A stretch of DNA of 64,000 bases from Hanstruepera flava. Lineage in GTDB: Bacteria; Bacteroidota; Bacteroidia; Flavobacteriales; Flavobacteriaceae. Numbering within the stretch: the stretch's first letter is position 1; each line of letters opens with the position of its first letter. Both the position numbers and the translations under genes were made by a program. Positions 1 through 64,000 of the stretch are shown one piece after another. The stretch is from assembly GCF_023634025.1 (NCBI RefSeq), contig NZ_JALJCW010000001.1, forward strand, positions 719,501 to 783,500, given 5' to 3'. The notes under the pieces were generated by a model. The model did not search any database. It was not told the DNA's origin and saw only the letters and a list, made by a program, of their open reading frames with translations.

Positions 1-1922
1 CCATTCCGGATTCGGTGGATGCTGTACAATATAAAGTGGTTGCTAAAGCTGGTGACTTTAGTGATGGCGAACAAAATGCGATGCCGGTTTTATCCAATCG
101 CATGTTGGTGACTGAAACCTTACCTATGTGGATAAAGAGTAATGAAACCAGAACTTTTACGTTGGATAAACTAAAAACAAATACCTCAACAACACTCAAG
201 CACCATAAACTGACGTTGGAAATGACTTCCAATCCTGCTTGGTATGCTGTTCAAGCGTTGCCTTACCTTATGGAGTATCCTTACGAGTGTAACGAGCAAA
301 CTTTTAGTCGTTATTATGCCAATGCATTGGCGAGTCATATTGCCAATAGTAATCCGCGTATTCAAGAGGTCTTCAACCAATGGCGAAACACTGATGCCCT
401 ATTATCTAATTTAGAAAAGAATGAGGAATTAAAAAACATCCTTATTCAAGAAACGCCTTGGTTACGTGATGCCCAAAGTGAAACCGAACAAAAAAAGCGT
501 ATTGCCTTGTTGTTTGATCTCAATAAAATGAACAACGAGTTGCAAAATGCCTTAAGAAAACTGGAACAAAATCAAATGAGCAATGGTGCTTGGCCTTGGT
601 TCCATGGGGGACGTGAAAACCGATTTATTACCCAGCATATCATCACTGGATTTGGTCACTTGAAGCACTTAAATGTTGTTCAAAATGATAGTGAAGCATC
701 AATGATCAAAAAAGCCATAAGGTATTTGGATACAGAATTTGTAGAAGAATATAAAGACCTTACTAAATACAATAAGGATGTTGATTTAAGCAAAGACCAT
801 TTAAGTCATACGCAATTGCATTATTTATACATGCGAAGCTTCTTCCCAGAGGTTAAGCAATCTAAAAAGGTCCAGGAGATTTCGGCTTACTACTTGTCAC
901 AGATTCAGAAGTATTGGTTGAGTCGTTCATTATATTCCAAAGGACTCATGGCATTGATTGCTCACCGAATGGAAGATGATGCCACATCTGGAAAAATATT
1001 GAAATCACTTAAAGAAAATAGCATTACCAATGAAGAATTGGGTATGTATTGGAAAGAAAATACAGCGTCTTGGTATTGGTATCAAGCACCCATTGAAACC
1101 CAAGCCTTACTGATTGAAGCCTTTTCTGAAATTGAAAATGATGTAAAGACTATTGACAATCTTAAAATCTGGTTATTAAAAAACAAGCAAACCAATAAAT
1201 GGGAAACAACCAAAGCCACTACCGAAGCTGTGTATGCTTTGTTGCTTCAAGGTAACGATTGGTTAAGTGTTACAGAAGCTGTTGATGTGCTGGTTGGTGG
1301 TGAAAAAATAGAACCTTCAAAATTAGAAAACGTGAAAGTAGAAGCCGGAACAGGCTATTACAAAACGGCTTGGAATACCCAAGACATAAAACCTGACATG
1401 GCAGAAGTAACCTTAACCAAAAAAGGTGATGGTATTGCTTGGGGAGGCTTATACTGGCAATACTTTGAGGATTTGGATAAGATTATTTCAGCAGAGACAC
1501 CATTGAAACTAAAGAAAAGGTTATTTAAAAAAATCAATACCGATACTGGTGAAGAAATCACAGAAATTACCCAAGACACTAATTTAAAAGTAGGTGATTT
1601 AGTTCGCGTTCGTATTGAACTCCGAAGTGATAGGGATATGGAATTTATTCACATGAAGGATATGCGTGCATCAGGTTTAGAACCCGTAAACGTATTATCA
1701 AAATACAAATGGCAAGATGGATTGGGCTACTATGAGAGCACTAAAGATGCTAGTACCAATTTCTTTTTTGACTATTTACCAAAAGGCGTTTACGTATTTG
1801 AATATGACTTACGCGTTAATAATGCCGGTAACATGAGCAATGGCATCACAACCATTCAAAGTATGTACGCTCCAGAATTCAGCAGTCATAGCGAAGGTGT
1901 TAGAGTATCAGTTAACAATTAA
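1..1922 (+). CDS. alpha-2-macroglobulin family protein, C-terminal part (5' end outside window)
   Basis: The reading frame is open from the first bases of the window, so the gene starts upstream. What remains is about 640 residues of a family whose members are usually 1500-2000 residues. The thioester motif C-N-E-Q is encoded at 288-299, and the alpha/alpha-toroid thioester domain follows, with the typical Trp-rich stretch near 590-610. The rest is the receptor-binding-like end. Bacterial alpha-2-macroglobulins are envelope proteins that trap attacking proteases through the reactive thioester. The family call and the motif are clear, but the periplasmic or surface location is inferred because the signal peptide lies outside the window. 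The stop codon runs into a strong hairpin terminator. Confidence 0.93.
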   Translation, partial: IPDSVDAVQYKVVAKAGDFSDGEQNAMPVLSNRMLVTETLPMWIKSNETRTFTLDKLKTNTSTTLKHHKLTLEMTSNPAWYAVQALPYLMEYPYECNEQTFSRYYANALASHIANSNPRIQEVFNQWRNTDALLSNLEKNEELKNILIQETPWLRDAQSETEQKKRIALLFDLNKMNNELQNALRKLEQNQMSNGAWPWFHGGRENRFITQHIITGFGHLKHLNVVQNDSEASMIKKAIRYLDTEFVEEYKDLTKYNKDVDLSKDHLSHTQLHYLYMRSFFPEVKQSKKVQEISAYYLSQIQKYWLSRSLYSKGLMALIAHRMEDDATSGKILKSLKENSITNEELGMYWKENTASWYWYQAPIETQALLIEAFSEIENDVKTIDNLKIWLLKNKQTNKWETTKATTEAVYALLLQGNDWLSVTEAVDVLVGGEKIEPSKLENVKVEAGTGYYKTAWNTQDIKPDMAEVTLTKKGDGIAWGGLYWQYFEDLDKIISAETPLKLKKRLFKKINTDTGEEITEITQDTNLKVGDLVRVRIELRSDRDMEFIHMKDMRASGLEPVNVLSKYKWQDGLGYYESTKDASTNFFFDYLPKGVYVFEYDLRVNNAGNMSNGITTIQSMYAPEFSSHSEGVRVSVNN

Positions 1923-1924
1923 AC

Positions 1925-1955
1925 AAAAAGGCTTCAAAATTTGAAGCCTTTTTTT
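1925..1955. terminator. bidirectional Rho-independent terminator
   Basis: An inverted repeat, AAAAAGGCTTCAAA followed by TTTGAAGCCTTTTT, has A and T tracts on both sides, so it can stop transcription from either direction. It separates the macroglobulin gene from the convergent SDR gene, whose last codons overlap its right edge. Confidence 0.85.
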
Positions 1956-2676
1956 ATTTACTTGGCGGTGTTGTTGGACGCACTTCAATTTTACTTGGTA
2001 GTGTTCTTGGATGCATTTTTAATAAATCAACAACCAGTTCCCCAATATCCTCACTCTGTATTTTCCAAGCATCACTATCGCTTGGCTCATTACCATTAAA
2101 ATGTGTAGACACAGAACCTGGCATGATGGTACTTACTTTAATGCCGTATTGTCTTAAATCTAGCATCACAGCTTGTGTAAACCCTGTAACACCAAACTTA
2201 CTGGCATTGTAAGCAGATCCATTTGCAAAGAAATTTGTTCCTGCCAAACTTGAAATAGTAATGAAGTAACCTTTGGATGCCTTTAAAGCATCTACACTGG
2301 CTTTTATAGTATAAAAAGCACCTGTTAAATTGGTGTCTATTGTTTCTTGCCATTGCGCACTAGTTAAATCTTCAATACTTGCAAAATGTCCAATGCCAGC
2401 ATTGGCAACTACTACATCTAAAGTCCCGAAAGCTTCCAATATTTGGTTTACTGCCACTTTTTGACTCTCTAAATTGCGTACATCAGCTTGTAAACCAATT
2501 GCTTTTGCTTCCGTAGTGTTTTTTGTGTTTAATAAGTCTGCAGCTTCCCTCGCAGCGGTACTACTCCGACTTGTAATAGCCACATGAATACCTTGTTGAA
2601 GTAAACTTTGAGCAACACCAAATCCAATGCCTTTGCTTCCTCCCGTTACTAATGCTACTTTATTTTTTAAATTCAT
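1954..2676 (-). CDS. SDR family NAD(P)-dependent oxidoreductase
   Basis: A classical short-chain dehydrogenase of 240 residues. The nucleotide-binding motif TGGSKGIG is at residues 11-18, the NAG motif (VANAG) is in the middle, and the catalytic Ser and Tyr-x-x-x-Lys (SAYNASK) are intact. The substrate cannot be read from the sequence; the protein resembles 3-ketoacyl-ACP reductase-like and sepiapterin-reductase-like SDRs. It follows the DinB-like gene after 6 bases and is probably co-transcribed with it. The coding end overlaps the shared terminator with the upstream macroglobulin gene. Confidence 0.9.
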   Translation of the reverse strand: MNLKNKVALVTGGSKGIGFGVAQSLLQQGIHVAITSRSSTAAREAADLLNTKNTTEAKAIGLQADVRNLESQKVAVNQILEAFGTLDVVVANAGIGHFASIEDLTSAQWQETIDTNLTGAFYTIKASVDALKASKGYFITISSLAGTNFFANGSAYNASKFGVTGFTQAVMLDLRQYGIKVSTIMPGSVSTHFNGNEPSDSDAWKIQSEDIGELVVDLLKMHPRTLPSKIEVRPTTPPSK

Positions 2677-2682
2677 TATCTA

Positions 2683-3240
2683 TTAATTTGGTAATCGTTT
2701 TTTAAGTAATAATATCTGTCCCAAATGACTGGATTGATGCTCCATAACATGGTACCAGCCCCAATGGTTATTCATGTTTCCTGCAGCATTCAATTCAGCT
2801 AGCCAAGCATCGTCTTTTTGCTTCATCAATTCTATAGTTTTATTTCGCACTTCGGTATAGGCGTCCAAATAATATTGAACATTATGGCCTTGATATTTGT
2901 CCCGCGCTTCTTTACCTAAACTCATGGCTGTTCCCCATTGTTCTTCCTCTTCTTCATTGAATTCCCGCCCTTCAAAAGTATAAACTTGATAAAAGGCTTC
3001 AGTGGCTGCCAAATGCATGATTAAAGAACCTATCCTGTTTGCCTTATCATCCATTAAATAATCCAATTCTTCTACTGATAAATCTTTCACTGTTCGTTCC
3101 ACGCGATTTTTCATATCATTGAGCATGGATACCAAAGTGCCAACTTGAGGTGAATAATCGTCCATTGGTCCAACAGTATTCTGCGCTTTAACCGAAACAG
3201 TCATGATAAGAGCGACCAATAATTTAGCAAGTGTTTTCAT
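2683..3240 (-). CDS. DinB-like four-helix protein with signal peptide
   Basis: 185 residues. The N-terminus is a cleavable signal peptide ending in V-K-A-Q near residue 20. The body matches the DinB/YfiT four-helix bundle: a His in the first helix region (MHLAATE) and a terminal H-x-x-x-H pair (EHQSSH) give the usual three-His metal site. DinB-like proteins often act as metal-dependent thiol transferases (as with bacillithiol), but a secreted member has no obvious thiol cofactor, so the role is open. An acidic run of five Glu occurs mid-protein. It is the first gene of a two-gene unit with the SDR. Confidence 0.8.
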   Translation of the reverse strand: MKTLAKLLVALIMTVSVKAQNTVGPMDDYSPQVGTLVSMLNDMKNRVERTVKDLSVEELDYLMDDKANRIGSLIMHLAATEAFYQVYTFEGREFNEEEEEQWGTAMSLGKEARDKYQGHNVQYYLDAYTEVRNKTIELMKQKDDAWLAELNAAGNMNNHWGWYHVMEHQSSHLGQILLLKKRLPN

Positions 3241-3322
3241 TTTTTTGATTTTTAGTTTATCAAATAAAGTGAAACAAAAGCATTATAAGAAGATAATTAA
3301 CAGCTACTTAACTTAAAAAAGA

Positions 3323-3835
3323 CTATTTAGCTTTTGGTGGAAATCCTTGAAGCACTTTGTCAATAACTACTTTAAATTGGGCTTCTCGAGCTTCTGGTGT
3401 ATTTTCAGGCATATACGGTTCGTTACTTGCTGCCTGCCAAACCAATTGTTCGGTTTGTGCATCGACAAAATCAAAAATAATTTGTCTAGAAAGGTTACCA
3501 TCACCTACAGGAACACCTACAGAAACACCTCCTCCTCCTGTTCCAACACCAAAGCCTACAGAAGTACTGGATTGTGTGTCTTGGCGATAAGAACTTGCAA
3601 TATCAATTAAAAAATCAGGATCATTAGACATAGTAAATCCTTTGGCCTCAAGAGCAATGTTTAGCTGTCTAAAAAAACGTTTATTGTCTAATTGACTCAA
3701 ACCTGTTTCCATATTATCAAAATAATGGTAGGTTTTATATTTGGTAAAGTCTGTACCTTTTTGATAATCGTAATTAACCGTTACACCACAAGAAACAAAT
3801 AATAAGAGATATATAATTAATGCTAACTTTTTCAT
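3323..3835 (-). CDS. DUF4136 domain lipoprotein
   Basis: About 170 residues. I place the start at the ATG at 3835 because it begins a lipoprotein signal (MKKLALIIYLLLFVSC) with its lipobox Cys near residue 16; the frame is open further upstream but that would add a non-signal extension overlapping the channel gene. After the Cys comes the DUF4136 pattern: Y-x-x-x-T-D-F-x-x-Y-K-T-Y near the start, D-F-L-I-D in the middle, a Gly-rich loop and a final L-V-W-Q-A region. The protein is probably held in the outer membrane facing the periplasm. Function is unknown. It lies 22 bases after the channel gene on the same strand. Confidence 0.85.
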   Translation of the reverse strand: MKKLALIIYLLLFVSCGVTVNYDYQKGTDFTKYKTYHYFDNMETGLSQLDNKRFFRQLNIALEAKGFTMSNDPDFLIDIASSYRQDTQSSTSVGFGVGTGGGGVSVGVPVGDGNLSRQIIFDFVDAQTEQLVWQAASNEPYMPENTPEAREAQFKVVIDKVLQGFPPKAK

Positions 3836-3857
3836 TTTTATTTTAAAGATAATAAAA

Positions 3858-4565
3858 TTAAGCGTCTTTTTTATCAACCGATTTGGTTAAAGCTGAAGAA
3901 ATAATCCCTGTTGGAATAGCTACAATTCCTAAACCAATAAGCAGAATAAAAAATGTAAACACTTTTCCGCCAACAGTAATAGGGTACACATCTCCATAAC
4001 CTACAGTTGTAAGCGTTACAATTGCCCACCATAGACTATCAAAAATTGAAGAAAAATGTTCGGGTTGGGCTTCGTTTTCAAAATAATATATACCAACCGA
4101 CGAGAAGTATATGAGAATTAATGTGATAAATAAAAACAGTAAAATCTCTTCTTTTGCTGATTTAATAGCTGTTGTAAAGTGGATCATAGCCCTATTATAT
4201 CGGACTAATTTTAAAATTCTAAATAATCTCAAAAATCTTAAAGCCCTTAAAGAGCGTAGATCTATTCCAAAAGACAAATAAAAAGGTAAAATGGCTAAAA
4301 GATCGATTATTCCAAAAAAACTAAATATAAACCTAGGCTTACTATCTGCCACATAAATTCGTAACAGATATTCAATAGTAAAAACTACCACACAAAACAC
4401 CTCAATACTATATAAAATAGTTTTTGTTTCGGGTTTTAAATTCGGAATGGTTTCAACTGAAAAAGTAACTATAGAGAGAAGTATCAAGCATTGTATAAAA
4501 ATAGCAAAGATTTTGCTGGCTCTATTATCATTAAATTCAACAATACGCTTGATATACTGCCTCAT
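3858..4565 (-). CDS. voltage-gated potassium channel (Kv-like ion transporter)
   Basis: 235 residues with six predicted membrane segments. The S4 segment carries a charge every third residue (R107, R110, R113, R116, K119, R122), the pattern of a voltage sensor. The pore loop holds the K+ selectivity filter TVGYGD at 187-192, followed by S6. Only a short tail follows S6, so there is no cytoplasmic TrkA-type or cyclic-nucleotide domain. It would conduct K+ across the inner membrane in response to depolarisation. It sits 12 bases after obg in a minus-strand run of housekeeping genes. Confidence 0.93.
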   Translation of the reverse strand: MRQYIKRIVEFNDNRASKIFAIFIQCLILLSIVTFSVETIPNLKPETKTILYSIEVFCVVVFTIEYLLRIYVADSKPRFIFSFFGIIDLLAILPFYLSFGIDLRSLRALRFLRLFRILKLVRYNRAMIHFTTAIKSAKEEILLFLFITLILIYFSSVGIYYFENEAQPEHFSSIFDSLWWAIVTLTTVGYGDVYPITVGGKVFTFFILLIGLGIVAIPTGIISSALTKSVDKKDA

Positions 4566-4577
4566 ATAGAGAATAGT

Positions 4578-5576
4578 TTAGTCTTGTAACATGGTCCAGA
4601 GCTTGTCTTTTAACTCCTGTAGACCCTTTTGTGCTACTGAAGATATAAATAAATAATCTATTGGTAAATTGTTATCCAATTCTTCTTGTAATTCAGCTTT
4701 TAATTCATCGTCAAGCATATCACTTTTTGAAATGGCAATTATGCGTTCCTTATCCAACATTTCTGGATTATACCGCTTTAGCTCATCCAACAGAATATCA
4801 TACTGCTTCTTAATATCATCGGCATCTGCGGGAATTAGAAATAGTAATACCGAATTACGTTCAATATGACGTAAAAAATAATGCCCTAAACCACGGCCTT
4901 CAGCTGCTCCTTCTATAATTCCAGGAATATCAGCCATTACAAAGGTTTGATGATCACGATATTCTACAATTCCTAAATTTGGCTTTAGTGTTGTGAATTC
5001 GTAATCGGCTATTTTGGGCTTGGCTGCAGTAATAACAGATAATAAAGTAGATTTCCCAGCATTTGGGAATCCAACCAAGCCTACATCAGCCAATACTTTT
5101 AATTCTAGAATGATATCACGCTCCTGACCTGGAATACCTGGTTGCGCATAACGTGGTGTTTGGTTGGTAGAACTTTTAAAATGCCAGTTACCACGACCAC
5201 CCATACCACCTTCGGCGATTATCTTTTCTTCACCATGATCGGTTATTTCGAAAAGTATCTCATTCGTTTCTTTATCACGAACAACGGTTCCCAAAGGCAC
5301 ATCCATATAAATATCTTCTCCATCGGCTCCAGTACTGCGCTGTTTACTACCATGCTCTCCATGACCAGCTTTAAAATGACGTTTGAATTTATAGGTGTAA
5401 AGTGTCCAAAGATTTTGATTTCCTCGAATAATTACATGGCCACCACGTCCGCCATCTCCTCCATCTGGACCACCTTTTTCAATATATTTCTCACGATGTA
5501 AGTGCGCAGAGCCTTTACCACCATTTCCAGACGACACATACAGTTTTACGTAATCAACAAAGTTACCTTCAGTCAT
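4578..5576 (-). CDS. obg: Obg/CgtA family GTPase
   Basis: 332 residues. The Gly-rich Obg fold fills residues 1-160, including dense G-G-x-G-G-x-G-G repeats around 35-47. The G domain follows, with P-loop GFPNAGKST at 169-177, DIPG at 216-219 and a G4 motif reading SKSD (283-286) instead of the usual NKxD. It ends soon after the G domain without the C-terminal OCT extension found in some Gram-positive Obg proteins. The family acts in 50S ribosome maturation and in (p)ppGpp-linked growth control. It stands downstream of the Hpt-Adk fusion and the PLDc_N gene, probably in the same transcript. Confidence 0.97.
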
Positions 5577-5595
5577 AATCTATACCCCAAATAAT

Positions 5596-5847
5596 TTAAT
5601 ACTTGATATAATTTTGTTTGCTATTTCTTATTTCAAAAGCTTTTTGCCTTGGTCTTCCAATTAAAAAATATAGCACAGAACCAAGAAGTGGTAAAAATAA
5701 AACCACTAAAACCCAGATTAATTTATCATTATTTGGAAAAGTTTTACTTACAATACTTATTAATGCTAAAATTGGAAGCAGTAGTAATGAGAGGATTGTA
5801 AAAATTAAAATAATTTGCCAAATTCCAATAGCTAAAAAAATCATCAT
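5596..5847 (-). CDS. small PLDc_N-type membrane protein
   Basis: About 83 residues with two hydrophobic segments. The second half (NNDKLIWVLVVLFLPLLGS followed by a Tyr-Phe-Leu-Ile-Gly-Arg end) matches the phospholipase D nuclease N-terminal domain, a two-helix module also found alone in Bacteroidota. No HKD catalytic motif is present, so it is not itself a phospholipase. I use the paired ATGs at 5847/5844, just past the Hpt-Adk stop codon; an upstream in-frame ATG at 5865 would overlap that gene. Function is unknown. Confidence 0.75.
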   Translation of the reverse strand: MMIFLAIGIWQIILIFTILSLLLLPILALISIVSKTFPNNDKLIWVLVVLFLPLLGSVLYFLIGRPRQKAFEIRNSKQNYIKY

Positions 5848-5851
5848 AGAA

Positions 5852-6961
5852 TTACAGCTTATCAATTACGTCACTCAACCTAATCGTAATATCCTCTATA
5901 CTTCCCACGCCATCAACACCATAATACTTATCTTGTCCAGCGTAATAATCTTTTAAAATTGCTGTTTTCTTGTAGTATTCCGTAATACGGTTTCTAATAA
6001 TGGATTCGTCTGCATCATCTGCACGGCCACTACTCTTTCCACGCTCCAAAAGACGTTCTACCAAAATCTCGTCATCAACCTCCAATGCTATCATGGCATT
6101 TATTTGAGAATCCTTACTATCCATTAATTCATCTAATGCTTCTGCTTGAGCATTGGTTCTTGGAAAACCATCGAAGATAAAACCTTTGGCATCGGCATTC
6201 TTTTCAACTTCAGCATTTAGCATGTCAATAGTTACCTGATCAGGAACTAGTTCACCTTTATCCATATACGATTTAGCTAACATACCTAAAGCCGTTTCGT
6301 TTTTAATATTAAAACGAAATACATCGCCTGTGGAAATGTGTACTAAATTGTACTTTTCCTTTAAAAAATTTGCTTGTGTTCCTTTTCCTGCTCCTGGTGG
6401 GCCAAATAGCACGATATTTGTCATGTGTTGTGTTGTTTTTAATTGATATATTTCAGGTAAGTCTCTTCCCAATCCATCATAGTCAAGTCCGTAGCCCACT
6501 ATAAATTTGTTAGGAATTTCAATACCTACATAATGTAGTTTAAAGTCTTTTTTATATGCTTCTGGCTTGTAAAACAAAGTTGCAATAAGCAATTGCTTAA
6601 CATTTTCATTTTTAAAAATACGATGCACTTCATGCAAGGTATTGCCAGAATCAATAATATCTTCTAAAATAACAACTGTACGTCCTGTTAAATCTTGGGT
6701 CAATCCTATTAAGCGTTGAATATCTTCGGTTGATTTCACACCTTCATAAGAAGCCAATTTTATAAACGTTACTTCGCAAGGCTTTGGATACTTTTTTACA
6801 AAATCGCTAACAAACATAAACGACCCATTTAAAATTCCAATAAATACTGGAACTTCATCGCCTAAATCGCTAGCAATGACATCGACCATCTTGGAAACAG
6901 CTTTTTGAATGTCTTGTTCAGATATAAAGGGCTTGAAGTATAAATCGTGGAGTTTAATCAC
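5852..6961 (-). CDS. adk: fused hypoxanthine phosphoribosyltransferase-adenylate kinase
   Basis: 369 residues in one uninterrupted frame. Residues 1-175 are a 6-oxopurine phosphoribosyltransferase with the PRPP loop VILEDIIDSGNT at 97-108. Residues 180-369 are a complete short-lid adenylate kinase: P-loop GPPGAGKGT at 187-195, DGFPR at 264-268 and an Arg-rich lid near 307-316. The kinase part begins with Met180 (6424), the normal start of stand-alone Adk, but no promoter box or ribosome site is visible there, so I read it as one bifunctional protein. Hpt makes IMP/GMP from base plus PRPP, and Adk balances AMP, ADP and ATP. A TATCTTTG box lies upstream. Confidence 0.93.
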   Translation of the reverse strand: MIKLHDLYFKPFISEQDIQKAVSKMVDVIASDLGDEVPVFIGILNGSFMFVSDFVKKYPKPCEVTFIKLASYEGVKSTEDIQRLIGLTQDLTGRTVVILEDIIDSGNTLHEVHRIFKNENVKQLLIATLFYKPEAYKKDFKLHYVGIEIPNKFIVGYGLDYDGLGRDLPEIYQLKTTQHMTNIVLFGPPGAGKGTQANFLKEKYNLVHISTGDVFRFNIKNETALGMLAKSYMDKGELVPDQVTIDMLNAEVEKNADAKGFIFDGFPRTNAQAEALDELMDSKDSQINAMIALEVDDEILVERLLERGKSSGRADDADESIIRNRITEYYKKTAILKDYYAGQDKYYGVDGVGSIEDITIRLSDVIDKL

Positions 6962-6982
6962 TTGCTTATTATTTTAGAAACG

Positions 6983-6990
6983 CAAAGATA
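6983..6990 (-). promoter_or_regulatory. putative -7 box of hpt-adk
   Basis: TATCTTTG on the minus strand matches the Bacteroidota consensus TAnnTTTG and lies about 22 bases before the start codon. No clear -33 element is visible, so this is a moderate call. Confidence 0.5.
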
Positions 6991-7065
6991 ATCATTTGAT
7001 TAAGGATTTGCGAATTCTCATTTAGATTGTTTAGCATTTAGTTTTTTTCGGAGGGTTTTGATTTG

Positions 7066-7073
7066 TACTTTTG
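7066..7073 (+). promoter_or_regulatory. putative -7 box of purKE
   Basis: TACTTTTG fits TAnnTTTG about 58 bases before the purK start chosen here. An in-frame ATG-less extension upstream overlaps this box, which supports the downstream start. Confidence 0.5.
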
Positions 7074-7131
7074 TGCAAAATCAAAGTATTGTTTCATTAA
7101 AAACAAACTTCCACTATTGTGGGAAATTAAT

Positions 7132-8286
7132 ATGAATTTTTTCTCTTCTGAATTTAAATTGGGTATACTAGGTGGTGGTCAACTAGGCAAAATGATGCTT
7201 ACCGAAACACGTAAGTTTGATATTTTCACTAAAGTTTTAGACCCAAGTCCTGAAGCGCCATGTAAGATTGCTTCAAACGATTTTCATGTGGGCGATTTAA
7301 TGGATTATGAGACCGTTGTTAGTTTTGGAAAAGATGTTGATGTATTGACTTTTGAAATTGAAAACGTTAATACAGACGCTTTAGAAACATTAGAAAAACA
7401 AGGTGTAAAAGTGTTTCCAAGCTCAAAAACATTACGCACCATTCAAAGTAAGGCTAAACAAAAATTGTTTTATCGTGACCATGAGATACCAACAGCTGAT
7501 TTTACACGTTTTGCCTACACGTCAGAAATTGAAGATGCCGTTAACAATGGTGGTTTAGAATTTCCATTTGTATGGAAAAGTGCGCAATTTGGTTACGATG
7601 GTAATGGTGTTAAAGTTGTTCGTTCGTTAGCAGATTTAGAGGACTTACCAAATGTGGAGTGTATTGCAGAAAAGATGATACCGTTTAAAAACGAATTATC
7701 AGTAATTGTAGCTCGAAATGTTGAAGGCAGTGTAAAAACATATCCTGTAGTTGAAATGGAATTTCATCCAGAAGCCAATCAAGTTGAGTATGTTATTTGT
7801 CCTGCCCGAATTGATGATTCTGTAGCTAAAAAAGCACAAAAAATTGCTTTACAGACTTCTAGAGCCTTTAACCATGTTGGTCTTTTAGCTGTTGAAATGT
7901 TTCAAACACAAGATGATAAAATCTTGGTTAATGAAGTGGCTCCAAGACCACACAATTCAGGACATCAAACTATTGAAGCCAGTTTTACGTCTCAATTTGA
8001 GCAACATATTAGAGCCATACTTAATTTGCCATTAGGAAAAACCGATAGTAAAGTTGGTGGAATTATGGTTAATTTAGTGGGAGCTGAAGGTTATACAGGC
8101 AATGTAAAGTATGAACATATTGAAGACATCATGAATATGGAAGGTGTAACGCCTCATATTTATGGGAAAAAACAAACACGTCCTTTTCGTAAAATGGGGC
8201 ATGTAACCATTGTACACGAAAATATTAGCGAAGCTAGGCAAGTTGCTGAAAAAGTTAAAAAAACCATTAAAGTTATAAGCGAATAA
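7132..8286 (+). CDS. purK: 5-(carboxyamino)imidazole ribonucleotide synthase
   Basis: 384 residues from the ATG at 7132, which immediately precedes the family N-terminus (the KLGILGGGQLG dinucleotide-like loop). The frame is open for 23 codons upstream, but that stretch contains the promoter box and does not resemble PurK. An ATP-grasp domain follows, with the typical NEVAPRPHNSGH motif in the second half. The enzyme uses ATP and bicarbonate to carboxylate AIR to N5-CAIR in purine synthesis. purE starts 2 bases after its stop codon, so the two are translationally close and catalyse consecutive steps. Confidence 0.96.
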   Translation: MNFFSSEFKLGILGGGQLGKMMLTETRKFDIFTKVLDPSPEAPCKIASNDFHVGDLMDYETVVSFGKDVDVLTFEIENVNTDALETLEKQGVKVFPSSKTLRTIQSKAKQKLFYRDHEIPTADFTRFAYTSEIEDAVNNGGLEFPFVWKSAQFGYDGNGVKVVRSLADLEDLPNVECIAEKMIPFKNELSVIVARNVEGSVKTYPVVEMEFHPEANQVEYVICPARIDDSVAKKAQKIALQTSRAFNHVGLLAVEMFQTQDDKILVNEVAPRPHNSGHQTIEASFTSQFEQHIRAILNLPLGKTDSKVGGIMVNLVGAEGYTGNVKYEHIEDIMNMEGVTPHIYGKKQTRPFRKMGHVTIVHENISEARQVAEKVKKTIKVISE

Positions 8287-8288
8287 TT

Positions 8289-8768
8289 ATGAGTAAAATT
8301 GGAGTTATCATGGGAAGCAAAAGCGATTTGCCAGTTATGCAAGACGCTATTGATATTTTAAAAGAATTAAATATTGAGGTAGAAGTCGATATTGTTTCGG
8401 CACACAGAACACCTGAAAAATTATTCGATTATGGAAAGCATGCACATACACGAGGGTTTTCAGTTATAATTGCTGGAGCTGGTGGTGCAGCCCACCTTCC
8501 TGGAATGATTGCTTCGTTATCACCACTTCCTGTTATTGGTGTACCCGTAAAAAGTAGTAATTCTATTGATGGCTGGGATTCTGTTTTATCAATTTTACAA
8601 ATGCCAGGCGGTGTTCCTGTTGCAACAGTAGCACTTAATGGTGCTAAAAATGCTGGTATTTTAGCCGCCCAAATTATTGGAAGTTCAAATAGCGATGTGC
8701 TAAATACTATTATTGAATACAAGGAAGGCCTTAAAGCTAAAGTCATAGAATCTTCCAAGAATTTATAA
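8289..8768 (+). CDS. purE: 5-(carboxyamino)imidazole ribonucleotide mutase
   Basis: 159 residues, full length for class I PurE. The N-terminal motif IMGSKSDLP with its catalytic region, the SAHRTPE loop and the GAGGAAHLPGM phosphate/substrate loop are all intact. The enzyme converts N5-CAIR from PurK into CAIR. It is the second gene of purKE and is followed at once by a perfect hairpin terminator. Confidence 0.97.
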   Translation: MSKIGVIMGSKSDLPVMQDAIDILKELNIEVEVDIVSAHRTPEKLFDYGKHAHTRGFSVIIAGAGGAAHLPGMIASLSPLPVIGVPVKSSNSIDGWDSVLSILQMPGGVPVATVALNGAKNAGILAAQIIGSSNSDVLNTIIEYKEGLKAKVIESSKNL

Positions 8769-8771
8769 CAA

Positions 8772-8799
8772 AAAAACCTCGGTAGTTACCGAGGTTTTT
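8772..8799. terminator. terminator after purE
   Basis: A perfect 13-bp stem, AAAAACCTCGGTA with TACCGAGGTTTTT, has a two-base loop. A and T tracts flank it, so it could act on both strands. Confidence 0.9.
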
Positions 8800-8973
8800 A
8801 ACGCTATTAATCAATAAATTTTTAAGAGTTTTAACTCTCATGAAAAATCTGCCACAAAAGTAGTATTAAATCTCATATTTGCAACATTTAATCCTCTTAA
8901 AATTAAGTTAATAATCATAAAATCAATTGATTAGTAAGAAAAGTATCACGTTGGATTTTATAAACAATTAAAA

Positions 8974-11007
8974 ATGAACATTCTAAACAAACCTTTCGAT
9001 ACAAAATACAATACAGCTCCTTTTTCAAAAATTGAAAACGAACATTTTCTTCCTGCTTTTATAAAGGGAATTGAAGACGCCAAAGCTGAAATTGATTCTA
9101 TAATATCTAATACCGATCAACCCACTTTTGAAAATACAATTGAGGCTTTAGACTTTTCTGGAGAACAGTTAGATAGAATTTCAAGTATATTTTTCAATTT
9201 GAATTCGGCCGAAACCAATGACGAAATTCAAAAAATAGCCCAAGAGGTTTCTCCTTTACTTTCTGAATTTAGTAACGACATTACATTAAACCCTCATTTA
9301 TTTGCACGTGTAAAAGCTGTTTATGAACAAAAAGACAGCCTGAATCTTTCAATAGAACAACAAACACTTCTAGACAAAAAGTACAAGAGCTTCTCAAGAA
9401 ATGGAGCTAATTTGCCAGAAGATAAAAAGCAGCAATTGCGAGAGATTGATAAGCAGCTAAGTCAGTTAAAACTAACATTTGGTGAAAATGTTTTAGCAGA
9501 AACCAACAACTTCGAATTACATATCACTAATAAAGATGAACTTTCTGGGTTGCCTGATGGCGCTATAGAAGCCGCTCAACAATTGGCTGAAAGCAAAGGC
9601 AAAGAAGGCTGGCTAATCACTTTAGATTACCCAAGCTATGTTCCATTTATGACCTATGCTGATAATCGTGAATTACGTAAAACATTAGCTATAGCTTTTG
9701 GAGCAAAAGCGTTTCAGAATAATAAAAACGATAATCAAAACCATGTTTTACAAATTGCCAAATTACGTCATGAACGTGCCAACTTATTAGGCTACAAAAC
9801 CCATGCACATTTTGTATTAGAAGAGCGTATGGCGAAAAATCCTGAAACCGTTGAAACATTTTTAAATGAACTGTTAGAAAAAGCAAAACCAGCTGCCGAA
9901 CGTGAATTTAAAACATTACGTGATTTTGCCAAAGAACAAGATGGCATTAAGCAATTGCAAAAATGGGATGGCGCCTATTATTCTGAAAAATTAAAGCAAA
10001 AACTTTTTGATTTAGATGACGAAAAACTCAAACCATATTTTAAACTAGAAAACGTTATTAATGGTGTCTTTACTATTGCCGAAAAATTATATGGCTTACA
10101 ATTTGAGGAAATCTGTAATATCGACAAGTACCACGACGATGTCCTGACTTATAAAGTTACCGATGATGATGGTAATTTGATTTCCATTTTTTATACCGAC
10201 TTTTTCCCAAGAACCGGAAAACGTAATGGTGCTTGGATGACCGTTTACAAACCGCAATATGTTAAAAACGATGAAAATAGTAGACCGCATATTTCCATTG
10301 TTTGTAACTTCACCAAACCCACAAAAACAAAACCCTCGTTATTGACTTTTAATGAAGTGACTACATTGTTCCATGAGTTTGGCCACGCCTTACATGGCAT
10401 GCTTGCCAATACAACATATCCAAGTTTATCAGGAACCAGTGTGTTTTGGGATTTTGTAGAATTACCAAGTCAAGTATTGGAAAATTGGTGTTATGAAAAA
10501 GAAGCTTTAAAGCTATTTGCAACACATTATGAAACGGGTGAAGTTATTCCAATGGAACTAATAGATAAGATAAAAGCTTCAGCTACATTTCATGAAGGTA
10601 TGCAAACCTTAAGGCAGTTAAGTTTTGGATTATTGGATATGAGTTGGCACGGTCAAGATCCTAGTCAGATTACAAACGTAAAAGTCCATGAATTAAAAGC
10701 TTTTGAAAACACTAAGTTATATCCAGATGTCGCTGAAAACTGTATGAGCACATCATTTTCACATATTTTTCAGGGTGGATACTCATCTGGTTATTACAGC
10801 TATAAATGGGCTGAAGTTTTGGATGCAGACGCTTTTGAAGCTTTTAAGGAAGCTGGTATTTTTAGTCGTAACGTTGCCAACAAATTTAAAGATAATATTC
10901 TCTCACAAGGCGGAACTGAAGACCCAATGACGTTGTACAAACGATTTAGAGGAAAAGAACCGCAGCCAGAAGCACTACTAAAACGTGCTGGTTTGATTGA
11001 GAAGTAA
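8974..11007 (+). CDS. M3 family metallopeptidase (oligopeptidase A / dipeptidyl carboxypeptidase type)
   Basis: 677 residues, the normal length for cytosolic M3 peptidases (Dcp/PrlC). The zinc motif HEFGH is at residues 467-471, followed by ALHG and, about 25 residues on, by the third ligand region (FVELPSQ). No signal peptide is visible, which suggests it degrades short peptides in the cytoplasm. It is a single-gene unit: the purE terminator lies 175 bases upstream, and the gene is followed by a repeat element rather than another gene. Confidence 0.94.
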   Translation: MNILNKPFDTKYNTAPFSKIENEHFLPAFIKGIEDAKAEIDSIISNTDQPTFENTIEALDFSGEQLDRISSIFFNLNSAETNDEIQKIAQEVSPLLSEFSNDITLNPHLFARVKAVYEQKDSLNLSIEQQTLLDKKYKSFSRNGANLPEDKKQQLREIDKQLSQLKLTFGENVLAETNNFELHITNKDELSGLPDGAIEAAQQLAESKGKEGWLITLDYPSYVPFMTYADNRELRKTLAIAFGAKAFQNNKNDNQNHVLQIAKLRHERANLLGYKTHAHFVLEERMAKNPETVETFLNELLEKAKPAAEREFKTLRDFAKEQDGIKQLQKWDGAYYSEKLKQKLFDLDDEKLKPYFKLENVINGVFTIAEKLYGLQFEEICNIDKYHDDVLTYKVTDDDGNLISIFYTDFFPRTGKRNGAWMTVYKPQYVKNDENSRPHISIVCNFTKPTKTKPSLLTFNEVTTLFHEFGHALHGMLANTTYPSLSGTSVFWDFVELPSQVLENWCYEKEALKLFATHYETGEVIPMELIDKIKASATFHEGMQTLRQLSFGLLDMSWHGQDPSQITNVKVHELKAFENTKLYPDVAENCMSTSFSHIFQGGYSSGYYSYKWAEVLDADAFEAFKEAGIFSRNVANKFKDNILSQGGTEDPMTLYKRFRGKEPQPEALLKRAGLIEK

Positions 11008-11009
11008 TC

Positions 11010-11083
11010 TTTGTCATGCTGAACTTGATTCAGCATCTCACCCTTTTTGATAAGAGATTCTTTGCTACGCTTTCAATGACAAA
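11010..11083. repeat. REP-like intergenic hairpin element
   Basis: A 74-bp element bounded by the inverted pair TTTGTCAT (11010-11017) and ATGACAAA (11076-11083). Inside is a hairpin with ATGCTGAA (11016-11023) and TTCAGCAT (11029-11036). A related ATGCTGAA/AAGCATCTCAT hairpin recurs at 51962-51995. Such elements are typical of flavobacterial intergenic spaces. Confidence 0.7.
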
Positions 11084-11096
11084 TTAAAACACAATT

Positions 11097-11120
11097 AACT
11101 TTCAATATTTTTTGAAAGTT
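11097..11120. promoter_or_regulatory. probable operator of the GbsR-type regulator
   Basis: A perfect inverted repeat: AACTTTCAA, a 6-base spacer, then TTGAAAGTT. It covers the -33 element (TTTG, 11111-11114) of the regulator's own promoter. A shorter copy with the same 6-base spacing precedes the next gene. This layout suggests autorepression. Confidence 0.7.
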
Positions 11121-11140
11121 TAAAATATTTTATATATTTG
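11111..11140 (+). promoter_or_regulatory. promoter of the GbsR-type regulator
   Basis: A TTTG element (11111-11114), 18 bases, then TATATTTG (11133-11140): both Bacteroidota promoter elements at good spacing. The box ends only 4 bases before the ATG, so the transcript would have almost no 5' leader. Confidence 0.7.
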
Positions 11141-11144
11141 CTTT

Positions 11145-11648
11145 ATGGAATATCAAGAAGCAAAAGATAAGTTTATTAGCACTTGGGGAAGTTTGGGTTC
11201 GCTTTGGGGAATAAATAAAGCCATGGCGCAAATTCAAGCATTGCTTTTTATTTCCACAAAACCCTTGTCTATGGAAGACATCATGGAAGAACTTAAGATT
11301 TCTAGAGGTAACACTAGCATGAACTTAAGACAATTGATGGATTGGGGAATTGTAACCAAAGAAATTATTCCTGGAGAGCGTAAAGAATATTTCACTACCG
11401 AAAAAGACGTACAAGAATTAGCGCGAATTGTTGCAAAAGAACGAAGCAGACGTGAAATTAAACCAGTCATTAAAATACTAAAAGATGTATCATCTATAAA
11501 AGATGATGGCACTGAAAAAACTAAAGAACTTATTAAGCAAACTAAAGCATTACATGAACTAACCGACACAATGGATACTATGATAAACAAAGTGGTAAAC
11601 CAGCAACAAAAATGGTTAACAAAGTCACTACTCAAACTCTTTAAATAA
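11145..11648 (+). CDS. GbsR/MarR family transcriptional regulator
   Basis: 167 residues. The N-terminus (residues 1-25, with the STWGSLGSLWGI stretch) and the winged-helix region (residues 28-85, including ISRGNTSMNLRQL as recognition helix and a charged wing) are those of the GbsR subfamily of MarR-like regulators. A coiled-coil-like helical tail of about 70 residues follows and probably dimerises. I keep the first ATG because the family begins this far upstream, although the promoter box ends 4 bases before it. A perfect inverted repeat over its promoter and a copy before the next gene are the likely binding sites. The inducer is unknown. Confidence 0.9.
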   Translation: MEYQEAKDKFISTWGSLGSLWGINKAMAQIQALLFISTKPLSMEDIMEELKISRGNTSMNLRQLMDWGIVTKEIIPGERKEYFTTEKDVQELARIVAKERSRREIKPVIKILKDVSSIKDDGTEKTKELIKQTKALHELTDTMDTMINKVVNQQQKWLTKSLLKLFK

Positions 11649-11664
11649 AAAAATTTAAAACATG

Positions 11665-11684
11665 CTTTCAATTTTTTTTGAAAG
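11665..11684. promoter_or_regulatory. second operator-like inverted repeat
   Basis: CTTTCAA, 6 bases, TTGAAAG: the 7-bp core of the operator at 11097-11120 with identical spacing. It lies 18 bases before the membrane-protein gene. No good TAnnTTTG box is visible here, so it may block read-through or act with a weak promoter. Confidence 0.6.
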
Positions 11685-11701
11685 TTCTAAACTTAAGAAA
11701 A

Positions 11702-12034
11702 ATGAAAATATTATACAAAATAAACAAAGTCACATTAATATTAACACTTGTTCTATACTTAACATTATATTTAGGCTTATATGCACAAATTGCACTTGGA
11801 TGCATTCAAATAATTAGTGCATTAATACTCTTTCTTTTTTGGAATAAAATTCCTAATAAGTCAAAAAAACATTTGAAAATTTATTGGACTACTGTAATTA
11901 CATATGGAATGATGTGGTTGATTGATTGGGATACATCTGATAAATTATTTTTCATGATTTTTAGTGTTATAATACTGCCTATGTCTATTGCTGGTTATTT
12001 CTTTTACATTCTAAACTCATTAAAAAAACTATAA
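11702..12034 (+). CDS. small four-helix membrane protein of unknown function
   Basis: About 110 residues from the ATG at 11702; an upstream TTG in frame lies within the operator repeat and is unlikely to be the start. Four hydrophobic stretches span most of the chain, with a Lys-rich loop (NKSKKHLK) after the second and a short Lys tail. I do not recognise a named family. Its position between the GbsR-type regulator and the TIGR01777 oxidoreductase, with one base before the next ATG, makes it part of a three-gene unit under the regulator. Confidence 0.7.
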   Translation: MKILYKINKVTLILTLVLYLTLYLGLYAQIALGCIQIISALILFLFWNKIPNKSKKHLKIYWTTVITYGMMWLIDWDTSDKLFFMIFSVIILPMSIAGYFFYILNSLKKL

Positions 12035-12035
12035 T

Positions 12036-12932
12036 ATGAAAACAATAATTATAGCCGGAGGAAGTGGGTTTTTAGGTCAAATTTTAACACAATACTTTTC
12101 TAAAAAAGGATATACTATTAAAATTCTTACCAGAAAACCAATTAATGAAAACGACATTTTTTGGGATGCTAAAAATCTAGGAAATTGGACAAAAGAATTA
12201 GAAAATACATTTGGTTTAATTAATCTAACAGGTAAATCTGTAGACTGTAGGTATAATAAAAACAATAAAAAATTAATATATGATTCCAGAATAGACTCTA
12301 CAAATGTTCTAGGTTTAGCAATTAACTTATGTGACAACCCACCAAATGTTTGGGTAAATTCTTCAACTGCAACAATTTACAAAGATTCGTTAAAAAAAGA
12401 GATGACAGAAGATAGTGGTGAAATTGGTAGCGATTTTTCGATGGATATTGCAAAATCATGGGAATATGCATTTAATACTATTATAAATCCGAAAACAAGG
12501 AAAATTGTTTTAAGAACCTCAATAGTTTTAGGAAAAAATGGAGGTGCATTAATTCCACTAAAAAGATTAACACAATGTGGACTTGGTGGAAAACAAGGGT
12601 CTGGTAATCAAAAAGTAAGTTGGATACACGAATATGATTTCTCTAAAGCTGTTGAATTTATAATTGAAAACGAATACTTGGATGGTGTCTTTAACTTATC
12701 TTCACCATACCCAACAAATAACACTACACTTATGAAAAGTTTACGTAGAACTTTAAACATTCCTTTTGGTATCAATCACCCTAAATGGTTGTTAGAAATT
12801 GGTGCTAGAATAATTAAGACAGAAACAGAACTTATCTTAAAGAGTAGAAATGTCATTCCTAAAAGGCTTGAAGAAAATGGTTTTAAATTTCAATTTACAG
12901 AAATTGAAAAAGCAATAGAAAATCTGACTTGA
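12036..12932 (+). CDS. TIGR01777 family oxidoreductase (extended SDR, DUF1731)
   Basis: 298 residues. The N-terminal Rossmann motif GGSGFLG is at residues 8-14 and binds NAD(P). The central part has the epimerase-like VNSSTATIY segment and an LRTSIVLG segment. The C-terminal 50 residues (from PKWLLEIGA to the end) match DUF1731. Proteins of this group (YfcH, SulA-like, SDR39U1) have no settled substrate. It starts one base after the membrane-protein stop codon. Genes of this type often accompany GbsR-type regulators in flavobacteria, which fits the operators seen here. Confidence 0.9.
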   Translation: MKTIIIAGGSGFLGQILTQYFSKKGYTIKILTRKPINENDIFWDAKNLGNWTKELENTFGLINLTGKSVDCRYNKNNKKLIYDSRIDSTNVLGLAINLCDNPPNVWVNSSTATIYKDSLKKEMTEDSGEIGSDFSMDIAKSWEYAFNTIINPKTRKIVLRTSIVLGKNGGALIPLKRLTQCGLGGKQGSGNQKVSWIHEYDFSKAVEFIIENEYLDGVFNLSSPYPTNNTTLMKSLRRTLNIPFGINHPKWLLEIGARIIKTETELILKSRNVIPKRLEENGFKFQFTEIEKAIENLT

Positions 12933-12965
12933 CAATTATATTTACAAAAAATAAATTATTTCCCT

Positions 12966-12973
12966 TATTTTTG
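12966..12973 (+). promoter_or_regulatory. putative -7 box of ECF sigma factor gene
   Basis: TATTTTTG (TAnnTTTG) lies 24 bases before the sigma factor ATG. No -33 element stands out. Confidence 0.45.
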
Positions 12974-12996
12974 ATAAAAATTGCTAGCAAACAAGA

Positions 12997-13551
12997 ATGC
13001 CTAAACACACTATTGAGCCCGAAAAATGGATAGACCGCTATTCTGATTACCTGTTCAATTACACCATTTCGCGTGTAAATGATCGGGAGATGGCCAAAGA
13101 TTTGGTTCAAGATACCTTTGTGGCCAGCTTAAAGTCCATGAAAAACTTTAAAGGTGAAGCTAGTGAACGTACATGGCTTATTTCTATTTTAAAAAGAAAA
13201 ATTATTGACTATTACAGGAAAATTAATTCCAAAAAAGGAAAAGCTGAAGTCCGCATGGACTATAATAGTGATGAAGAGGAAGGCAGTTGGCTTGAAGAAC
13301 GCGTAGCCGATCCGTATGATAAAACTGCCGAAGACTCTTTAGTAAACGATGAATTAGGAGAAGCTATTTATACTTGTTTGGATAAATTACCAAACAAACA
13401 AGCCCAAGTCTTTAAAATGAAAACCATACAAGGATTAGAAACAGAAACAATTTGTAATGAATTGGGCATCACTGCGTCTAACTTGTGGGTAATAATTCAT
13501 AGAGCACGTACTGCTATGGCAGAATGCATGGAAAAAAACTGGTTTAATTAA
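12997..13551 (+). CDS. ECF RNA polymerase sigma factor
   Basis: 184 residues. Region 2 is at about 20-85 (LVQDTFVASLKSM and the RTWLISILKRKIIDYYR promoter-melting helix). An acidic linker (SDEEEGS) follows, then region 4 at about 125-178 with LPNKQAQVFKMK and a helix-turn-helix ending in NLWVIIHRART. The Leu-Trp-Val form of that helix is typical of the group usually paired with a small zinc-type anti-sigma protein, and such a small protein follows 3 bases downstream. The signal and the regulon are not visible. Confidence 0.92.
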   Translation: MPKHTIEPEKWIDRYSDYLFNYTISRVNDREMAKDLVQDTFVASLKSMKNFKGEASERTWLISILKRKIIDYYRKINSKKGKAEVRMDYNSDEEEGSWLEERVADPYDKTAEDSLVNDELGEAIYTCLDKLPNKQAQVFKMKTIQGLETETICNELGITASNLWVIIHRARTAMAECMEKNWFN

Positions 13552-13554
13552 AAG

Positions 13555-13812
13555 ATGAAAAAAGGTTTTTTATTTATTTCTTGCGAAGAGGCAAAACACA
13601 TTTGTGACAAATCTCAATACAATGAAGCTACATTGTGGGAAAAAATTGAATTAAATATCAGATATACCTGGTGTAAATTCACCCGTGCTTATGTTAAGAA
13701 AAATAGGCAATTATCTTCAATGGTAAAAAAATCAAAAGTAGATTGTCTAAAAAATAATGAACGTGAGGTTTTAAAAAAGACATTCGAAAAGGAGCTAACT
13801 AAACAGGATTAA
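13555..13812 (+). CDS. small anti-sigma-like protein with degenerate zinc site
   Basis: 85 residues, directly after the ECF sigma gene. Residues 10-50 align by eye with the short zinc anti-sigma domain: C10-E-E-A, then a Ser/Gln region, a Leu-x-x-x-x helix, and a helix ending at C40. In the usual domain the second half reads H-x-x-x-C-x-x-C; here the His position is R36 and the last Cys is T43, so at most part of the zinc site remains. Similar flavobacterial proteins are sometimes labelled glycine dehydrogenase, which I think is an error carried over from the neighbouring gcvP. Its 3' end overlaps the convergent UbiA-like gene by 18 bases. Confidence 0.65.
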   Translation: MKKGFLFISCEEAKHICDKSQYNEATLWEKIELNIRYTWCKFTRAYVKKNRQLSSMVKKSKVDCLKNNEREVLKKTFEKELTKQD

Positions 13813-14628
13813 AAGAGCTAACCAAAAAATTGGTATCCCCTCTACCCAAAAAGCACTATAATATTTTCTCTGATTTTTAAACGCTAGAAGAACAGACAAT
13901 AGGGTCACAACAGTTACTATTAACTGCACAAGTATTTTCTGATAAGTGATATAATCCTTTAAATACTCTAACAAAAAGAATACCATCAAAACCAATAAAC
14001 CAATAATCTTTGTTCTTGTTATCCCAATTTGTTGTGGTATTGTAGACAGTTTCAAACTGTCATATTTCATATCCCTAATTTCAAAAGGCAACATTAATGC
14101 AATTACAAACAAGAACCTTTGCAAAAAAGTTATCCCAACATCGTAATTAAAACTAAAATCATTATTTATTAAAGGAAGTAAAACCGTAACCCCAGACCAT
14201 ACCAAAGCTATCACATAAATTTTCAAGCCGCTAATACTACGCAAATTTTGCTGTTTGTCTAAAAATAAATGTTTGGGCAAAAAAGGAATAGCATAAAGAA
14301 ATGTTATCAAGCCAAACCCACCAATCCAAAGCAAGGTTTTTATTTCCAGCTTAAAAGCATAATAACCAAACGCCAAAAAACAAACAAACGAAAATATCTG
14401 AATCACTTTCAACCAACTTGCTAAACTTCGATGATGGAATTTTGCAAGACCAAAATATTTTACAAAATTATAGCCCGTAATAGTCGCAAAAAAATTAAAA
14501 TACAAGATATTCTCGTCATAGGCTATTCCAAAATTATTTAAGGTTATCCATGTTAATGCATAAACGGCTAACGCCACATGAATGCTGCTGTTTAAATAAA
14601 AATCAAAGATAATCGTTAGGCTACGCAT
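13795..14628 (-). CDS. UbiA-like polytopic membrane protein
   Basis: 277 residues with eight or nine hydrophobic segments. The loop EIRDMKYDSL and the following PQQIGITRTKI look like the second Asp-rich motif of UbiA prenyltransferases. The first motif (NDxxDxxxD) is not recognisable: that position reads NFVKYFGLAKFHH. I choose the ATG at 14628 because a TACTTTTG box lies at 14640-14633 on this strand; the more upstream ATG at 14643 falls before that box. The substrate is unknown. A membrane prenyltransferase or a non-catalytic relative are both possible. Confidence 0.65.
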   Translation of the reverse strand: MRSLTIIFDFYLNSSIHVALAVYALTWITLNNFGIAYDENILYFNFFATITGYNFVKYFGLAKFHHRSLASWLKVIQIFSFVCFLAFGYYAFKLEIKTLLWIGGFGLITFLYAIPFLPKHLFLDKQQNLRSISGLKIYVIALVWSGVTVLLPLINNDFSFNYDVGITFLQRFLFVIALMLPFEIRDMKYDSLKLSTIPQQIGITRTKIIGLLVLMVFFLLEYLKDYITYQKILVQLIVTVVTLLSVLLAFKNQRKYYSAFWVEGIPIFWLALLILFS

Positions 14629-14632
14629 AAAA

Positions 14633-14640
14633 CAAAAGTA
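14633..14640 (-). promoter_or_regulatory. putative -7 box of UbiA-like gene
   Basis: TACTTTTG on the minus strand fits TAnnTTTG and ends 4 bases before the chosen ATG. The mRNA would be nearly leaderless. It excludes the ATG at 14643. Confidence 0.5.
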
Positions 14641-14714
14641 CATAAAGTGTTAATAAACACTTTAATTGGTTAAAAACTTTCATTTTCGTTAACAATATAA
14701 AGTGAATTATTCCG

Positions 14715-14722
14715 TAATTTTG
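14715..14722 (+). promoter_or_regulatory. putative -7 box of gcvP
   Basis: TAATTTTG fits TAnnTTTG, 26 bases before the gcvP ATG. No glycine-riboswitch-like structure fits in the short leader. Confidence 0.5.
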
Positions 14723-14748
14723 CGCCTTAAATCCAACACAACAATTTA

Positions 14749-17598
14749 ATGAATACAACGGCTTTCGCACAACGTCATATTGGCCCTAGAAAAGAGGACC
14801 AAGACCAAATGTTAAGAACAATTGGTGCAGATTCACTTGAGCAACTTATTTACGAAACCATCCCTGATGATATTCGCTTAAAGCAAGAGCTTAATCTAGA
14901 AGCTGCCATGAGCGAACAGGAATACCTGACGCATATTCATGAGCTATCTAAATTGAATAAAACCTATAAAACGTATATTGGTTTAGGCTATCATCCAACA
15001 ATATTACCTGCGGTAATTCAGCGCAACATACTGGAAAATCCGGGTTGGTATACGGCTTATACACCTTACCAAGCAGAAATTGCCCAAGGTCGTTTGGAAG
15101 CATTACTAAATTTCCAGACCATGGTTACCGATTTAACTGGAATGGAAATAGCTAACGCTTCATTGCTAGATGAAAGCACAGCTGCTGCTGAAGCCATGAG
15201 TTTATTGTTTGCCGTTCGTGAAAGAGAGCAAAAAAAAGCAGGAATCAATAAATTTTTTGTTTCTAATGCTGTTCTCCCACAAACATTATCATTATTGGAA
15301 ACCCGTGCCAATCCAATCGGTATTGAATTGGTTGTTGGTACCGAAGAGAATTTTGATTTTTCATCCGACTTCTTTGGTGCTTTATTACAATATCCAGGAA
15401 AAGATGGTCAAGTTACTGACATTAAAACATTTATTTCAAAAGCTAACACCAATAATATAAAAGTTGCTGTGGCCGCTGATATTTTAAGTTTGATTAAATT
15501 GGAAGCACCTGGTAAGTTTGGTGCTGACGTGGTTGTGGGAACCACACAGCGCTTTGGTATCCCTATGGGTTATGGCGGACCACATGCCGCTTACTTTGCT
15601 ACCAAAGAAGCATACAAACGTGATATCCCTGGTCGTATAATTGGTGTTACTAAAGACATGAATGGTAACCGTGCCTTACGCATGGCTCTACAGACCAGAG
15701 AACAACATATCAAGCGTGATAAAGCAACATCAAACATTTGTACTGCTCAAGTATTATTAGCTGTAATGGCAGGGATGTATGCCGTTTATCATGGCCCTAA
15801 AGGACTTGAGTTTATTGCTAATAAAGTTCACAACACAGCCACATCTATAGCAGAATCTCTGGAAAGTTTAGGTTTTGTTCAGCTTAATTCAGAATATTTT
15901 GACACCATTCAAGTCAAAGCAAATTCTAAAGAAGTTAAAACCGTTGCTGAAAGCCAAGGCATAAATTTCTATTATCCTGATGAGGATACAGTAACTCTTT
16001 CTATAAACGAGACAACAACTTTAAAAGATGCCAATCAAATTATTTCGGTATTTGCTAAAGTAGCCAATAAAGATACTATTGTATTGGAAGGCATTTCAGA
16101 ATCGAATAAAATTTCTGAAAATCTAAAAAGACAAACCGAGTTTTTGACACTAGATGTATTCAACACGTATCATTCAGAAACCGAGTTAATGCGCTATATT
16201 AAGAAATTGGAGCGTAAAGACTTGTCATTGAATCACTCCATGATTTCACTTGGTTCTTGTACTATGAAATTGAATGCGGCTGCTGAAATGTTACCATTAA
16301 GCTCTCCCAATTGGGGAACCATACATCCTTTTGTACCTATAGATCAAGCACAAGGCTACCTAACAGTTTTAAAAGAATTGGAAGACCAATTAACCGAAAT
16401 TACTGGTTTTGCAGCAACGTCCTTACAACCCAACTCCGGTGCTCAAGGTGAATTTGCTGGGTTAATGGTCATTAAGGCTTATCATGAATCTCGTGGTGAC
16501 CGTCATAGAAATATCTGCTTAATTCCGTCGTCTGCGCATGGAACTAATCCTGCAAGTGCTGTAATGGCTGGAATGAAAGTTGTTGTAACAAAATCAACCG
16601 AAAAAGGAAATATTGATGTTGACGATTTACGTGAGAAAGCAGAGCTTCATAAAGATAATTTATCATGTTTAATGGTTACATATCCATCTACCCATGGTGT
16701 ATATGAATCTGCTATAAAAGAAATCACAAAAATAATCCATGATAATGGTGGACAAGTGTATATGGATGGCGCCAATATGAACGCCCAAGTTGGCTTAACC
16801 AACCCAGGGAATATTGGAGCAGATGTTTGCCACTTAAACCTACATAAAACTTTTGCCATTCCTCATGGAGGTGGTGGTCCAGGTGTTGGACCAATTTGCG
16901 TAGCAAAACAGCTAGCTCCATTTTTACCAAGTAATCCAATTATAAAAACAGGTGGCAATAAAGCCATAACTGCAATTTCAGCTGCTCCTTTTGGATCATC
17001 TTTAGTGTGCTTAATATCTTATGCGTATATTAAAATGTTAGGAGCTAGAGGCTTGACCGAAGCAACCAAAATTGCAATTCTAAATGCCAACTATATTAAA
17101 ACAAGGCTTCAAGGGCATTTTGACACTCTGTATTCCGGAGAATGTGGTAGAGCAGCCCATGAAATGATTGTAGATTGCCGTGCCTTTAAAACTAATGGTA
17201 TTGAAGTTACTGACATAGCTAAACGTTTAATGGATTATGGTTTCCATGCTCCAACAGTTTCATTCCCTGTTGCTGGAACTTTAATGATAGAACCTACCGA
17301 AAGTGAAAGCAAAGCTGAAATGGACCGTTTTTGTGATGCGATGATTTCTATTAAAAAAGAAATTGATGAAGCTTCTAAAGATGATTTAAATAATGTTTTA
17401 AAGAACGCTCCTCATACATTAGATATGCTAACTGCAAATGAATGGTTAATGCCTTATTCTAGAGAAAAAGCAGCTTTTCCATTAGACTATGTTCGTGATA
17501 ACAAGTTTTGGCCTTCTGTGAGACGGGTTGATGATGCTTATGGAGACCGAAATCTAATTTGTACATGCGCTCCTATTGAAGAATACATGGAAGCCTAA
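14749..17598 (+). CDS. gcvP: glycine dehydrogenase (decarboxylating), P protein
   Basis: 949 residues, the full length of the single-chain (alpha-beta fused) P protein. The N-terminal half has the typical [14 protein letters not shown]-type region and the C-terminal half carries the PLP site HLNLHKTF with Lys700, followed by the Gly-rich loop [11 protein letters not shown]. The enzyme decarboxylates glycine and loads the aminomethyl group on the lipoyl H protein of the glycine cleavage system. gcvT and gcvH are not adjacent, so the system is scattered here; lipA, which makes the cofactor of GcvH, is at 34002. The gene has its own promoter box and terminator. Confidence 0.98.
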
Positions 17599-17620
17599 TC
17601 AATGTATAGAACCAAATATT

Positions 17621-17653
17621 AAAAAGCCTTCAAATTTGAAGGCTTTATTTTTG
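17621..17653. terminator. terminator after gcvP
   Basis: A 24-bp palindrome centred at 17634/17635 (AAAGCCTTCAAA with TTTGAAGGCTTT), followed by a T-rich run. It is very similar in sequence to the terminator at 1925. Confidence 0.85.
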
Positions 17654-17782
17654 AAATATTTTTAATTAGTATCCGCATTTTTATCAATATCATAAAAATA
17701 GATGCATTAATTAAAAAACATGCTTGACTTCGTGATTTAATGACTAGCTTCGTAAATGGAACATTAATTAATAGCAATAATT

Positions 17783-18841
17783 ATGGGCGTTAAAATAACT
17801 GGAACAGGAAGTTATATACCGAGTAAAGTTGAAAAAAACGAAAGCTTTTATAACCATGAATTTTTGAATGCAGATGGCTCTTCAATTAATAGTCCCAATG
17901 AGGTTATAGTTGAAAAGTTCAAAGCCATAACAGGTATTCAGGAAAGACGTTATATTAAAAAAGACTTACTGAATTCTGACATTGGTTTCTTTGCGGCCCA
18001 AAAGGCCATTGAAGATGCGAATATTGACAAAGAAAGCATAGATTACATTATTGTTGCCCATAATTATGGTGATGTTAAACACAACGCACAACAAAGTGAT
18101 ACTGTTCCAAGTATTGCGTCTAGAATCAAGCATTTATTAAAAATTAGGAATCCAAAATGTGTTGGTTACGACATACTTTTTGGTTGTCCTGGTTGGCTTG
18201 AAGGCGTTATTCAAGCCAAAGCTTTTATAGCATCTGGAATAGCCAATCGGTGTTTGGTGGTTGGAACAGAAACCCTATCTCGTGTAGTTGACAAACACGA
18301 TCGCGACTCCATGATATATAGTGATGGTGCTGGCGCTGTTATTGTCGAGCAAACTAATGATGAAGGTGGAATTATAGCTCACGAGACGGCCACTTTTACT
18401 TATGATGAAGCACATTTTATTTACTTTGGCGAAACCAATCATCCAGAAATAAACGATCAAAGGCGATACATAAAAATGTATGGCCGTAAAATTTATGAGT
18501 TTGCCATAACCAATGTACCCATGGCTTTGAAGACCTGTCTTGATAAAAGTGGTATTAAAATACAAGATGTAAAAAAAATATTGATCCATCAAGCCAATGA
18601 AAAAATGGACGAAGCTATTGTTAAACGTTTCTACCAACTCTACAATATGGAAATGCCAAAAGATATTATGCCCATGACCATTAATATGCTAGGCAATTCC
18701 AGTGTCGCTACTGTACCCACATTATATGACATGATTTTAAATGGGAAACTAGATAATCAAGAAATATATAAAGGAGATATTATTATATTTGCCAGTGTTG
18801 GCGCAGGCATGAATATTAATGCCGTTGTGTATCAGCAATAA
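17783..18841 (+). CDS. 3-oxoacyl-ACP synthase III-like (KAS III/FabH family) enzyme
   Basis: 352 residues with the thiolase fold. The Cys-His-Asn triad of FabH is present: C135 in DILFGCPGW, H269 in ILIHQAN and N305 in MLGNSSVATVP. It therefore should condense an acyl-CoA with malonyl-ACP or make a related C-C or ester bond. It differs from housekeeping FabH in an inserted N-terminal segment (residues 20-45) and in its neighbours: no fab or acpP gene is nearby. The methyltransferase gene begins 31 bases downstream and a glycosyltransferase follows, so it probably starts a secondary lipid pathway. Confidence 0.88.
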   Translation: MGVKITGTGSYIPSKVEKNESFYNHEFLNADGSSINSPNEVIVEKFKAITGIQERRYIKKDLLNSDIGFFAAQKAIEDANIDKESIDYIIVAHNYGDVKHNAQQSDTVPSIASRIKHLLKIRNPKCVGYDILFGCPGWLEGVIQAKAFIASGIANRCLVVGTETLSRVVDKHDRDSMIYSDGAGAVIVEQTNDEGGIIAHETATFTYDEAHFIYFGETNHPEINDQRRYIKMYGRKIYEFAITNVPMALKTCLDKSGIKIQDVKKILIHQANEKMDEAIVKRFYQLYNMEMPKDIMPMTINMLGNSSVATVPTLYDMILNGKLDNQEIYKGDIIIFASVGAGMNINAVVYQQ

Positions 18842-18872
18842 AAAGTTTGCAGCTTTTGCGGAAAATAAACAT

Positions 18873-19394
18873 ATGTACGAAAACACATTTCCAAACAAAC
18901 GTTTTAAATATACAGCTGAATTTTTACAAAAACACATCTCTAAAGATTTAAAGATTTTAGATTTAGGCGTTGATAATCCTTTTTCAAAAATAATGAAAGA
19001 AATGGGTTATCAGGTCGAAAACACATCAGGTGAAGATTTAGACCTAGAGACTTTGGCTATTGAAAATTCAGATGCAGAAGTAATAACTGCATTTGAAATT
19101 TTCGAACATCTCCTCTCTCCTTTTACCGTTTTAAAATCTATAAAAGCAGACAAATTAGTGGCAAGTGTTCCACTTCGTCTATGGTTTTCTAAAGCTTACA
19201 AAAGCAAAACCGATATGTGGGATAGACACTACCATGAGTTTGAAGATTGGCAATTTGATTGGTTGCTTGAAAAAGCGGGTTGGAAAATTGTAGATAGAGA
19301 AAAGTGGACTAATCCTACCAAAAAATTAGGATTAAGACCTCTTTTACGATGGTTTACTCCTAGATATTACATAGTTTACGCTGAACGTATTTAA
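18873..19394 (+). CDS. SAM-dependent methyltransferase-like protein
   Basis: 173 residues from the ATG at 18873, shortly after the KAS III-like gene; in-frame starts further upstream would overlap that gene. The N-terminal LKILDLGVDNPFS resembles methyltransferase motif I but the Gly-x-Gly is weak (DLGVDNPF). The segment ITAFEIFEHLLSP matches the post-motif of class I methyltransferases such as UbiG-like enzymes. The C-terminal part has a Tyr/Trp-rich helix (DWQFDWLLEKAGW). Tight spacing with both neighbours makes it part of the same operon. Substrate unknown. Confidence 0.75.
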   Translation: MYENTFPNKRFKYTAEFLQKHISKDLKILDLGVDNPFSKIMKEMGYQVENTSGEDLDLETLAIENSDAEVITAFEIFEHLLSPFTVLKSIKADKLVASVPLRLWFSKAYKSKTDMWDRHYHEFEDWQFDWLLEKAGWKIVDREKWTNPTKKLGLRPLLRWFTPRYYIVYAERI

Positions 19395-19396
19395 TT

Positions 19397-20245
19397 TTGA
19401 ACTTCTACATCGTCATACCAGCCCACAATGAAGCATCTTTTATTGGAAAAACTTTGCAATCACTAGCAAACCAAACCCTATTACCAAAACAAGTTGTGGT
19501 TGTAAATGACAATTCAACAGATGACACACAAGATAAAGTTGAATCCTTTGCATCAAAACATGATTGGATAACATTACTAAACATAACTTCTTCAGATAGT
19601 CATTTACCAGGCAGTAAAATTATAAATGCCTTTTATAAGGGGTTTGAAACTTTGGATGACAACTATGATGTGATTTGCAAATTTGACGCCGATTTAATTT
19701 TTCCGAAAAATTATTTAGAAACGATTTCATCTCATTTTGAAAAAAACAAACGATTAGGAATGGCTTCGGGTTTTTGCTACATTGAAAATAATGGAGAGTG
19801 GGTTCTTGAAAATCTGACCAGAAAAGACCACATTCGAGGCGCATTGAAAGCTTACAGAAAAGCTTGTTTTTTAGAAATTGGAAAATTAAAACCTTCCATG
19901 GGCTGGGACACAGTTGATGAACTTCTAGCAAAATATTATGGTTGGAGCATTTTCACAGATGAATCCCTTCATGTTAAACACTTAAAACCAACTGGAGTAA
20001 GCTATAACAAAACGGCTAAATACCTTCAAGGTGAAGCCATGTACAAGATGAGATATGGATTTGTTATTACTTTTATATCAGCTTTAAAACTGGCTTACAA
20101 AAAAAGGAGTTTACTTTTATTTAAAGACTATATGTCTGGATATTTGAGAGCTCAAAAAAACAAAGTTGAACAATTGGTTACAAAAAAACAAGGACAATTT
20201 ATTCGTAAAATTAGATGGCAAGGCATAAAAAAAAGAGTGATGTAA
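19397..20245 (+). CDS. glycosyltransferase family 2 protein (TTG start)
   Basis: 282 residues. The GT-A fold begins at once (FYIVIPAHNEASFIGKTL), with VVVNDNSTDDT for nucleotide binding and the DxD-type motif KFDADLIF near residue 95. The start is TTG at 19397, two bases after the methyltransferase stop codon; no ATG is available upstream in frame. A basic C-terminal tail may hold it at the membrane. Third gene of the KAS III/methyltransferase/glycosyltransferase unit, so it may glycosylate the product of the first two. The stop codon lies inside a terminator hairpin. Confidence 0.9.
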   Translation: MNFYIVIPAHNEASFIGKTLQSLANQTLLPKQVVVVNDNSTDDTQDKVESFASKHDWITLLNITSSDSHLPGSKIINAFYKGFETLDDNYDVICKFDADLIFPKNYLETISSHFEKNKRLGMASGFCYIENNGEWVLENLTRKDHIRGALKAYRKACFLEIGKLKPSMGWDTVDELLAKYYGWSIFTDESLHVKHLKPTGVSYNKTAKYLQGEAMYKMRYGFVITFISALKLAYKKRSLLLFKDYMSGYLRAQKNKVEQLVTKKQGQFIRKIRWQGIKKRVM

Positions 20246-20258
20246 ACATCACCCTTTT
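20231..20258. terminator. terminator at end of glycosyltransferase gene
   Basis: A stem of 12 pairs with one mismatch: AAAAGAGTGATG and CATCACCCTTTT with a short loop, flanked by A and T tracts. It overlaps the stop codon at 20243-20245 and could also serve the convergent gene. Confidence 0.7.
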
Positions 20259-20281
20259 AAAGCTACAATGATAAAAAGTAT

Positions 20282-21949
20282 TTAATTCTTTTTCAATAGC
20301 TTTTTAACTGTTCGTTCTCCATTCGTTTCATTCACTATAACCAAAATATATGGGCCTACATTTAAACTATTCAAGTTTAAATTAATTACCTTATTTGTCA
20401 TTCGTTTTTCAACTCTTTTATTTAAAACTGGTGTATTATATAAATCATAAACTGAAATACTATAAGAATCTGAATTATTTGGTAGCTTTAAATTTGTATA
20501 TGAACTAGCTGGATTTGGGTATAAATTAAATTTACTTAAAGCTTCTGTTCTTGTGACGGTAATTGGATTAGACAATGAATAGCACCCCATTAAATCTGCA
20601 GCATTCGTAACATCTGTTAAATCAACGCTATCCGCATAACTCAAATGCCAGATTAGGCAAACGCCAACTCCTGCTCCTTCTAAATCAAATGGTGGACTTG
20701 GTGGAGTAGCTAATATATTTAAATTATCATCTGTAATTACCCATAATGAGTTATCTCCCATGGCACCGTCCAATGTTACATCAAACGAATCACTTTCACC
20801 ATCTCCGGCAATTATTTCTATCTCTGTGTCACCACTTCCTGCTATAGCTAACTCGCCACCGTTGACTCCATTTCTTGTTACTGTTATTGGATTTGATAAA
20901 TCATAACATCCCATCAAATCTGCAGCATTCGTAACATCTGTTAAATCAACGCTATCCGCATAACTCAAATGCCAGATTAGGCAAACGCCTTCACCAGCGC
21001 CTTCTAAATCAAATGGTGGGCTTGGCGGTGTACCCAGTATATTTAGATTATCATCTGTAATTACCCATAATGAGTTATCTCCCATAGCACCTTCTAATGT
21101 CACATCAAACGAATCACTTTCACCATCACCAGCACATATTTCAATCTCTGTGTCTCCACTTCCTGCTATAGCTAACTCGCCGCCGTTAACTCCATTTCTT
21201 GTTACTGTTATTGGATTTGATAAATCATAACATCCCATTAAATCTGCAGCATTAGTAACACCAGTTAAATCTACACTATCAGCATAACTCAAATGCCAAA
21301 TTAAGCAAACGCCTTCACCAGCACCTTCTAAATCAAATGGTGGGCTTGGCGGTGTGCCCAGTATATTCAGATTATCATCTGTAATAACCCATAATGAATT
21401 ATCTCCCAAAGCACCTTCTAATGTCACATCAAAAGCATCACTTTCACCATCACCAGCACATATTTCAATTTCTGTGTCTCCACTTCCTGCTATAGCTAAC
21501 TCGCCACCTTCTGGAAGCATAGTGCGTGTAACTTCAATATAATTGGACAAATCGTAACGACCTCTTAAATCGTCAAGATTATCAATATGTCTGAATGGAG
21601 GGATTCCATTATAGGCCAAATGCCATATACGGCAAACTCCAGGTGTTGCTCCATTTAAATCAAATGGTGGCGCATCTGGCAAAGCTAAAATATTGTTATT
21701 ATCATCTGTTATTATCCATTGTCTTAACCGTCCAGAATCTCCTTCAACAGTCACATAAATAGGGTCTGGTTCGGAATCAATACAAATCGTAGTATTGTCA
21801 TTTGTTGAAATAACACCACCATCAACATGACTGTTAGGGTTTTGTGCTATAGTGTAACTTTGACCAATAAACATAAACACAAAAAAGGTGAATAAATAAG
21901 TAAAATTGTGATAGAATTTGGGGTTCCGAATGTGTAATTTACTTTTCAT
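20282..21949 (-). CDS. secreted repeat protein with T9SS type A sorting domain
   Basis: 555 residues. A signal peptide occupies about residues 12-36, ending in T-I-A-Q. One divergent module (44-147) is followed by three near-identical 108-residue modules (148-255, 256-363, 364-468), each starting GGELAIAGSGDTE and ending in a SNPITVTR segment. The last 87 residues are a T9SS sorting domain, starting FNLYPNPAS and ending in a basic K-K-L-L-K-K tail, so the protein should be exported and attached to the cell surface or released. Each module has Cys residues at fixed places, but the last module has Ile in place of the first Cys. Binding target unknown. Confidence 0.92.
   Translation of the reverse strand: MKSKLHIRNPKFYHNFTYLFTFFVFMFIGQSYTIAQNPNSHVDGGVISTNDNTTICIDSEPDPIYVTVEGDSGRLRQWIITDDNNNILALPDAPPFDLNGATPGVCRIWHLAYNGIPPFRHIDNLDDLRGRYDLSNYIEVTRTMLPEGGELAIAGSGDTEIEICAGDGESDAFDVTLEGALGDNSLWVITDDNLNILGTPPSPPFDLEGAGEGVCLIWHLSYADSVDLTGVTNAADLMGCYDLSNPITVTRNGVNGGELAIAGSGDTEIEICAGDGESDSFDVTLEGAMGDNSLWVITDDNLNILGTPPSPPFDLEGAGEGVCLIWHLSYADSVDLTDVTNAADLMGCYDLSNPITVTRNGVNGGELAIAGSGDTEIEIIAGDGESDSFDVTLDGAMGDNSLWVITDDNLNILATPPSPPFDLEGAGVGVCLIWHLSYADSVDLTDVTNAADLMGCYSLSNPITVTRTEALSKFNLYPNPASSYTNLKLPNNSDSYSISVYDLYNTPVLNKRVEKRMTNKVINLNLNSLNVGPYILVIVNETNGERTVKKLLKKN
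20546..21508 (-). repeat. three tandem 324-bp coding repeats
   Basis: Units at 21508-21185, 21184-20861 and 20860-20546 have exactly 324-bp periodicity; for example the string GCAGCATT starts at 20598 and 20922 and a close variant at 21246. The first and second units, and long parts of the third, are nearly identical at DNA level, which points to recent duplication. Confidence 0.9.
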
Positions 21950-22046
21950 TTTTGTAGAATTTTATTAGTGAAAAGCTAAATTAATGTTGAAAAGAAAATA
22001 AAAATGTTAGGTAGCTAACATTTTGACAATTAAGTTATTTGTTTTT

Positions 22047-22853
22047 TCAGAAAAACCAGTGCTTATAATTATTTGATGATTCCAACCTATTTTCTAACTC
22101 ATCATCTAACTCTGGAAAAAAATCTATACCTGTTATTTCTTCAACTTCATCTACCGATATTACAAAGTTATAAAGTGGTTTGCTGGAATTTTCATGAGGC
22201 ATCAAGAATGCCAAAACTTTTGGTTTACCAGAATTGTAATCCATAATTACCTTATAGAACTGATTGGGAACTGTCACTTCTTCTGTACCGATGGTTTTCA
22301 TGTTTCCTTTTAAAACGCCTCCAGTTACCACAAAAACGCCATCATAACGATTGGCCCAATAACGAACTTTTTGCTCTAAGGCATTCCAAATTCCAGAATT
22401 AAATTGGTGCTCCTGAGGACTAATATTACTGGTTAAAAAGGTTTCATCATGAGCTTCTTGACTATAACGTCTGTCGCCAGCAGGACACAAATGCCCACGA
22501 TCGTATCCAGAATTCTTATAATTCCTCCAACTAGCCGCACCAGTCTTTACAGCCTTGTCAATTTCAAAATACGGTCTATCGAAATCAGAATTGGAAAGAT
22601 GTTCTTTTTTTAGTTCATAAGCGACCCATTCGGCTTGTTCGTGAGGTTCACTATAGCTTAAAGAATAAGCATTATGATGAACTATTTGTTCAGTGGTACT
22701 CGTAGGTAGAAAAAAAGCTATTGTAGGATTTTTTGGCAGTTTGCCTTGCTCTACTATAGCTTCTTGTTCTTTTTTATCAAGATAATATTCATATCCATAT
22801 ATTCCAACAACCAAAACAATAGCTATAATTGAATATATGGTACGTTTTTTCAT
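22047..22853 (-). CDS. DNA/RNA non-specific endonuclease (NUC1/NucA family)
   Basis: 268 residues. One N-terminal membrane segment or uncleaved signal (residues 5-25) places the enzyme outside the cytoplasm. The beta-beta-alpha-metal active site is complete: DRGH in GYDRGHLCPAGDRR, then the Asn in FLTSNISPQ and a downstream Q-x-x-x-N-x-x-x-W. Such nucleases degrade external DNA or RNA for nutrients or biofilm turnover. Its ATG overlaps the valS stop codon by one base (TAATG), so it is translated with valS from one mRNA, an odd partner for a secreted nuclease. Confidence 0.93.
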   Translation of the reverse strand: MKKRTIYSIIAIVLVVGIYGYEYYLDKKEQEAIVEQGKLPKNPTIAFFLPTSTTEQIVHHNAYSLSYSEPHEQAEWVAYELKKEHLSNSDFDRPYFEIDKAVKTGAASWRNYKNSGYDRGHLCPAGDRRYSQEAHDETFLTSNISPQEHQFNSGIWNALEQKVRYWANRYDGVFVVTGGVLKGNMKTIGTEEVTVPNQFYKVIMDYNSGKPKVLAFLMPHENSSKPLYNFVISVDEVEEITGIDFFPELDDELENRLESSNNYKHWFF

Positions 22854-25489
22854 TATTGAAGGTTGGCTAAACTCGCTTTTAATGTTTCAATTTTAGCTAA
22901 AGCATCAGCTTCCTTTTTCTTCTCGCTAGCCACTACTTGTTCCGGAGCACCCGACATGAAACGTTCATTTGACAATTTTTTCTGAACAGAATTTAAGAAC
23001 CCTTCTATATAATTCAATTCTTCAGTTAACTTTTTTATTTCCTCATCAACGTTAATAGCTCCTGATATTGGAATAAAATATTCATTAGACTTTACCCTGA
23101 AAGTCAATGCACCATCAACAGCTTCGGAAACATATTCAATAGCCTCTAGGTTACCCAACTTTTTAATTACCTCATCAAAAATAGTTTGTGCATTTTCATT
23201 ATTTATAACCGAAAAACCAATACTATCTTTAAAAGAAATATTTTTTTCCTTTCTAATATTACGAATGCCCGAAACCACTTCTTGTGCAAAATCGAATCCA
23301 GAAATCAGCTCATTATTTACAGATTTATTCTCTGGCCATTTAGCAACAATAAGGGCTTCCTCTGGCTGTCTTTCTTCCATATACTGCCAAATTTCTTCAG
23401 TTAAAAATGGCATAAACGGATGTAATGTTTTTAAGATATTTTCGAAACTCGCAATAACTCCTTCAAGTGTTTTAGCATCAATGGGTTGTTGGTATGCAGG
23501 TTTAACAATTTCTAATAACCACGATGCAAAATCATCCCAAATTAGCTTATATGTTGCCATTAAGGCATCAGACAAACGGTATTTGCTGTAATGGTCTTCT
23601 ATTTCAGCTAAAGTTTCTTGAAATTTTGCTTCAAACCACTCTAAAGCAACTTTACTCGATTCTGGTTGCTCTATAGCATCACTTACTTCCCAACCCTTTA
23701 CTAATCGGAAAGCATTCCAGATTTTATTAGCGAAGCCTTTTCCTTGATTACAAAGCGCTTCATCAAACATTAAATCGTTTCCTGCTGCCGAACTCAACAA
23801 CAATCCTACTCGAACGCCATCGGCTCCGTAATCGTCAATAAGCTTAAGGGCATCTGGTGAATTCCCTAATGACTTACTCATTTTGCGACGTTGCTTATCA
23901 CGTACCAAACCTGTTAGATACACATTTTCAAAAGGCTTTTCGCCTTTATATTCATATCCTGCAATAATCATTCGTGCCACCCAGAAAAAGAGGATGTCTG
24001 GACCCGTAACCAAATCATTGGTTGGATAGTAATAGTTTATTTCTTCGTTTTCAGGGTTTCTGATGCCATCAAACACAGACATTGGCCATAACCAGGATGA
24101 GAACCAAGTATCTAAAGCATCAGAATCTTGACGTAAATCATGTGTTGAAAGCTGGTTGTTTCCAGTTTTTCCCTTTGCTATAACCAGTGCTGCTTCTAGA
24201 CTTTCAGCCACCACAAAGTCTTCCTTACCATCACCATAATAATAGGCTGGAATTTGTTGGCCCCAAAGTAACTGACGTGAAATATTCCAGTCACGAATGT
24301 TTTCCATCCAATGACGATAGGTATTCTCAAACTTTTTGGGGAATAATTTAATATCTGGTTTATCACCTAAAACTGCTTCAATTGCCGGTTTTACCAATTC
24401 TTCCATTTTTAAAAACCACTGATCTGACAATCTTGGTTCGATAATGGCTTTGGTTCGCTCAGAAATACCAACACGATTGGTATAGTCCTCAATTTTGACA
24501 ATATGCCCCTTTTCTTCTAATTCTTTTACAATTTCCTTTCTAACTACAAAACGGTCTTTGCCTTCATAATGCAAGCCATAGCTATTTAATGTAGCATCTT
24601 CGTTGAATATATCTATAACTTCCAAATTGTGTTTATCGCCTAGAACCTTATCATTTTCATCATGTGCAGGCGTTACTTTTAAACAGCCTGTTCCAAACTC
24701 AACATCAACATATTCATCTTCAATTATTGGGATAACACGACCATTTATAGGCACTATGGCTTTTTTCCCTCTTAAATTGGTATGGCGTTCATCATTAGGG
24801 TTAATACAAATTGCCGTATCGCCTAAAATAGTTTCAGGTCTTGTTGTAGCAATAGTCAAGATGTCTTCACAACCTTCAACCTTATAATTTACATAATAAA
24901 GTTTCCCTTGCTTTTCTATGTATTCAACCTCTTCATCAGAAAGGGTTGTTTTAGCTTCAGGATCCCAGTTGACCATGCGATAACCACGATAAATCATGCC
25001 TTTGTTGTATAAATCCACAAAAACCTGAATTACAGCTTCTGACATATCGTCATCCATGGTAAACTTGGTTCTTTCCCAATCACAAGAACAACCCAATTTT
25101 TTCAGTTGCTCAAGAATAACACCTCCATATTCATGTGTCCAATCCCAAGCGTGCTTCAAGAACTCTTCACGAGTCAAATCGTTCTTATCGATTCCTTGTT
25201 CTTTCAATTTAGCAACCACTTTAGCCTCTGTAGCAATAGATGCATGATCCGTTCCGGGAACCCAACACGCATTCTTGCCCTGTAAACGTGCACGACGAAT
25301 CAATACATCCTGAATCGTATTATTTAACATATGCCCCATATGCAAGACACCTGTAACATTTGGTGGTGGAATAACAATGGTATATGGCTCTCTATTATCT
25401 GGTTTAGAATGAAAAAAATTATGTTTCATCCAATAATCATACCACTTACCTTCTACCTGATTGGCATCATATTTTGACGGAATTTGCAT
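22853..25489 (-). CDS. valS: valyl-tRNA synthetase
   Basis: 878 residues from the ATG at 25489, where the class Ia N-terminus ([20 protein letters not shown]) begins. The HIGH-type motif reads HMGHMLNN and the KMSKS motif is in [11 protein letters not shown]. The C-terminal coiled coil that contacts tRNA-Val closes the protein ([17 protein letters not shown] onward). A TACTTTTG box at 25527-25520 excludes the more upstream TTG start. Charges tRNA-Val in the cytoplasm, with editing by the CP1 domain. The DNA overlap with the nuclease gene couples the two. Confidence 0.98.
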
Positions 25490-25519
25490 ACTTTGGAATA
25501 GTTTTTGAAATATAACATG

Positions 25520-25527
25520 CAAAAGTA
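25520..25527 (-). promoter_or_regulatory. putative -7 box of valS
   Basis: TACTTTTG on the minus strand, 30 bases before the valS ATG. It sets the start codon, since an in-frame TTG lies inside the box. Confidence 0.55.
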
Positions 25528-25593
25528 CTTATATTTCTTTTTTATATAAAATTATATGAATGTATTATGTACTTTTATTTAAGTTGATGGTAA

Positions 25594-25624
25594 TTGCATG
25601 CATGCATTACGTCTAATAATTTTG
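25594..25624 (+). promoter_or_regulatory. putative promoter of DUF1573 gene
   Basis: TTG at 25594-25596, 20 bases, then TAATTTTG at 25617-25624. Both flavobacterial elements are present. The gene start is 51 bases further on. Confidence 0.55.
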
Positions 25625-25675
25625 CACAATGAATAAAAAGTAAGTATGTTTACGAACGATTTAAATAGAAATATT

Positions 25676-26104
25676 ATGAAACAGCTAATCACATTATTAT
25701 TTATCGGTTTAATTGGGTTTTCAGTCAATGCCCAAGATAAAGTTGCTAAAATTGAATTTAAAACAACTACGGTAGATTATGGAACAATTGAAAAAGGCGC
25801 TGATGGTGTTAGAACTTTTGAATTTACAAATACAGGTGATGCACCGTTAATTATCTCTAAAGTAACTTCAAGTTGCGGTTGTACAGTTCCTAAAAAACCT
25901 GACGGTCCAATTGCGCCAGGTGAAACAGGCGAAATACAAGTAAAATATGACACTAATAGAGTTAACCCTATTAGAAAAACCATAACTGTTATTTCTAATG
26001 CCGAAACTCCTACGGTAGCACTTAAAATAAAGGGTGAAGTAATTGACCCAAGTAAGACAAGTGTTCTTGAAAAGAAAAAAGATAAAAGTGTCATGGAAAA
26101 ATAA
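25676..26104 (+). CDS. DUF1573 domain secreted protein
   Basis: 142 residues from the ATG at 25676, which opens a signal peptide (MKQLITLLFIGLIGFSVNAQ). The DUF1573 core follows: D-Y-G-T-I-E-K-G, then F-E-F-T-N-T-G-D-A-P-L, the SSCGCTVP motif with two Cys, and Y-D-T-N-R as a typical closing strand. The fold is an Ig-like/ASH-type beta sandwich found in secreted and envelope proteins of Bacteroidota. A Lys-rich tail ends the chain. Role unknown. Own promoter and terminator, so a single-gene unit. Confidence 0.9.
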   Translation: MKQLITLLFIGLIGFSVNAQDKVAKIEFKTTTVDYGTIEKGADGVRTFEFTNTGDAPLIISKVTSSCGCTVPKKPDGPIAPGETGEIQVKYDTNRVNPIRKTITVISNAETPTVALKIKGEVIDPSKTSVLEKKKDKSVMEK

Positions 26105-26126
26105 CATCCTTTACTAGAATCTAAAC

Positions 26127-26158
26127 AAAAAACCTTGAGTAATTGCTCAAGGTTTTTT
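26127..26158. terminator. bidirectional terminator
   Basis: A 13-bp stem, AAAAAACCTTGAG with CTCAAGGTTTTTT, and a 6-base loop. It lies between the convergent DUF1573 and protease genes. Confidence 0.9.
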
Positions 26159-26160
26159 GT

Positions 26161-27504
26161 TTAGATTAAATCAATAAGCCTGAATTGATATTCGTATACG
26201 CGTCCATTTCTATCAATCAACACCTTCATTCGTTTTCCACTTTTTCCGTTAAGCAATTCAATAACTTCCTGTAAAGTATAATCTTTTACGTCTTTGTTAT
26301 TGACTTTTAAAATAATATCACCCAACTCCATTCCTGCATGTTTCGCAGGGCTATTATCTCTTAATTTTGCTATTTGGAAGGCAGGTCTTACATCAAACCT
26401 ATAATCTCGCTCTGTATTCCTAATAGAAACGAATTCAGTTACATCTTTTGCAAATGTCAACCTGCCATTGTTTAGGCTGTAATAATAATCCTTTACTACC
26501 CTTATTCCTCTTTGCTCTAAATCAATTCCGCTTTTATTATAGGTAAACTCGCTTTTAAAATTGCTGTTTTTCTTAAGAATCAAGGTTTTGTTCTGGTAAT
26601 TAAAAACCAGGTTAAAACGACGGAGAATTTCAGCTCCAATTGTCCCATTCCTATCATTGTTCTGTTTTAAAATTTCAATTGAAGACCCTTCAGGAAAAGC
26701 TACAAGAGATTTATTTAATTTAAACTGTTGAATAGAGAGCGATTCAACTCGAGAGCGCTTACCATAAAGACTTCCGCTTAAACCGTAACCCAAAAAATCA
26801 TCAATGTATTTTTGGTTTGAAACAATATCCTGTGTTTCATCTTCAAAAAGCCACAAGGCATCACTTGCTCCCGTATCTAATAAAACATGAATTGGCACTT
26901 GTTGTTCAGCAATTACAACAGATGCTCTAATATGAGGCTTACCATTCCGTAAGGTTAAATCTACACGTTCGCATTTCTTACAAATACGCTCTTTATACTT
27001 ATCATGGTTGATAAGTTTGAGGTATTTTGAATTATAGTTTATTTCTACAACAAAATCTTTAAATAAATCATAACCAATAATACCATGAATAGGAATACCC
27101 AATTTGGGCGAATAATCCAATCCAGTATTAAAAGCCGCAAAAATAGTATGGTTATAACTTACCGCATCACCAATTTTAATCTTGTTTCTTTTAGATTTAA
27201 TGGCCTCAACTAATTGACCATCACCTAAACCTTTTAAATAAATTGGGGACACGTTGCTTTCGTTTAACACTTCATCATCCTCATTTACATTAAACAAAAT
27301 AGGCTTACTAACTCCCGAATCTAAAATAAATGACAACTCCACATTATTAATTTCAACAGGAATTATAATAAGGTTATTAATTAATTGAAATTGTATTTTA
27401 TCTAACCCTGTATGGTTTTTGAGCTCAAAAGTGCCCGTTTGGGCAACAACGGTAAGACCCAAAAACATATAAAAAGTTAATAAAATAAAAGCTAAACGCT
27501 TCAT
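26161..27504 (-). CDS. retropepsin-like aspartyl protease with PDZ domain
   Basis: 447 residues from the ATG at 27504, which begins a signal peptide (MKRLAFILLTFYMFLGLTVVAQ); the open frame upstream gives no better start. Two aspartyl-protease motifs are present, ILDSGVS in the first lobe and LLDTGAS in the second, so both catalytic Asp are on one chain as in pepsins. A PDZ domain with the carboxylate loop region (GMELGDIILKVNNKDV) ends the protein. Predicted location is periplasm or outer-membrane face. Substrate unknown; the PDZ may recognise C-termini of envelope proteins. Confidence 0.88.
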   Translation of the reverse strand: MKRLAFILLTFYMFLGLTVVAQTGTFELKNHTGLDKIQFQLINNLIIIPVEINNVELSFILDSGVSKPILFNVNEDDEVLNESNVSPIYLKGLGDGQLVEAIKSKRNKIKIGDAVSYNHTIFAAFNTGLDYSPKLGIPIHGIIGYDLFKDFVVEINYNSKYLKLINHDKYKERICKKCERVDLTLRNGKPHIRASVVIAEQQVPIHVLLDTGASDALWLFEDETQDIVSNQKYIDDFLGYGLSGSLYGKRSRVESLSIQQFKLNKSLVAFPEGSSIEILKQNNDRNGTIGAEILRRFNLVFNYQNKTLILKKNSNFKSEFTYNKSGIDLEQRGIRVVKDYYYSLNNGRLTFAKDVTEFVSIRNTERDYRFDVRPAFQIAKLRDNSPAKHAGMELGDIILKVNNKDVKDYTLQEVIELLNGKSGKRMKVLIDRNGRVYEYQFRLIDLI

Positions 27505-27625
27505 GACTTTGATTATAAGGTAGTTAAAATATACAAAAAATATCAATAACAAAGCCAATTACATGAGGTATTTAACTATTAATTTCATTAAAATTTCAGA
27601 ACTTTGCGACTAAATTTTTCAGACC

Positions 27626-28816
27626 ATGCCAGATATTTCGAAAAAAGGGGCTTCAATGCCACAATCACCAATTAGAAAGTTAGTACCATATGCTGAAGCA
27701 GCGTACAAACAAGGAAAAACAGTATATCACTTAAATATTGGTCAACCAGATATAAAAACTCCAGACTTAGCATTAGATGCTGTAAAAGTTAACTCTTTAG
27801 ATATTTTGGCTTACACTAGATCTGAAGGTTCTGATGAATATCGCATAAAAATCGCCAATTATTATAAAAATCATGACATTAATGTCACAAAAGACAATAT
27901 AATTGTCACTACTGGTGGCAGCGAGGCCCTAATGTTTGCTTTTGGTTCTATAATGGATATTGATGATGAAATAATAATTCCAGAGCCTTTTTATGCTAAT
28001 TATAATGGATTTTCAACAGCTTCGGATGTTCGTATTGTTCCAGTAATTTCTAAAATTGAGAATAACTTTGCTCTTCCGCCTATTGAAGAGTTTGAATCAC
28101 TTATTACACCACGAACCAAAGCTATTTTAATTTGTAATCCCGGAAATCCTACTGGGTATTTATATTCTAAAGAAGAAATTAGAAAATTAGCAGAAATTGT
28201 TAAAAAACATGATTTGTTTTTAATTGCTGATGAGGTGTATCGTGAGTTTGCTTATGATGACGCTGAACATTATTCCATTCTTCAAGAAAACGATATAAAA
28301 GAGCATGCTATTGTAATTGATTCTGTTTCTAAACGCTATAGCATGTGTGGCGCTCGAATTGGTTGCCTAGTGTCTAGAAATGAAAACGTTATTGCAACTG
28401 CTTTAAAATTTGCCCAAGCACGCTTAAGTCCGCCAACATTAGCTCAAATAGCCAGTGAAGCTGCATTACAAACTCCACAAAGTTATTTTGACGAAGTAAT
28501 TTCTGAATATGTTTCTAGAAGAGATTTATTAATTTCTGAACTTGAAAAAATTGAAGGTGTTAAAGTTGCCAAACCAAAAGGTGCCTTTTACTGTATCGTA
28601 GAACTACCTATTAAAAGTTCAGATGATTTTGCGCAATGGTTATTAGAAAGTTTTGATATCGATAATGAAACTGTAATGGTTGCTCCCGCAGCTGGGTTTT
28701 ACTCAACACCTGGCGTTGGATTAAATCAAATTCGTATTGCATATGTTTTAAACAAGAATAGTCTAAAAAAAGCCGTTAATATTATTAAAGAAGCTTTAAA
28801 GGTTTATAAAGATTAG
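27626..28816 (+). CDS. pyridoxal phosphate-dependent aminotransferase (class I/II)
   Basis: 396 residues, fold type I. The N-terminal LNIGQPDIKTP, the NPGNPTGY motif and the PLP Lys in SVSKRYSMCGARIGC are intact, with an Arg near the end (NQIRIAYV) for the alpha-carboxylate. It resembles the AspC/AraT-like subgroup Ib; the amino donor and acceptor cannot be decided from sequence. Its TAG stop overlaps the GTG start of murB (TAGTG), so the two are translationally coupled. A link with cell-wall precursor supply is possible but not shown. Confidence 0.92.
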   Translation: MPDISKKGASMPQSPIRKLVPYAEAAYKQGKTVYHLNIGQPDIKTPDLALDAVKVNSLDILAYTRSEGSDEYRIKIANYYKNHDINVTKDNIIVTTGGSEALMFAFGSIMDIDDEIIIPEPFYANYNGFSTASDVRIVPVISKIENNFALPPIEEFESLITPRTKAILICNPGNPTGYLYSKEEIRKLAEIVKKHDLFLIADEVYREFAYDDAEHYSILQENDIKEHAIVIDSVSKRYSMCGARIGCLVSRNENVIATALKFAQARLSPPTLAQIASEAALQTPQSYFDEVISEYVSRRDLLISELEKIEGVKVAKPKGAFYCIVELPIKSSDDFAQWLLESFDIDNETVMVAPAAGFYSTPGVGLNQIRIAYVLNKNSLKKAVNIIKEALKVYKD

Positions 28817-29826
28817 TGACCATACTTCAAGACATATCACTTAAAAACTATAATACCTTTGGTATTGATTGTCTGGCAAAACATTTTATTTCAGTAAATA
28901 ATATTGATTCCTTAAAGGCTGTTTTAAAAAAAGATGCTTTTAGCAATTATTTATTTCTAGGTGGAGGTAGTAACATGTTACTTACTCAAGATGTTGATGC
29001 GCTTGTAATACATTTAAATTTTAAAGGAATTTCATTAGTTTCTGAAAGCGACAACCATGTTTTGGTACAAGTTAATGCAGGTGAAAATTGGCATGATTTT
29101 GTATTATGGTGCCTTGAAAACAATTACGGAGGAATTGAAAACCTTTCTCTTATTCCGGGCAATGTTGGTACAGCTCCTATTCAAAATATTGGAGCATATG
29201 GTGTAGAATTAAAAGATGTTATGGAATCTTGTGAAGTGTTAAACATCAATACTCTGGCACTAGAAACATTTACCAATAAAGATTGCCAATTTGAATACAG
29301 AAATTCTATATTCAAGAAGCAAAAAGGTAAATATATAGTTTGTAAAGTCAAGTTTAAACTAACCAAAAACAAGCACAAGCTACATACCGAATATGGTGCA
29401 ATTTCTCAACAGTTAAAGGTTATGAATGTTGAGAACCCAACCATTCGTGATGTTTCAAAAGCTGTAATCTCAATTAGGCAAAGTAAATTACCAGACCCCA
29501 ATAATATTGGCAATAGTGGGAGTTTTTTTAAAAATCCTGTAATTTCAAAACAGCAATACATTGCATTACAGAGCAACTTTCCTGATATACCAGGTTATAC
29601 GGTTTCAGAACATGAAATAAAAGTACCTGCTGGCTGGTTAATTGAAAAAGCAGGTTTTAAAGGTAAACGTTTTGGAGATTATGGCGTACATAAAAAGCAA
29701 GCTTTGGTTTTAGTTAATTATGGTAATGCTAAAGGCCGTGATATTCTAAAATTGGCAGAATTAATTAAAACTACCATTAATCGAATTTTTGGCATTACTA
29801 TTGAAGCAGAAGTAAATATTCTTTAG
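28816..29826 (+). CDS. murB: UDP-N-acetylmuramate dehydrogenase (GTG start)
   Basis: 336 residues, type I MurB. The FAD-binding LGGGSNMLL, the IPGNVGTAPIQNIGAYG loop, the YRNSIFK motif, the catalytic Ser in GNSGSFFKNP and the final Glu (EAEVNIL) are all present. It reduces UDP-GlcNAc-enolpyruvate to UDP-MurNAc with NADPH in the cytoplasm. The start is GTG at 28816, overlapping the preceding stop by one base. Confidence 0.97.
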   Translation: MTILQDISLKNYNTFGIDCLAKHFISVNNIDSLKAVLKKDAFSNYLFLGGGSNMLLTQDVDALVIHLNFKGISLVSESDNHVLVQVNAGENWHDFVLWCLENNYGGIENLSLIPGNVGTAPIQNIGAYGVELKDVMESCEVLNINTLALETFTNKDCQFEYRNSIFKKQKGKYIVCKVKFKLTKNKHKLHTEYGAISQQLKVMNVENPTIRDVSKAVISIRQSKLPDPNNIGNSGSFFKNPVISKQQYIALQSNFPDIPGYTVSEHEIKVPAGWLIEKAGFKGKRFGDYGVHKKQALVLVNYGNAKGRDILKLAELIKTTINRIFGITIEAEVNIL

Positions 29827-29887
29827 TTTTAAACGAAATATATAACTTAAACGTTATTACAACTAAACTAACTTAATTAACACGAGT

Positions 29888-30421
29888 TTGAGTAAACCTA
29901 TAGAAATTGAAATTGTAACCCTTTTAGAAAAAGGCGACAAAAAGGCCATTTCATTACTCTACGAAAATTATGCAGATGCATTATTTGGCGTAATTTCCAA
30001 AGTTATTACAGATCCTGAAATGGCACAAGATGCCTTACAGGAAACCTTTATAAAAGTATGGAAAAAGGCAAAAACTTATGATGCTAGTAAGGCTAAATTA
30101 TTTACCTGGCTATACCGTATTGCATACAATACAGCCATAGACAAAGTACGTTCGTCTTCAAATAAAACAAAGAAGGAAGTCCAAATACAAGATTCTAACG
30201 TATATAAGTTAACATCGGATGGTTTAAATCAAGATGTCATGGACATCAAAAAACATTTAAACACGTTAGATGACAAATATCAAATTGTGATTCAGGCTCT
30301 CTTTTTTGAAGGCATGACACAACAAGAAGCTAGTGATGAATTAGAAATTCCGCTAGGAACAATAAAATCGAGATTAAAAATAGGACTTCGTGAATTAAAA
30401 AAAATTTACGACCCTCAATAA
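29888..30421 (+). CDS. ECF RNA polymerase sigma factor (TTG start)
   Basis: 177 residues. Region 2 covers about 20-90 (AQDALQETFIKVWKKAKTYD and FTWLYRIAYNTAIDKVR). Region 4 is at 115-172 with the helix-turn-helix EASDELEIPLGTIKSRLK. The start is TTG at 29888; no ATG fits the family N-terminus. It is followed after 8 bases by an RskA-type anti-sigma gene, the usual two-gene arrangement, so it should be held inactive until an envelope signal degrades or releases the partner. Confidence 0.94.
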   Translation: MSKPIEIEIVTLLEKGDKKAISLLYENYADALFGVISKVITDPEMAQDALQETFIKVWKKAKTYDASKAKLFTWLYRIAYNTAIDKVRSSSNKTKKEVQIQDSNVYKLTSDGLNQDVMDIKKHLNTLDDKYQIVIQALFFEGMTQQEASDELEIPLGTIKSRLKIGLRELKKIYDPQ

Positions 30422-30429
30422 ATACAGTC

Positions 30430-31227
30430 ATGAATGAAGAAATAACTACATTTTTAAATTCTGGCCTTTTAGAAAAGTACCTAATTGGCGAAACCACTGC
30501 GAGCGAAACGGAAATGGTTGAAAATTTAATTACCAATAATTTAGCCGTTAAAGCAGCTTACGATGTTTTGCAAGACAACCTAGAGGTCGTTTCTAAATTG
30601 AATGCCATTGAAGCTCCTAAAGACACTCTAAATAATATTTTAGACGCGCTTGATGAAAAACCCGTAATATCTATTTCAAGAACCAGTAAACGAAAAATAT
30701 GGTACAAATACAGTATTGCGGCTAGTATTGCAGCCTTTTTATTTGCAAGTACATCCTACCTGTTTTATATTCAAAATCAAAAATTAAGTCACGAAAACCA
30801 AGTTGTGGTTGATGAGATTTTTGATTTAAGAAGTGATATTGAAAACAACAACAAAATGCTTTCAGATATTATGAAGCAATTTAAACAGCTTAATAATCCT
30901 GAAACACAGAAGTACATTATTAATGGTAATAGTAGAGCCAAAAACCTAAAAACGGTTGCCTATATTAATCCGAAAGAAAAAAAGTCGATGATTGATGTGG
31001 TTTCGTTGCCACAATTACCAGAAGACCAATGTTTCCAAATTTGGGCAGAAGTTGAGGACAAAATGGTGAGTTTGGGGATTTTAAAAGAAACCGATAGACA
31101 ACTTAAAGAAATTCCTTACACTGAAGATGCTTTAGCTTTAAGTATTACTATTGAACCCAAAGGAGGAAACCCACAGGCTTCAAAAGAAAATGCTGTTGCA
31201 GAAATAGCACTTCACAATATAAAATAA
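30430..31227 (+). CDS. anti-sigma factor, RskA family
   Basis: 265 residues. The N-terminal 80 residues form the cytoplasmic sigma-binding helical part (LEKYLIGETTASETEMVENL), then a single membrane segment lies at about 93-115. A short coiled-coil region and the RskA C-terminal domain follow, with the LPQLPEDQCFQIWAEV signature and a FEP/IEPKGG-type end. This topology puts the sensor domain in the periplasm. It is paired with the sigma factor gene just upstream and ends before a hairpin terminator. Confidence 0.92.
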   Translation: MNEEITTFLNSGLLEKYLIGETTASETEMVENLITNNLAVKAAYDVLQDNLEVVSKLNAIEAPKDTLNNILDALDEKPVISISRTSKRKIWYKYSIAASIAAFLFASTSYLFYIQNQKLSHENQVVVDEIFDLRSDIENNNKMLSDIMKQFKQLNNPETQKYIINGNSRAKNLKTVAYINPKEKKSMIDVVSLPQLPEDQCFQIWAEVEDKMVSLGILKETDRQLKEIPYTEDALALSITIEPKGGNPQASKENAVAEIALHNIK

Positions 31228-31250
31228 ACACATAATTTAAAATACTATCA

Positions 31251-31287
31251 ACAGCCTTGCTCACAAGAACGCAAGGCTGTTTTTTTA
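31251..31287 (+). terminator. terminator after anti-sigma gene
   Basis: A 10-bp stem, ACAGCCTTGC with GCAAGGCTGT, a 10-base loop and a run of seven T. Confidence 0.9.
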
Positions 31288-31310
31288 TTTCCAAAGTGTA
31301 AGGAATTCAT

Positions 31311-31318
31311 TAACTTTG
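31311..31318 (+). promoter_or_regulatory. putative -7 box
   Basis: TAACTTTG (TAnnTTTG) lies 12 bases before the start of the small Cys protein gene and probably serves the run of genes that follows. Confidence 0.5.
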
Positions 31319-31330
31319 TAAAAAAAATAA

Positions 31331-31534
31331 ATGAAACTTCTTTTAATTACACTAGCTTTACTAGGTTTAGGCGTTGCAGGAATTGCCATTAAAATATGGG
31401 CTAAAAAAGACGGTAAATTTGCTGGTACTTGTGCAAGCCAAAACCCCATGCTGAATCAAGAAGGTGAAGCTTGTGGGTTTTGCGGGAAAACACCAGACCA
31501 ATTTAAAGATTGTAACGAACCTCAACACTCTTAA
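31331..31534 (+). CDS. small membrane-anchored Cys-rich protein
   Basis: 67 residues. A hydrophobic N-terminal helix (residues 2-22) is followed by a soluble part with four Cys at 34, 48, 51 and 61, including ACGFCGK. The pattern C-x13-C-x2-C-x9-C could bind a metal or form disulfides outside the cytoplasm. Similar short proteins occur widely in Flavobacteriaceae, usually called membrane or secreted protein, without a function. It begins a run with a glycosyltransferase 5 bases downstream. Confidence 0.75.
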   Translation: MKLLLITLALLGLGVAGIAIKIWAKKDGKFAGTCASQNPMLNQEGEACGFCGKTPDQFKDCNEPQHS

Positions 31535-31539
31535 TTTTA

Positions 31540-32652
31540 ATGCCTATTCTTGATTTTGTTTTCTATGCATTTATTGCCATAGTTTGCATTCAGGTTATTT
31601 ATTACATCATATTTTTTACTCAATTTAAGGATTCATATTCGTTAGACACATCAATAGATTACCCACCCATATCTGTTATTATTTGCGCAAAAAATGAAGC
31701 CGAAAACTTAAAGGCTTTTTTGCCTTCTATAACAAATCAAAACTATCCTAATTTTCAAATTGTACTAATTAATGATGCTTCGTATGATGACACACTGGAA
31801 ATCATGGAAGAGTTTGCAATGCAAAATACTAACATTAAAGTTGTAAACGTAAAAAACAATGAAGCCTTTTGGGCCAACAAAAAATACGCATTAACCCTAG
31901 GTATAAAAGCTGCTAAATACAATCACCTGTTATTTACAGATGCAGATTGCAAGCCTATTTCAGAACATTGGATTACAGAAATGAGCTCTTATTTCAGCAA
32001 CAATAAGTCAATAGTTTTGGGGTATGGTGGCTATAAAAAAGTTAAAAAGTCGTTACTAAATAAGTTAATTCGTTTCGAAACCGTCCTTACGGCTATCCAA
32101 TATGTTTCCTATACCCATCTTGGCATACCTTATATGGGTGTAGGCCGAAATCTAGCTTATACTAAAGAAAAATTCTTCGAAGCAAATGGCTTTATGCAAC
32201 ACATGCATATTCGTTCTGGCGATGATGATTTGTTTGTCAATCAAGTTGCCAATTTAAAAAACACAGCCATATGCTTGAACCCAAACAGTTTTACAGAATC
32301 TGTACCAAAAAAAACTCTTGGTTCTTGGTTGGTGCAAAAAAAACGTCATATAACTACAGCTAGTCATTACAAATCCAAGCATAAAATTTTACTTGGTCTC
32401 TATTTTATATCTCAATTTTTGTTTTTCACTTTGGCTGTTTTGCTATTAATCTTTCAATTTCAGTGGAAATTAATTTTAGGACTAATAGCCTTTCGGCTTG
32501 TAATTCAAACCATTACTTATATTAAAGCAACCCGAAAGCTTAATGAACAAGATATCATTCCTTTTATTCCTTTTCTTGAGCTTTTTTTAATTGCCGTTCA
32601 ATTGTCTATATTTATATCCAATCTCATCTCTAAACCCAAACATTGGAAATAG
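31540..32652 (+). CDS. membrane glycosyltransferase family 2
   Basis: 370 residues. One N-terminal membrane helix (3-27), a GT-A domain (VIICAKNEAENL near residue 50, VLINDASYDDT, and the DxD-type FTDADCKP), the GDDDLFVNQV motif, the Q/R-rich KKRHITTASHYKSKH in place of QxxRW, and two or three C-terminal helices. This is the layout of processive or lipid-linked GT2 enzymes with the active site on the cytoplasmic side. Its last 10 bases overlap the next sigma factor gene, so the two are co-translated. Confidence 0.9.
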   Translation: MPILDFVFYAFIAIVCIQVIYYIIFFTQFKDSYSLDTSIDYPPISVIICAKNEAENLKAFLPSITNQNYPNFQIVLINDASYDDTLEIMEEFAMQNTNIKVVNVKNNEAFWANKKYALTLGIKAAKYNHLLFTDADCKPISEHWITEMSSYFSNNKSIVLGYGGYKKVKKSLLNKLIRFETVLTAIQYVSYTHLGIPYMGVGRNLAYTKEKFFEANGFMQHMHIRSGDDDLFVNQVANLKNTAICLNPNSFTESVPKKTLGSWLVQKKRHITTASHYKSKHKILLGLYFISQFLFFTLAVLLLIFQFQWKLILGLIAFRLVIQTITYIKATRKLNEQDIIPFIPFLELFLIAVQLSIFISNLISKPKHWK

Positions 32653-33191
32653 AAGAAGCTATAAAACAAGCCAAACTTAATAACCAAAAAGCCTTTAACT
32701 ATTTGGTTGAAACCTTCTGGGATGATGTTTATGGCTTTCAATTAAAACGCACAGGAAATGAAAACGATGCCGAGGACATAACCATACAAGCTTTCTCTAA
32801 AGCCTTTGATAAAATTGATACATACAACAGCGACTATAAATTCAAAACTTGGCTTATTACTATTTCAAAAAACATCCACATTGATTTAGTTAGAAAAGAA
32901 AAAAACACGTTTTCAAAAAAATTAAGCAGTACAGATGACGAAGATTATTTTGATGTTGTTGACGATTCTCCTTCTCCAGAAGACAAACTCATCACTGACC
33001 AAAACTTGGCCAAATTACTTCGTGACATAAAAAAACTGAAGCCTCACTACCAAGAAGTCATTAACTTAAGGTACTTCCAAGAATTAAGCTATAAAGAAAT
33101 TGCCGAGCAGCTAGAGGAACCTATAACTAATGTAAAAGTTAAGTTATTACGAGCAAAAAAGTTACTAGCTGAAATCATCCAAAAAAAATAA
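32643..33191 (+). CDS. ECF RNA polymerase sigma factor (TTG start)
   Basis: 182 residues. Region 2 (AEDITIQAFSKAF and FKTWLITISKNIHIDLVR) and region 4 (LSYKEIAEQLEEPITNVKVKLLRAKK) are complete. The start is TTG at 32643, inside the glycosyltransferase gene. No anti-sigma gene follows: the neighbours are glycosyltransferases on both sides, so control may be at the level of expression or by a partner elsewhere. Confidence 0.93.
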   Translation: MEIEEAIKQAKLNNQKAFNYLVETFWDDVYGFQLKRTGNENDAEDITIQAFSKAFDKIDTYNSDYKFKTWLITISKNIHIDLVRKEKNTFSKKLSSTDDEDYFDVVDDSPSPEDKLITDQNLAKLLRDIKKLKPHYQEVINLRYFQELSYKEIAEQLEEPITNVKVKLLRAKKLLAEIIQKK

Positions 33192-33200
33192 CAGTATTTC

Positions 33201-33938
33201 ATGAAAATAAGTGCTTTCATTTTATGTTATAATGAATCATTAATGATTAGGCATACACTAAATTATTATACTACATTTTGTTCGGAAATAACAATTTTAA
33301 ACAATAACAGCAGCGACAATTCAATTGAAATAGTAAAAACTGAATATCCTAATGTTAAAATCAAGAATTTTGGAGTTGAAAATTCTTTTAGAGAAGACAC
33401 ACAGACCGAACTAAAAAATAATTGTTGGAAAAATAGCGATGCTGATTATGTGATAGTTTGTGATATGGATGAATTTCTATATTCAGATGATTTAGAAAGC
33501 AAGTTAAATTTATTGGACAAACAACGACCTGCTATATGCAGTGTTATTGGTTATGAAATGTTTTCTAAAAAATTTCCAAAAAACTACAACGAATCCTTAT
33601 TAGATCAGGTTAAATACGGTATAAGAAACTATCGTTTTGATAAGTCAATAATTTTTAATCCAAAAAAGATTAAAAATATTAATTATGACTTTGGTGCTCA
33701 TACCTGCTTACCAGAATTCTACGATAAAAAGGCAGAAGATATTTTAATTGAATTCAAGCTCCTCCATTTTAAATATTTAAGCAAAAAATATTTATATCGT
33801 AAACATTTAAACTATACAAATAGGTTAAGTATAACAAATATCATCAATGAATGGGGAGCAGAATATAGAGAAGGTAAAAAACATATAGATAATAAATTTA
33901 AAATTGCCAAAAAACATATCTTTAAGATAATTCCATAA
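33201..33938 (+). CDS. glycosyltransferase family 2 protein
   Basis: 245 residues. The fold begins FILCYNESLMIRHTL, followed by ITILNNNSSDNS and the DMDEFL motif at about residue 92, typical of the GT2/GT92-like group (Glyco_tranf_2_4). There is no membrane segment. Codons are more AT-rich than in the lipA gene next door, which hints that the gene may be a later arrival between the sigma factor and lipA. Acceptor unknown; surface polysaccharide or glycoprotein synthesis is likely. Confidence 0.82.
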   Translation: MKISAFILCYNESLMIRHTLNYYTTFCSEITILNNNSSDNSIEIVKTEYPNVKIKNFGVENSFREDTQTELKNNCWKNSDADYVIVCDMDEFLYSDDLESKLNLLDKQRPAICSVIGYEMFSKKFPKNYNESLLDQVKYGIRNYRFDKSIIFNPKKIKNINYDFGAHTCLPEFYDKKAEDILIEFKLLHFKYLSKKYLYRKHLNYTNRLSITNIINEWGAEYREGKKHIDNKFKIAKKHIFKIIP

Positions 33939-33974
33939 AACGATCTTCTAACACCCCATTACAACTTATCTTCG

Positions 33975-33982
33975 TATCTTTG
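33975..33982 (+). promoter_or_regulatory. putative -7 box of lipA-gap
   Basis: TATCTTTG (TAnnTTTG), 27 bases before the lipA ATG. Confidence 0.5.
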
Positions 33983-34001
33983 CATGGCAAATTAAGAGTG
34001 A

Positions 34002-34880
34002 ATGAAAACAGAAGTAGATTCTAATATATTACCAGGTCGTGCCCCAAAACCTAAATGGTTACGAGTAAAACTACCAACTGGGAAAAAGTATACTGAATTA
34101 CGCAGTTTAGTAGACAAGTACAAACTGAATACCATTTGCACATCAGGAAGTTGCCCTAATATGGGAGAATGTTGGGGAGAAGGCACAGCCACATTTATGA
34201 TTTTAGGCAATATCTGTACACGATCTTGTGGATTTTGTGGTGTAAAAACAGGTAGGCCAGAAACAGTGGATTGGGACGAACCGGAAAAGGTTGCACGCTC
34301 TATAAAAATCATGAAAATCAAACATGCTGTACTAACTAGTGTTGATCGTGATGACTTAAAAGATATGGGAAGTATTATGTGGGCAGAAACCGTAAAAGCT
34401 GTTCGCAGAATGAACCCTGAAACTACACTTGAAACACTTATACCGGATTTTCAGGGTATAGAACGCCATATAGACAGAATTATAGATGTTGCCCCAGAAG
34501 TTGTTTCACACAATATTGAAACCGTTAGGCGCTTAACACGCGAAGTCCGCATTCAAGCTAAATACGACAGAAGTCTAGGTGTTTTAAACTATTTAAAACA
34601 ACAAGGTCAAAGACGAACCAAATCTGGAATTATGCTTGGGTTGGGTGAAACTCGAGAAGAAGTTATCGAAACCCTTCACGATCTTAAAGATAATGACGTA
34701 GATGTTGTAACCATTGGGCAATATCTTCAACCTAGCAAGAAACATTTACCAGTAAAACGCTTTATTATGCCAGATGAGTTTGAAGAGTACAAACAAATTG
34801 GTTTAGATTTAGGCTTCAGGCATGTAGAAAGTAGCGCTTTAGTAAGATCGTCTTATAAAGCACAAAAACACATTAATTAA
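34002..34880 (+). CDS. lipA: lipoyl synthase
   Basis: 292 residues. The auxiliary cluster Cys (C46, C51, C57 in [12 protein letters not shown]) and the radical-SAM Cys (C72, C76, C79 in CTRSCGFC) are present, as is the closing RSSY motif that completes the auxiliary cluster. The enzyme inserts two sulfurs into protein-bound octanoate, giving lipoyl groups for GcvH and 2-oxoacid dehydrogenases. Its stop overlaps the ATG of gap by one base (TAATG), so both are made from one message. Confidence 0.97.
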
Positions 34881-35896
34881 TGGTTCGCATTGGCATTAAT
34901 GGCTTTGGCCGAATAGGCAGACGCATATTTAGGCTGCTTGATAAAAATCCAGACATTCAAATTGTTGCAATTAATGATTTGGCAGATACCAAAACCTTGA
35001 GCCATTTATTAAAGTACGATAGTATTCATGGCATTTTTGAAGCTAATGTAGCTTACGATCAATCTCATATTATTGTTGACAAAAGATCAATTTCATTTTC
35101 ACATCACAATCATCCCAAAGACATTGACTGGAAAGATCACAATATTGATTTTGTTATTGAATGTACAGGAAAATTCAAAACAACCGAAACACTTCAGAAT
35201 CATATAAAAAATGGTGCTTCTAAAGTTATTTTAAGTGTTCCTCCTACTGACGATTCTATAAAAACTATTGTTTTAGGTATAAATGACGGCAGTATTGTAG
35301 GTGACGAACTTATACTATCAAATGCATCATGCACTACCAACAATGCGGCACCTATGATTGATATTATAAATAAACTTTGTGGTGTAAAACAAGCCTATAT
35401 TACTACGGTACATTCCTATACCACAGACCAAAGTTTACACGACCAACCACATCGGGATTTACGTCGTGCAAGAGCAGCTGGGCAATCCATTGTACCAACC
35501 ACAACAGGTGCGGCCAAAGCTCTAACAAAAATATTCCCAGATTTATCTGATGTTATAGGAGGATGCGGCATTCGCGTTCCTGTTGCCAATGGATCATTAA
35601 CCGATATTACTTTTAATGTTGAAAAGGCAACAACAATTGAAAACATTAATAATGCCTTTAAAGACGCATCTAAAGGATATTTAAAAAACATTCTCTCTTA
35701 TACAGAAGACCCGATAGTTTCAATTGATATAGTAGGCAACCCGCATTCTTGCATTTTCGATTCGCAAATGACTTCAGTTATTGGAAACATGGTAAAAATC
35801 ATCGGTTGGTACGATAATGAAACAGGTTACTCTCAAAGAATTATTGATTTAATTTGCAATTTATCGATAAAAATGTCACTTTTATCGAATAAATAA
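34880..35896 (+). CDS. gap: glyceraldehyde-3-phosphate dehydrogenase, type I
   Basis: 338 residues. The NAD loop INGFGRIGRR, Asp33 in INDLAD, the catalytic Cys151 in SNASCTTN and His178 in TVHSYT are intact, as is the DLRRARAA phosphate region and the WYDNETGYS closing motif. The segment after DLRRARAA (GQSIVPTTTGAAKAL) differs somewhat from the most common glycolytic form, so it may be a second paralog. The 3' end of the gene carries two of the three 21-bp-phased TCGA boxes that lie before the kinase gene. Confidence 0.95.
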   Translation: MVRIGINGFGRIGRRIFRLLDKNPDIQIVAINDLADTKTLSHLLKYDSIHGIFEANVAYDQSHIIVDKRSISFSHHNHPKDIDWKDHNIDFVIECTGKFKTTETLQNHIKNGASKVILSVPPTDDSIKTIVLGINDGSIVGDELILSNASCTTNNAAPMIDIINKLCGVKQAYITTVHSYTTDQSLHDQPHRDLRRARAAGQSIVPTTTGAAKALTKIFPDLSDVIGGCGIRVPVANGSLTDITFNVEKATTIENINNAFKDASKGYLKNILSYTEDPIVSIDIVGNPHSCIFDSQMTSVIGNMVKIIGWYDNETGYSQRIIDLICNLSIKMSLLSNK

Positions 35897-35912
35897 TTAT
35901 ATTTGTCGATAA
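35861..35912. promoter_or_regulatory. three 21-bp-phased TCGA-centred operator boxes
   Basis: TTATCGATAA (35861-35870, perfect palindrome), TTATCGAATA (35882-35891) and TTGTCGATAA (35903-35912) are centred at 35865.5, 35886.5 and 35907.5, exactly two helical turns apart. The third overlaps the -7 box. They look like a cooperative binding site for a regulator of the kinase gene. Confidence 0.6.
35898..35905 (+). promoter_or_regulatory. putative -7 box of hybrid kinase gene
   Basis: TATATTTG fits TAnnTTTG, 23 bases before the ATG, and overlaps the third TCGA box. Confidence 0.55.
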
Positions 35913-35927
35913 TAGTGAAGAATAAAA

Positions 35928-38159
35928 ATGTCCCAGATTCATAAATATATATGTGCTATTATATTTTTGATTAGCTACTCTGTGTCTGCACAAACCGATA
36001 TTAGTGAAGACGAAGAGACTATTCAAATCAACATTGATTATCGTATTAATCAAGCACAGAATGACATTGAAAACTACGATTATTTCGAAGCTCAAAAAAA
36101 GCTTGAAGATGCTTTAGTGCTTGCCGAAAAAATTGGCAATAAACAAAGTATTGGTCTTATCTATTCAAAAATTGGAAAACTTCAATATATCATTGAAGAG
36201 CCCGATGAAGCACTGGTATATTTATTTAAGGCAAACGAAATACAACGTATAGCTAAAGATGATGTTAATAGAGCTGAAACCTATAAAATTCTTGGAAACG
36301 TTTACAACAGTAAAAAGGATTATCAACAAGCTTTAGATTATTACACCTCATCTAAAACACTTTTTGAACAAGAGGGCCTAAACGACTTTGTCGCTGAAAT
36401 TTTACTCAACGAGGGTAAAACCTTAATTCTATTAGAAAACTATAAAAAGGCAAATCAACAATTAGATAAGTCTATCTCATTGGCTACGAGATACGATTTA
36501 AACAAAATATTGAGCAGTGCCATGATTCATAATGGATTAGCTTTAGCCAAATTAGGCAATATTGATAGCGGTTTAAAAATTGCCAACGACGGTATTACTA
36601 TAGCAAAAGACAATGCTTTCAATACGGTTTTAAGCAATGGTTATTTAATTTTAAGTGACTTAAATCAACTTGCAGAAAATTACAAACTAGCTAACGATTA
36701 TTTAAAAAAACATATCAGTCTTTCTGATTCTTTATTAACGGTTAAACGTGAGAATTTATCACCCGAAAAGCGCATTCAAGTATTATTAGACAATCAAACA
36801 GAGTTCCAAAAAGAACAAGCCGCTAATCTTGAAGAAGAAATTGAAGCCAATAGCCTTAATAAGTTAACAACCATTTTAAGTATTGCCTTAATTACCATTT
36901 TATCTTTACTAACATTGTCGCTTTACAAAAACAATAACATTAGGCTTAAAACCAATAATATGCTTCATAAGAAAAATGGAGAACTTATTATAGCCAAGGA
37001 AAAAGCCGAATTAGCTTCAAAAACAAAGGCCAACTTTTTATCTACTGTAACCCATGAGTTACGAACACCCTTATATGCCGTTACAGGACTTACAAATATG
37101 CTTTTGGATGAAGATCCTAAACCACATCAGGTACAACATTTAAAATCCTTAAAATTTTCTGGCGATTATCTACTTACGTTTATAAATGACATTCTACAAA
37201 TCAATAAAATTGAAGCCAATAAAGTAGATGTTGAACCAGAGGTGTTTAATTTAAAGAAAAAAGTCACTAATGTTATAGCCGCTTTAAACAATTCTGCATT
37301 AGACAATAACATTCAAATACATTTTGAATTTGATAAAGACCTACCGGAAAACTATCATGCAGACCAGCTTAAAATTTCGCAAATTTTAATAAACCTTATT
37401 GGCAACTCCATTAAGTTTACAAAAGATGGTGATATTTGGGTAAGAGTATACAAGCTACAACAAGATAACGATATTTATAATGTTCGTTTTGAAATTGAAG
37501 ATAATGGCATAGGTATTAGCAAAGAAAAACAAGAAATGCTATTCGAAAGCTTTGCTCAAGGTTCTATTCAAATTAACCGTAAATATGGTGGAACAGGTTT
37601 AGGGCTTTCTATTGTTAAAGGTTTAATTGAAATACTAAAAGGCAAAATATATCTTAAAAGTGAATTGGGCAAAGGCTCTACTTTTACTTTCGAGTTACCA
37701 CTTAAGTATTCTGAATCTGCCGCAGAAAAGCCTAAAAAGGTGGAATACTTCAAAAACGTTGATGAATTGGATTTAAAAAACATCAAGATTTTAGTTGTTG
37801 AAGACAACAAGATTAATCAAATGATTACAAAGAAGATTCTGAATAAAATGGGTCTTCAATGTGATATTGTTGATAATGGTGAAGCTGCCGTAGATAACGC
37901 TAAAACTATTCAGTATGATGTTATACTAATGGATATCCATATGCCAGGAATAAGTGGATTGGAAGCCACTAAAATTATCAGAACATTCAATAAGGACATA
38001 ACTATTTTTGCATTAACAGCCGTAACTCTTGAAGATAAAATGCACGAGTTTGACGAAGCTGGATTTACCGATATTATTTCAAAACCGTTTAAACAAGAAG
38101 ACTTCGAAAAGAAATTATACAATGCCTTAATAGGCGACAAAAAGAAGTCAACTGCTTAA
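35928..38159 (+). CDS. hybrid histidine kinase with periplasmic TPR sensor and receiver domain
   Basis: 743 residues. Signal peptide 1-21, five or six TPR-like helical repeats at about 40-270 in the periplasm, one membrane segment at 313-335 and a short coiled coil. HisKA has its H-box His376 in STVTHELRTP. The HATPase domain shows the N box (QILINLIGNSIKFT), DNGIGIS and GTGLGLSI. A receiver domain near 620-740 has phospho-acceptor Asp669 in LMDIHMPG. There is no DNA-binding output, so the signal must pass to a phosphotransfer partner elsewhere. It follows lipA-gap and converges with lpxK, overlapping its end by 4 bases. Confidence 0.95.
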   Translation: MSQIHKYICAIIFLISYSVSAQTDISEDEETIQINIDYRINQAQNDIENYDYFEAQKKLEDALVLAEKIGNKQSIGLIYSKIGKLQYIIEEPDEALVYLFKANEIQRIAKDDVNRAETYKILGNVYNSKKDYQQALDYYTSSKTLFEQEGLNDFVAEILLNEGKTLILLENYKKANQQLDKSISLATRYDLNKILSSAMIHNGLALAKLGNIDSGLKIANDGITIAKDNAFNTVLSNGYLILSDLNQLAENYKLANDYLKKHISLSDSLLTVKRENLSPEKRIQVLLDNQTEFQKEQAANLEEEIEANSLNKLTTILSIALITILSLLTLSLYKNNNIRLKTNNMLHKKNGELIIAKEKAELASKTKANFLSTVTHELRTPLYAVTGLTNMLLDEDPKPHQVQHLKSLKFSGDYLLTFINDILQINKIEANKVDVEPEVFNLKKKVTNVIAALNNSALDNNIQIHFEFDKDLPENYHADQLKISQILINLIGNSIKFTKDGDIWVRVYKLQQDNDIYNVRFEIEDNGIGISKEKQEMLFESFAQGSIQINRKYGGTGLGLSIVKGLIEILKGKIYLKSELGKGSTFTFELPLKYSESAAEKPKKVEYFKNVDELDLKNIKILVVEDNKINQMITKKILNKMGLQCDIVDNGEAAVDNAKTIQYDVILMDIHMPGISGLEATKIIRTFNKDITIFALTAVTLEDKMHEFDEAGFTDIISKPFKQEDFEKKLYNALIGDKKKSTA

Positions 38160-39160
38160 TTCGCAATAAAATCCATTATTTGCTTATTAAAATCATTTGC
38201 TTGATCTATTTGAGTAGTAATAGGCAAGTAGAACAATTTTTGTTTTATTGTTGGATGCATTTTCAAACGCATAAAATCTTTTTCCGTAGTTAAAATACAA
38301 TCGAGTTTTTCAAACTCTTCTATTTCGGTTGCTGTAAAATGGTGATGATCGCCAAATTTCAAATGTTCAAATATCATTTTCAAATCCTCTAAATAATCAA
38401 CCAATGGCTGTGGATTTGCAATTCCGGTAATTAAAGTAAAATCCTTTAAGTCCATCAGCATTTTTTCTTCAGTTTCTGAATATACTTTATCTGAATACTC
38501 AATCGAACTAAAATAGAGTTTTTGATGCGGTAAAGGATTAAGCTTGTTTTGTATTTGTTGCTTTTGGATTTCAGATAAATCTGGCGGACATTTGGTCACC
38601 ACTATTACTTGGGCTCGTTTTGCTCCCGATCGTGGTTCTCGCAAATTGCCTGTTGGCAAAACAATATCATTAGTATACAATTTACCATAACTGGTTAAAA
38701 GCACATAAAAACCAGCTTTTACTTTTCGATGTTGATAAGCATCATCCAAAATAATGACTTCGGGTTGACCTTCTTGTAAACGCAGTTTTGCTATGCCATT
38801 TTGCCTATCTTCGCATACTGCAATTTGTACATCTTCTTTAAATTTATTGTAAAACTGAAACGGTTCATCACCAATACTATCAGCAGTAGCTTCGGCATTA
38901 GCCAACAGAAAGCCTTTGGTCTTTCTACCATAACCCCTGCTTAATGTAGCCACTTTTCTATCTTCTTTAATTAAACGAATAATGTACTCCACCATTGGCG
39001 TTTTTCCAGTTCCACCCGTACTTAAATTACCAACTGCTATTAGTGGAAAATCGTACGATTTCGATTTATACATTCCAGTATCATAAAACCTATTGCGTAA
39101 CCAGGTTACTAAAAAGTAAATAGGAACAATGGGAAATAATAAAATTCGAATAAGCTTCAT
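38156..39160 (-). CDS. lpxK: tetraacyldisaccharide 4'-kinase
   Basis: 334 residues. An N-terminal membrane helix (1-20) precedes the P-loop GNLSTGGTGKTP near residue 45-56. The DDAYQHRK motif (LxDDGxQH type) and the late LTTEKD motif are present. LpxK phosphorylates the 4' position of the lipid A precursor at the inner membrane. In flavobacteria the 4' phosphate may later be removed. Its last codon region overlaps the convergent kinase gene by 4 bases. Confidence 0.96.
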   Translation of the reverse strand: MKLIRILLFPIVPIYFLVTWLRNRFYDTGMYKSKSYDFPLIAVGNLSTGGTGKTPMVEYIIRLIKEDRKVATLSRGYGRKTKGFLLANAEATADSIGDEPFQFYNKFKEDVQIAVCEDRQNGIAKLRLQEGQPEVIILDDAYQHRKVKAGFYVLLTSYGKLYTNDIVLPTGNLREPRSGAKRAQVIVVTKCPPDLSEIQKQQIQNKLNPLPHQKLYFSSIEYSDKVYSETEEKMLMDLKDFTLITGIANPQPLVDYLEDLKMIFEHLKFGDHHHFTATEIEEFEKLDCILTTEKDFMRLKMHPTIKQKLFYLPITTQIDQANDFNKQIMDFIAN

Positions 39161-39263
39161 AAATACTTTCCAATTCGGTTTTAAAACACAAAGTAAAGAC
39201 TATTTTTTTAGAACACCTTTTTCACACAAAAGGAAATTAAATGAGCCATGATAGTAAAAGTTT

Positions 39264-39271
39264 TATATTTG
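39264..39271 (+). promoter_or_regulatory. putative -7 box of Nif3-like gene
   Basis: TATATTTG (TAnnTTTG) 20 bases before the ATG at 39292. It lies downstream of an in-frame ATG at 39241, which is therefore not the start. Confidence 0.55.
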
Positions 39272-39291
39272 TTAGAAATACCATTCAATTT

Positions 39292-40386
39292 ATGATAATT
39301 CAAGATGTAATGAATCATCTGGAAGCACTGGCACCTCAAGCTTACGCTGAAGATTTTGACAACACGGGTTTACTCGTTGGTGATTCAAAAGCACCATTGA
39401 CAGGTGTATTGGTGACATTAGACACGCTAGAAGCTGTTGTGGATGAAGCCATAGAAAACAACTGTAATCTTATTGTGAGCTTCCATCCTATAATTTTTAA
39501 AGGCTTAAAAAAACTAACTGGAAAAAATTATGTTGAGCGTGTGGTTCTAAAATCCATTAAGCATAATATTAGCATCTATGCCATTCATACCGCATTAGAC
39601 AATGCAAAATTAGGCGTAAACAATATTATTTGTGAGCAATTGGGCTTGATTAACCGTAAGATTTTAATACCACAATCGCAAACCATAAAAAAACTAACAA
39701 CCTATGCTCCCATATCTGAAGCTGAAGCTTTACGCCAAGCTCTTTTTGATGCAGGAGCAGGAAATATTGGCAACTATAATGAGTGTAGTTTTAATGTTGA
39801 TGGTACAGGAACCTACAAAGGCAATGAAGCTTCCAACCCTACTAAAGGCAAAAAATTGGAACAACATCAAGAACCCGAAACACAAATTTCGGTAACATTT
39901 GCCAAACACGTTGAATCCCAAGTTTTAAGGGCACTGTTTAAAAATCACTCCTACGAAGAAGTCGCCTATGAGGTTGTTACCCTTGAAAACACCAATCAAA
40001 ATATAGGTATGGGAATGGTTGGCAATTTAGAAAACAGCCAATCTGAAAAAGATTTTCTACATCTTTTAAAATCCCAAATGAAAACAGCATGTATTAGACA
40101 TTCCGAGTTGTTAGATAAACCTATTAAAAGAGTAGCTGTTCTTGGCGGTTCTGGAAGCTTTGCAATACAAGCTGCCAAAAAATCGGGAGCCGATATTTTT
40201 GTAACAGCCGATTTAAAATATCACGACTTTTTTCAAGCAGAAAACAACATAATTTTGGCTGATATTGGACATTATGAAAGTGAGCAGTTCACAAAAAACT
40301 TTTTAGTAGCATATCTTACAAAAAAAATTACTAATTTTGCAGTCGTTTTATCAAGGATAAATACCAATCCTGTTAAGTATTTTTAA
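39292..40386 (+). CDS. Nif3-like dinuclear metal centre protein
   Basis: 364 residues from the ATG at 39292, the normal family start (IIQDVMNHLEALAPQAYAEDFDNTGLLVGD). The metal-site segments SFHPIIFKG, IYAIHTALD and DIGHYESEQ are all present, together with the inserted PII-like domain (residues ~130-240) of the longer bacterial form. The family forms hexamers and was once linked to GTP cyclohydrolase I type 2, but its activity is unsettled. A 3-base gap separates it from the coiled-coil protein gene; this pair is conserved in many Bacteroidota. Confidence 0.93.
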   Translation: MIIQDVMNHLEALAPQAYAEDFDNTGLLVGDSKAPLTGVLVTLDTLEAVVDEAIENNCNLIVSFHPIIFKGLKKLTGKNYVERVVLKSIKHNISIYAIHTALDNAKLGVNNIICEQLGLINRKILIPQSQTIKKLTTYAPISEAEALRQALFDAGAGNIGNYNECSFNVDGTGTYKGNEASNPTKGKKLEQHQEPETQISVTFAKHVESQVLRALFKNHSYEEVAYEVVTLENTNQNIGMGMVGNLENSQSEKDFLHLLKSQMKTACIRHSELLDKPIKRVAVLGGSGSFAIQAAKKSGADIFVTADLKYHDFFQAENNIILADIGHYESEQFTKNFLVAYLTKKITNFAVVLSRINTNPVKYF

Positions 40387-40389
40387 AGT

Positions 40390-41169
40390 ATGGCAAAAAA
40401 GAAAGAAGTAACTGTAGAAGAGCGCTTAAGAGCATTATACGATTTACAACTCATTGATTCAAGAATTGATGAAATTAGAAACGTTCGCGGAGAACTTCCA
40501 TTAGAAGTGCGTGATTTAGAAGATGAAGTTGCTGGTTTAAATACAAGATTAGAAAAATTAGAAGACAGTTTAGAGGTTATCAATAACGATATCAGCTCTA
40601 AAAAGAATCTTATTGAAGAGGCAAAAGCCTTAATCAAAAAATACAACGAGCAACAAAAAAATGTTCGTAACAATCGTGAGTTCAACTCGATTTCTAAAGA
40701 AATTGAATATCAAGAATTAGAAATCCAGTTGGCAGAAAAAAACATCAACGAGTACAAAGCTCAAATCGAGCAGAAAAAAGAAGTTATTTCTGAAACTAAA
40801 GATCGTTTAAAAGAACGTCAAACGCACCTTAAACACAAGAAGGGTGAGCTAGATGCTATTTTAGCCGAAACCGAAAAAGAAGAGCAAGCTTTAATTAAGA
40901 AATCTGAAGATTACAAATCTTCTATTGAAGCGCGTTTGGTTGCTGCTTACGATCGTATTCGCACCAACGTGAAGAACGGATTAGCTGTTGTGCCAATTGA
41001 AAGAGGGGCTTCTGGTGGTTCTTTCTTTACTATTCCGCCACAGGTTCAAATGGAAATTGCTTCTCGCAAAAAAATTATTACCGATGAGCACAGTGGACGT
41101 ATTTTAGTAGATGCCGCTTTAGCCGATGAAGAAAAAACTAAAATGGAAAAACTATTTGCAAAACTATAA
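40390..41169 (+). CDS. CT398/DUF164-type coiled-coil protein with cysteine-less zinc ribbon
   Basis: 259 residues. Residues 10-180 form a long antiparallel coiled-coil hairpin. The C-terminal part (about 200-245) aligns by eye with the C4 zinc ribbon of this family, in which the pattern is C-G-G-C...C-E-x-C-G-R-I-L. Here those positions are S208, S211, D232 and S235 (GASGGSFFTIPP and TDEHSGRILVD), so zinc cannot bind through Cys, although the rest of the fold signature is kept. No Cys is present anywhere in the protein. It follows the Nif3-like gene, the standard partner. Role unknown; the family has been linked to envelope or RNA-related functions. Confidence 0.88.
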   Translation: MAKKKEVTVEERLRALYDLQLIDSRIDEIRNVRGELPLEVRDLEDEVAGLNTRLEKLEDSLEVINNDISSKKNLIEEAKALIKKYNEQQKNVRNNREFNSISKEIEYQELEIQLAEKNINEYKAQIEQKKEVISETKDRLKERQTHLKHKKGELDAILAETEKEEQALIKKSEDYKSSIEARLVAAYDRIRTNVKNGLAVVPIERGASGGSFFTIPPQVQMEIASRKKIITDEHSGRILVDAALADEEKTKMEKLFAKL

Positions 41170-41190
41170 TCCATTTTAAATATCATATAC

Positions 41191-41217
41191 AAACCCAGAC
41201 AACCTGTCTGGGTTTTT
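41191..41217 (+). terminator. terminator after coiled-coil protein gene
   Basis: An 11-bp stem, AAACCCAGACA with TGTCTGGGTTT, a 3-base loop and a T run. Confidence 0.9.
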
Positions 41218-41294
41218 TATTTAATATAACTTTCACAGTTTTTAGTTAAGGTTTCACGATTTACTACGTCTATAAAAAAAAGAAAAACATAATT

Positions 41295-41954
41295 ATGAAA
41301 TCTATTCTTCCTATTTTGGTACTCACCTTACTATTCAGCTGCAATAATAACACAGCCCAAACTAACCCAAAGCAACAGGCTGTGATAAACGCCAATCCTA
41401 TTGAAGTCCCAATACAAAACGGTAAAGCAAGGGCTTATTTTGCCAGTGGTTGTTTTTGGTGCGTAGAAGCGGTTTACGAAAGCGTTAAAGGCGTAGACGA
41501 AGCCATTTCAGGTTATGCTGGTGGACATACCAAAAACCCAACTTACGAAGCCAGTAACACAGGTCGTACAGGTCATGCCGAAGCTGTAGAAGTTATTTAC
41601 GACCCTAATAAGGTTAGTTTTTCAACGCTTATAGATGTCTATTTTGCATCTCAAGACCCAACACAGGTTAATGGCCAAGGTCCAGATAGAGGTTCGCAAT
41701 ACCGTTCTATTATATTTTACCAAAACCAAGAGCAAAAGGATATTATTCTAAAAAAGAAAGCTGCTTTAGCCAAAAAACTAGGAAAACCTGTTGCTGCAGA
41801 AGTATATCCTTTTCAAAAATTCTGGAAAGCCGAAGACTATCATCAAGACTACGAAAAATTGCATCCAGACAACCCGTACGTGCAAAATGTATCCATACCA
41901 CGTTTAAACCGTTTTAAACGCAACATGCCAGAAGTATTGAAGGAGAATCATTAA
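41295..41954 (+). CDS. msrA: peptide-methionine (S)-S-oxide reductase, lipoprotein form
   Basis: 219 residues. An N-terminal lipoprotein signal ends in LLFSC with lipidated Cys16, so this MsrA faces the periplasm. The catalytic GCFWC has Cys53, followed by the family segments SGYAGGHTKNPTYE, GHAEAVEV and DPTQVNGQGPDRGSQYRS. It reduces S-methionine sulfoxide in envelope proteins. Resolving electrons would need a thiol partner in the periplasm, not seen here. A hairpin repeat follows the stop codon. Confidence 0.95.
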   Translation: MKSILPILVLTLLFSCNNNTAQTNPKQQAVINANPIEVPIQNGKARAYFASGCFWCVEAVYESVKGVDEAISGYAGGHTKNPTYEASNTGRTGHAEAVEVIYDPNKVSFSTLIDVYFASQDPTQVNGQGPDRGSQYRSIIFYQNQEQKDIILKKKAALAKKLGKPVAAEVYPFQKFWKAEDYHQDYEKLHPDNPYVQNVSIPRLNRFKRNMPEVLKENH

Positions 41955-41961
41955 ATCAATT

Positions 41962-42026
41962 CCTGCGAAAGCAGGTATCTCTTTTTGCTGTCATTCCTTG
42001 CTGCTACATTGAGCTTGTCGAAATGC
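41962..42026. repeat. intergenic hairpin repeats after msrA
   Basis: CCTGC-GAAA-GCAGG (41962-41975) is a copy of the TTCCTGC/GCAGGAA family found also at 51912, 52002, 55657 and 56559. It is followed by a TTGAGCTTGTCGAAATGC segment that resembles the TCGAA-type repeats between kynU and kmo. Confidence 0.65.
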
Positions 42027-42157
42027 TGGAAAGACAAACTTGTAATTTTATTTTTTAAATTAAAAAAGTGGAATTCGTTTACAGCAGATATAAACCATTA
42101 AAACGATTTCATACCTTATCGTTGTACGCAAGCTTGAAAGACTATTTCAAATCATAA

Positions 42158-43291
42158 TTAATCCAAAAAACTCGACACGTCCTTTGTCAAAGTAAACTTA
42201 AAGTTACCTATTGTGTAGTATAACATTCCAATTGTTATTCCTATAAGTGCATATTCAATTTTTGGAAGAAACGTTGAACTCACTGTTATAAAAACACAAA
42301 TAAGTGTATTGATAACTATAGGTTTTCTGAAAGGTGGTAAAAATTTAAAATATATGGTTTGTTTTCCTACATAAAAGAAACACATTCCTAATATTGCCAA
42401 TACCCTAAAATCGTTTTGGTTTAAATCATTCAATATAGCATGTCTGATGACATTAGCTAATATTACAAATCCCATAGCAAGAAAGAAGTGAGAATAAATA
42501 AGAGTAAAACCATTCTTCATTGCTTTTAATCTTTCCATTACATGAAAGCTATCATAATAAATCCACCAGATTAATCCTATCATTATAAATCCAGTTACGG
42601 CAGCAATGATATTCAATGCATCCCAATTAATGTCTCTCAAGCCTGTTGTTAAACTAATAATAGATTCACCCAACAGTATAATGGATAGAAGACCAATTCT
42701 TTCAACTAAATGCTCTTTATGTACTGGAGGTACATGCTTGTTTTTGCTTACAAGAACAAAAGCTATCATTTCAAAGACAATTCCTAAAACTAAAGTAATT
42801 TCTCTATAAGGATCAGGGAAGAGAAATGAAATACCAGTTATAATTGTTCCAATAATTATTATTAAACCACACTTAATGGCATAGTCTTTTGAATTTTTAA
42901 GTGCTTTGGTAGAATTAATATATAAGCTAGCAATAATGATTTGAATAACTGCATAAAAGCCAATAAACAGCCCATAGTTTTCAAATAAATCACTACCTAA
43001 AAAGGCAGTCATTGTTATCATTAAAAACATGATAGCCAAACTTGAAATTCTATGGTACCTACTATCTGTATCAAAACGATTAGCGAATAAGGTATGTAGC
43101 GTCCAAATCCACCAAATAGATAGGAATTGAAGAGGAAACATCCAAATTTGTTTAGGATCTATATGATTGTGATGCGTATGCGCAAGTTGATGCGTAACAA
43201 TACCTATACTGGACACAAAAACCAAATCAAAAAAAAGCTCCAACCATGTGGCATGCCTATTTTGAACTAAATATTTGAATGTTTTCTTCAA
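42158..43291 (-). CDS. low temperature requirement protein A (LtrA) family membrane protein
   Basis: 377 residues with about ten hydrophobic segments. The N-terminus carries the family signature ATWLELFFDLVFV, and the middle has ERIGLLSIILLGESI with its conserved Glu and Gly residues. The family was named for cold-sensitive Listeria mutants, but its transport or sensory role is not known. It has its own TAATTTTG box at 43322-43315, inside the end of the upstream peroxiredoxin gene, so it can be expressed apart from that pair. Confidence 0.9.
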   Translation of the reverse strand: MKKTFKYLVQNRHATWLELFFDLVFVSSIGIVTHQLAHTHHNHIDPKQIWMFPLQFLSIWWIWTLHTLFANRFDTDSRYHRISSLAIMFLMITMTAFLGSDLFENYGLFIGFYAVIQIIIASLYINSTKALKNSKDYAIKCGLIIIIGTIITGISFLFPDPYREITLVLGIVFEMIAFVLVSKNKHVPPVHKEHLVERIGLLSIILLGESIISLTTGLRDINWDALNIIAAVTGFIMIGLIWWIYYDSFHVMERLKAMKNGFTLIYSHFFLAMGFVILANVIRHAILNDLNQNDFRVLAILGMCFFYVGKQTIYFKFLPPFRKPIVINTLICVFITVSSTFLPKIEYALIGITIGMLYYTIGNFKFTLTKDVSSFLD

Positions 43292-43314
43292 CAGAAATTA
43301 TATTTTGACATATA

Positions 43315-43322
43315 CAAAATTA
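43315..43322 (-). promoter_or_regulatory. putative -7 box of ltrA-type gene
   Basis: TAATTTTG on the minus strand, 23 bases before the LtrA start; it overlaps the stop codon of the upstream gene. Confidence 0.5.
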
Positions 43323-43838
43323 TAACATTTCTCCACGAGCCGGATAATGTGCTGTAATAATGTAATCTACTGCTTTTACAAAAGACGGCAAATATGGTCT
43401 TCCCCAAGGATTACTATTTATAGCTGAATAATAAACTTGGTTATTATTGTCAATTAAAAACAATCCTGGTTCACTAAACTCACTTGGTTCTCCATCTTTA
43501 ACACCTGCACTTAAATACAAAGCCCAATCTCTTGCTGTGGATTCTGATAACCCATATCCCAAATTAATATTTGGTAGTTCCCATTTTTGTCTTGATAATC
43601 TTGCTCTTTTTTCTGTATCCATACTTACCGCTACTATATTAACTCCTCTTTGTTCAAATTCAGGTAACAATTCTTGTAATTGTTGTAAATACTTTTTACA
43701 AATAGGACAATGTAGCCCACGATAAAAGACAACTAAAGTAAAATTGTCTGGTTTTTGGTCTGCTAAATTCCATTGATTTCCATCTAATAATGGAAATTGT
43801 AAATCTGGTGCTATATGTTTTGGCGTTGGTCTATTCAT
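43320..43838 (-). CDS. peroxiredoxin-like (AhpC/TSA) protein
   Basis: 172 residues, thioredoxin fold. The active-site stretch is YRGLHCPICKKY with Cys44 and Cys47, the C-x-x-C form of the PRX-like2 group rather than the single peroxidatic Cys of AhpC. No signal peptide, so cytoplasmic. It probably reduces peroxides or acts as a thiol oxidoreductase. It lies 10 bases after the quinone-reductase-like gene, and the two likely share the HxlR-controlled promoter. Confidence 0.87.
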   Translation of the reverse strand: MNRPTPKHIAPDLQFPLLDGNQWNLADQKPDNFTLVVFYRGLHCPICKKYLQQLQELLPEFEQRGVNIVAVSMDTEKRARLSRQKWELPNINLGYGLSESTARDWALYLSAGVKDGEPSEFSEPGLFLIDNNNQVYYSAINSNPWGRPYLPSFVKAVDYIITAHYPARGEML

Positions 43839-43848
43839 AATAAATACT

Positions 43849-44430
43849 TTAAAAGTTTGCTTTTAAATGATTTTCAAAACGATTAAAATCATTCTCGATA
43901 TCTGGATTTTTCATTACATCATATGCCATAAATGTTGGTAATGGCTCAAAACCAAACCACTTAAAATTTAGATGCATTGGTTTTAAAAGTTCATCTTCGC
44001 TTATTCCATTAAAAAATGATTCCTCTGGATTATTAAAAGCTTCTTTTGGTGCATTAGCCGTTACTGACATCATATACTTACCTTTTAACTTTCCACCTAA
44101 CCCGTAATTCTTCTTTGGCGCTTCCTTACTTCTACCATCACCATCAGACATTTCGCCCATCATACCCATCGAAAATACTTCATCAATGTATTTTTTAAAC
44201 GACCAGCTTACACCCATCCAATTTAAAGGTGTTTGAAAAAAGACAACATCTGCCCATTTAAATTTTTCAATTTCTTCATTTACATCATAATTATCTTCCA
44301 TTGTAGTTTTCTTGATGTTGCAGCCATTACTTTTAAAGTAACCTTCTGCTTTTTCGGTTAAACTAGCGTTTAATCTTCCTTCAGAAAATGGATATTTCTG
44401 ATGACCGTTGATTATAAAAATATTTTTCAT
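43849..44430 (-). CDS. NAD(P)H-dependent quinone reductase-like flavoprotein (MdaB/flavodoxin fold)
   Basis: 193 residues. The flavodoxin-like N-terminus (IFIINGHQKYPFSEGRLN) binds the flavin phosphate. The segment FQTPLNWMGVSWSFKKYIDEVF and the later TANAPKEAFNN are those of MdaB/modulator of drug activity B and related NAD(P)H:quinone reductases. Two-electron reduction of quinones avoids redox cycling. It is divergent from an HxlR regulator across a 105-base spacer with two perfect inverted repeats, the usual arrangement for electrophile- or quinone-responsive control. Confidence 0.9.
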   Translation of the reverse strand: MKNIFIINGHQKYPFSEGRLNASLTEKAEGYFKSNGCNIKKTTMEDNYDVNEEIEKFKWADVVFFQTPLNWMGVSWSFKKYIDEVFSMGMMGEMSDGDGRSKEAPKKNYGLGGKLKGKYMMSVTANAPKEAFNNPEESFFNGISEDELLKPMHLNFKWFGFEPLPTFMAYDVMKNPDIENDFNRFENHLKANF

Positions 44431-44444
44431 TTTAAAATTTTAAT

Positions 44445-44452
44445 TATATTTG
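44445..44452 (+). promoter_or_regulatory. putative -7 box of the HxlR gene
   Basis: TATATTTG (TAnnTTTG) on the plus strand. It would give an 80-base leader holding both inverted repeats. Confidence 0.45.
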
Positions 44453-44462
44453 TACCGCAAAG

Positions 44463-44478
44463 AAACTAATATTAGTTT
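44463..44478. promoter_or_regulatory. perfect 16-bp palindrome, probable HxlR operator
   Basis: AAACTAATATTAGTTT sits between the divergent quinone-reductase and HxlR genes. An extra AACTAAT half-site overlaps the HxlR start near 44530. Confidence 0.65.
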
Positions 44479-44487
44479 AAAAAAGAA

Positions 44488-44516
44488 ACTATTTATTTTT
44501 CATTTGAATAAATAGT
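44488..44516. promoter_or_regulatory. second perfect inverted repeat before the HxlR gene
   Basis: ACTATTTATT, 9 bases, AATAAATAGT: a perfect 10-bp repeat distinct from the palindrome 10 bases away. It could be an operator or a leader hairpin. Confidence 0.55.
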
Positions 44517-44535
44517 GGTAACCAAAAAGTAACTA

Positions 44536-44910
44536 ATGGCAAGAAAATATATAGACAACCCAAATGCTTGTTCCCTTGTGCATACAATGAACATAATTGG
44601 CAATAAATGGAAACCGATTATTTTATATTTATTATCAAATGGTTCTATGCGCTTTGGAATGTTAAATGCACTTATACCTACAATCTCAAAAAAAGTACTG
44701 ACTAATCAATTGAAAGAATTGGAAAATGATGGATTATTGTTAAGAGAGGCTTTTGCAGAAATTCCTCCACGTGTAGAGTATTCATTAACCGAAAAAGCAG
44801 TTGGACTTTTGCCAGTTTTAAGAATGTTAAGTGATTGGGCAAATGAAGCTTATCCCGAAATGGATTTTGAAAAATGTAGAATTATTGAAACTGATAAAAA
44901 GCCAGCATAA
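44536..44910 (+). CDS. HxlR family transcriptional regulator
   Basis: 124 residues, a complete winged helix. The N-terminal Cys13 in NACSLVHTMNIIGNKW is in the position used by HypR/QorR-type HxlR proteins to sense electrophiles or disulfide stress. The recognition helix region ISKKVLTNQLKELENDGL and the wing with PPRVEYSLTEKA follow. It is divergent from the quinone-reductase and peroxiredoxin genes, which it most likely controls, and the spacer holds two inverted repeats. Confidence 0.92.
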   Translation: MARKYIDNPNACSLVHTMNIIGNKWKPIILYLLSNGSMRFGMLNALIPTISKKVLTNQLKELENDGLLLREAFAEIPPRVEYSLTEKAVGLLPVLRMLSDWANEAYPEMDFEKCRIIETDKKPA

Positions 44911-45043
44911 AATAATATATATAAAATAGCAGTTAATAGCTTATCATAAAGTTTTGTTCTTTTCTACCATCTTTGTTTTTTAAATAAAAAGTTGTACATA
45001 TAAACCTTTTACTTTTCATATTCACAACAGTTAGCGAAACCTC

Positions 45044-45844
45044 CTAAATCTTCCTAGCCTTCACCTCAAAAATCAAAGGGTACAATTTATCTTTAGTGAC
45101 AAACATTCTAGAATCGGTTTTAACCAAATTAGGTAATACATTATAAGGACTTTCATCGTGTTCGTTTAAATAGTCAATATGCAAACCTGCTTCAGTTAAG
45201 GCATTTATCACTTCGCTTAATCCGTGGTTCCAACCGTATTCCTTACTTATCATTTTAGAATCGGTATTGGCATACGTGCCTTCATATTCCTCATAAATTA
45301 CCTCATCTTGCATATACCCATATTTCATAATGGGCTTTCCTTCTAGATAATCGAACATCCAAACTATAGGGTGGAATTCTACCATATAAAACGTTCCTCC
45401 AGGTTTTAAACGTTCTGATATCATTTTTCCCCAAGGTTTTAAATCGGGCAACCAACCTATTACACCATAACTGGTAAAAACAATATCAAACTGTTCTTTA
45501 ACATACTTTGAAGTATCCAAGACGTTGCAACACACAAATTCAGCATCCAATTGCAATTCCGTATTCAATGCTTTGGCCAGTTTAATACCTTCATCGCTTA
45601 TGTCCACACCAAGACATTGGGCTCCTAGCCTGCTCCAACTTAAGGTATCCTGACCAAAATGGCATTGTAAATGCAACAATGATTTTCCAGAAACATTGCC
45701 CAAAGCTTCCAGTTCGTATGGCATCAAGGAACTTTTGCCATTTTTAAAAGCTTCTAGATCATACATATCACTTTTAGAATGTATTTTCACTTTTTCGTTC
45801 CAAGTGGCCTTGTTGGTATCAAAATATTTGTTCTCGGTATTCAT
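45044..45844 (-). CDS. class I SAM-dependent methyltransferase
   Basis: 266 residues. Motif I reads LLHLQCHFGQDTLS, motif II has GVDISDEGIKLA, and FDIVFTSYGVIGWLPDL followed by LKPGGTFYMVEFHP covers motifs IV-V. This version, with His and Gln in motif I, is common in a flavobacterial subgroup of Methyltransf_25/11-type proteins. Substrate unknown. A TAATTTTG box lies on this strand at 45892-45885. Its upstream neighbour is a divergent lipoprotein gene. Confidence 0.88.
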   Translation of the reverse strand: MNTENKYFDTNKATWNEKVKIHSKSDMYDLEAFKNGKSSLMPYELEALGNVSGKSLLHLQCHFGQDTLSWSRLGAQCLGVDISDEGIKLAKALNTELQLDAEFVCCNVLDTSKYVKEQFDIVFTSYGVIGWLPDLKPWGKMISERLKPGGTFYMVEFHPIVWMFDYLEGKPIMKYGYMQDEVIYEEYEGTYANTDSKMISKEYGWNHGLSEVINALTEAGLHIDYLNEHDESPYNVLPNLVKTDSRMFVTKDKLYPLIFEVKARKI

Positions 45845-45901
45845 GTTAAACTAGAATTTGTTACTAAAATACTATAACTTCGTTCAAAATTATGACTCCC
45901 T

Positions 45902-46570
45902 ATGAAAAAACTAATCACACTATTTGCATGTGCCTTATTAATTTTGGCTTGTAAGTCTGATAAAAAAGAATCATTAACCGAAGAACTTAAAGAATTAACT
46001 CCTGCTGAAAAAATAGCCAATCGCTATGGTTTTCAGAATTGGAATAACGTGGAACATATTGCTTTTACGTTTAATGTAACCAAAGACAGCAGTCATTTTC
46101 AGCGTTCATGGGAATGGCACCCAAAAACCAATGATGTTGTTTTAATAACCAAAAGTGACACCCTAAAGTACAACAGAAACAAACTAGACGATACATTTAT
46201 AAATGCCGACAAGGCTTTTATTAATGATAAATACTGGTTATTGGCACCATTTAATTTAGTTTGGGATTCAGGTACAACTATTTCAGAGCCTGAAAAATCT
46301 ACCGCACCTTTAAGCAATAAGCAACTTAACAAATTAACCTTAACCTATTCCAATACGGGTGGCTATACACCTGGCGATGCCTACGATTTTTATTATAACG
46401 ATGAGTATATTATTGAAGAATGGGTTTACAGAAAAGGTAATGCTCCACAACCTTCCATGATGACAACTTGGGAAGATAATCAGGAATTCAAGGGTATTTT
46501 AATTTCAAAAAGCCATAAAAAAACGACAGATAACTGGGAATTATACTTTTCAGATGTAGAAATTAAATAA
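45902..46570 (+). CDS. lipoprotein of unknown function
   Basis: 222 residues with a lipoprotein signal (MKKLITLFACALLILAC, lipid Cys17). The mature part is rich in aromatic residues, with HFQRSWEWHP, DVVLITKSD and a late EEWVYRKGNAPQP strand. This looks like a beta-rich periplasmic domain conserved in flavobacteria, perhaps the DUF6503 type, but I cannot confirm it. A TAACTTCG box (one mismatch to consensus) lies upstream. Single gene, ended by a hairpin terminator shared with the convergent CDGSH gene. Confidence 0.75.
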   Translation: MKKLITLFACALLILACKSDKKESLTEELKELTPAEKIANRYGFQNWNNVEHIAFTFNVTKDSSHFQRSWEWHPKTNDVVLITKSDTLKYNRNKLDDTFINADKAFINDKYWLLAPFNLVWDSGTTISEPEKSTAPLSNKQLNKLTLTYSNTGGYTPGDAYDFYYNDEYIIEEWVYRKGNAPQPSMMTTWEDNQEFKGILISKSHKKTTDNWELYFSDVEIK

Positions 46571-46641
46571 CATAAAATCCAAAAGGATATTGTTGGACGT
46601 ATATATTATAAATATCCCGCAATAAGCGTCTATATATATCC

Positions 46642-46680
46642 AAAAACAGGCTTCCATTTTTTAATTGAAGCCTGTTTTTT
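46642..46680. terminator. bidirectional terminator
   Basis: AAAAACAGGCTTC pairs with GAAGCCTGTTTTT across a 12-base loop; A and T tracts on both sides serve the convergent lipoprotein and CDGSH genes. Confidence 0.85.
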
Positions 46681-47100
46681 TTAGCCTTTAAATTCTTTTT
46701 TTACGTGAGCACCATCGCAATACGGTTTGTTTTCCGAACTACCGCACCTACAAAAAGCCGTGGTTTTATTTTTGGTTTCTTGGAAACCATCTCTGTGCGT
46801 AACTTTTAATGTGCCATAAACCAGCAAGGGACCATTTTCTAAAACTTCGATTTTAGTTTCCAAGGATTCCGAAGTTCTGTCGGTTTCATCATTCATATAA
46901 TAACTCAAGGCTCCAGAAGGACATTGTTTTACTTGACTTACTAAATCGTCTGTTGAAGCAGCATCAATTTTTATCCATGGTCTGTCTTTCGGTTGAAAGA
47001 CTTTAGGCAAGCCTCTTACGCAAATTCCAGAATGTATGCATTTTTCGGCCTCCCAAACTATGGTGGTTTCGCCATTGGTATATTCTTTTGTTTTACCCAT
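46681..47100 (-). CDS. (4Fe-4S)-binding / CDGSH iron-sulfur fusion protein
   Basis: 139 residues from the ATG at 47100; the frame is open upstream but that part lacks similarity and overlaps the kynU start. The first half (KCIHSGICVRGLPKVF and QCPSGALSYY) is a YjdI-type single-cluster ferredoxin-like domain with three or four Cys. The second half carries the CDGSH motif C-R-C-G-x6-P-Y-C-D-G-A-H, which binds a 2Fe-2S cluster by three Cys and one His. Likely a small cytoplasmic electron carrier or cluster store. It is divergent from kynU, whose pathway includes iron- and oxygen-dependent steps. Confidence 0.88.
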   Translation of the reverse strand: MGKTKEYTNGETTIVWEAEKCIHSGICVRGLPKVFQPKDRPWIKIDAASTDDLVSQVKQCPSGALSYYMNDETDRTSESLETKIEVLENGPLLVYGTLKVTHRDGFQETKNKTTAFCRCGSSENKPYCDGAHVKKEFKG

Positions 47101-47180
47101 TTCAGATGTTTTTCTTAAAGATACAAAATACCGTTTAAAATATCTATCAACTAGCGCTATCCTACTATCATTATAATTCT

Positions 47181-47188
47181 TATTTTTG
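47181..47188 (+). promoter_or_regulatory. putative -7 box of kynU and the kynurenine operon
   Basis: TATTTTTG (TAnnTTTG), 25 bases before the TTG start at 47213. An upstream in-frame TTG at 47186 lies inside the box and is excluded. Confidence 0.55.
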
Positions 47189-47212
47189 TGGGAAACAGAA
47201 AAAACGCATACA

Positions 47213-48481
47213 TTGTCCACTTACAAATTAGGTCTTGATTACGCCAAAGAGCAAGACCAATTAGATACGTTATCCGATTATAGAAATCAGTTTCATATTC
47301 CAAAAAACCAAGATGGAAGTGAACTTATTTATCTCTGCGGAAATTCTTTGGGTTTGCAACCAAAAACCACAAGATCATACATTAATCAAGAACTTGAAGA
47401 TTGGGCAAACCTTGGTGTAGAGGGTCATACCGAAGCCAAAAACCCGTGGTTACCCTATCATGAATTCTTAACTGAAAGCATGGCTAAAGTGGTTGGCGCC
47501 AAACCTATTGAGGTCGTTACCATGAACACACTTACGGCCAACTTACATTTTATGATGGTGAGTTTTTATAAACCAACGAAAGAACGTTATAAAATCATTA
47601 TTGAAGCTGATGCATTTCCTTCTGATAAATATGCGGTTGAATCGCAATTACGCCATCATGGTTTTGACGATAAGGAAGGCTTAATTCTTTGGAAAGCTCG
47701 TAAAGGCGAAGAATTGGTTCGTTATGAAGATTTAGAAGCCATTATGGATAAGCATGGAGATGAAGTAGCTTTAATCATGATTGGTGGTGTAAACTATTAC
47801 ACAGGACAATATTTCGATTTAAAACGTATTACAGAATTAGGGCATAACCATGGTTGTATGGTGGGATTTGATTGTGCCCATGGTGCCGGAAATGTTGAGT
47901 TGAACTTACACGATTCAGGAGCCGATTTTGCGGTTTGGTGTACCTACAAATATTTAAATTCTGGGCCAGGAAGTTTAGCTGGTGCTTTTGTACATGAACG
48001 CCATGCTCACAATAAAAATCTTAATCGGTTTACAGGTTGGTGGAGCCATAACAAGCAAACACGATTTAACATGCGTCATGAGTTTGACCAATTAGCAGGT
48101 GCTGAAGGTTGGCAATTAAGTAATCCGCCTATTTTATCGTTAGCTGCTATACGAGCATCTTTAGATATTTTTAATGAAGTTGGCATTGAAAAACTGAATG
48201 AAAAATCGCGAAAGTTAACAGGCTATTTTGAGTTTTTATTGAAACAATTAGGTGAAGATACCATACGAATCATTACACCAAAAAACCCTAAAGAACGTGG
48301 TTGTCAATTATCTATTCAAGTGTTAAATGCGGACAAAGCATTACATGATAAACTAACTAAAGCTGGCGTAATAAGCGATTGGCGAGAACCAGATGTCATT
48401 CGCTGCGCACCAGTGCCATTATACAACTCATTTGAAGATGTATATAACATGGTGGAAAAATTGAAAGAAATATTGAATTAA
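47213..48481 (+). CDS. kynU: kynureninase (TTG start)
   Basis: 422 residues from the TTG at 47213, which begins the family N-terminus (STYKLGLDYAKEQDQLD). PLP-dependent fold type I: LCGNSLGLQPK near residue 45, GFDCAHGAGN, and the PLP Lys in WCTYKYLNSGPG are present. It cleaves kynurenine to anthranilate or 3-hydroxykynurenine to 3-hydroxyanthranilate plus alanine. It leads a cluster that holds the next oxidation steps. 93 bases of hairpin repeat separate it from kmo. Confidence 0.95.
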   Translation: MSTYKLGLDYAKEQDQLDTLSDYRNQFHIPKNQDGSELIYLCGNSLGLQPKTTRSYINQELEDWANLGVEGHTEAKNPWLPYHEFLTESMAKVVGAKPIEVVTMNTLTANLHFMMVSFYKPTKERYKIIIEADAFPSDKYAVESQLRHHGFDDKEGLILWKARKGEELVRYEDLEAIMDKHGDEVALIMIGGVNYYTGQYFDLKRITELGHNHGCMVGFDCAHGAGNVELNLHDSGADFAVWCTYKYLNSGPGSLAGAFVHERHAHNKNLNRFTGWWSHNKQTRFNMRHEFDQLAGAEGWQLSNPPILSLAAIRASLDIFNEVGIEKLNEKSRKLTGYFEFLLKQLGEDTIRIITPKNPKERGCQLSIQVLNADKALHDKLTKAGVISDWREPDVIRCAPVPLYNSFEDVYNMVEKLKEILN

Positions 48482-48570
48482 CCTGTCACCTCGCGAGCAG
48501 TCGAGAGGTCTCATTTAGGTCTCGACAAAGTTTATATTGAGCGAAGTCGAAATGCTCGACCAGACAAATA
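48482..48570. repeat. TCGAG-type hairpin repeat between kynU and kmo
   Basis: This spacer contains TCGAGAGGTCTC, GGTCTCGACAAAG and AGTCGAAATGCTCGACC segments bounded by TGTC and GACA. It is a longer relative of the element at 49989-50047. Confidence 0.65.
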
Positions 48571-48574
48571 AAAT

Positions 48575-49987
48575 ATGAAAGACAAAAAACAAAATGTATT
48601 AATAATTGGAGCAGGACTTTGTGGTTCACTCCTAGCCCTACGCATGGCTCAACGAGGTTATAATGTTACCGTTTACGAAATGCGTCCAGATTTACGAAAA
48701 GTTGATATTTCAGCAGGACGCTCCATAAATTTAGCCTTTTCAGATCGTGGTATAAAAGCCATGAAAATGGCTGGTATTGTAGATAAAGTCATGCCATTGT
48801 GTATCCCAATGAATGGCCGTATGTTACATGACTTAGAAGGTAATACAACATTAGCTCCATACAGCGGTCGTGAGCATGAGTATATCAATTCCATCTCAAG
48901 AGGTGGTTTAAATGCCTTACTACTTGATGAAGCCGAAAAACATGAGAATGTTAAAATTCACTTTAACAAAAAATGTAAAGCGGTTGATTTTGAAAAAACG
49001 ACTGCAACATTTAAAGATTATGACACTAAAACGGAATTCATTGAAGATGCCGATGTGATAATAGGAACTGATGGTGCAGGTTCTGCCTTACGCAAGAGTT
49101 ACTATTTAGAGCGTAAGTTTTTATTCAGTTTTTCACAAGATTACCTAACACATGGTTATAAAGAATTAAGTATTCTACCAGGTGAAAACGGTAGCTTTAA
49201 AACTTATAAAAACGCACTCCATATTTGGGGTCGCGAAGCCTTTATGCTTATCGCATTGCCTAATTTAGATGGTAGTTTTACCGTAACCTTATTCTTGAGT
49301 TTTGATGAAGGTGAATATAATTTCAACAATCTAACAACCAAAGAGCGTGTATTGGAATTCTTTGAAAAATACTTTAAAGATGCTTTAGATTTAATGCCAA
49401 ATTTAGTAGACGATTTCTTTGAAAATCCAACATCGCCTTTAGGAACTGTAAAGTGTTCCCCTTGGCATTATAAAGGTAATACCTTGCTAATGGGTGATGC
49501 TGCACATGCCATTGTGCCTTTTTATGGACAAGGTATGAATGCATCATTTGAAGATGTTGTAGAGTTTGACAAAGTATTAGATCAAGGCTTTAACGACTGG
49601 GAAACTGTTTTCAAGGTTTATGAGAAAAACCGTAAAAAAGACACCGATGCCATTGCCGATTTGGCCATTGATAATTTTTTTGAAATGAAAGGCCATGTTA
49701 ACCATGCTAATTTCAGGGAAAAACGCACTTTGGAAATGGCTTTTGAAAAAACCTTTCCAAACGATTATAATTCAAAATATTCTTTAGTGACATTCAATGA
49801 AGATATTGGCTATCGTGAGGCTATGTTAAAAGGTCGTGCCCAAGATAAAGCTATTTTGAATATGTTGTCTGATGGTAAGATATCAACTGTTGATTTATCT
49901 AATGAAGAATTAAAAGCAACCCTAATAAAAGTAAAACAGGAAACCGAAGCCATTCTAGAAGATGATAGAATTGCTGGATTAAAATAA
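48575..49987 (+). CDS. kmo: kynurenine 3-monooxygenase
   Basis: 470 residues, the usual size. FAD-dependent aromatic hydroxylase: GAGLCGSLLA at the N-terminus, the conserved Arg in AGRSINLAFSDRG, DVIIGTDGAGS, and the late LLMGDAAHAIVPFYGQGMNA. It uses NADPH and O2 to make 3-hydroxykynurenine. The C-terminal helices lack the long membrane anchor of the eukaryotic enzyme, so it is probably soluble or weakly membrane-bound. Confidence 0.96.
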   Translation: MKDKKQNVLIIGAGLCGSLLALRMAQRGYNVTVYEMRPDLRKVDISAGRSINLAFSDRGIKAMKMAGIVDKVMPLCIPMNGRMLHDLEGNTTLAPYSGREHEYINSISRGGLNALLLDEAEKHENVKIHFNKKCKAVDFEKTTATFKDYDTKTEFIEDADVIIGTDGAGSALRKSYYLERKFLFSFSQDYLTHGYKELSILPGENGSFKTYKNALHIWGREAFMLIALPNLDGSFTVTLFLSFDEGEYNFNNLTTKERVLEFFEKYFKDALDLMPNLVDDFFENPTSPLGTVKCSPWHYKGNTLLMGDAAHAIVPFYGQGMNASFEDVVEFDKVLDQGFNDWETVFKVYEKNRKKDTDAIADLAIDNFFEMKGHVNHANFREKRTLEMAFEKTFPNDYNSKYSLVTFNEDIGYREAMLKGRAQDKAILNMLSDGKISTVDLSNEELKATLIKVKQETEAILEDDRIAGLK

Positions 49988-49988
49988 T

Positions 49989-50047
49989 TGTCTCCTCGAG
50001 CGCAGTCGAGAGGTCTCATATAGGTCTCGACTCCGCTCGACCTGACA
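49989..50047. repeat. TCGAG-type hairpin repeat between kmo and the deaminase gene
   Basis: TCGAGCGCAGTCGAGA (49996-50011) pairs with TCTCGACTCCGCTCGA (50025-50040), 15 of 16 positions, with a 13-base loop. The outer ends read TTGTC and GACA. Confidence 0.8.
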
Positions 50048-50062
50048 GTAAAAAATAAAATT

Positions 50063-50473
50063 ATGAGCGAAGGAACAAAAGTAACACCACGAGGCGCTTA
50101 TCCACACGTTAAAGTTGTGGGTGATTTTATATTTGTATCTGGAACAAGTTCTCGCAGATCTGACAACACTATTGCAGGTGTTGATATTATAGACGACATG
50201 GGAACCAAACGACTGAATGTAGAAGTACAAACACGTGAAGTTTTAAAGAACATTGATAAAAATTTACAAACTGTTGGCGCCAGCTTAAAAGATGTTGTAG
50301 ATGTAACCTCCTTCTTGGTGAATATGAACGACTTTTCAGGATACAATAAAGCCTATGCCGAGTTTTTTGACAAAGAAAATGGCCCAACCCGAACAACTGT
50401 AGCTGTACACCAATTACCACATCCAGATTTGGTTGTGGAGATTAAAGTTATGGCTTATAAGAAACAGTCATGA
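50063..50473 (+). CDS. RidA family protein, probable 2-aminomuconate deaminase
   Basis: 136 residues, Rid fold. The family Arg is in [13 protein letters not shown], followed by the [11 protein letters not shown] end. The N-terminal PRGAYPHVK and [12 protein letters not shown] match the aminomuconate deaminase subgroup (AmnD/NbaF-like) rather than RidA itself. Location between kmo and the aminomuconic semialdehyde dehydrogenase gene supports the role: hydrolysis of 2-aminomuconate to 4-oxalocrotonate and ammonia. Its last 4 bases overlap the next gene (ATGA). Confidence 0.85.
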
Positions 50474-51909
50474 ACATTCAAAACTACATAAACGGCAACT
50501 TTCATAATCCTATTCAAGATAATTGGATTGATAATTATAACCCTTCTAACGGTGAAGTTTATGGGCAAATTCCAAACTCCACCAAAGATGATGTCGATAA
50601 CGCCTATATAGCAGCCAAATCGGCTTTCCCAAGTTGGTCGCAAACCACATTGGAAGAACGCAGTAGAATTCTTATTAAAATTTCAGAATTATTAGAAAGT
50701 AATTTACAACGGTTTGCTGAAGCCGAAAGTATGGACAACGGGAAACCTGTTAGTTTAGCAAAAACTGTAGATATACCCAGAGCAGCGAGTAATTTCAGAT
50801 TCTTCGGAAATGCTATAACACAGTTTTCTAGTGAAAGTCATGAAAGTGTTGGTCAACAAGCCATAAATTACACATTACGTCAACCTATTGGTGTTGTGGG
50901 TTGCATTTCGCCATGGAATCTCCCACTATATTTGTTTACTTGGAAAATTGCTCCTGCTTTAGCTGCCGGAAATTGCGTAGTTGCTAAACCTAGTGAAGTA
51001 ACTCCTATGACGGCGTTTCTACTTGGTGAAATATGTAACGAAGCAGGCTTACCAAAAGGCGTTTTAAATATAGTTCACGGATTGGGAACAACCACAGGTC
51101 AAGCTATTATTGAACATCCAGATATTAAAGCTATTTCATTTACAGGTGGTACTGCAACTGGTGCTCACATTGCTAAAGTAGCCGCTCCTATGTTTAAAAA
51201 ACTATCACTGGAATTAGGTGGCAAGAATCCAAATATCATTTTTGCCGATTGTGATTATGATGATATGTTAAACACAACCGTTCGATCATCATTTGCCAAT
51301 CAAGGGCAAATTTGCCTTTGTGGTAGCCGCATTTTTGTAGAGCAATCTATTTTCGAAAAATTTAAAACCGATTTCGTTTCACGAATAAAGGACTTAAAAG
51401 TCGGTCACCCTTCCGATCCATCTACCAATATTGGTGCATTAGTTTCCAAACCGCATTTAGAAAAAGTAATGGACTATATAAGCATTGCAAAAAAAGAACA
51501 TGGCACTGTACTTTGTGGCGGTAACAAGGTTAAAGTAGAAGGTTACGAAGGCGGTTATTATTTAGAGCCTACTGTTATAGAAGTCCCAACGGACGAATGC
51601 AGAGTAAATCAAGAAGAAATCTTTGGTCCAGTTGTAACGATTATGCCATTTAATACTGAAGATGAAGTCTTACAAATGGCAAACAAGGTAAAATATGGTT
51701 TATCAGCCACACTTTGGACAAACGATTTAAAACGTACCATGCGTTTAAGCAATCAATTACATGCCGGAATTGTTTGGGTAAACACGTGGATGATGCGTGA
51801 TTTACGAACACCTTTTGGCGGTGTTAAGGCTTCTGGTGTGGGGCGTGAAGGTGGTTTTGAAGCCCTACGCTTTTTCACCGAACCTAAAAATGTATGTATT
51901 AAGTATTAA
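50470..51909 (+). CDS. aldehyde dehydrogenase, probable 2-aminomuconic 6-semialdehyde dehydrogenase
   Basis: 479 residues of the ALDH superfamily, close to the AMSDH/HMSD group. The catalytic Cys is in [11 protein letters not shown], the general-base Glu in LELGGKNPN, and the NAD loop in SFTGGTATG. The Asn of PWNLP is also present. It oxidises 2-aminomuconate 6-semialdehyde to 2-aminomuconate with NAD. The 4-base overlap with the deaminase gene, which acts on the product, supports this reading. Confidence 0.9.
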
Positions 51910-51911
51910 TT

Positions 51912-51937
51912 GTTATTCCTGCGTAGGCAGGAATAAC
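51912..51937. repeat. perfect TTCCTGC/GCAGGAA hairpin
   Basis: GTTATTCCTGC, GTAG loop, GCAGGAATAAC: an 11-bp perfect stem just after the dehydrogenase stop codon. It may also terminate or stabilise mRNA. Confidence 0.85.
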
Positions 51938-51961
51938 ATAAATTAAAATAAATTATTAATC

Positions 51962-52020
51962 AATGAGATGCTGAACGAAGTTGAAGCATCTCATTTAAAA
52001 GATTCTTGCTTTCGCAGGAT
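51962..52020. repeat. composite hairpin repeats before the SDR gene
   Basis: AATGAGATGCT (51962-51972) pairs with AGCATCTCATT (51985-51995). ATTCTTGC-TTTC-GCAGGAT (52002-52020) is a decayed copy of the TTCCTGC family, ending 5 bases before the SDR start codon. Confidence 0.75.
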
Positions 52021-52025
52021 ATATT

Positions 52026-52808
52026 ATGAATTTAAACCTAAACAATAAATACGCATTAGTCTGTGGTAGCACAGCAGGAATTGGAAAAGCAACTGCTGTG
52101 GCATTGGCACAAGAAGGTGTTCAAGTAACGCTTATTGCCAGAAATGAGGATAAGTTAAAAGCTGTTTTAAAAGAATTACCGCAACAACGCCATCATGATT
52201 ATATTGTTGCCGATTTTTCAAATCCTAAAGCTTTAAAACAAAAGGTATCAAGCTATATAGCCGAAAATCATGGATTTCATATATTGGTCAACAATACTGG
52301 TGGTCCAAAAGGCGGGCCAGTTTTTTCTGCTGAACTAGATGAATTTGAATCAGCTTTCACAAATCATTTAAAATGTAATCACGTATTAGCGCAAACCGTT
52401 GTTCCTTTCATGAAAGAAGAAGGCTACGGTAGAATAATCAATGTTATTTCAACATCGGTAAAACAACCACTTGATGGGCTCGGCGTCAGTAATACCATTC
52501 GTGGTGCTGTAGCCAATTGGAGCAAAACTCTGGCCAACGAATTAGGACAATTTGGTATAACCGTAAACAATGTGCTACCAGGTGCAACGGGTACTGAACG
52601 CTTGACAGAAATTATTAAAAACAAATCGGCTAAAACTGGTAAAACTGAAGATGAAGCCGCTAATGCCATGAAACAGGCTGTCCCTGCCAAACGCTTTGCA
52701 AGACCCGAAGAATTGGCCTATGCCATTACCTTTCTCGCTAGTGACTGTGCTAGTTATATTAACGGAATCAATCTCCCTGTTGATGGTGGGCGAACTAAAA
52801 GCTTATAG
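52026..52808 (+). CDS. SDR family oxidoreductase with altered catalytic motif
   Basis: 260 residues. The NAD(P) motif GSTAGIG and the NNTGGP segment are normal, and Ser142 of the active site is kept. The Tyr-x-x-x-Lys pair is replaced: by alignment S155 stands at the Tyr position and R159 at the Lys position (GVSNTIRGAV). A known subgroup of SDRs shares this SN-x-x-R pattern, so it is probably a family trait, not damage. Its place among kynurenine genes suggests action on a ring-cleavage product or a scaffold role. The next gene starts 5 bases downstream. Confidence 0.85.
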   Translation: MNLNLNNKYALVCGSTAGIGKATAVALAQEGVQVTLIARNEDKLKAVLKELPQQRHHDYIVADFSNPKALKQKVSSYIAENHGFHILVNNTGGPKGGPVFSAELDEFESAFTNHLKCNHVLAQTVVPFMKEEGYGRIINVISTSVKQPLDGLGVSNTIRGAVANWSKTLANELGQFGITVNNVLPGATGTERLTEIIKNKSAKTGKTEDEAANAMKQAVPAKRFARPEELAYAITFLASDCASYINGINLPVDGGRTKSL

Positions 52809-52813
52809 AGTTT

Positions 52814-53263
52814 ATGAAACTGCGTTTAACTGGAGCATTCTTAATTCTTTCCTTTTGTAGTTATGCACAATATGCCATAAAAAATTACTCGAATGCAACC
52901 ATTGATCAATTACCAATGGTGAGACAAATTGCTGATTGGATTCAATTTCATGATATTGACAACGTTATTCCCCTATTGTCGGACTCATCAATTATAGATC
53001 AAACCTTTTTGAATATCGAGTCTAGTTATCTTTCAATTGAATACCCCAGAGACAAAATTGAATTTTCCGAAAACAAAGCCATTGAAGATAAACGCAACAT
53101 AGTTTGGTACGAACGTAATTTTTATAAAGTCTCAAAATCGAAATTAAAGCCACGCTATCAAATATATATCACTGTTGAGTTTATCGAGGGTTCATATCGA
53201 GTTATTGATTTATCTTTAGGGAAAAACAAAAAAATAAACACGAGTCAATATGACAAAAATTGA
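52814..53263 (+). CDS. secreted protein of unknown function in the kynurenine cluster
   Basis: 149 residues with a signal peptide ending in S-Y-A-Q near residue 19. No recognisable domain. Features are an MVRQIADWIQFHDID helix, IEYPRDKIEF and a basic strand (SKSKLKPRYQIYITVEF) near the end. It starts 5 bases after the SDR stop and precedes the dioxygenase gene by 48 bases, so it is in the operon although the other gene products are cytoplasmic enzymes. Confidence 0.7.
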   Translation: MKLRLTGAFLILSFCSYAQYAIKNYSNATIDQLPMVRQIADWIQFHDIDNVIPLLSDSSIIDQTFLNIESSYLSIEYPRDKIEFSENKAIEDKRNIVWYERNFYKVSKSKLKPRYQIYITVEFIEGSYRVIDLSLGKNKKINTSQYDKN

Positions 53264-53311
53264 TGCTAAAGTTTGTAACTTTAGGTCATTCATTTATTAA
53301 AACATAATAGT

Positions 53312-53848
53312 ATGAGCACAATATATCCACCTATAAATTTTAAAGCTTGGATTGAAGAAAACAGACATCTTTTAAAGCCACCTGTTGGTAATAAAGTGGT
53401 ATGGAAAAGTGGTGATTTTATTGTTATGGTGGTAGGCGGACCAAATAGTCGTAAAGATTATCATTACAATGAAACTCCTGAATTCTTTTATCAAGTTGAA
53501 GGCGACATGGTTTTAAAAATTATTGATAACGGTATACCTAAAGACATCCATATTAAAGAAGGTGACATTTTTTTGTTACCACCTAAAGTACCGCATTCAC
53601 CACAACGCGGTGCCAATACTGTAGGTTTGGTTATTGAATATCCTAGAGAGGAAGGTGTTCAAGACGCATTATTATGGTTTTGTGAAAACTGCACGACGAA
53701 GTTGTACGAAGAAGATTTCACATTGGATAATATAGAAACAGATATGCCTAAAATATTTGATGCTTATTATGGTGATAATGACAAACGTACCTGTCCAAAT
53801 TGTGGCGAGGTTATGCAACCACCTAAAAAAGTACAAATAGAAGACTAA
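53312..53848 (+). CDS. nbaC: 3-hydroxyanthranilate 3,4-dioxygenase
   Basis: 178 residues, bacterial HAAO length. Cupin with Fe ligands H51, E57 and H95 and the substrate Arg47 and Arg99. The C-terminal rubredoxin-like site has C124, C127, C161 and C164 (CENC and CPNC). It opens the ring of 3-hydroxyanthranilate to 2-amino-3-carboxymuconate semialdehyde using O2. The decarboxylase for that product is the next gene. Confidence 0.96.
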   Translation: MSTIYPPINFKAWIEENRHLLKPPVGNKVVWKSGDFIVMVVGGPNSRKDYHYNETPEFFYQVEGDMVLKIIDNGIPKDIHIKEGDIFLLPPKVPHSPQRGANTVGLVIEYPREEGVQDALLWFCENCTTKLYEEDFTLDNIETDMPKIFDAYYGDNDKRTCPNCGEVMQPPKKVQIED

Positions 53849-53916
53849 TTAATTTTTAACCTTTTAGACGAAATAGTAATCTTAAAAATTGAGATTGCCA
53901 CGCCAAATGGTTCGCA

Positions 53917-55011
53917 ATGAAAACTATGGAAAAACGTAAATTAAGAATAAACGGTCATTCACACCTTCTGCCTTATCCTGAGGAGATTCCACAATTCATG
54001 AAAGATAAAGGCATTTTTTGGGTAGATAAAGATCGAAAATTTATGCTTCAAAAAGATTGGAACAGACCTATTACTGATTCTAGTTTCTTTCTTAATGAAA
54101 AACTAGCATGGATGGAGCGTTTTAAAATTGATCATGCCGTAGTTTTAAATCTTTCACAGCTTTATGGTAATGGTTTACGTGTTGAAGAGATGAAACAGGC
54201 TTTACGTTTTCAAAATGATTTCAATGCCAAAATTCAACATGAAAACCCAAGTAAATTTACCTGTGGTTTTGTAGTTCATCCTGGTTTTGTGAGAGGTGCT
54301 TGTTGGGAAATTGAACGTTGTGTTGAAGAGCTAGGCATGCAATTATTGTGCTTACCAACGCATTATATGGATACTATTGGAACATGGCGTTGTATTTTTG
54401 ATGAGGAAAATGAGCCTATTTTCGAATTGGCCAATAAATATAATCTAGCTGTAGAAATTCATCCATATGATGGTGAAAAATTTATTAAACTAGAAAATAC
54501 GGCATGGCGTTTTCATCTTATTTGGATGCTAGCACAATGTGCAGATGCCTATCATTTTTTAACCTTAAATGGTTATCAAGATAAATTCCCTAATATGCGT
54601 ACTTGTTTTGCACATGGCGGACAATTGGCCCAAATTAATTTAGGAAGACGAATTCAAGGTTTTGATGGACGTCCAGATTTGTTTGAAGGTAAAAGTCACC
54701 CAAGGAAAGCTGTAGGTCATAAAAATATCTTTTTTGACACCTTGGTACATGACACAGGTTCTTTAGAATTATTAATCAAGAACCAAACCTCTAAACAGGT
54801 TTTGGTTGGTTTAGACGATCCTTATCCTTTAGGTGAAATGGAAAGTGCCAAACAATCTTCATATCCTGGTAAAATTCTAGATTTAGCCATAGAACGCAAT
54901 ATCATTTCTGAAACAGAACGCGATGCGATGTGGGAAGACAATGTTATTCAATGGTTATGCGGCGATGATGAAAACGCTAAACAAAAATTAGTAAATAGAA
55001 TTTTAGGCTAA
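53917..55011 (+). CDS. 2-amino-3-carboxymuconate-6-semialdehyde decarboxylase
   Basis: 364 residues of the amidohydrolase superfamily, ACMSD type. The metal His pair is H14 and H16 (NGHSHLLP); further ligands are in AVEIHPYDG, CFAHGG and the Asp of VGLDDPYPLG. It removes CO2 to give 2-aminomuconate semialdehyde. An ATG three codons in (53926) is an equal start candidate. The stop overlaps the next gene by one base (TAATG). Confidence 0.94.
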   Translation: MKTMEKRKLRINGHSHLLPYPEEIPQFMKDKGIFWVDKDRKFMLQKDWNRPITDSSFFLNEKLAWMERFKIDHAVVLNLSQLYGNGLRVEEMKQALRFQNDFNAKIQHENPSKFTCGFVVHPGFVRGACWEIERCVEELGMQLLCLPTHYMDTIGTWRCIFDEENEPIFELANKYNLAVEIHPYDGEKFIKLENTAWRFHLIWMLAQCADAYHFLTLNGYQDKFPNMRTCFAHGGQLAQINLGRRIQGFDGRPDLFEGKSHPRKAVGHKNIFFDTLVHDTGSLELLIKNQTSKQVLVGLDDPYPLGEMESAKQSSYPGKILDLAIERNIISETERDAMWEDNVIQWLCGDDENAKQKLVNRILG

Positions 55012-55655
55012 TGCATTTTCTTTCTGATGATTTAGATCAATACATTGTAAAGCATTCTGAAAACGAACCAGAATTATTACAACAACTAACTCGAGAAACC
55101 TATCAAAAAATATTACAACCACGTATGTTAAGTGGTCATTACCAAGGTCGGGTTTTAAGTATTCTGTCTAAATTAGTTAATCCTAAATCTGTTTTAGAAA
55201 TTGGCACTTATACAGGTTATTCTGCATTGTGTTTAGCTGAAGGGATGCAATCCAAGGGCGAGCTGCACACTATAGACATTAACGAAGAGCTATATGATTT
55301 TCAACGCAAATATTTTGACTTGTCTCCTTATGGAAAACAAATTTATCAGCATTTAGGAAATGCATTGGAGATTATTCCAAAACTCAACACAACCTTTGAT
55401 TTGGTTTTTATAGATGCTGATAAAGAAAATTACTCCAAATATTTTGAACTCATTATTGACAAGCTTAATTTGGGCGGTATTATCTTGTCTGACAATGTTT
55501 TGTGGAGTGGTAAAGTTCTCGATACAAAATTCAAAAAAGAGGACACTTCTACGCCTGCCTTGATTGCATACAATAAACTATTAAAGGAAGACCCAAGAGT
55601 TGAAACGGTTGTATTGCCTATTCGCGACGGGTTAACGATAAGCAGAAAGGTATAA
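55011..55655 (+). CDS. class I O-methyltransferase (family 3, CCoAOMT-like)
   Basis: 214 residues. The SAM motif is LEIGTYTGYSALCLAEGM, followed by LHTIDINEE, the metal-site DLVFIDADKENYSKYF and IILSDNVLWSGKV. This is the cation-dependent small O-methyltransferase family that methylates catechol-like hydroxyls. It overlaps the ACMSD gene by one base. Its substrate could be a pathway metabolite with an ortho-hydroxy group such as 3-hydroxyanthranilate, but such genes also occur elsewhere in flavobacteria. Confidence 0.9.
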   Translation: MHFLSDDLDQYIVKHSENEPELLQQLTRETYQKILQPRMLSGHYQGRVLSILSKLVNPKSVLEIGTYTGYSALCLAEGMQSKGELHTIDINEELYDFQRKYFDLSPYGKQIYQHLGNALEIIPKLNTTFDLVFIDADKENYSKYFELIIDKLNLGGIILSDNVLWSGKVLDTKFKKEDTSTPALIAYNKLLKEDPRVETVVLPIRDGLTISRKV

Positions 55656-55656
55656 A

Positions 55657-55676
55657 ATTCCTGCGAATGCAGGAAT
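55657..55676. repeat. TTCCTGC/GCAGGAA hairpin
   Basis: ATTCCTGC, GAAT, GCAGGAAT: a perfect 8-bp stem immediately after the methyltransferase stop. A strand with ATTCGTTTACAG follows at 55700, shared with 42073. Confidence 0.8.
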
Positions 55677-55782
55677 CTGTTTTGAGAATATTTTAATAAA
55701 TTCGTTTACAGTTGATATAAAATATTTAATGATTCCCTATCAGGTCGTTTATAATAATTTGTTCAAACTCCTAAACTGAAAT

Positions 55783-56475
55783 ATGAACATAAGGATTCTA
55801 ATTTTTTCATTATTAATTAATTGCAACATCTATTCTCAAAATTATGAAAAAGAGAATCCGATAAGTATAATGCTGCTAAATTGTTATGAAGGAAGTGAAA
55901 TGGATGAAACGAAAATTGATTTTTCTGACTACTTTGCTGTTTATGAAAAAGAAAAACATATAACAACTAATTTCAAAATAAAAAAATACAATTCTGATAG
56001 TAATGCTCAACCAAAATTTTTAATCAAAGGATTAGACTCAATAAAGAATTCAACCAATGGGAAATGGGTTAATAGAAAAATGTATCCTGGAGAAACTATA
56101 ATATTCTCTGTTCTTAACTCTGAAAATGAAGAAAAAAGTGGAATTTACTCAATTTATACTAAAGGTAAATTAATAGAAACTGAAAATAACGAATTTCCTT
56201 ATTTTAAGAAAATAGAAGATTATGAATTAAGAGTTGCTTTTGGAAAGACTAATATAAGTATTGTAAAAATGGATATTTCTTCCTTTCCCTCTGGAGGTTT
56301 TGAAGGCGGAATTTATATTTATTGGATAGGAGATTTAAATGGAGACAATCGTCTTGATATGCTAGTTGGAACTTCGACTCACTATTCAGGAATTGAATTA
56401 ATCTTCTATTTGTCTAACTACAACGATAACAAGTTATTTACAAAACATATAGTCGGAAGTTGTTCTTCCTGCTAA
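55783..56475 (+). CDS. secreted protein of unknown function with one FG-GAP/EF-like calcium loop
   Basis: 230 residues with a signal peptide (to about residue 19). The body is Lys- and Asn-rich and ends with DLNGDNRLDMLVG, a calcium loop seen in FG-GAP/VCBS or dockerin-like repeats, followed by a terminal SCSSC. The coding sequence is visibly more AT-rich than the kynurenine genes before it, which could mean later acquisition. I do not recognise the family. Confidence 0.65.
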   Translation: MNIRILIFSLLINCNIYSQNYEKENPISIMLLNCYEGSEMDETKIDFSDYFAVYEKEKHITTNFKIKKYNSDSNAQPKFLIKGLDSIKNSTNGKWVNRKMYPGETIIFSVLNSENEEKSGIYSIYTKGKLIETENNEFPYFKKIEDYELRVAFGKTNISIVKMDISSFPSGGFEGGIYIYWIGDLNGDNRLDMLVGTSTHYSGIELIFYLSNYNDNKLFTKHIVGSCSSC

Positions 56476-56558
56476 AAACGACTATTACCAAGCGGCATAA
56501 AAAGTCGCTAGATTTAATCTTTCAAAAAAAAAGGAGATTTGCTTACTTAAACAATAAG

Positions 56559-56578
56559 ATTCCTACTTTCGCAGGAAT
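56559..56578. repeat. degenerate TTCCTGC/GCAGGAA hairpin
   Basis: ATTCCT (56559-56564) and AGGAAT (56573-56578) with an 8-base loop containing TTTCGC. A decayed member of the family, directly beside the tatA stop codon. Confidence 0.6.
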
Positions 56579-56579
56579 T

Positions 56580-56852
56580 TTACAACTTCCGTCTAACAGA
56601 ACCTGTAAAATCTTCTAGATCGTCTTTTACTTTATTAAGTTCTTCTTGTACATCTTTTGCCACACCAGTATCTATTCCGTTAGCATCGGCACTTTTGGTA
56701 ATTTCAGTTTTAATATCGTTAGAAGCATCTTTAAGCATACGCATACCCTTGCCCAAACCACGAGCAATTTCAGGTATTTTATCTGCACCAAATACCATGA
56801 CCACTATAAATAGTATAAACATGATTTCGGTTGTGCCTATAAATAAAAACAT
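56580..56852 (-). CDS. tatA: twin-arginine translocase subunit TatA
   Basis: 90 residues. One N-terminal membrane helix, then the hinge with FGADKIPE and an amphipathic helix (ARGLGKGMRMLK), followed by a charged tail. This is the TatA/E pattern. With TatC it forms the pore for folded proteins. tatC is not in the window. A TATATTTG box lies at 56878-56871 on this strand, and a terminator separates the gene from the upstream peptidase gene, so it is transcribed alone. Confidence 0.92.
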   Translation of the reverse strand: MFLFIGTTEIMFILFIVVMVFGADKIPEIARGLGKGMRMLKDASNDIKTEITKSADANGIDTGVAKDVQEELNKVKDDLEDFTGSVRRKL

Positions 56853-56870
56853 AGCTTAATTTTCACACCA

Positions 56871-56878
56871 CAAATATA
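56871..56878 (-). promoter_or_regulatory. putative -7 box of tatA
   Basis: TATATTTG on the minus strand (TAnnTTTG), 18 bases before the tatA start. Confidence 0.5.
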
Positions 56879-56900
56879 GTAAGTAGTTGGCATTGAAAAT

Positions 56901-56929
56901 AAAAAAAGCCGACTAATATTAGTCGGCTT
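56901..56929 (-). terminator. terminator after M1 peptidase gene
   Basis: A 24-bp perfect palindrome, AAGCCGACTAAT with ATTAGTCGGCTT, with a run of T on the minus strand downstream. It ends the peptidase transcript. Confidence 0.9.
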
Positions 56930-56949
56930 AATAATTTATGTAAGTAAGA

Positions 56950-59256
56950 TTAATTTTTTACTTCGTTTTTAAACTCATCAAATTTAGATTGCTTAATTTC
57001 TTTTGGCCATGAGTTGTTTGATGTATCAACGTCAGCTGTTTCTAAATTAGGGTCAACTGTAATTTTTACAATTTCCTTATCTGAAGCCACTGCTTTACTC
57101 ACTTCTTTATCGTTTAATCTCCAAATTTGCGCTGGGTACTTTTCGGTTTTAGAAGTACCGTCAGCATAAGTATACTCTACAATAATAGGCATAACCAATC
57201 CGCCTGGCTTTTCAAAAGTAATATTGTAAAAATATTTTGGTTCTTTAATTTTGGCACGTTCTTCCTCAGAGAAATTATCCATAATATACTCTTTAAGTGT
57301 AGGTGAGTTCTCTAATAAAGTACCATTCTTTAAGCTTTCATTATACTCTTCGCTACCTTCTTCAACCATATAAACTAAAGGTGGTAGGTCACTCATTTTC
57401 ATACCTCGTTGCTTAACAATATTTTTTACATACTCATTAGGCTCACCAGAAACGTAATATTTTTTAACTTCTTTTACACCCATATCCACATAGTCAGTAG
57501 TATAGAACCAACCTCTCCAGAACCAATCTAAATCGAATGCTGAAGCATCTTCCATAGTTCTAAAGAAATCTTCTGGTGTTGGGTGTTTAAACATCCATCT
57601 ATTTGCATACTCTTTAAAGGCGTAGTCAAATAATTCACGTCCCATAACGGTTTCTCTTAAAATGTTAAGAGCCGTACCTGGTTTACCATAGGCATTATTA
57701 CCAAATTGATAAGTATTCAAACCTTTGGTCATAATTGGCGCAATAAAATCTTGATCACCACCCATGTAAGGCACAATATTAGCTGCAGGCCCTCTTCTTG
57801 AAGGATACTTATCATGGCCTTCACTTAAAGCCGCTGGATACCACTCACCAAAATCTTGCTCGGCTACATACTGAACAAAGGTATTTAAACCTTCATCCAT
57901 CCATGTCCATTGACGCTCATCACTATTCACAATCATTGGAAAAAAGTTATGCCCAACTTCATGGATAATAACGCTAATCATACCATATTTAGTTCTGTCA
58001 CTATAATTACCATCTTTATCTGGACGACCATAGTTAAAACAAATCATAGGATATTCCATTCCTTGGTTTTTAGCGTGTACCGAAATGGCTTTATGATATG
58101 GATAATCGAATGTCATTCGAGAATAGGACTTTAAAGTACTTGCCACAGCATAGGTTGACCATTCTTCCCACAATGGGTTTCCTTCCTTTGGATACATTGA
58201 AACGGCCATAACATCTTTACCTCCAATTTTAACCGCCATCATATCCCAGATATATTTTCTTGATGAAGCAAAACCAAAGTCACGAACATTTTCAGCGTAA
58301 AACTTCCAGGTTTTAGTATCTGTAGCACGCCCTTTTTCTGCTGCTTCAGCTTCTTCTTGAGTTACAATCATTACAGGCTTGTCGTATGATTTTTTTGCCT
58401 GCTCATAACGTTTCATCATTTCTTTACTGAAAACTTCCTTTCGATTGGTTAGTTTTCCTGTTGCATCTAAAATATGATCTGAAGGCACTGTGATATTTAC
58501 TTCAAAATTTCCGAAAGGCAATGCAAACTCATCACGTCCCCAAAATTGTGAATTTTGCCAACCTTCTACATCACTATAGACAGCCATTCTAGGGTAAAAT
58601 TGTGCAATAATATAATTTCTGTTTCCATCTTCTGGAAAGTATTCATAACCCGAACGGCCACCCATGTTAACATAATCGTTAACATTGTACCACCATTTAA
58701 TTGAGAAAGAAAACTTTTCTCCTGTCATTAAAGGTTTTGGCAACTCAATACGCATCATGGTACGATTTATCATATGCGGCAAATCTTTTCCAGCTGCATC
58801 TTTTACTTCTTCTATTTTGAATCCACCATCGAATCCCTCTGTCATGTAAGCAGAAGCAAACGCACCCGCTTGTTGAGCAGGAGCAACACCACTACCCTGG
58901 ATTAAAGGTGATTGAGAGTCTTTAGCTCTCATATTTTGGTCTAACTGTACCCATAAGTAGCTTAATGGGTCTGGAGAGTTGTTGTGATAGGTAATGGTCT
59001 CAAAACCAGAAATTCTAGCTTTATCATCGTCTAAAACAAGGTCCATTTTGTAGTCGGCTTGCTGCTGATAATAAGCAGGACCAGGAGCACCAGATGCTGC
59101 TCTGTACATATTTGGACTTGAAAACTCGTCATACAATTGCTTAAACTTGTTGTTATTAGTATGACCTGGTTTGCGTTCTGGTTTTTCTTCCTCTTGGGCA
59201 AATGCACCTACGGAAACAAACAGAACAGATAAGAAAATATACTTTAAATGTTTCAT
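56950..59256 (-). CDS. M1 family metallopeptidase
   Basis: 768 residues with a signal peptide ending in A-F-A-Q. The zinc motif HEVGHNFF with its Glu ligand 18-19 residues later (WTWMDEGLNTF) is intact. The aminopeptidase GAMEN motif reads GMEYPMI, as in a large Bacteroidota subgroup of secreted M1 enzymes. The catalytic domain is flanked by the N-terminal beta saddle. Likely periplasmic or surface-bound and cleaving peptides for nutrition. A terminator follows at 56901-56929. Confidence 0.94.
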   Translation of the reverse strand: MKHLKYIFLSVLFVSVGAFAQEEEKPERKPGHTNNNKFKQLYDEFSSPNMYRAASGAPGPAYYQQQADYKMDLVLDDDKARISGFETITYHNNSPDPLSYLWVQLDQNMRAKDSQSPLIQGSGVAPAQQAGAFASAYMTEGFDGGFKIEEVKDAAGKDLPHMINRTMMRIELPKPLMTGEKFSFSIKWWYNVNDYVNMGGRSGYEYFPEDGNRNYIIAQFYPRMAVYSDVEGWQNSQFWGRDEFALPFGNFEVNITVPSDHILDATGKLTNRKEVFSKEMMKRYEQAKKSYDKPVMIVTQEEAEAAEKGRATDTKTWKFYAENVRDFGFASSRKYIWDMMAVKIGGKDVMAVSMYPKEGNPLWEEWSTYAVASTLKSYSRMTFDYPYHKAISVHAKNQGMEYPMICFNYGRPDKDGNYSDRTKYGMISVIIHEVGHNFFPMIVNSDERQWTWMDEGLNTFVQYVAEQDFGEWYPAALSEGHDKYPSRRGPAANIVPYMGGDQDFIAPIMTKGLNTYQFGNNAYGKPGTALNILRETVMGRELFDYAFKEYANRWMFKHPTPEDFFRTMEDASAFDLDWFWRGWFYTTDYVDMGVKEVKKYYVSGEPNEYVKNIVKQRGMKMSDLPPLVYMVEEGSEEYNESLKNGTLLENSPTLKEYIMDNFSEEERAKIKEPKYFYNITFEKPGGLVMPIIVEYTYADGTSKTEKYPAQIWRLNDKEVSKAVASDKEIVKITVDPNLETADVDTSNNSWPKEIKQSKFDEFKNEVKN

Positions 59257-59322
59257 CGTTAAAATTGGTTACTAAAAATTGAAGCGAAAATTAACGATTT
59301 TTTAAGCTACTTTTTAGGTTTA

Positions 59323-59823
59323 CTAAAAGTTTAACAAACCTTTATCATTTTCCTTAATAAGAATGAAGCTCTTGTTTTTACCGTTAATTTTTGTTCTTAC
59401 AATGTTTTGTTGTTCACTGTAAAGATCAAATAATACTTGATTGCTAATTTCAAAGGATTGAATAGAACTCACACTTTCGATTTCTAAATAGCAATACATA
59501 ATGTCAGCTTCATACTCTTTACCTATAAATGTCATGACCGCTTCTTTGCCATTAATCTTGATTTTAACTTTTTCTTTCAAGTATCGTTCAGTATAAAAAT
59601 CTACTTTAGAAGATTCGTCCTCAATGGCCAACGTAATATTTGAGTCATAACGCTCACGTAACAATTTTTCAAAATCGTCGATAAAAATCCGTGATATTAT
59701 TTGAACAGATCTTTTTTCTTTTACAAATTCTATTTGGGTAATACTCACATAATATTCATGAACGCTTGTAAACGCCATAAGTGGAATTATTGCCAATAAC
59801 AGGAATTTTAAAATATGCTTCAT
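59323..59823 (-). CDS. DUF6702 family protein
   Basis: 166 residues from the ATG at 59823, which opens a signal peptide (MKHILKFLLLAIIPLMAF). The start HEYYVSITQIEFV and the SRIFIDDFEKLL segment match DUF6702, a secreted beta-rich family of Bacteroidota, as far as I can judge by eye. A TACATTTG box at 59849-59842 excludes upstream starts. Function unknown; the usual neighbours are M1 peptidases and carboxypeptidase-regulatory-like proteins, as here. Confidence 0.75.
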   Translation of the reverse strand: MKHILKFLLLAIIPLMAFTSVHEYYVSITQIEFVKEKRSVQIISRIFIDDFEKLLRERYDSNITLAIEDESSKVDFYTERYLKEKVKIKINGKEAVMTFIGKEYEADIMYCYLEIESVSSIQSFEISNQVLFDLYSEQQNIVRTKINGKNKSFILIKENDKGLLNF

Positions 59824-59841
59824 TGGGTTAAAAAATATGTA

Positions 59842-59849
59842 CAAATGTA
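59842..59849 (-). promoter_or_regulatory. putative -7 box of DUF6702 gene
   Basis: TACATTTG on the minus strand (TAnnTTTG), 18 bases before the start codon. Confidence 0.5.
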
Positions 59850-59877
59850 ATTATTCAAAAAGTATTCCAAAGCCGGA

Positions 59878-60648
59878 TTAGTTTTTTGTTGTATTTAAAT
59901 TATTCTTAAACACAACTAATTTTTCTTTTAAATATTCAAGAACCAACATGTCTGATTGATTTTTACAACGCGATAAAAAATCGTCTTCTTCAGAAACAAA
60001 ATAAAAAAACTCTAAATGGTAAGCTTCATTCAAAGGATTCATCTCAAATAAATATTCTGATAATCTAACTTTAATACTATACATTAAAGTTTCTTTTTCT
60101 TCTAATTTTATTCTGTTTTTCAGTTCTTTTGTTCGGCCAGTAATTGCATTAATAATGGGGTTCAATGGCACTATGCCTCCTCCAGTAGTAGCCTCTGTAA
60201 GCCTACGCTCACTTTGCGTTTTAGGCGGACCTTGATAACTTGGGATACCTGCTTTTTTTGAGGTCATGGGTTCACCTTCAACATTACCAATATCTGACAA
60301 TATATCACCAGATAGAATCTTTCCAACAACAACTTGATCGAGGGCATTAATTTGCTGTTCAAGCCTCACTTCTAAAATTTCTCCTTTAATCATGTCCTCG
60401 TCTACAATGATGGACAATAATTTGTGCTGTATGGATGAAAAAACAAGGGTATCGTTTATAGAAGCTGAAATTTTAAATTCACCATAAACGTTTGTAATGG
60501 TAAACTTTTGTGCCGTTTTATTGATAACATGAACATTTTCGACATCTAACGGACTAACAACCTTACCTAAGAGCTCTTTGTCTTGAGATAAAACAGATTG
60601 TACCGCAAAAGTAAAAGCAAAGATGAGTAAGAGCTTATTCCTTGCCAT
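59878..60648 (-). CDS. carboxypeptidase-regulatory-like domain protein (second of two)
   Basis: 256 residues with a signal peptide (MARNKLLLIFAFTFAVQSVLSQ). Residues 25-95 form a CarboxypepD_reg-like beta sandwich (LLGKVVSPLDVENVHVINKT, then YGEFKI). The second half is helical and charged, with RLTEATTGGGIVPLNPIINAITGR in the middle, a segment typical of these Bacteroidota proteins. Its start lies 14 bases inside the previous, similar gene. Probably an envelope protein; function unknown. Confidence 0.82.
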   Translation of the reverse strand: MARNKLLLIFAFTFAVQSVLSQDKELLGKVVSPLDVENVHVINKTAQKFTITNVYGEFKISASINDTLVFSSIQHKLLSIIVDEDMIKGEILEVRLEQQINALDQVVVGKILSGDILSDIGNVEGEPMTSKKAGIPSYQGPPKTQSERRLTEATTGGGIVPLNPIINAITGRTKELKNRIKLEEKETLMYSIKVRLSEYLFEMNPLNEAYHLEFFYFVSEEDDFLSRCKNQSDMLVLEYLKEKLVVFKNNLNTTKN

Positions 60649-61411
60649 TATTAGAATTTAGAAAAAGCTTACTCTGATCGTTTAAGTATTGAATAAGCTC
60701 CATTTCATTACCGTCTTCCAACAATTTTTGATCGAAATTTTTCGCATTAACATATGCAATAAAGTCATCTACTTTATCATGTGGTATATTAAAATTCCCC
60801 TCTATAAAAGCTTGCGAGTATTTTGCGGCTAATTCATCAGTAGTGTTTGGAGGCAAATTACGATTCTTATTGCTTTTTTTAAACAACCTATTTAAGCCAA
60901 ATATTCTTGCAAAATCAACACCGTTATAATACAATCCTTCACTTGTAATGATATTTCTAACTTCAGAAAATTCATCTTCTCCAAACTCCATATCACTCAA
61001 ATCCCCAAAGTGCATCTCAATATAACGTTGGTCTTCAGCATTGTCAATATCTACATGAATTTCACCAGTTAACAATGACGGTAATAAAATAACCTCACTT
61101 AATTTATTTAATTCTTCAACAAGAAAAAGTCGTAATATTTTGGAGTCAATAACATCTTGAGTTATAGAAACTTCTACAGAAACATATTGTAGCGCTGAAA
61201 CTTCTACAACATCATTTAGAGCAACCTTCAATTTAAAATCACCGTTCTCATCGGCAACTGTTCCTTTATTGGATGACGTGTTAAAAATGGTTACACCCTC
61301 AACATCATTTTCTGCAATTATTTTACCATTAACCTCAACACGATTAATGGTTTGAGCAGATAAAAACAAGCAAAAAACAAATAATGAAACAGTTAGCAAA
61401 TATTTTTTCAT
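60635..61411 (-). CDS. carboxypeptidase-regulatory-like domain protein (first of two)
   Basis: 258 residues from the ATG at 61411, which begins a signal peptide (MKKYLLTVSLFVFCLFLSAQ). Residues 22-95 are a CarboxypepD_reg-like domain (VNGKIIAENDVEGVTIFNTSS and ENGDFKLKV). The second half shows ARIFGLNRLFKKSNKNR, which parallels the ITGRTKELKNR region of the next protein, so the two are distant paralogs arranged head to tail with a 14-base overlap. Confidence 0.82.
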   Translation of the reverse strand: MKKYLLTVSLFVFCLFLSAQTINRVEVNGKIIAENDVEGVTIFNTSSNKGTVADENGDFKLKVALNDVVEVSALQYVSVEVSITQDVIDSKILRLFLVEELNKLSEVILLPSLLTGEIHVDIDNAEDQRYIEMHFGDLSDMEFGEDEFSEVRNIITSEGLYYNGVDFARIFGLNRLFKKSNKNRNLPPNTTDELAAKYSQAFIEGNFNIPHDKVDDFIAYVNAKNFDQKLLEDGNEMELIQYLNDQSKLFLNSNNGKE

Positions 61412-61523
61412 AGCGATAAGTTTGGTTCTATAAAGAAAACACATCGGTCTCAAAATATGGCCTAAAAACAGCATAAACTTTTGTTAAAACCAATGTTTAC
61501 TTAAATTTACGAAAATTGAGCAA

Positions 61524-62231
61524 ATGAAAAAAATAATAATTGCAAGTACTTCAACTGTATATGCAGGAGAGTATTTAGACTATTTACTTACAAGCTTATC
61601 AGAACTATATCAAACCACAAATGAAGTTTTATTTATTCCTTATGCCAGACCCAATGGTATATCTCACAATGATTATACATCAAAAGCACGCGACGCCTTC
61701 AATAAAATAGACAAGCATATAACTGGTATTCATGAATATGATAACCCTATTAAAGCTGTTAAAGAGGCTCAAGGCATTTTTATTGGAGGTGGCAACACTT
61801 TTGTACTAGTTAACCAATTATACAAAAACAGTATATTATCAGAACTAAAAGAATCTATTAATAATGGTACACCCTACTTAGGAACCAGTGCTGGCAGCAA
61901 TATTTGTGGCCTGACTATGAATACTACCAACGATATGCCCATAGTACTGCCTCCAAGTTTTAAAACTTTAGGGCTTGTGCCCTTTAATATCAACCCACAT
62001 TATTTAGACCCCATTCCAAATAGTAAACACATGGGTGAAACCCGTGAAACCCGTATTAAAGAATTTCATTGTTTTAACACCCAACCTGTTGTTGGCTTAA
62101 GGGAAGGCAGTTGGATAGACGTTAATAACAACCAATTCATTTTAAAAGGTGAGCATACAGCCCGGGTTTTTGAGTATAACAAATTACCTTACGAAGTAGA
62201 ACCTGGATATAATTTTGTAAATTTAAAATAA
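61524..62231 (+). CDS. pepE: dipeptidase E (S51 peptidase)
   Basis: 235 residues. The nucleophile Ser122 is in GTSAGSN, with the preceding GIFIGGGNTF segment and the later His in NPHYLDP. PepE cleaves alpha-aspartyl dipeptides in the cytoplasm, recycling peptides that other peptidases leave. It is divergent from the carboxypeptidase-regulatory-like genes. The GNAT gene starts 5 bases after its stop. Confidence 0.93.
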   Translation: MKKIIIASTSTVYAGEYLDYLLTSLSELYQTTNEVLFIPYARPNGISHNDYTSKARDAFNKIDKHITGIHEYDNPIKAVKEAQGIFIGGGNTFVLVNQLYKNSILSELKESINNGTPYLGTSAGSNICGLTMNTTNDMPIVLPPSFKTLGLVPFNINPHYLDPIPNSKHMGETRETRIKEFHCFNTQPVVGLREGSWIDVNNNQFILKGEHTARVFEYNKLPYEVEPGYNFVNLK

Positions 62232-62236
62232 CCAAC

Positions 62237-63175
62237 ATGAACATTATTGCTGAAAGCGATCGTATTTATTTAAGGGAGTTCATACTTGATGACGCCTTAC
62301 ATTTTTACAATATGAATTGTGATAATGATGTTATAAAATACACAGGCGACAAGGCTTTTGAGACGCTAGAGGAAGCTACAGAATTTCTAAAAAATTACAA
62401 CCAATATCAATTATTTGGTATGGGTCGCTGGGCTGTATGCTTAAAAGCAGATGATTCATTTTTAGGTTGGTGTGGCTTAAAGTACCATCCAGATGACAAA
62501 CTAGTTGAAGTTGGTTATAGGTTTTACAAATCAAATTGGAATAAGGGTTATGCTACAGAAAGCGCTAAACTCACCATTGAATATGGGTTTCAAATCTTAA
62601 AACTAAAAGAGATTTTTGCCCATGCACACGAAGCTAATTTAGCTTCTCATCGAGTAATTGAAAAATGCGGATTAACATTTATTGAAAAAGGTACCTATGA
62701 TAATATGCCGGCCAAACTGTATAAGATTAACAACCCATTTTATATCATTAAACAAATCACAGCTTTAGAAACCTATCCAGTTCGTCATCCTATTTTAAGA
62801 AAAGGGAGACCAATAGAGGATTGTGCTTTCGAATTAGACAATGAAGAAACCACATTTCATTTAGGCCTTTTTTTTAAAAATAATTTGGTAGGTGTTGCAT
62901 CCTTTATAAAAAATAACAATAAACTGTTTCATGAAACCACACAATACCAGCTGCGCGGCATGGCTGTTTTAACAGCCTATCAAAAAAAAGGATTAGGAAA
63001 TTTGCTAATTGAAGCTGGTGAAGACATGCTTTTAAAACATTGCTCTAGATTATGGCTTAATGCACGCCAAATTGCATTAGGCTTCTATAAAAACAAGGGT
63101 TATAAAATAATTGGTGAACCATTTGAGATAAAAAATATTGGTATACATTATACCATGACAAAAGAATTATTTTAA
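62237..63175 (+). CDS. protein with two GNAT acetyltransferase domains
   Basis: 312 residues. The first domain (about 1-165) is RimJ/RimL-like, with RIYLREFILDDA, WAVCLKADDSFLGWCGL and KGYATESAKLTIEYGF for acetyl-CoA binding, then NLASHRVIEKCGL. The second (about 190-312) is another GNAT fold with YQLRGMAVLTAYQKKGLGNLLI and LNARQIALGFYKNKGYK. Both CoA-loop patterns look usable. One may acetylate an amino acid or peptide and the other a different amine. It is the second gene after pepE. Confidence 0.85.
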   Translation: MNIIAESDRIYLREFILDDALHFYNMNCDNDVIKYTGDKAFETLEEATEFLKNYNQYQLFGMGRWAVCLKADDSFLGWCGLKYHPDDKLVEVGYRFYKSNWNKGYATESAKLTIEYGFQILKLKEIFAHAHEANLASHRVIEKCGLTFIEKGTYDNMPAKLYKINNPFYIIKQITALETYPVRHPILRKGRPIEDCAFELDNEETTFHLGLFFKNNLVGVASFIKNNNKLFHETTQYQLRGMAVLTAYQKKGLGNLLIEAGEDMLLKHCSRLWLNARQIALGFYKNKGYKIIGEPFEIKNIGIHYTMTKELF

Positions 63176-63196
63176 AAAAATTACATTTTGACATAA

Positions 63197-63226
63197 AAAA
63201 AGACTCTGAACAAACAGAGTCTTTTT
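63197..63226. terminator. bidirectional terminator
   Basis: A 12-bp stem, AAAAAGACTCTG with CAGAGTCTTTTT, and a 6-base loop, between the convergent GNAT and ankyrin genes. Confidence 0.9.
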
Positions 63227-63259
63227 CCTTACTAACCAACCATAAAAAAGTAATTCACA

Positions 63260-63649
63260 TTACTTCTTTTTCAATTCTTTTTTAATGACATTTTTAGCGT
63301 CTTTTGCATTTGATAATTCAGCATACTCTAAAGCGGTATGACCTTTATCGCATTTAGTCTTTAAGTTCGCTCCGTTGTCAATTAAAACGACCAACACATC
63401 AGTTCTGTTATACTTGGCTGCATACATAGCTGGTGTCAAGCCATTCCATTTTTCGTTTACGTCGGCTCCTAATTCAATTAATTTTTGAACGGTTTCAACG
63501 TCTCCTTTCACAATAGACATGTGAAAAGGGCTTTTTTCTTTAACTGCAGTTTCTATTGCACTGTTCGTAAGTTCATTTACATTTTCTGCATTAATAGCTG
63601 TAAAAGAACAACTTAATGCAATTGCTGAAAGAATGATTGTTTTTTTCAT
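63260..63649 (-). CDS. secreted ankyrin-repeat protein
   Basis: 129 residues with a signal peptide ending in I-N-A-E. Two to three ankyrin repeats follow (VKGDVETVQKLIELGADVN, GLTPAMYAAKYNRTDVLVVL, GHTALEYAEL), with the usual G-A-D/N-x-N turns. Ends in a Lys-rich helix. Probably a small periplasmic binding protein. No enzyme domain or partner gene is seen. Confidence 0.88.
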   Translation of the reverse strand: MKKTIILSAIALSCSFTAINAENVNELTNSAIETAVKEKSPFHMSIVKGDVETVQKLIELGADVNEKWNGLTPAMYAAKYNRTDVLVVLIDNGANLKTKCDKGHTALEYAELSNAKDAKNVIKKELKKK

Positions 63650-63909
63650 GATGAATGATTTTTGATTAATGAAATATTTTTTGATATACTAAAGAGACGA
63701 CATAAAAATGAAACTGTTACACTAAAAAATTATAAATAACAATTATTTAACGCTTTCAACTACAATCTGTTAATTCTTTATTAAACGGAAACTTCACGTT
63801 AATCTTCTGGAGATGTATACTTAAAACATTGGTAATGCTATTTTTTTGTAAGCCTCAATTCCAACAAAAACCAATAAACCATTATCTTTGATTTCTAAAT
63901 ATATTCTTA
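63650..63909. other. 260-base intergenic region
   Basis: Lies between the ankyrin and gpmI genes. I see no ORF, tRNA or strong hairpin in it. Its only notable sequence is the gpmI -7 box. Confidence 0.6.
63883..63890 (+). promoter_or_regulatory. putative -7 box of gpmI
   Basis: TATCTTTG (TAnnTTTG), 20 bases before the gpmI ATG. Confidence 0.5.
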
Positions 63910-64000
63910 ATGAACAAGAAAGTTATTTTAATGATTCTTGATGGCTGGGGAAAATCTCCAGACCCAAAAGTTTCGGCAATAGATCACGCGAAAACACCTT
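63910..64000 (+). CDS. gpmI: 2,3-bisphosphoglycerate-independent phosphoglycerate mutase, N-terminal part (runs off the window)
   Basis: The frame from the ATG at 63910 reads as the characteristic start of GpmI: NKKVILMILDGWGKS, in which the Asp of LDGWG binds one of the two Mn2+ ions of the alkaline-phosphatase-like fold, then a conserved Asp-His-Ala stretch. Only 30 codons are present. The enzyme interconverts 2- and 3-phosphoglycerate in glycolysis. The signature is distinctive, so the call is firm despite the short length. Confidence 0.93.
   Translation, partial: MNKKVILMILDGWGKSPDPKVSAIDHAKTP

Follow-up and report, generated by a model that had tools for sequence, protein, structure and literature searches.

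The promoter of a hybrid histidine kinase gene in a 64,000-nucleotide stretch of Hanstruepera flava DNA (the window) carries two near-palindromic TTTATCGATAAA boxes centred two helical turns apart, and the same pair is found upstream of genes for T9SS and surface proteins. Very probably the two boxes form one operator which, in phase with the -7 box, would set the transcription of a regulon. Within it would fall the hybrid kinase gene of the window and a gene for a SixA-like phosphohistidine phosphatase, along with gldK, an ECF sigma gene, genes for surface proteins exported by the T9SS, and the operon of the regulator itself. The likeliest binder would be RR-A, an RcsB/LiaR-like response regulator of the NarL/FixJ type whose gene follows those of a small peptide and a TPR sensor kinase. 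That boxes 1 and 2 are the operator of a surface and secretion regulon bound by RR-A is a reading we hold tentatively, at slightly short of an even chance. Two dimers of one regulator would sit side by side, presumably cooperatively, on the operator, which may itself lie inside an extended site whose sequence approaches the dyad TGYATTTYATCGATAAA-N8-TTTATCGATRAAATGCA. Activation would be expected at most promoters, with possible repression at the kinase gene, where box 2 adjoins the -7 box. A defined site, named targets and a candidate regulator make the control of T9SS and gliding genes outside Porphyromonas testable, and a hybrid kinase that lacks an output domain is tied to a regulon.

Paired boxes at the gap-kinase junction

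The preliminary description of this DNA had claimed three TCGA-centred boxes, exactly 21 bp apart, over the kinase promoter, two within the final codons of gap and a third overlapping the -7 box, and each of these positions was reproduced from the window sequence. Box 1 has the core TTATCGATAA (35861-35870, centre 35865.5) and reads TGCAATTTATCGATAAAA with its 5' TGCA flank (35855..35872, + strand). Box 2 follows 21 bp further on, with the core TTATCGAATA (35882-35891, centre 35886.5) inside TTTATCGAATAAA (35881..35893, +). Box 3, with the core TTGTCGATAA (35903-35912, centre 35907.5) inside TTTGTCGATAATA (35902..35914, +), overlaps the -7 element of the kinase promoter, TATATTTG (35898..35905, +). 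The gene upstream, gap (glyceraldehyde-3-phosphate dehydrogenase; 34880..35896, +), was identified by eye and from the name given in the preliminary description; its TAA stop occupies 35894-35896, and its last codons hold boxes 1 and 2. The kinase gene (35928..38159, +) encodes TPR, HisKA, HATPase_c and receiver domains according to Pfam, together with a signal peptide and a transmembrane segment read by eye, and its product is 97% identical to the H. marina counterpart. Pfam found no output domain and no DNA-binding domain in the kinase, in keeping with the earlier remark that it has no DNA-binding output. Upstream of the lipA-gap-kinase cluster, at a distance of a few genes, is another ECF sigma gene (32643-33191), distinct from the box-controlled one discussed below.

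Single boxes are unremarkable and only mildly over-represented in the window: nine occur with at most one mismatch, against a shuffle mean of 4.5, and nine were reached in 3 of 100 shuffles. The pair is a different matter, as the only mismatch-free occurrence of the paired pattern (21 bp) in the 3.09-Mb genome is this junction, in the form of two overlapping pairs.

Kinase relatives with 3 kb of upstream DNA were collected (the best 80 of 204) and, with the window, gave 81 promoters. An ungapped alignment of these, running from box 1 through the -7 box, gives the consensus CAATTTRTCGRWAAAAANNNNNCTTTTRTCGAWWAAATAATTATATTTG. Both boxes 1 and 2 keep a CG core at 21 bp in 80 of the 81 promoters, from many genera, and the full TCG is present in both in 70. 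Taken singly, box 1 has TCG in 71/81 and NCG in 80/81, with CCG, GCG or ACG in nine rows, while box 2 has TCG in 79/81 and NCG in 80/81, the variant being ACG in L059; one promoter (L072) has lost both. The -7 element is near invariant, and TATATTTG, which fits the flavobacterial -7 consensus TAnnTTTG, is present in nearly all 81. Box 3 has TCG in only 22/81 and the full box TTGTCGRNWA in 14/81, and appears to be a lineage-specific element that is mostly lost among these promoters. In three genomes (G063, G012 and G052), the pair consists of boxes 2 and 3, one step nearer the transcription start. A helically phased and probably cooperative regulator site, as first proposed, has good support where boxes 1 and 2 are concerned; its three-box form is weakened by the scarcity of box 3. 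Among kinase orthologues (at least 57% identity), a box pair was scored in 23 of 23 genomes, the window's included, with scores of 19.6-44 compared to shuffle maxima no higher than 9.2.

At 74 of the 81 loci, boxes 1 and 2 fall within the 3' end of gap or immediately after it, and their conservation might therefore reflect gap codon constraint or a gap terminator in place of an operator, a reading that we consider extremely improbable. In the other seven loci no gap gene lies upstream and the boxes are kept nonetheless, and in 32 of the 74 the gap stop precedes the TCG of box 2, which is also kept. The preliminary description had held that boxes varying freely in sister species, or synonymous positions no more conserved than those in the rest of gap, would speak against a regulatory site. 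The two boxes do not vary freely, as the CG counts indicate, and where box 1 codes for serine, the codon is TCG 64 times out of 65, compared to 117 of 1748 serine codons (6.7%) in the rest of gap, with a P value for this test that is nominal since the rows share descent. The gap-less loci, this TCG bias and the occurrence of the same box pair at unrelated promoters refute constraint by gap.

The paired site at other promoters

A paired pattern was scanned in 60 family genomes (at most two mismatches) and in five genus genomes (at most three), and 45 of the sites found in this way were used to build a profile model, R1, and a box matrix. The core of R1 and the matrix agrees with the search pattern by construction, while the flank and the spacing test are independent of it. 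The first 40 context loci were hand-picked from rows of the 60-genome scan and further loci were taken from later scans; matches in coding sequence (such as L273, L282, L393 and L407) were set aside as chance. At three mismatches, two of the five genus genomes were at or near control (14 vs 10 in G000, 13 vs 14 in G001) and the other three had 16 matches against controls of 4, 8 and 6; matches at this threshold were used only for sites found in more than one genome.

Spacing was assessed by an exact box scan of the 60 family genomes with free spacing from 10 to 40 bp (31 spacings), in which kinase rows were labelled by hand. Among the 72 non-kinase pairs, 24 are spaced by 20 or 21 bp, compared to about 1.7 at each other spacing (binomial P = 1e-11). 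The outer flank of 47 non-kinase sites is TGYAT-like (T 27, G 23, C/T 35, A 22, T 33), and such flanks would extend the site to a 42-bp dyad, TGYATTTYATCGATAAA-N8-TTTATCGATRAAATGCA.

The genes behind these sites are diverse. SixA-like phosphatase promoters carry the boxes at several loci (e.g. L155, L158, L174, L177, L236, L397, L399, L404 and L405); the product matches PF00300 (30.8 bits, cut-off 21.7) and reaches 31.0 bits against a curated cut-off of 74.5 for TIGR00249, and it is therefore named SixA-like only. Boxes precede gldK in the three genomes in which the gene was read (G000, G003 and G002; L172, L233 and L237), with similar 34-mers in all five genus genomes, and the product is the T9SS core component GldK (TIGR03525, 591 bits against a cut-off of 350). 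Of the long secreted targets, eight were selected once their C-terminal ends had been inspected, and in NCBIfam all eight carry T9SS sorting domains above cut-off, seven of type A and one of type B (TIGR04183/TIGR04131); shorter secreted products, such as a 146-aa protein in L305 and the hydrolases, lie outside this set. The putative regulon includes a T9SS component and T9SS cargo alongside targets that are not T9SS genes. Further boxed promoters belong to a transmembrane protein whose gene follows ligA, to a secreted alpha/beta hydrolase and other secreted proteins, and to a small zinc-ribbon-like protein. In G000 and G003, an additional TPR kinase gene has a single, weaker box upstream. Among the most widely kept box targets is an 82-97-aa CxxC protein (L276, L283, L153, L161, L391 and L392), whose gene adjoins that of the alpha/beta hydrolase in four loci; one member was searched against NCBIfam and received no name.

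The ECF sigma gene preceded by boxes has a match in 54 of the 60 family genomes. A scored pair 19-23 bp apart lies upstream in 15 of the 30 loci read, against none at the 95th percentile of shuffles, and three of these pairs are in genomes without RR-A (G035, G043 and G058). More pairs were recognized by eye, as in the window's own genome (L412), while none was seen by eye in G055, G052, G057, G015 or G018. Below the boxes of these promoters (L410-L438) is a conserved TTAAACTTT...GTCTAA with the look of an ECF-type promoter, which suggests that the sigma factor may also drive its own gene.

The distance from a -7-like TAnnTTWR element to the centre of box 2 is 11.5 bp in 79 of the 81 kinase promoters. 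Measured to the scored box 2, it is 20.5 bp at three of four transmembrane-gene loci, 21.5 bp at one S8 protease gene (L183) and 52.5-53.5 bp at all three gldK loci (TATGTTTA); no -7-like element was found at a second S8 protease promoter (L187). For the RR-A operon the distance is 31.5-32.5 bp in 10 of 21 loci, 51.5-54.5 bp in six loci with only one box scored, and 22.5 and 60.5 bp in one locus each, with no -7 element found in the remaining three. The -7 pattern is loose, and occasional chance matches are expected in DNA this rich in AT. From one promoter type to the next, the main distances are about one helical turn, or several whole turns, apart, as for a protein that has to face RNA polymerase.

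The candidate regulator RR-A and other possible binders

RR-A is encoded last in an operon that begins with a secreted peptide some 45-80 aa long (found in the ORF list or, at some loci, by eye), followed by a TPR kinase whose TPR and HisKA_3 matches fall near cut-offs and then by the 222-224-aa response regulator itself, which in the window's genome lies at C1:990124-990795. Orthologues with at least 63% identity are present in 20 of the 60 family genomes, with a fragment in one more (G019). The receiver domain matches PF00072 with 36.8 bits in one protein (P0004; cut-off 30.2) and 29.4 bits, just below the cut-off, in another (P0003), and it carries a phospho-acceptor aspartate, D65, that is invariant in the alignments. 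The AlphaFold model of RR-A has a pLDDT of 91, and its best solved matches in Foldseek are RcsB, LiaR and RcsB-DNA complexes, over approximately the whole length (E about 1e-11 to 1e-10). From this model, RR-A is predicted to end in a LuxR/GerE-type C-terminal helix-turn-helix, with the recognition helix SAIEKRKKQLK; Pfam gave no GerE match in RR-A, and only a weak AsnC-type helix-turn-helix below cut-off.

Promoters of the RR-A operon were read at 21 loci, one of them in G004 and the others in the 20 family genomes. The box score reached at least 13 in 18 of the 21, compared to 3% of 420 shuffles. Two loci fall below this value (L354, 10.3; L350, 8.3), and in L349 a pair scoring 19.5 lies farther upstream. 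At a low threshold, and distant boxes apart, neighbouring boxes are 21 bp apart nine times, 20 bp twice, and 8, 19, 23 and 42 bp once each. The leader of the operon (A4; e.g. L340:3021-3248 (-) and L291:3597-3824 (-)) also contains two conserved elements separated by about 80 nt, one being TTAATCCATT followed further on by TTCCCTC and the other TTAATNATCCATTNTTCCCTC, beside variable hairpin-like stretches; an Rfam search of five RR-A loci returned no match.

Boxes and regulator occur together. RR-A is present in 21 of the 23 genomes with kinase box pairs; the other two, G052 and G055, are incomplete bins (82% and 88% complete) that have the kinase boxes and in which RR-A was not found. Paired-motif matches number 80 against a control of 16 in the 21 RR-A genomes (one with a fragment), and 20 against 37 in the other 39; with kinase rows removed, the ratios are 50:16 and 18:37 (Fisher P = 3e-6), in a comparison whose counts are not independent because near-palindromic sites count on both strands and the clade shares descent. 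The excess over control is confined to genomes with RR-A. This co-occurrence, and the boxes at its own operon, make RR-A the most likely protein to bind the TTTATCGATAAA boxes.

The operator and regulon could be as proposed and the binder another family-wide DNA-binding protein, with RR-A merely one of its targets, and we regard this as a serious possibility, at a little less than an even chance. In its favour, genomes without RR-A retain some sites: pairs precede the ECF sigma gene in G035, G043 and G058, and a zinc-ribbon-like gene in G016 and G035. Outside the RR-A clade, 11 of 44 non-kinase pairs are spaced by 20 or 21 bp (P = 8e-5). A lower-identity kinase match is present in 20 family genomes, of which seven, with 41-46% identity and no RR-A in the genome, were read. 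All seven keep the -7 box with pair scores of at most 1.8; leaving aside the two incomplete bins, the lack of any matrix-scored pair in RR-A-less kinase homologues speaks against another binder, as does the confinement of the paired-motif excess to RR-A genomes. Three of the seven promoters (L384, L385 and L386, from G043, G016 and G058) nevertheless have two TCGs 21 bp apart in the register of boxes 2 and 3, with a flank that the matrix leaves unscored, and the kinase site may therefore predate RR-A. In these three, TATCGAGGAAAT..ATATTTATCG-like pairs lie over the -7 box, perhaps as an older form of the site.

In place of RR-A, the genomes that keep such pairs without it have only RR-A homologues at 38-47% identity whose recognition helix is similar (SIAGIEKRKR), or RR-B (e.g. 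SAIEKRLKELK), a regulator more distantly related. Exact pairs spaced by 20 or 21 bp were found in 21 of 42 genomes with RR-A, a homologue or RR-B, compared to 1 of 18 with none of these, while pairs at other spacings were found in 22 of 42 and 7 of 18. Operons of these relatives are box-free in nearly all loci read, which favours another binder: no boxes were found at three operons of RR-A homologues (45-47% identity; L357-L359), and of 20 RR-B operon loci, 18 had no box scoring higher than the shuffles' 95th percentile, with single boxes just above the shuffles in L500 and L502 (at L484 and L486 a wrong ORF had been taken for the kinase). No autoregulation of RR-B was found at these loci. RR-A as the sole binder family-wide is weakened by the 20/21-bp pairs and the outgroup kinase TCG pairs in genomes without it. 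Two readings follow, a site common to the members of this regulator subfamily or a different binding protein.

In both subfamilies (L290-L293 and L340-L356 for RR-A; L488, L489, L492, L495, L496 and L500 for RR-B), genes for a TPR kinase and a NarL-type regulator are directly preceded by one for a small secreted peptide or lipoprotein, and a peptide-kinase-regulator module is possible. Many of the peptides end in TGG..D or SNG, or carry QACCG[DE] and poly-Pro, and the one before the TPR kinase in L347 carries a tandem array of almost identical repeats around TEATTFTGGGVDERD, resembling the precursor of a signal made in several copies. A broader proposal, which we consider doubtful, is that a three-part surface-sensing module in Flavobacteriaceae (secreted peptide or lipoprotein, periplasmic-TPR kinase and RcsB-like regulator) reads its own peptide and, through cooperative boxes phased at 21 bp, couples T9SS secretion, surface proteins, the hybrid kinase and the phosphohistidine phosphatase; it would be autoregulated and perhaps a peptide quorum system.

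Comparison with known systems

Regulators of the LytTR and AraC families bind tandem sites with repeats of about 21 bp, whose half-sites are not known to be 12-bp palindromes. The two-turn centre spacing beside a promoter is similar here, yet no such protein is linked to the present boxes. An OmpR-type regulator such as PhoP (PhoPR) of Riemerella anatipestifer, acting on a direct repeat, would fit the tandem spacing near two turns and the regulation of membrane proteins, and PhoP is likewise a global regulator in a flavobacterium with sites upstream of membrane genes. We consider it very unlikely as the binder: the present boxes are near-palindromic, and the PhoP DAP-seq motif has the core TTTAACA in the accessible text of PMC9603813, unlike TTTATCGATAAA.

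PorX/PorY-SigP of Porphyromonas gingivalis controls T9SS genes, and PorX footprints have been reported on sigP and porT, according to the accessible parts of PMC8265659 and PMC8050853. The targets found here likewise include gldK/PorK and T9SS cargo as well as an ECF sigma gene, and the site might belong to that pathway and be bound by PorX. This is improbable, as three reported footprints score no higher than their shuffles with the box matrix and do not match the boxes. PorX binding to DNA is itself disputed, and the accessible text of PMC10951265 describes PorX as lacking a canonical DNA-binding motif.

In the literature searched, no operator or dedicated transcription factor was found for T9SS or surface-protein genes of Flavobacteriaceae. 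Searches with the box strings gave no paper on a bacterial regulator among the matches listed, and none of the matches listed for flavobacterial SixA, SigP/PorX, T9SS palindromes, TPR/LuxR regulators, TPR kinases with peptide pheromones or the regulation of gldK described the site. Within these searches, the earlier statement of knowing no named flavobacterial regulator with this site stands.

The Rcs phosphorelay offers further likenesses to the proposed operator with RR-A as its candidate binder. The RcsB/NarL-FixJ family uses palindromic AT-rich sites, as here, the fold of RR-A is nearest RcsB and LiaR, and both a hybrid kinase and a SixA-like phosphatase belong to the putative regulon. Unlike Rcs, the RR-A operon has a TPR, HisKA_3-like kinase of its own, and RR-A differs from this family in its lack of a Pfam GerE match, in its recognition helix and in having T9SS genes as its putative targets.
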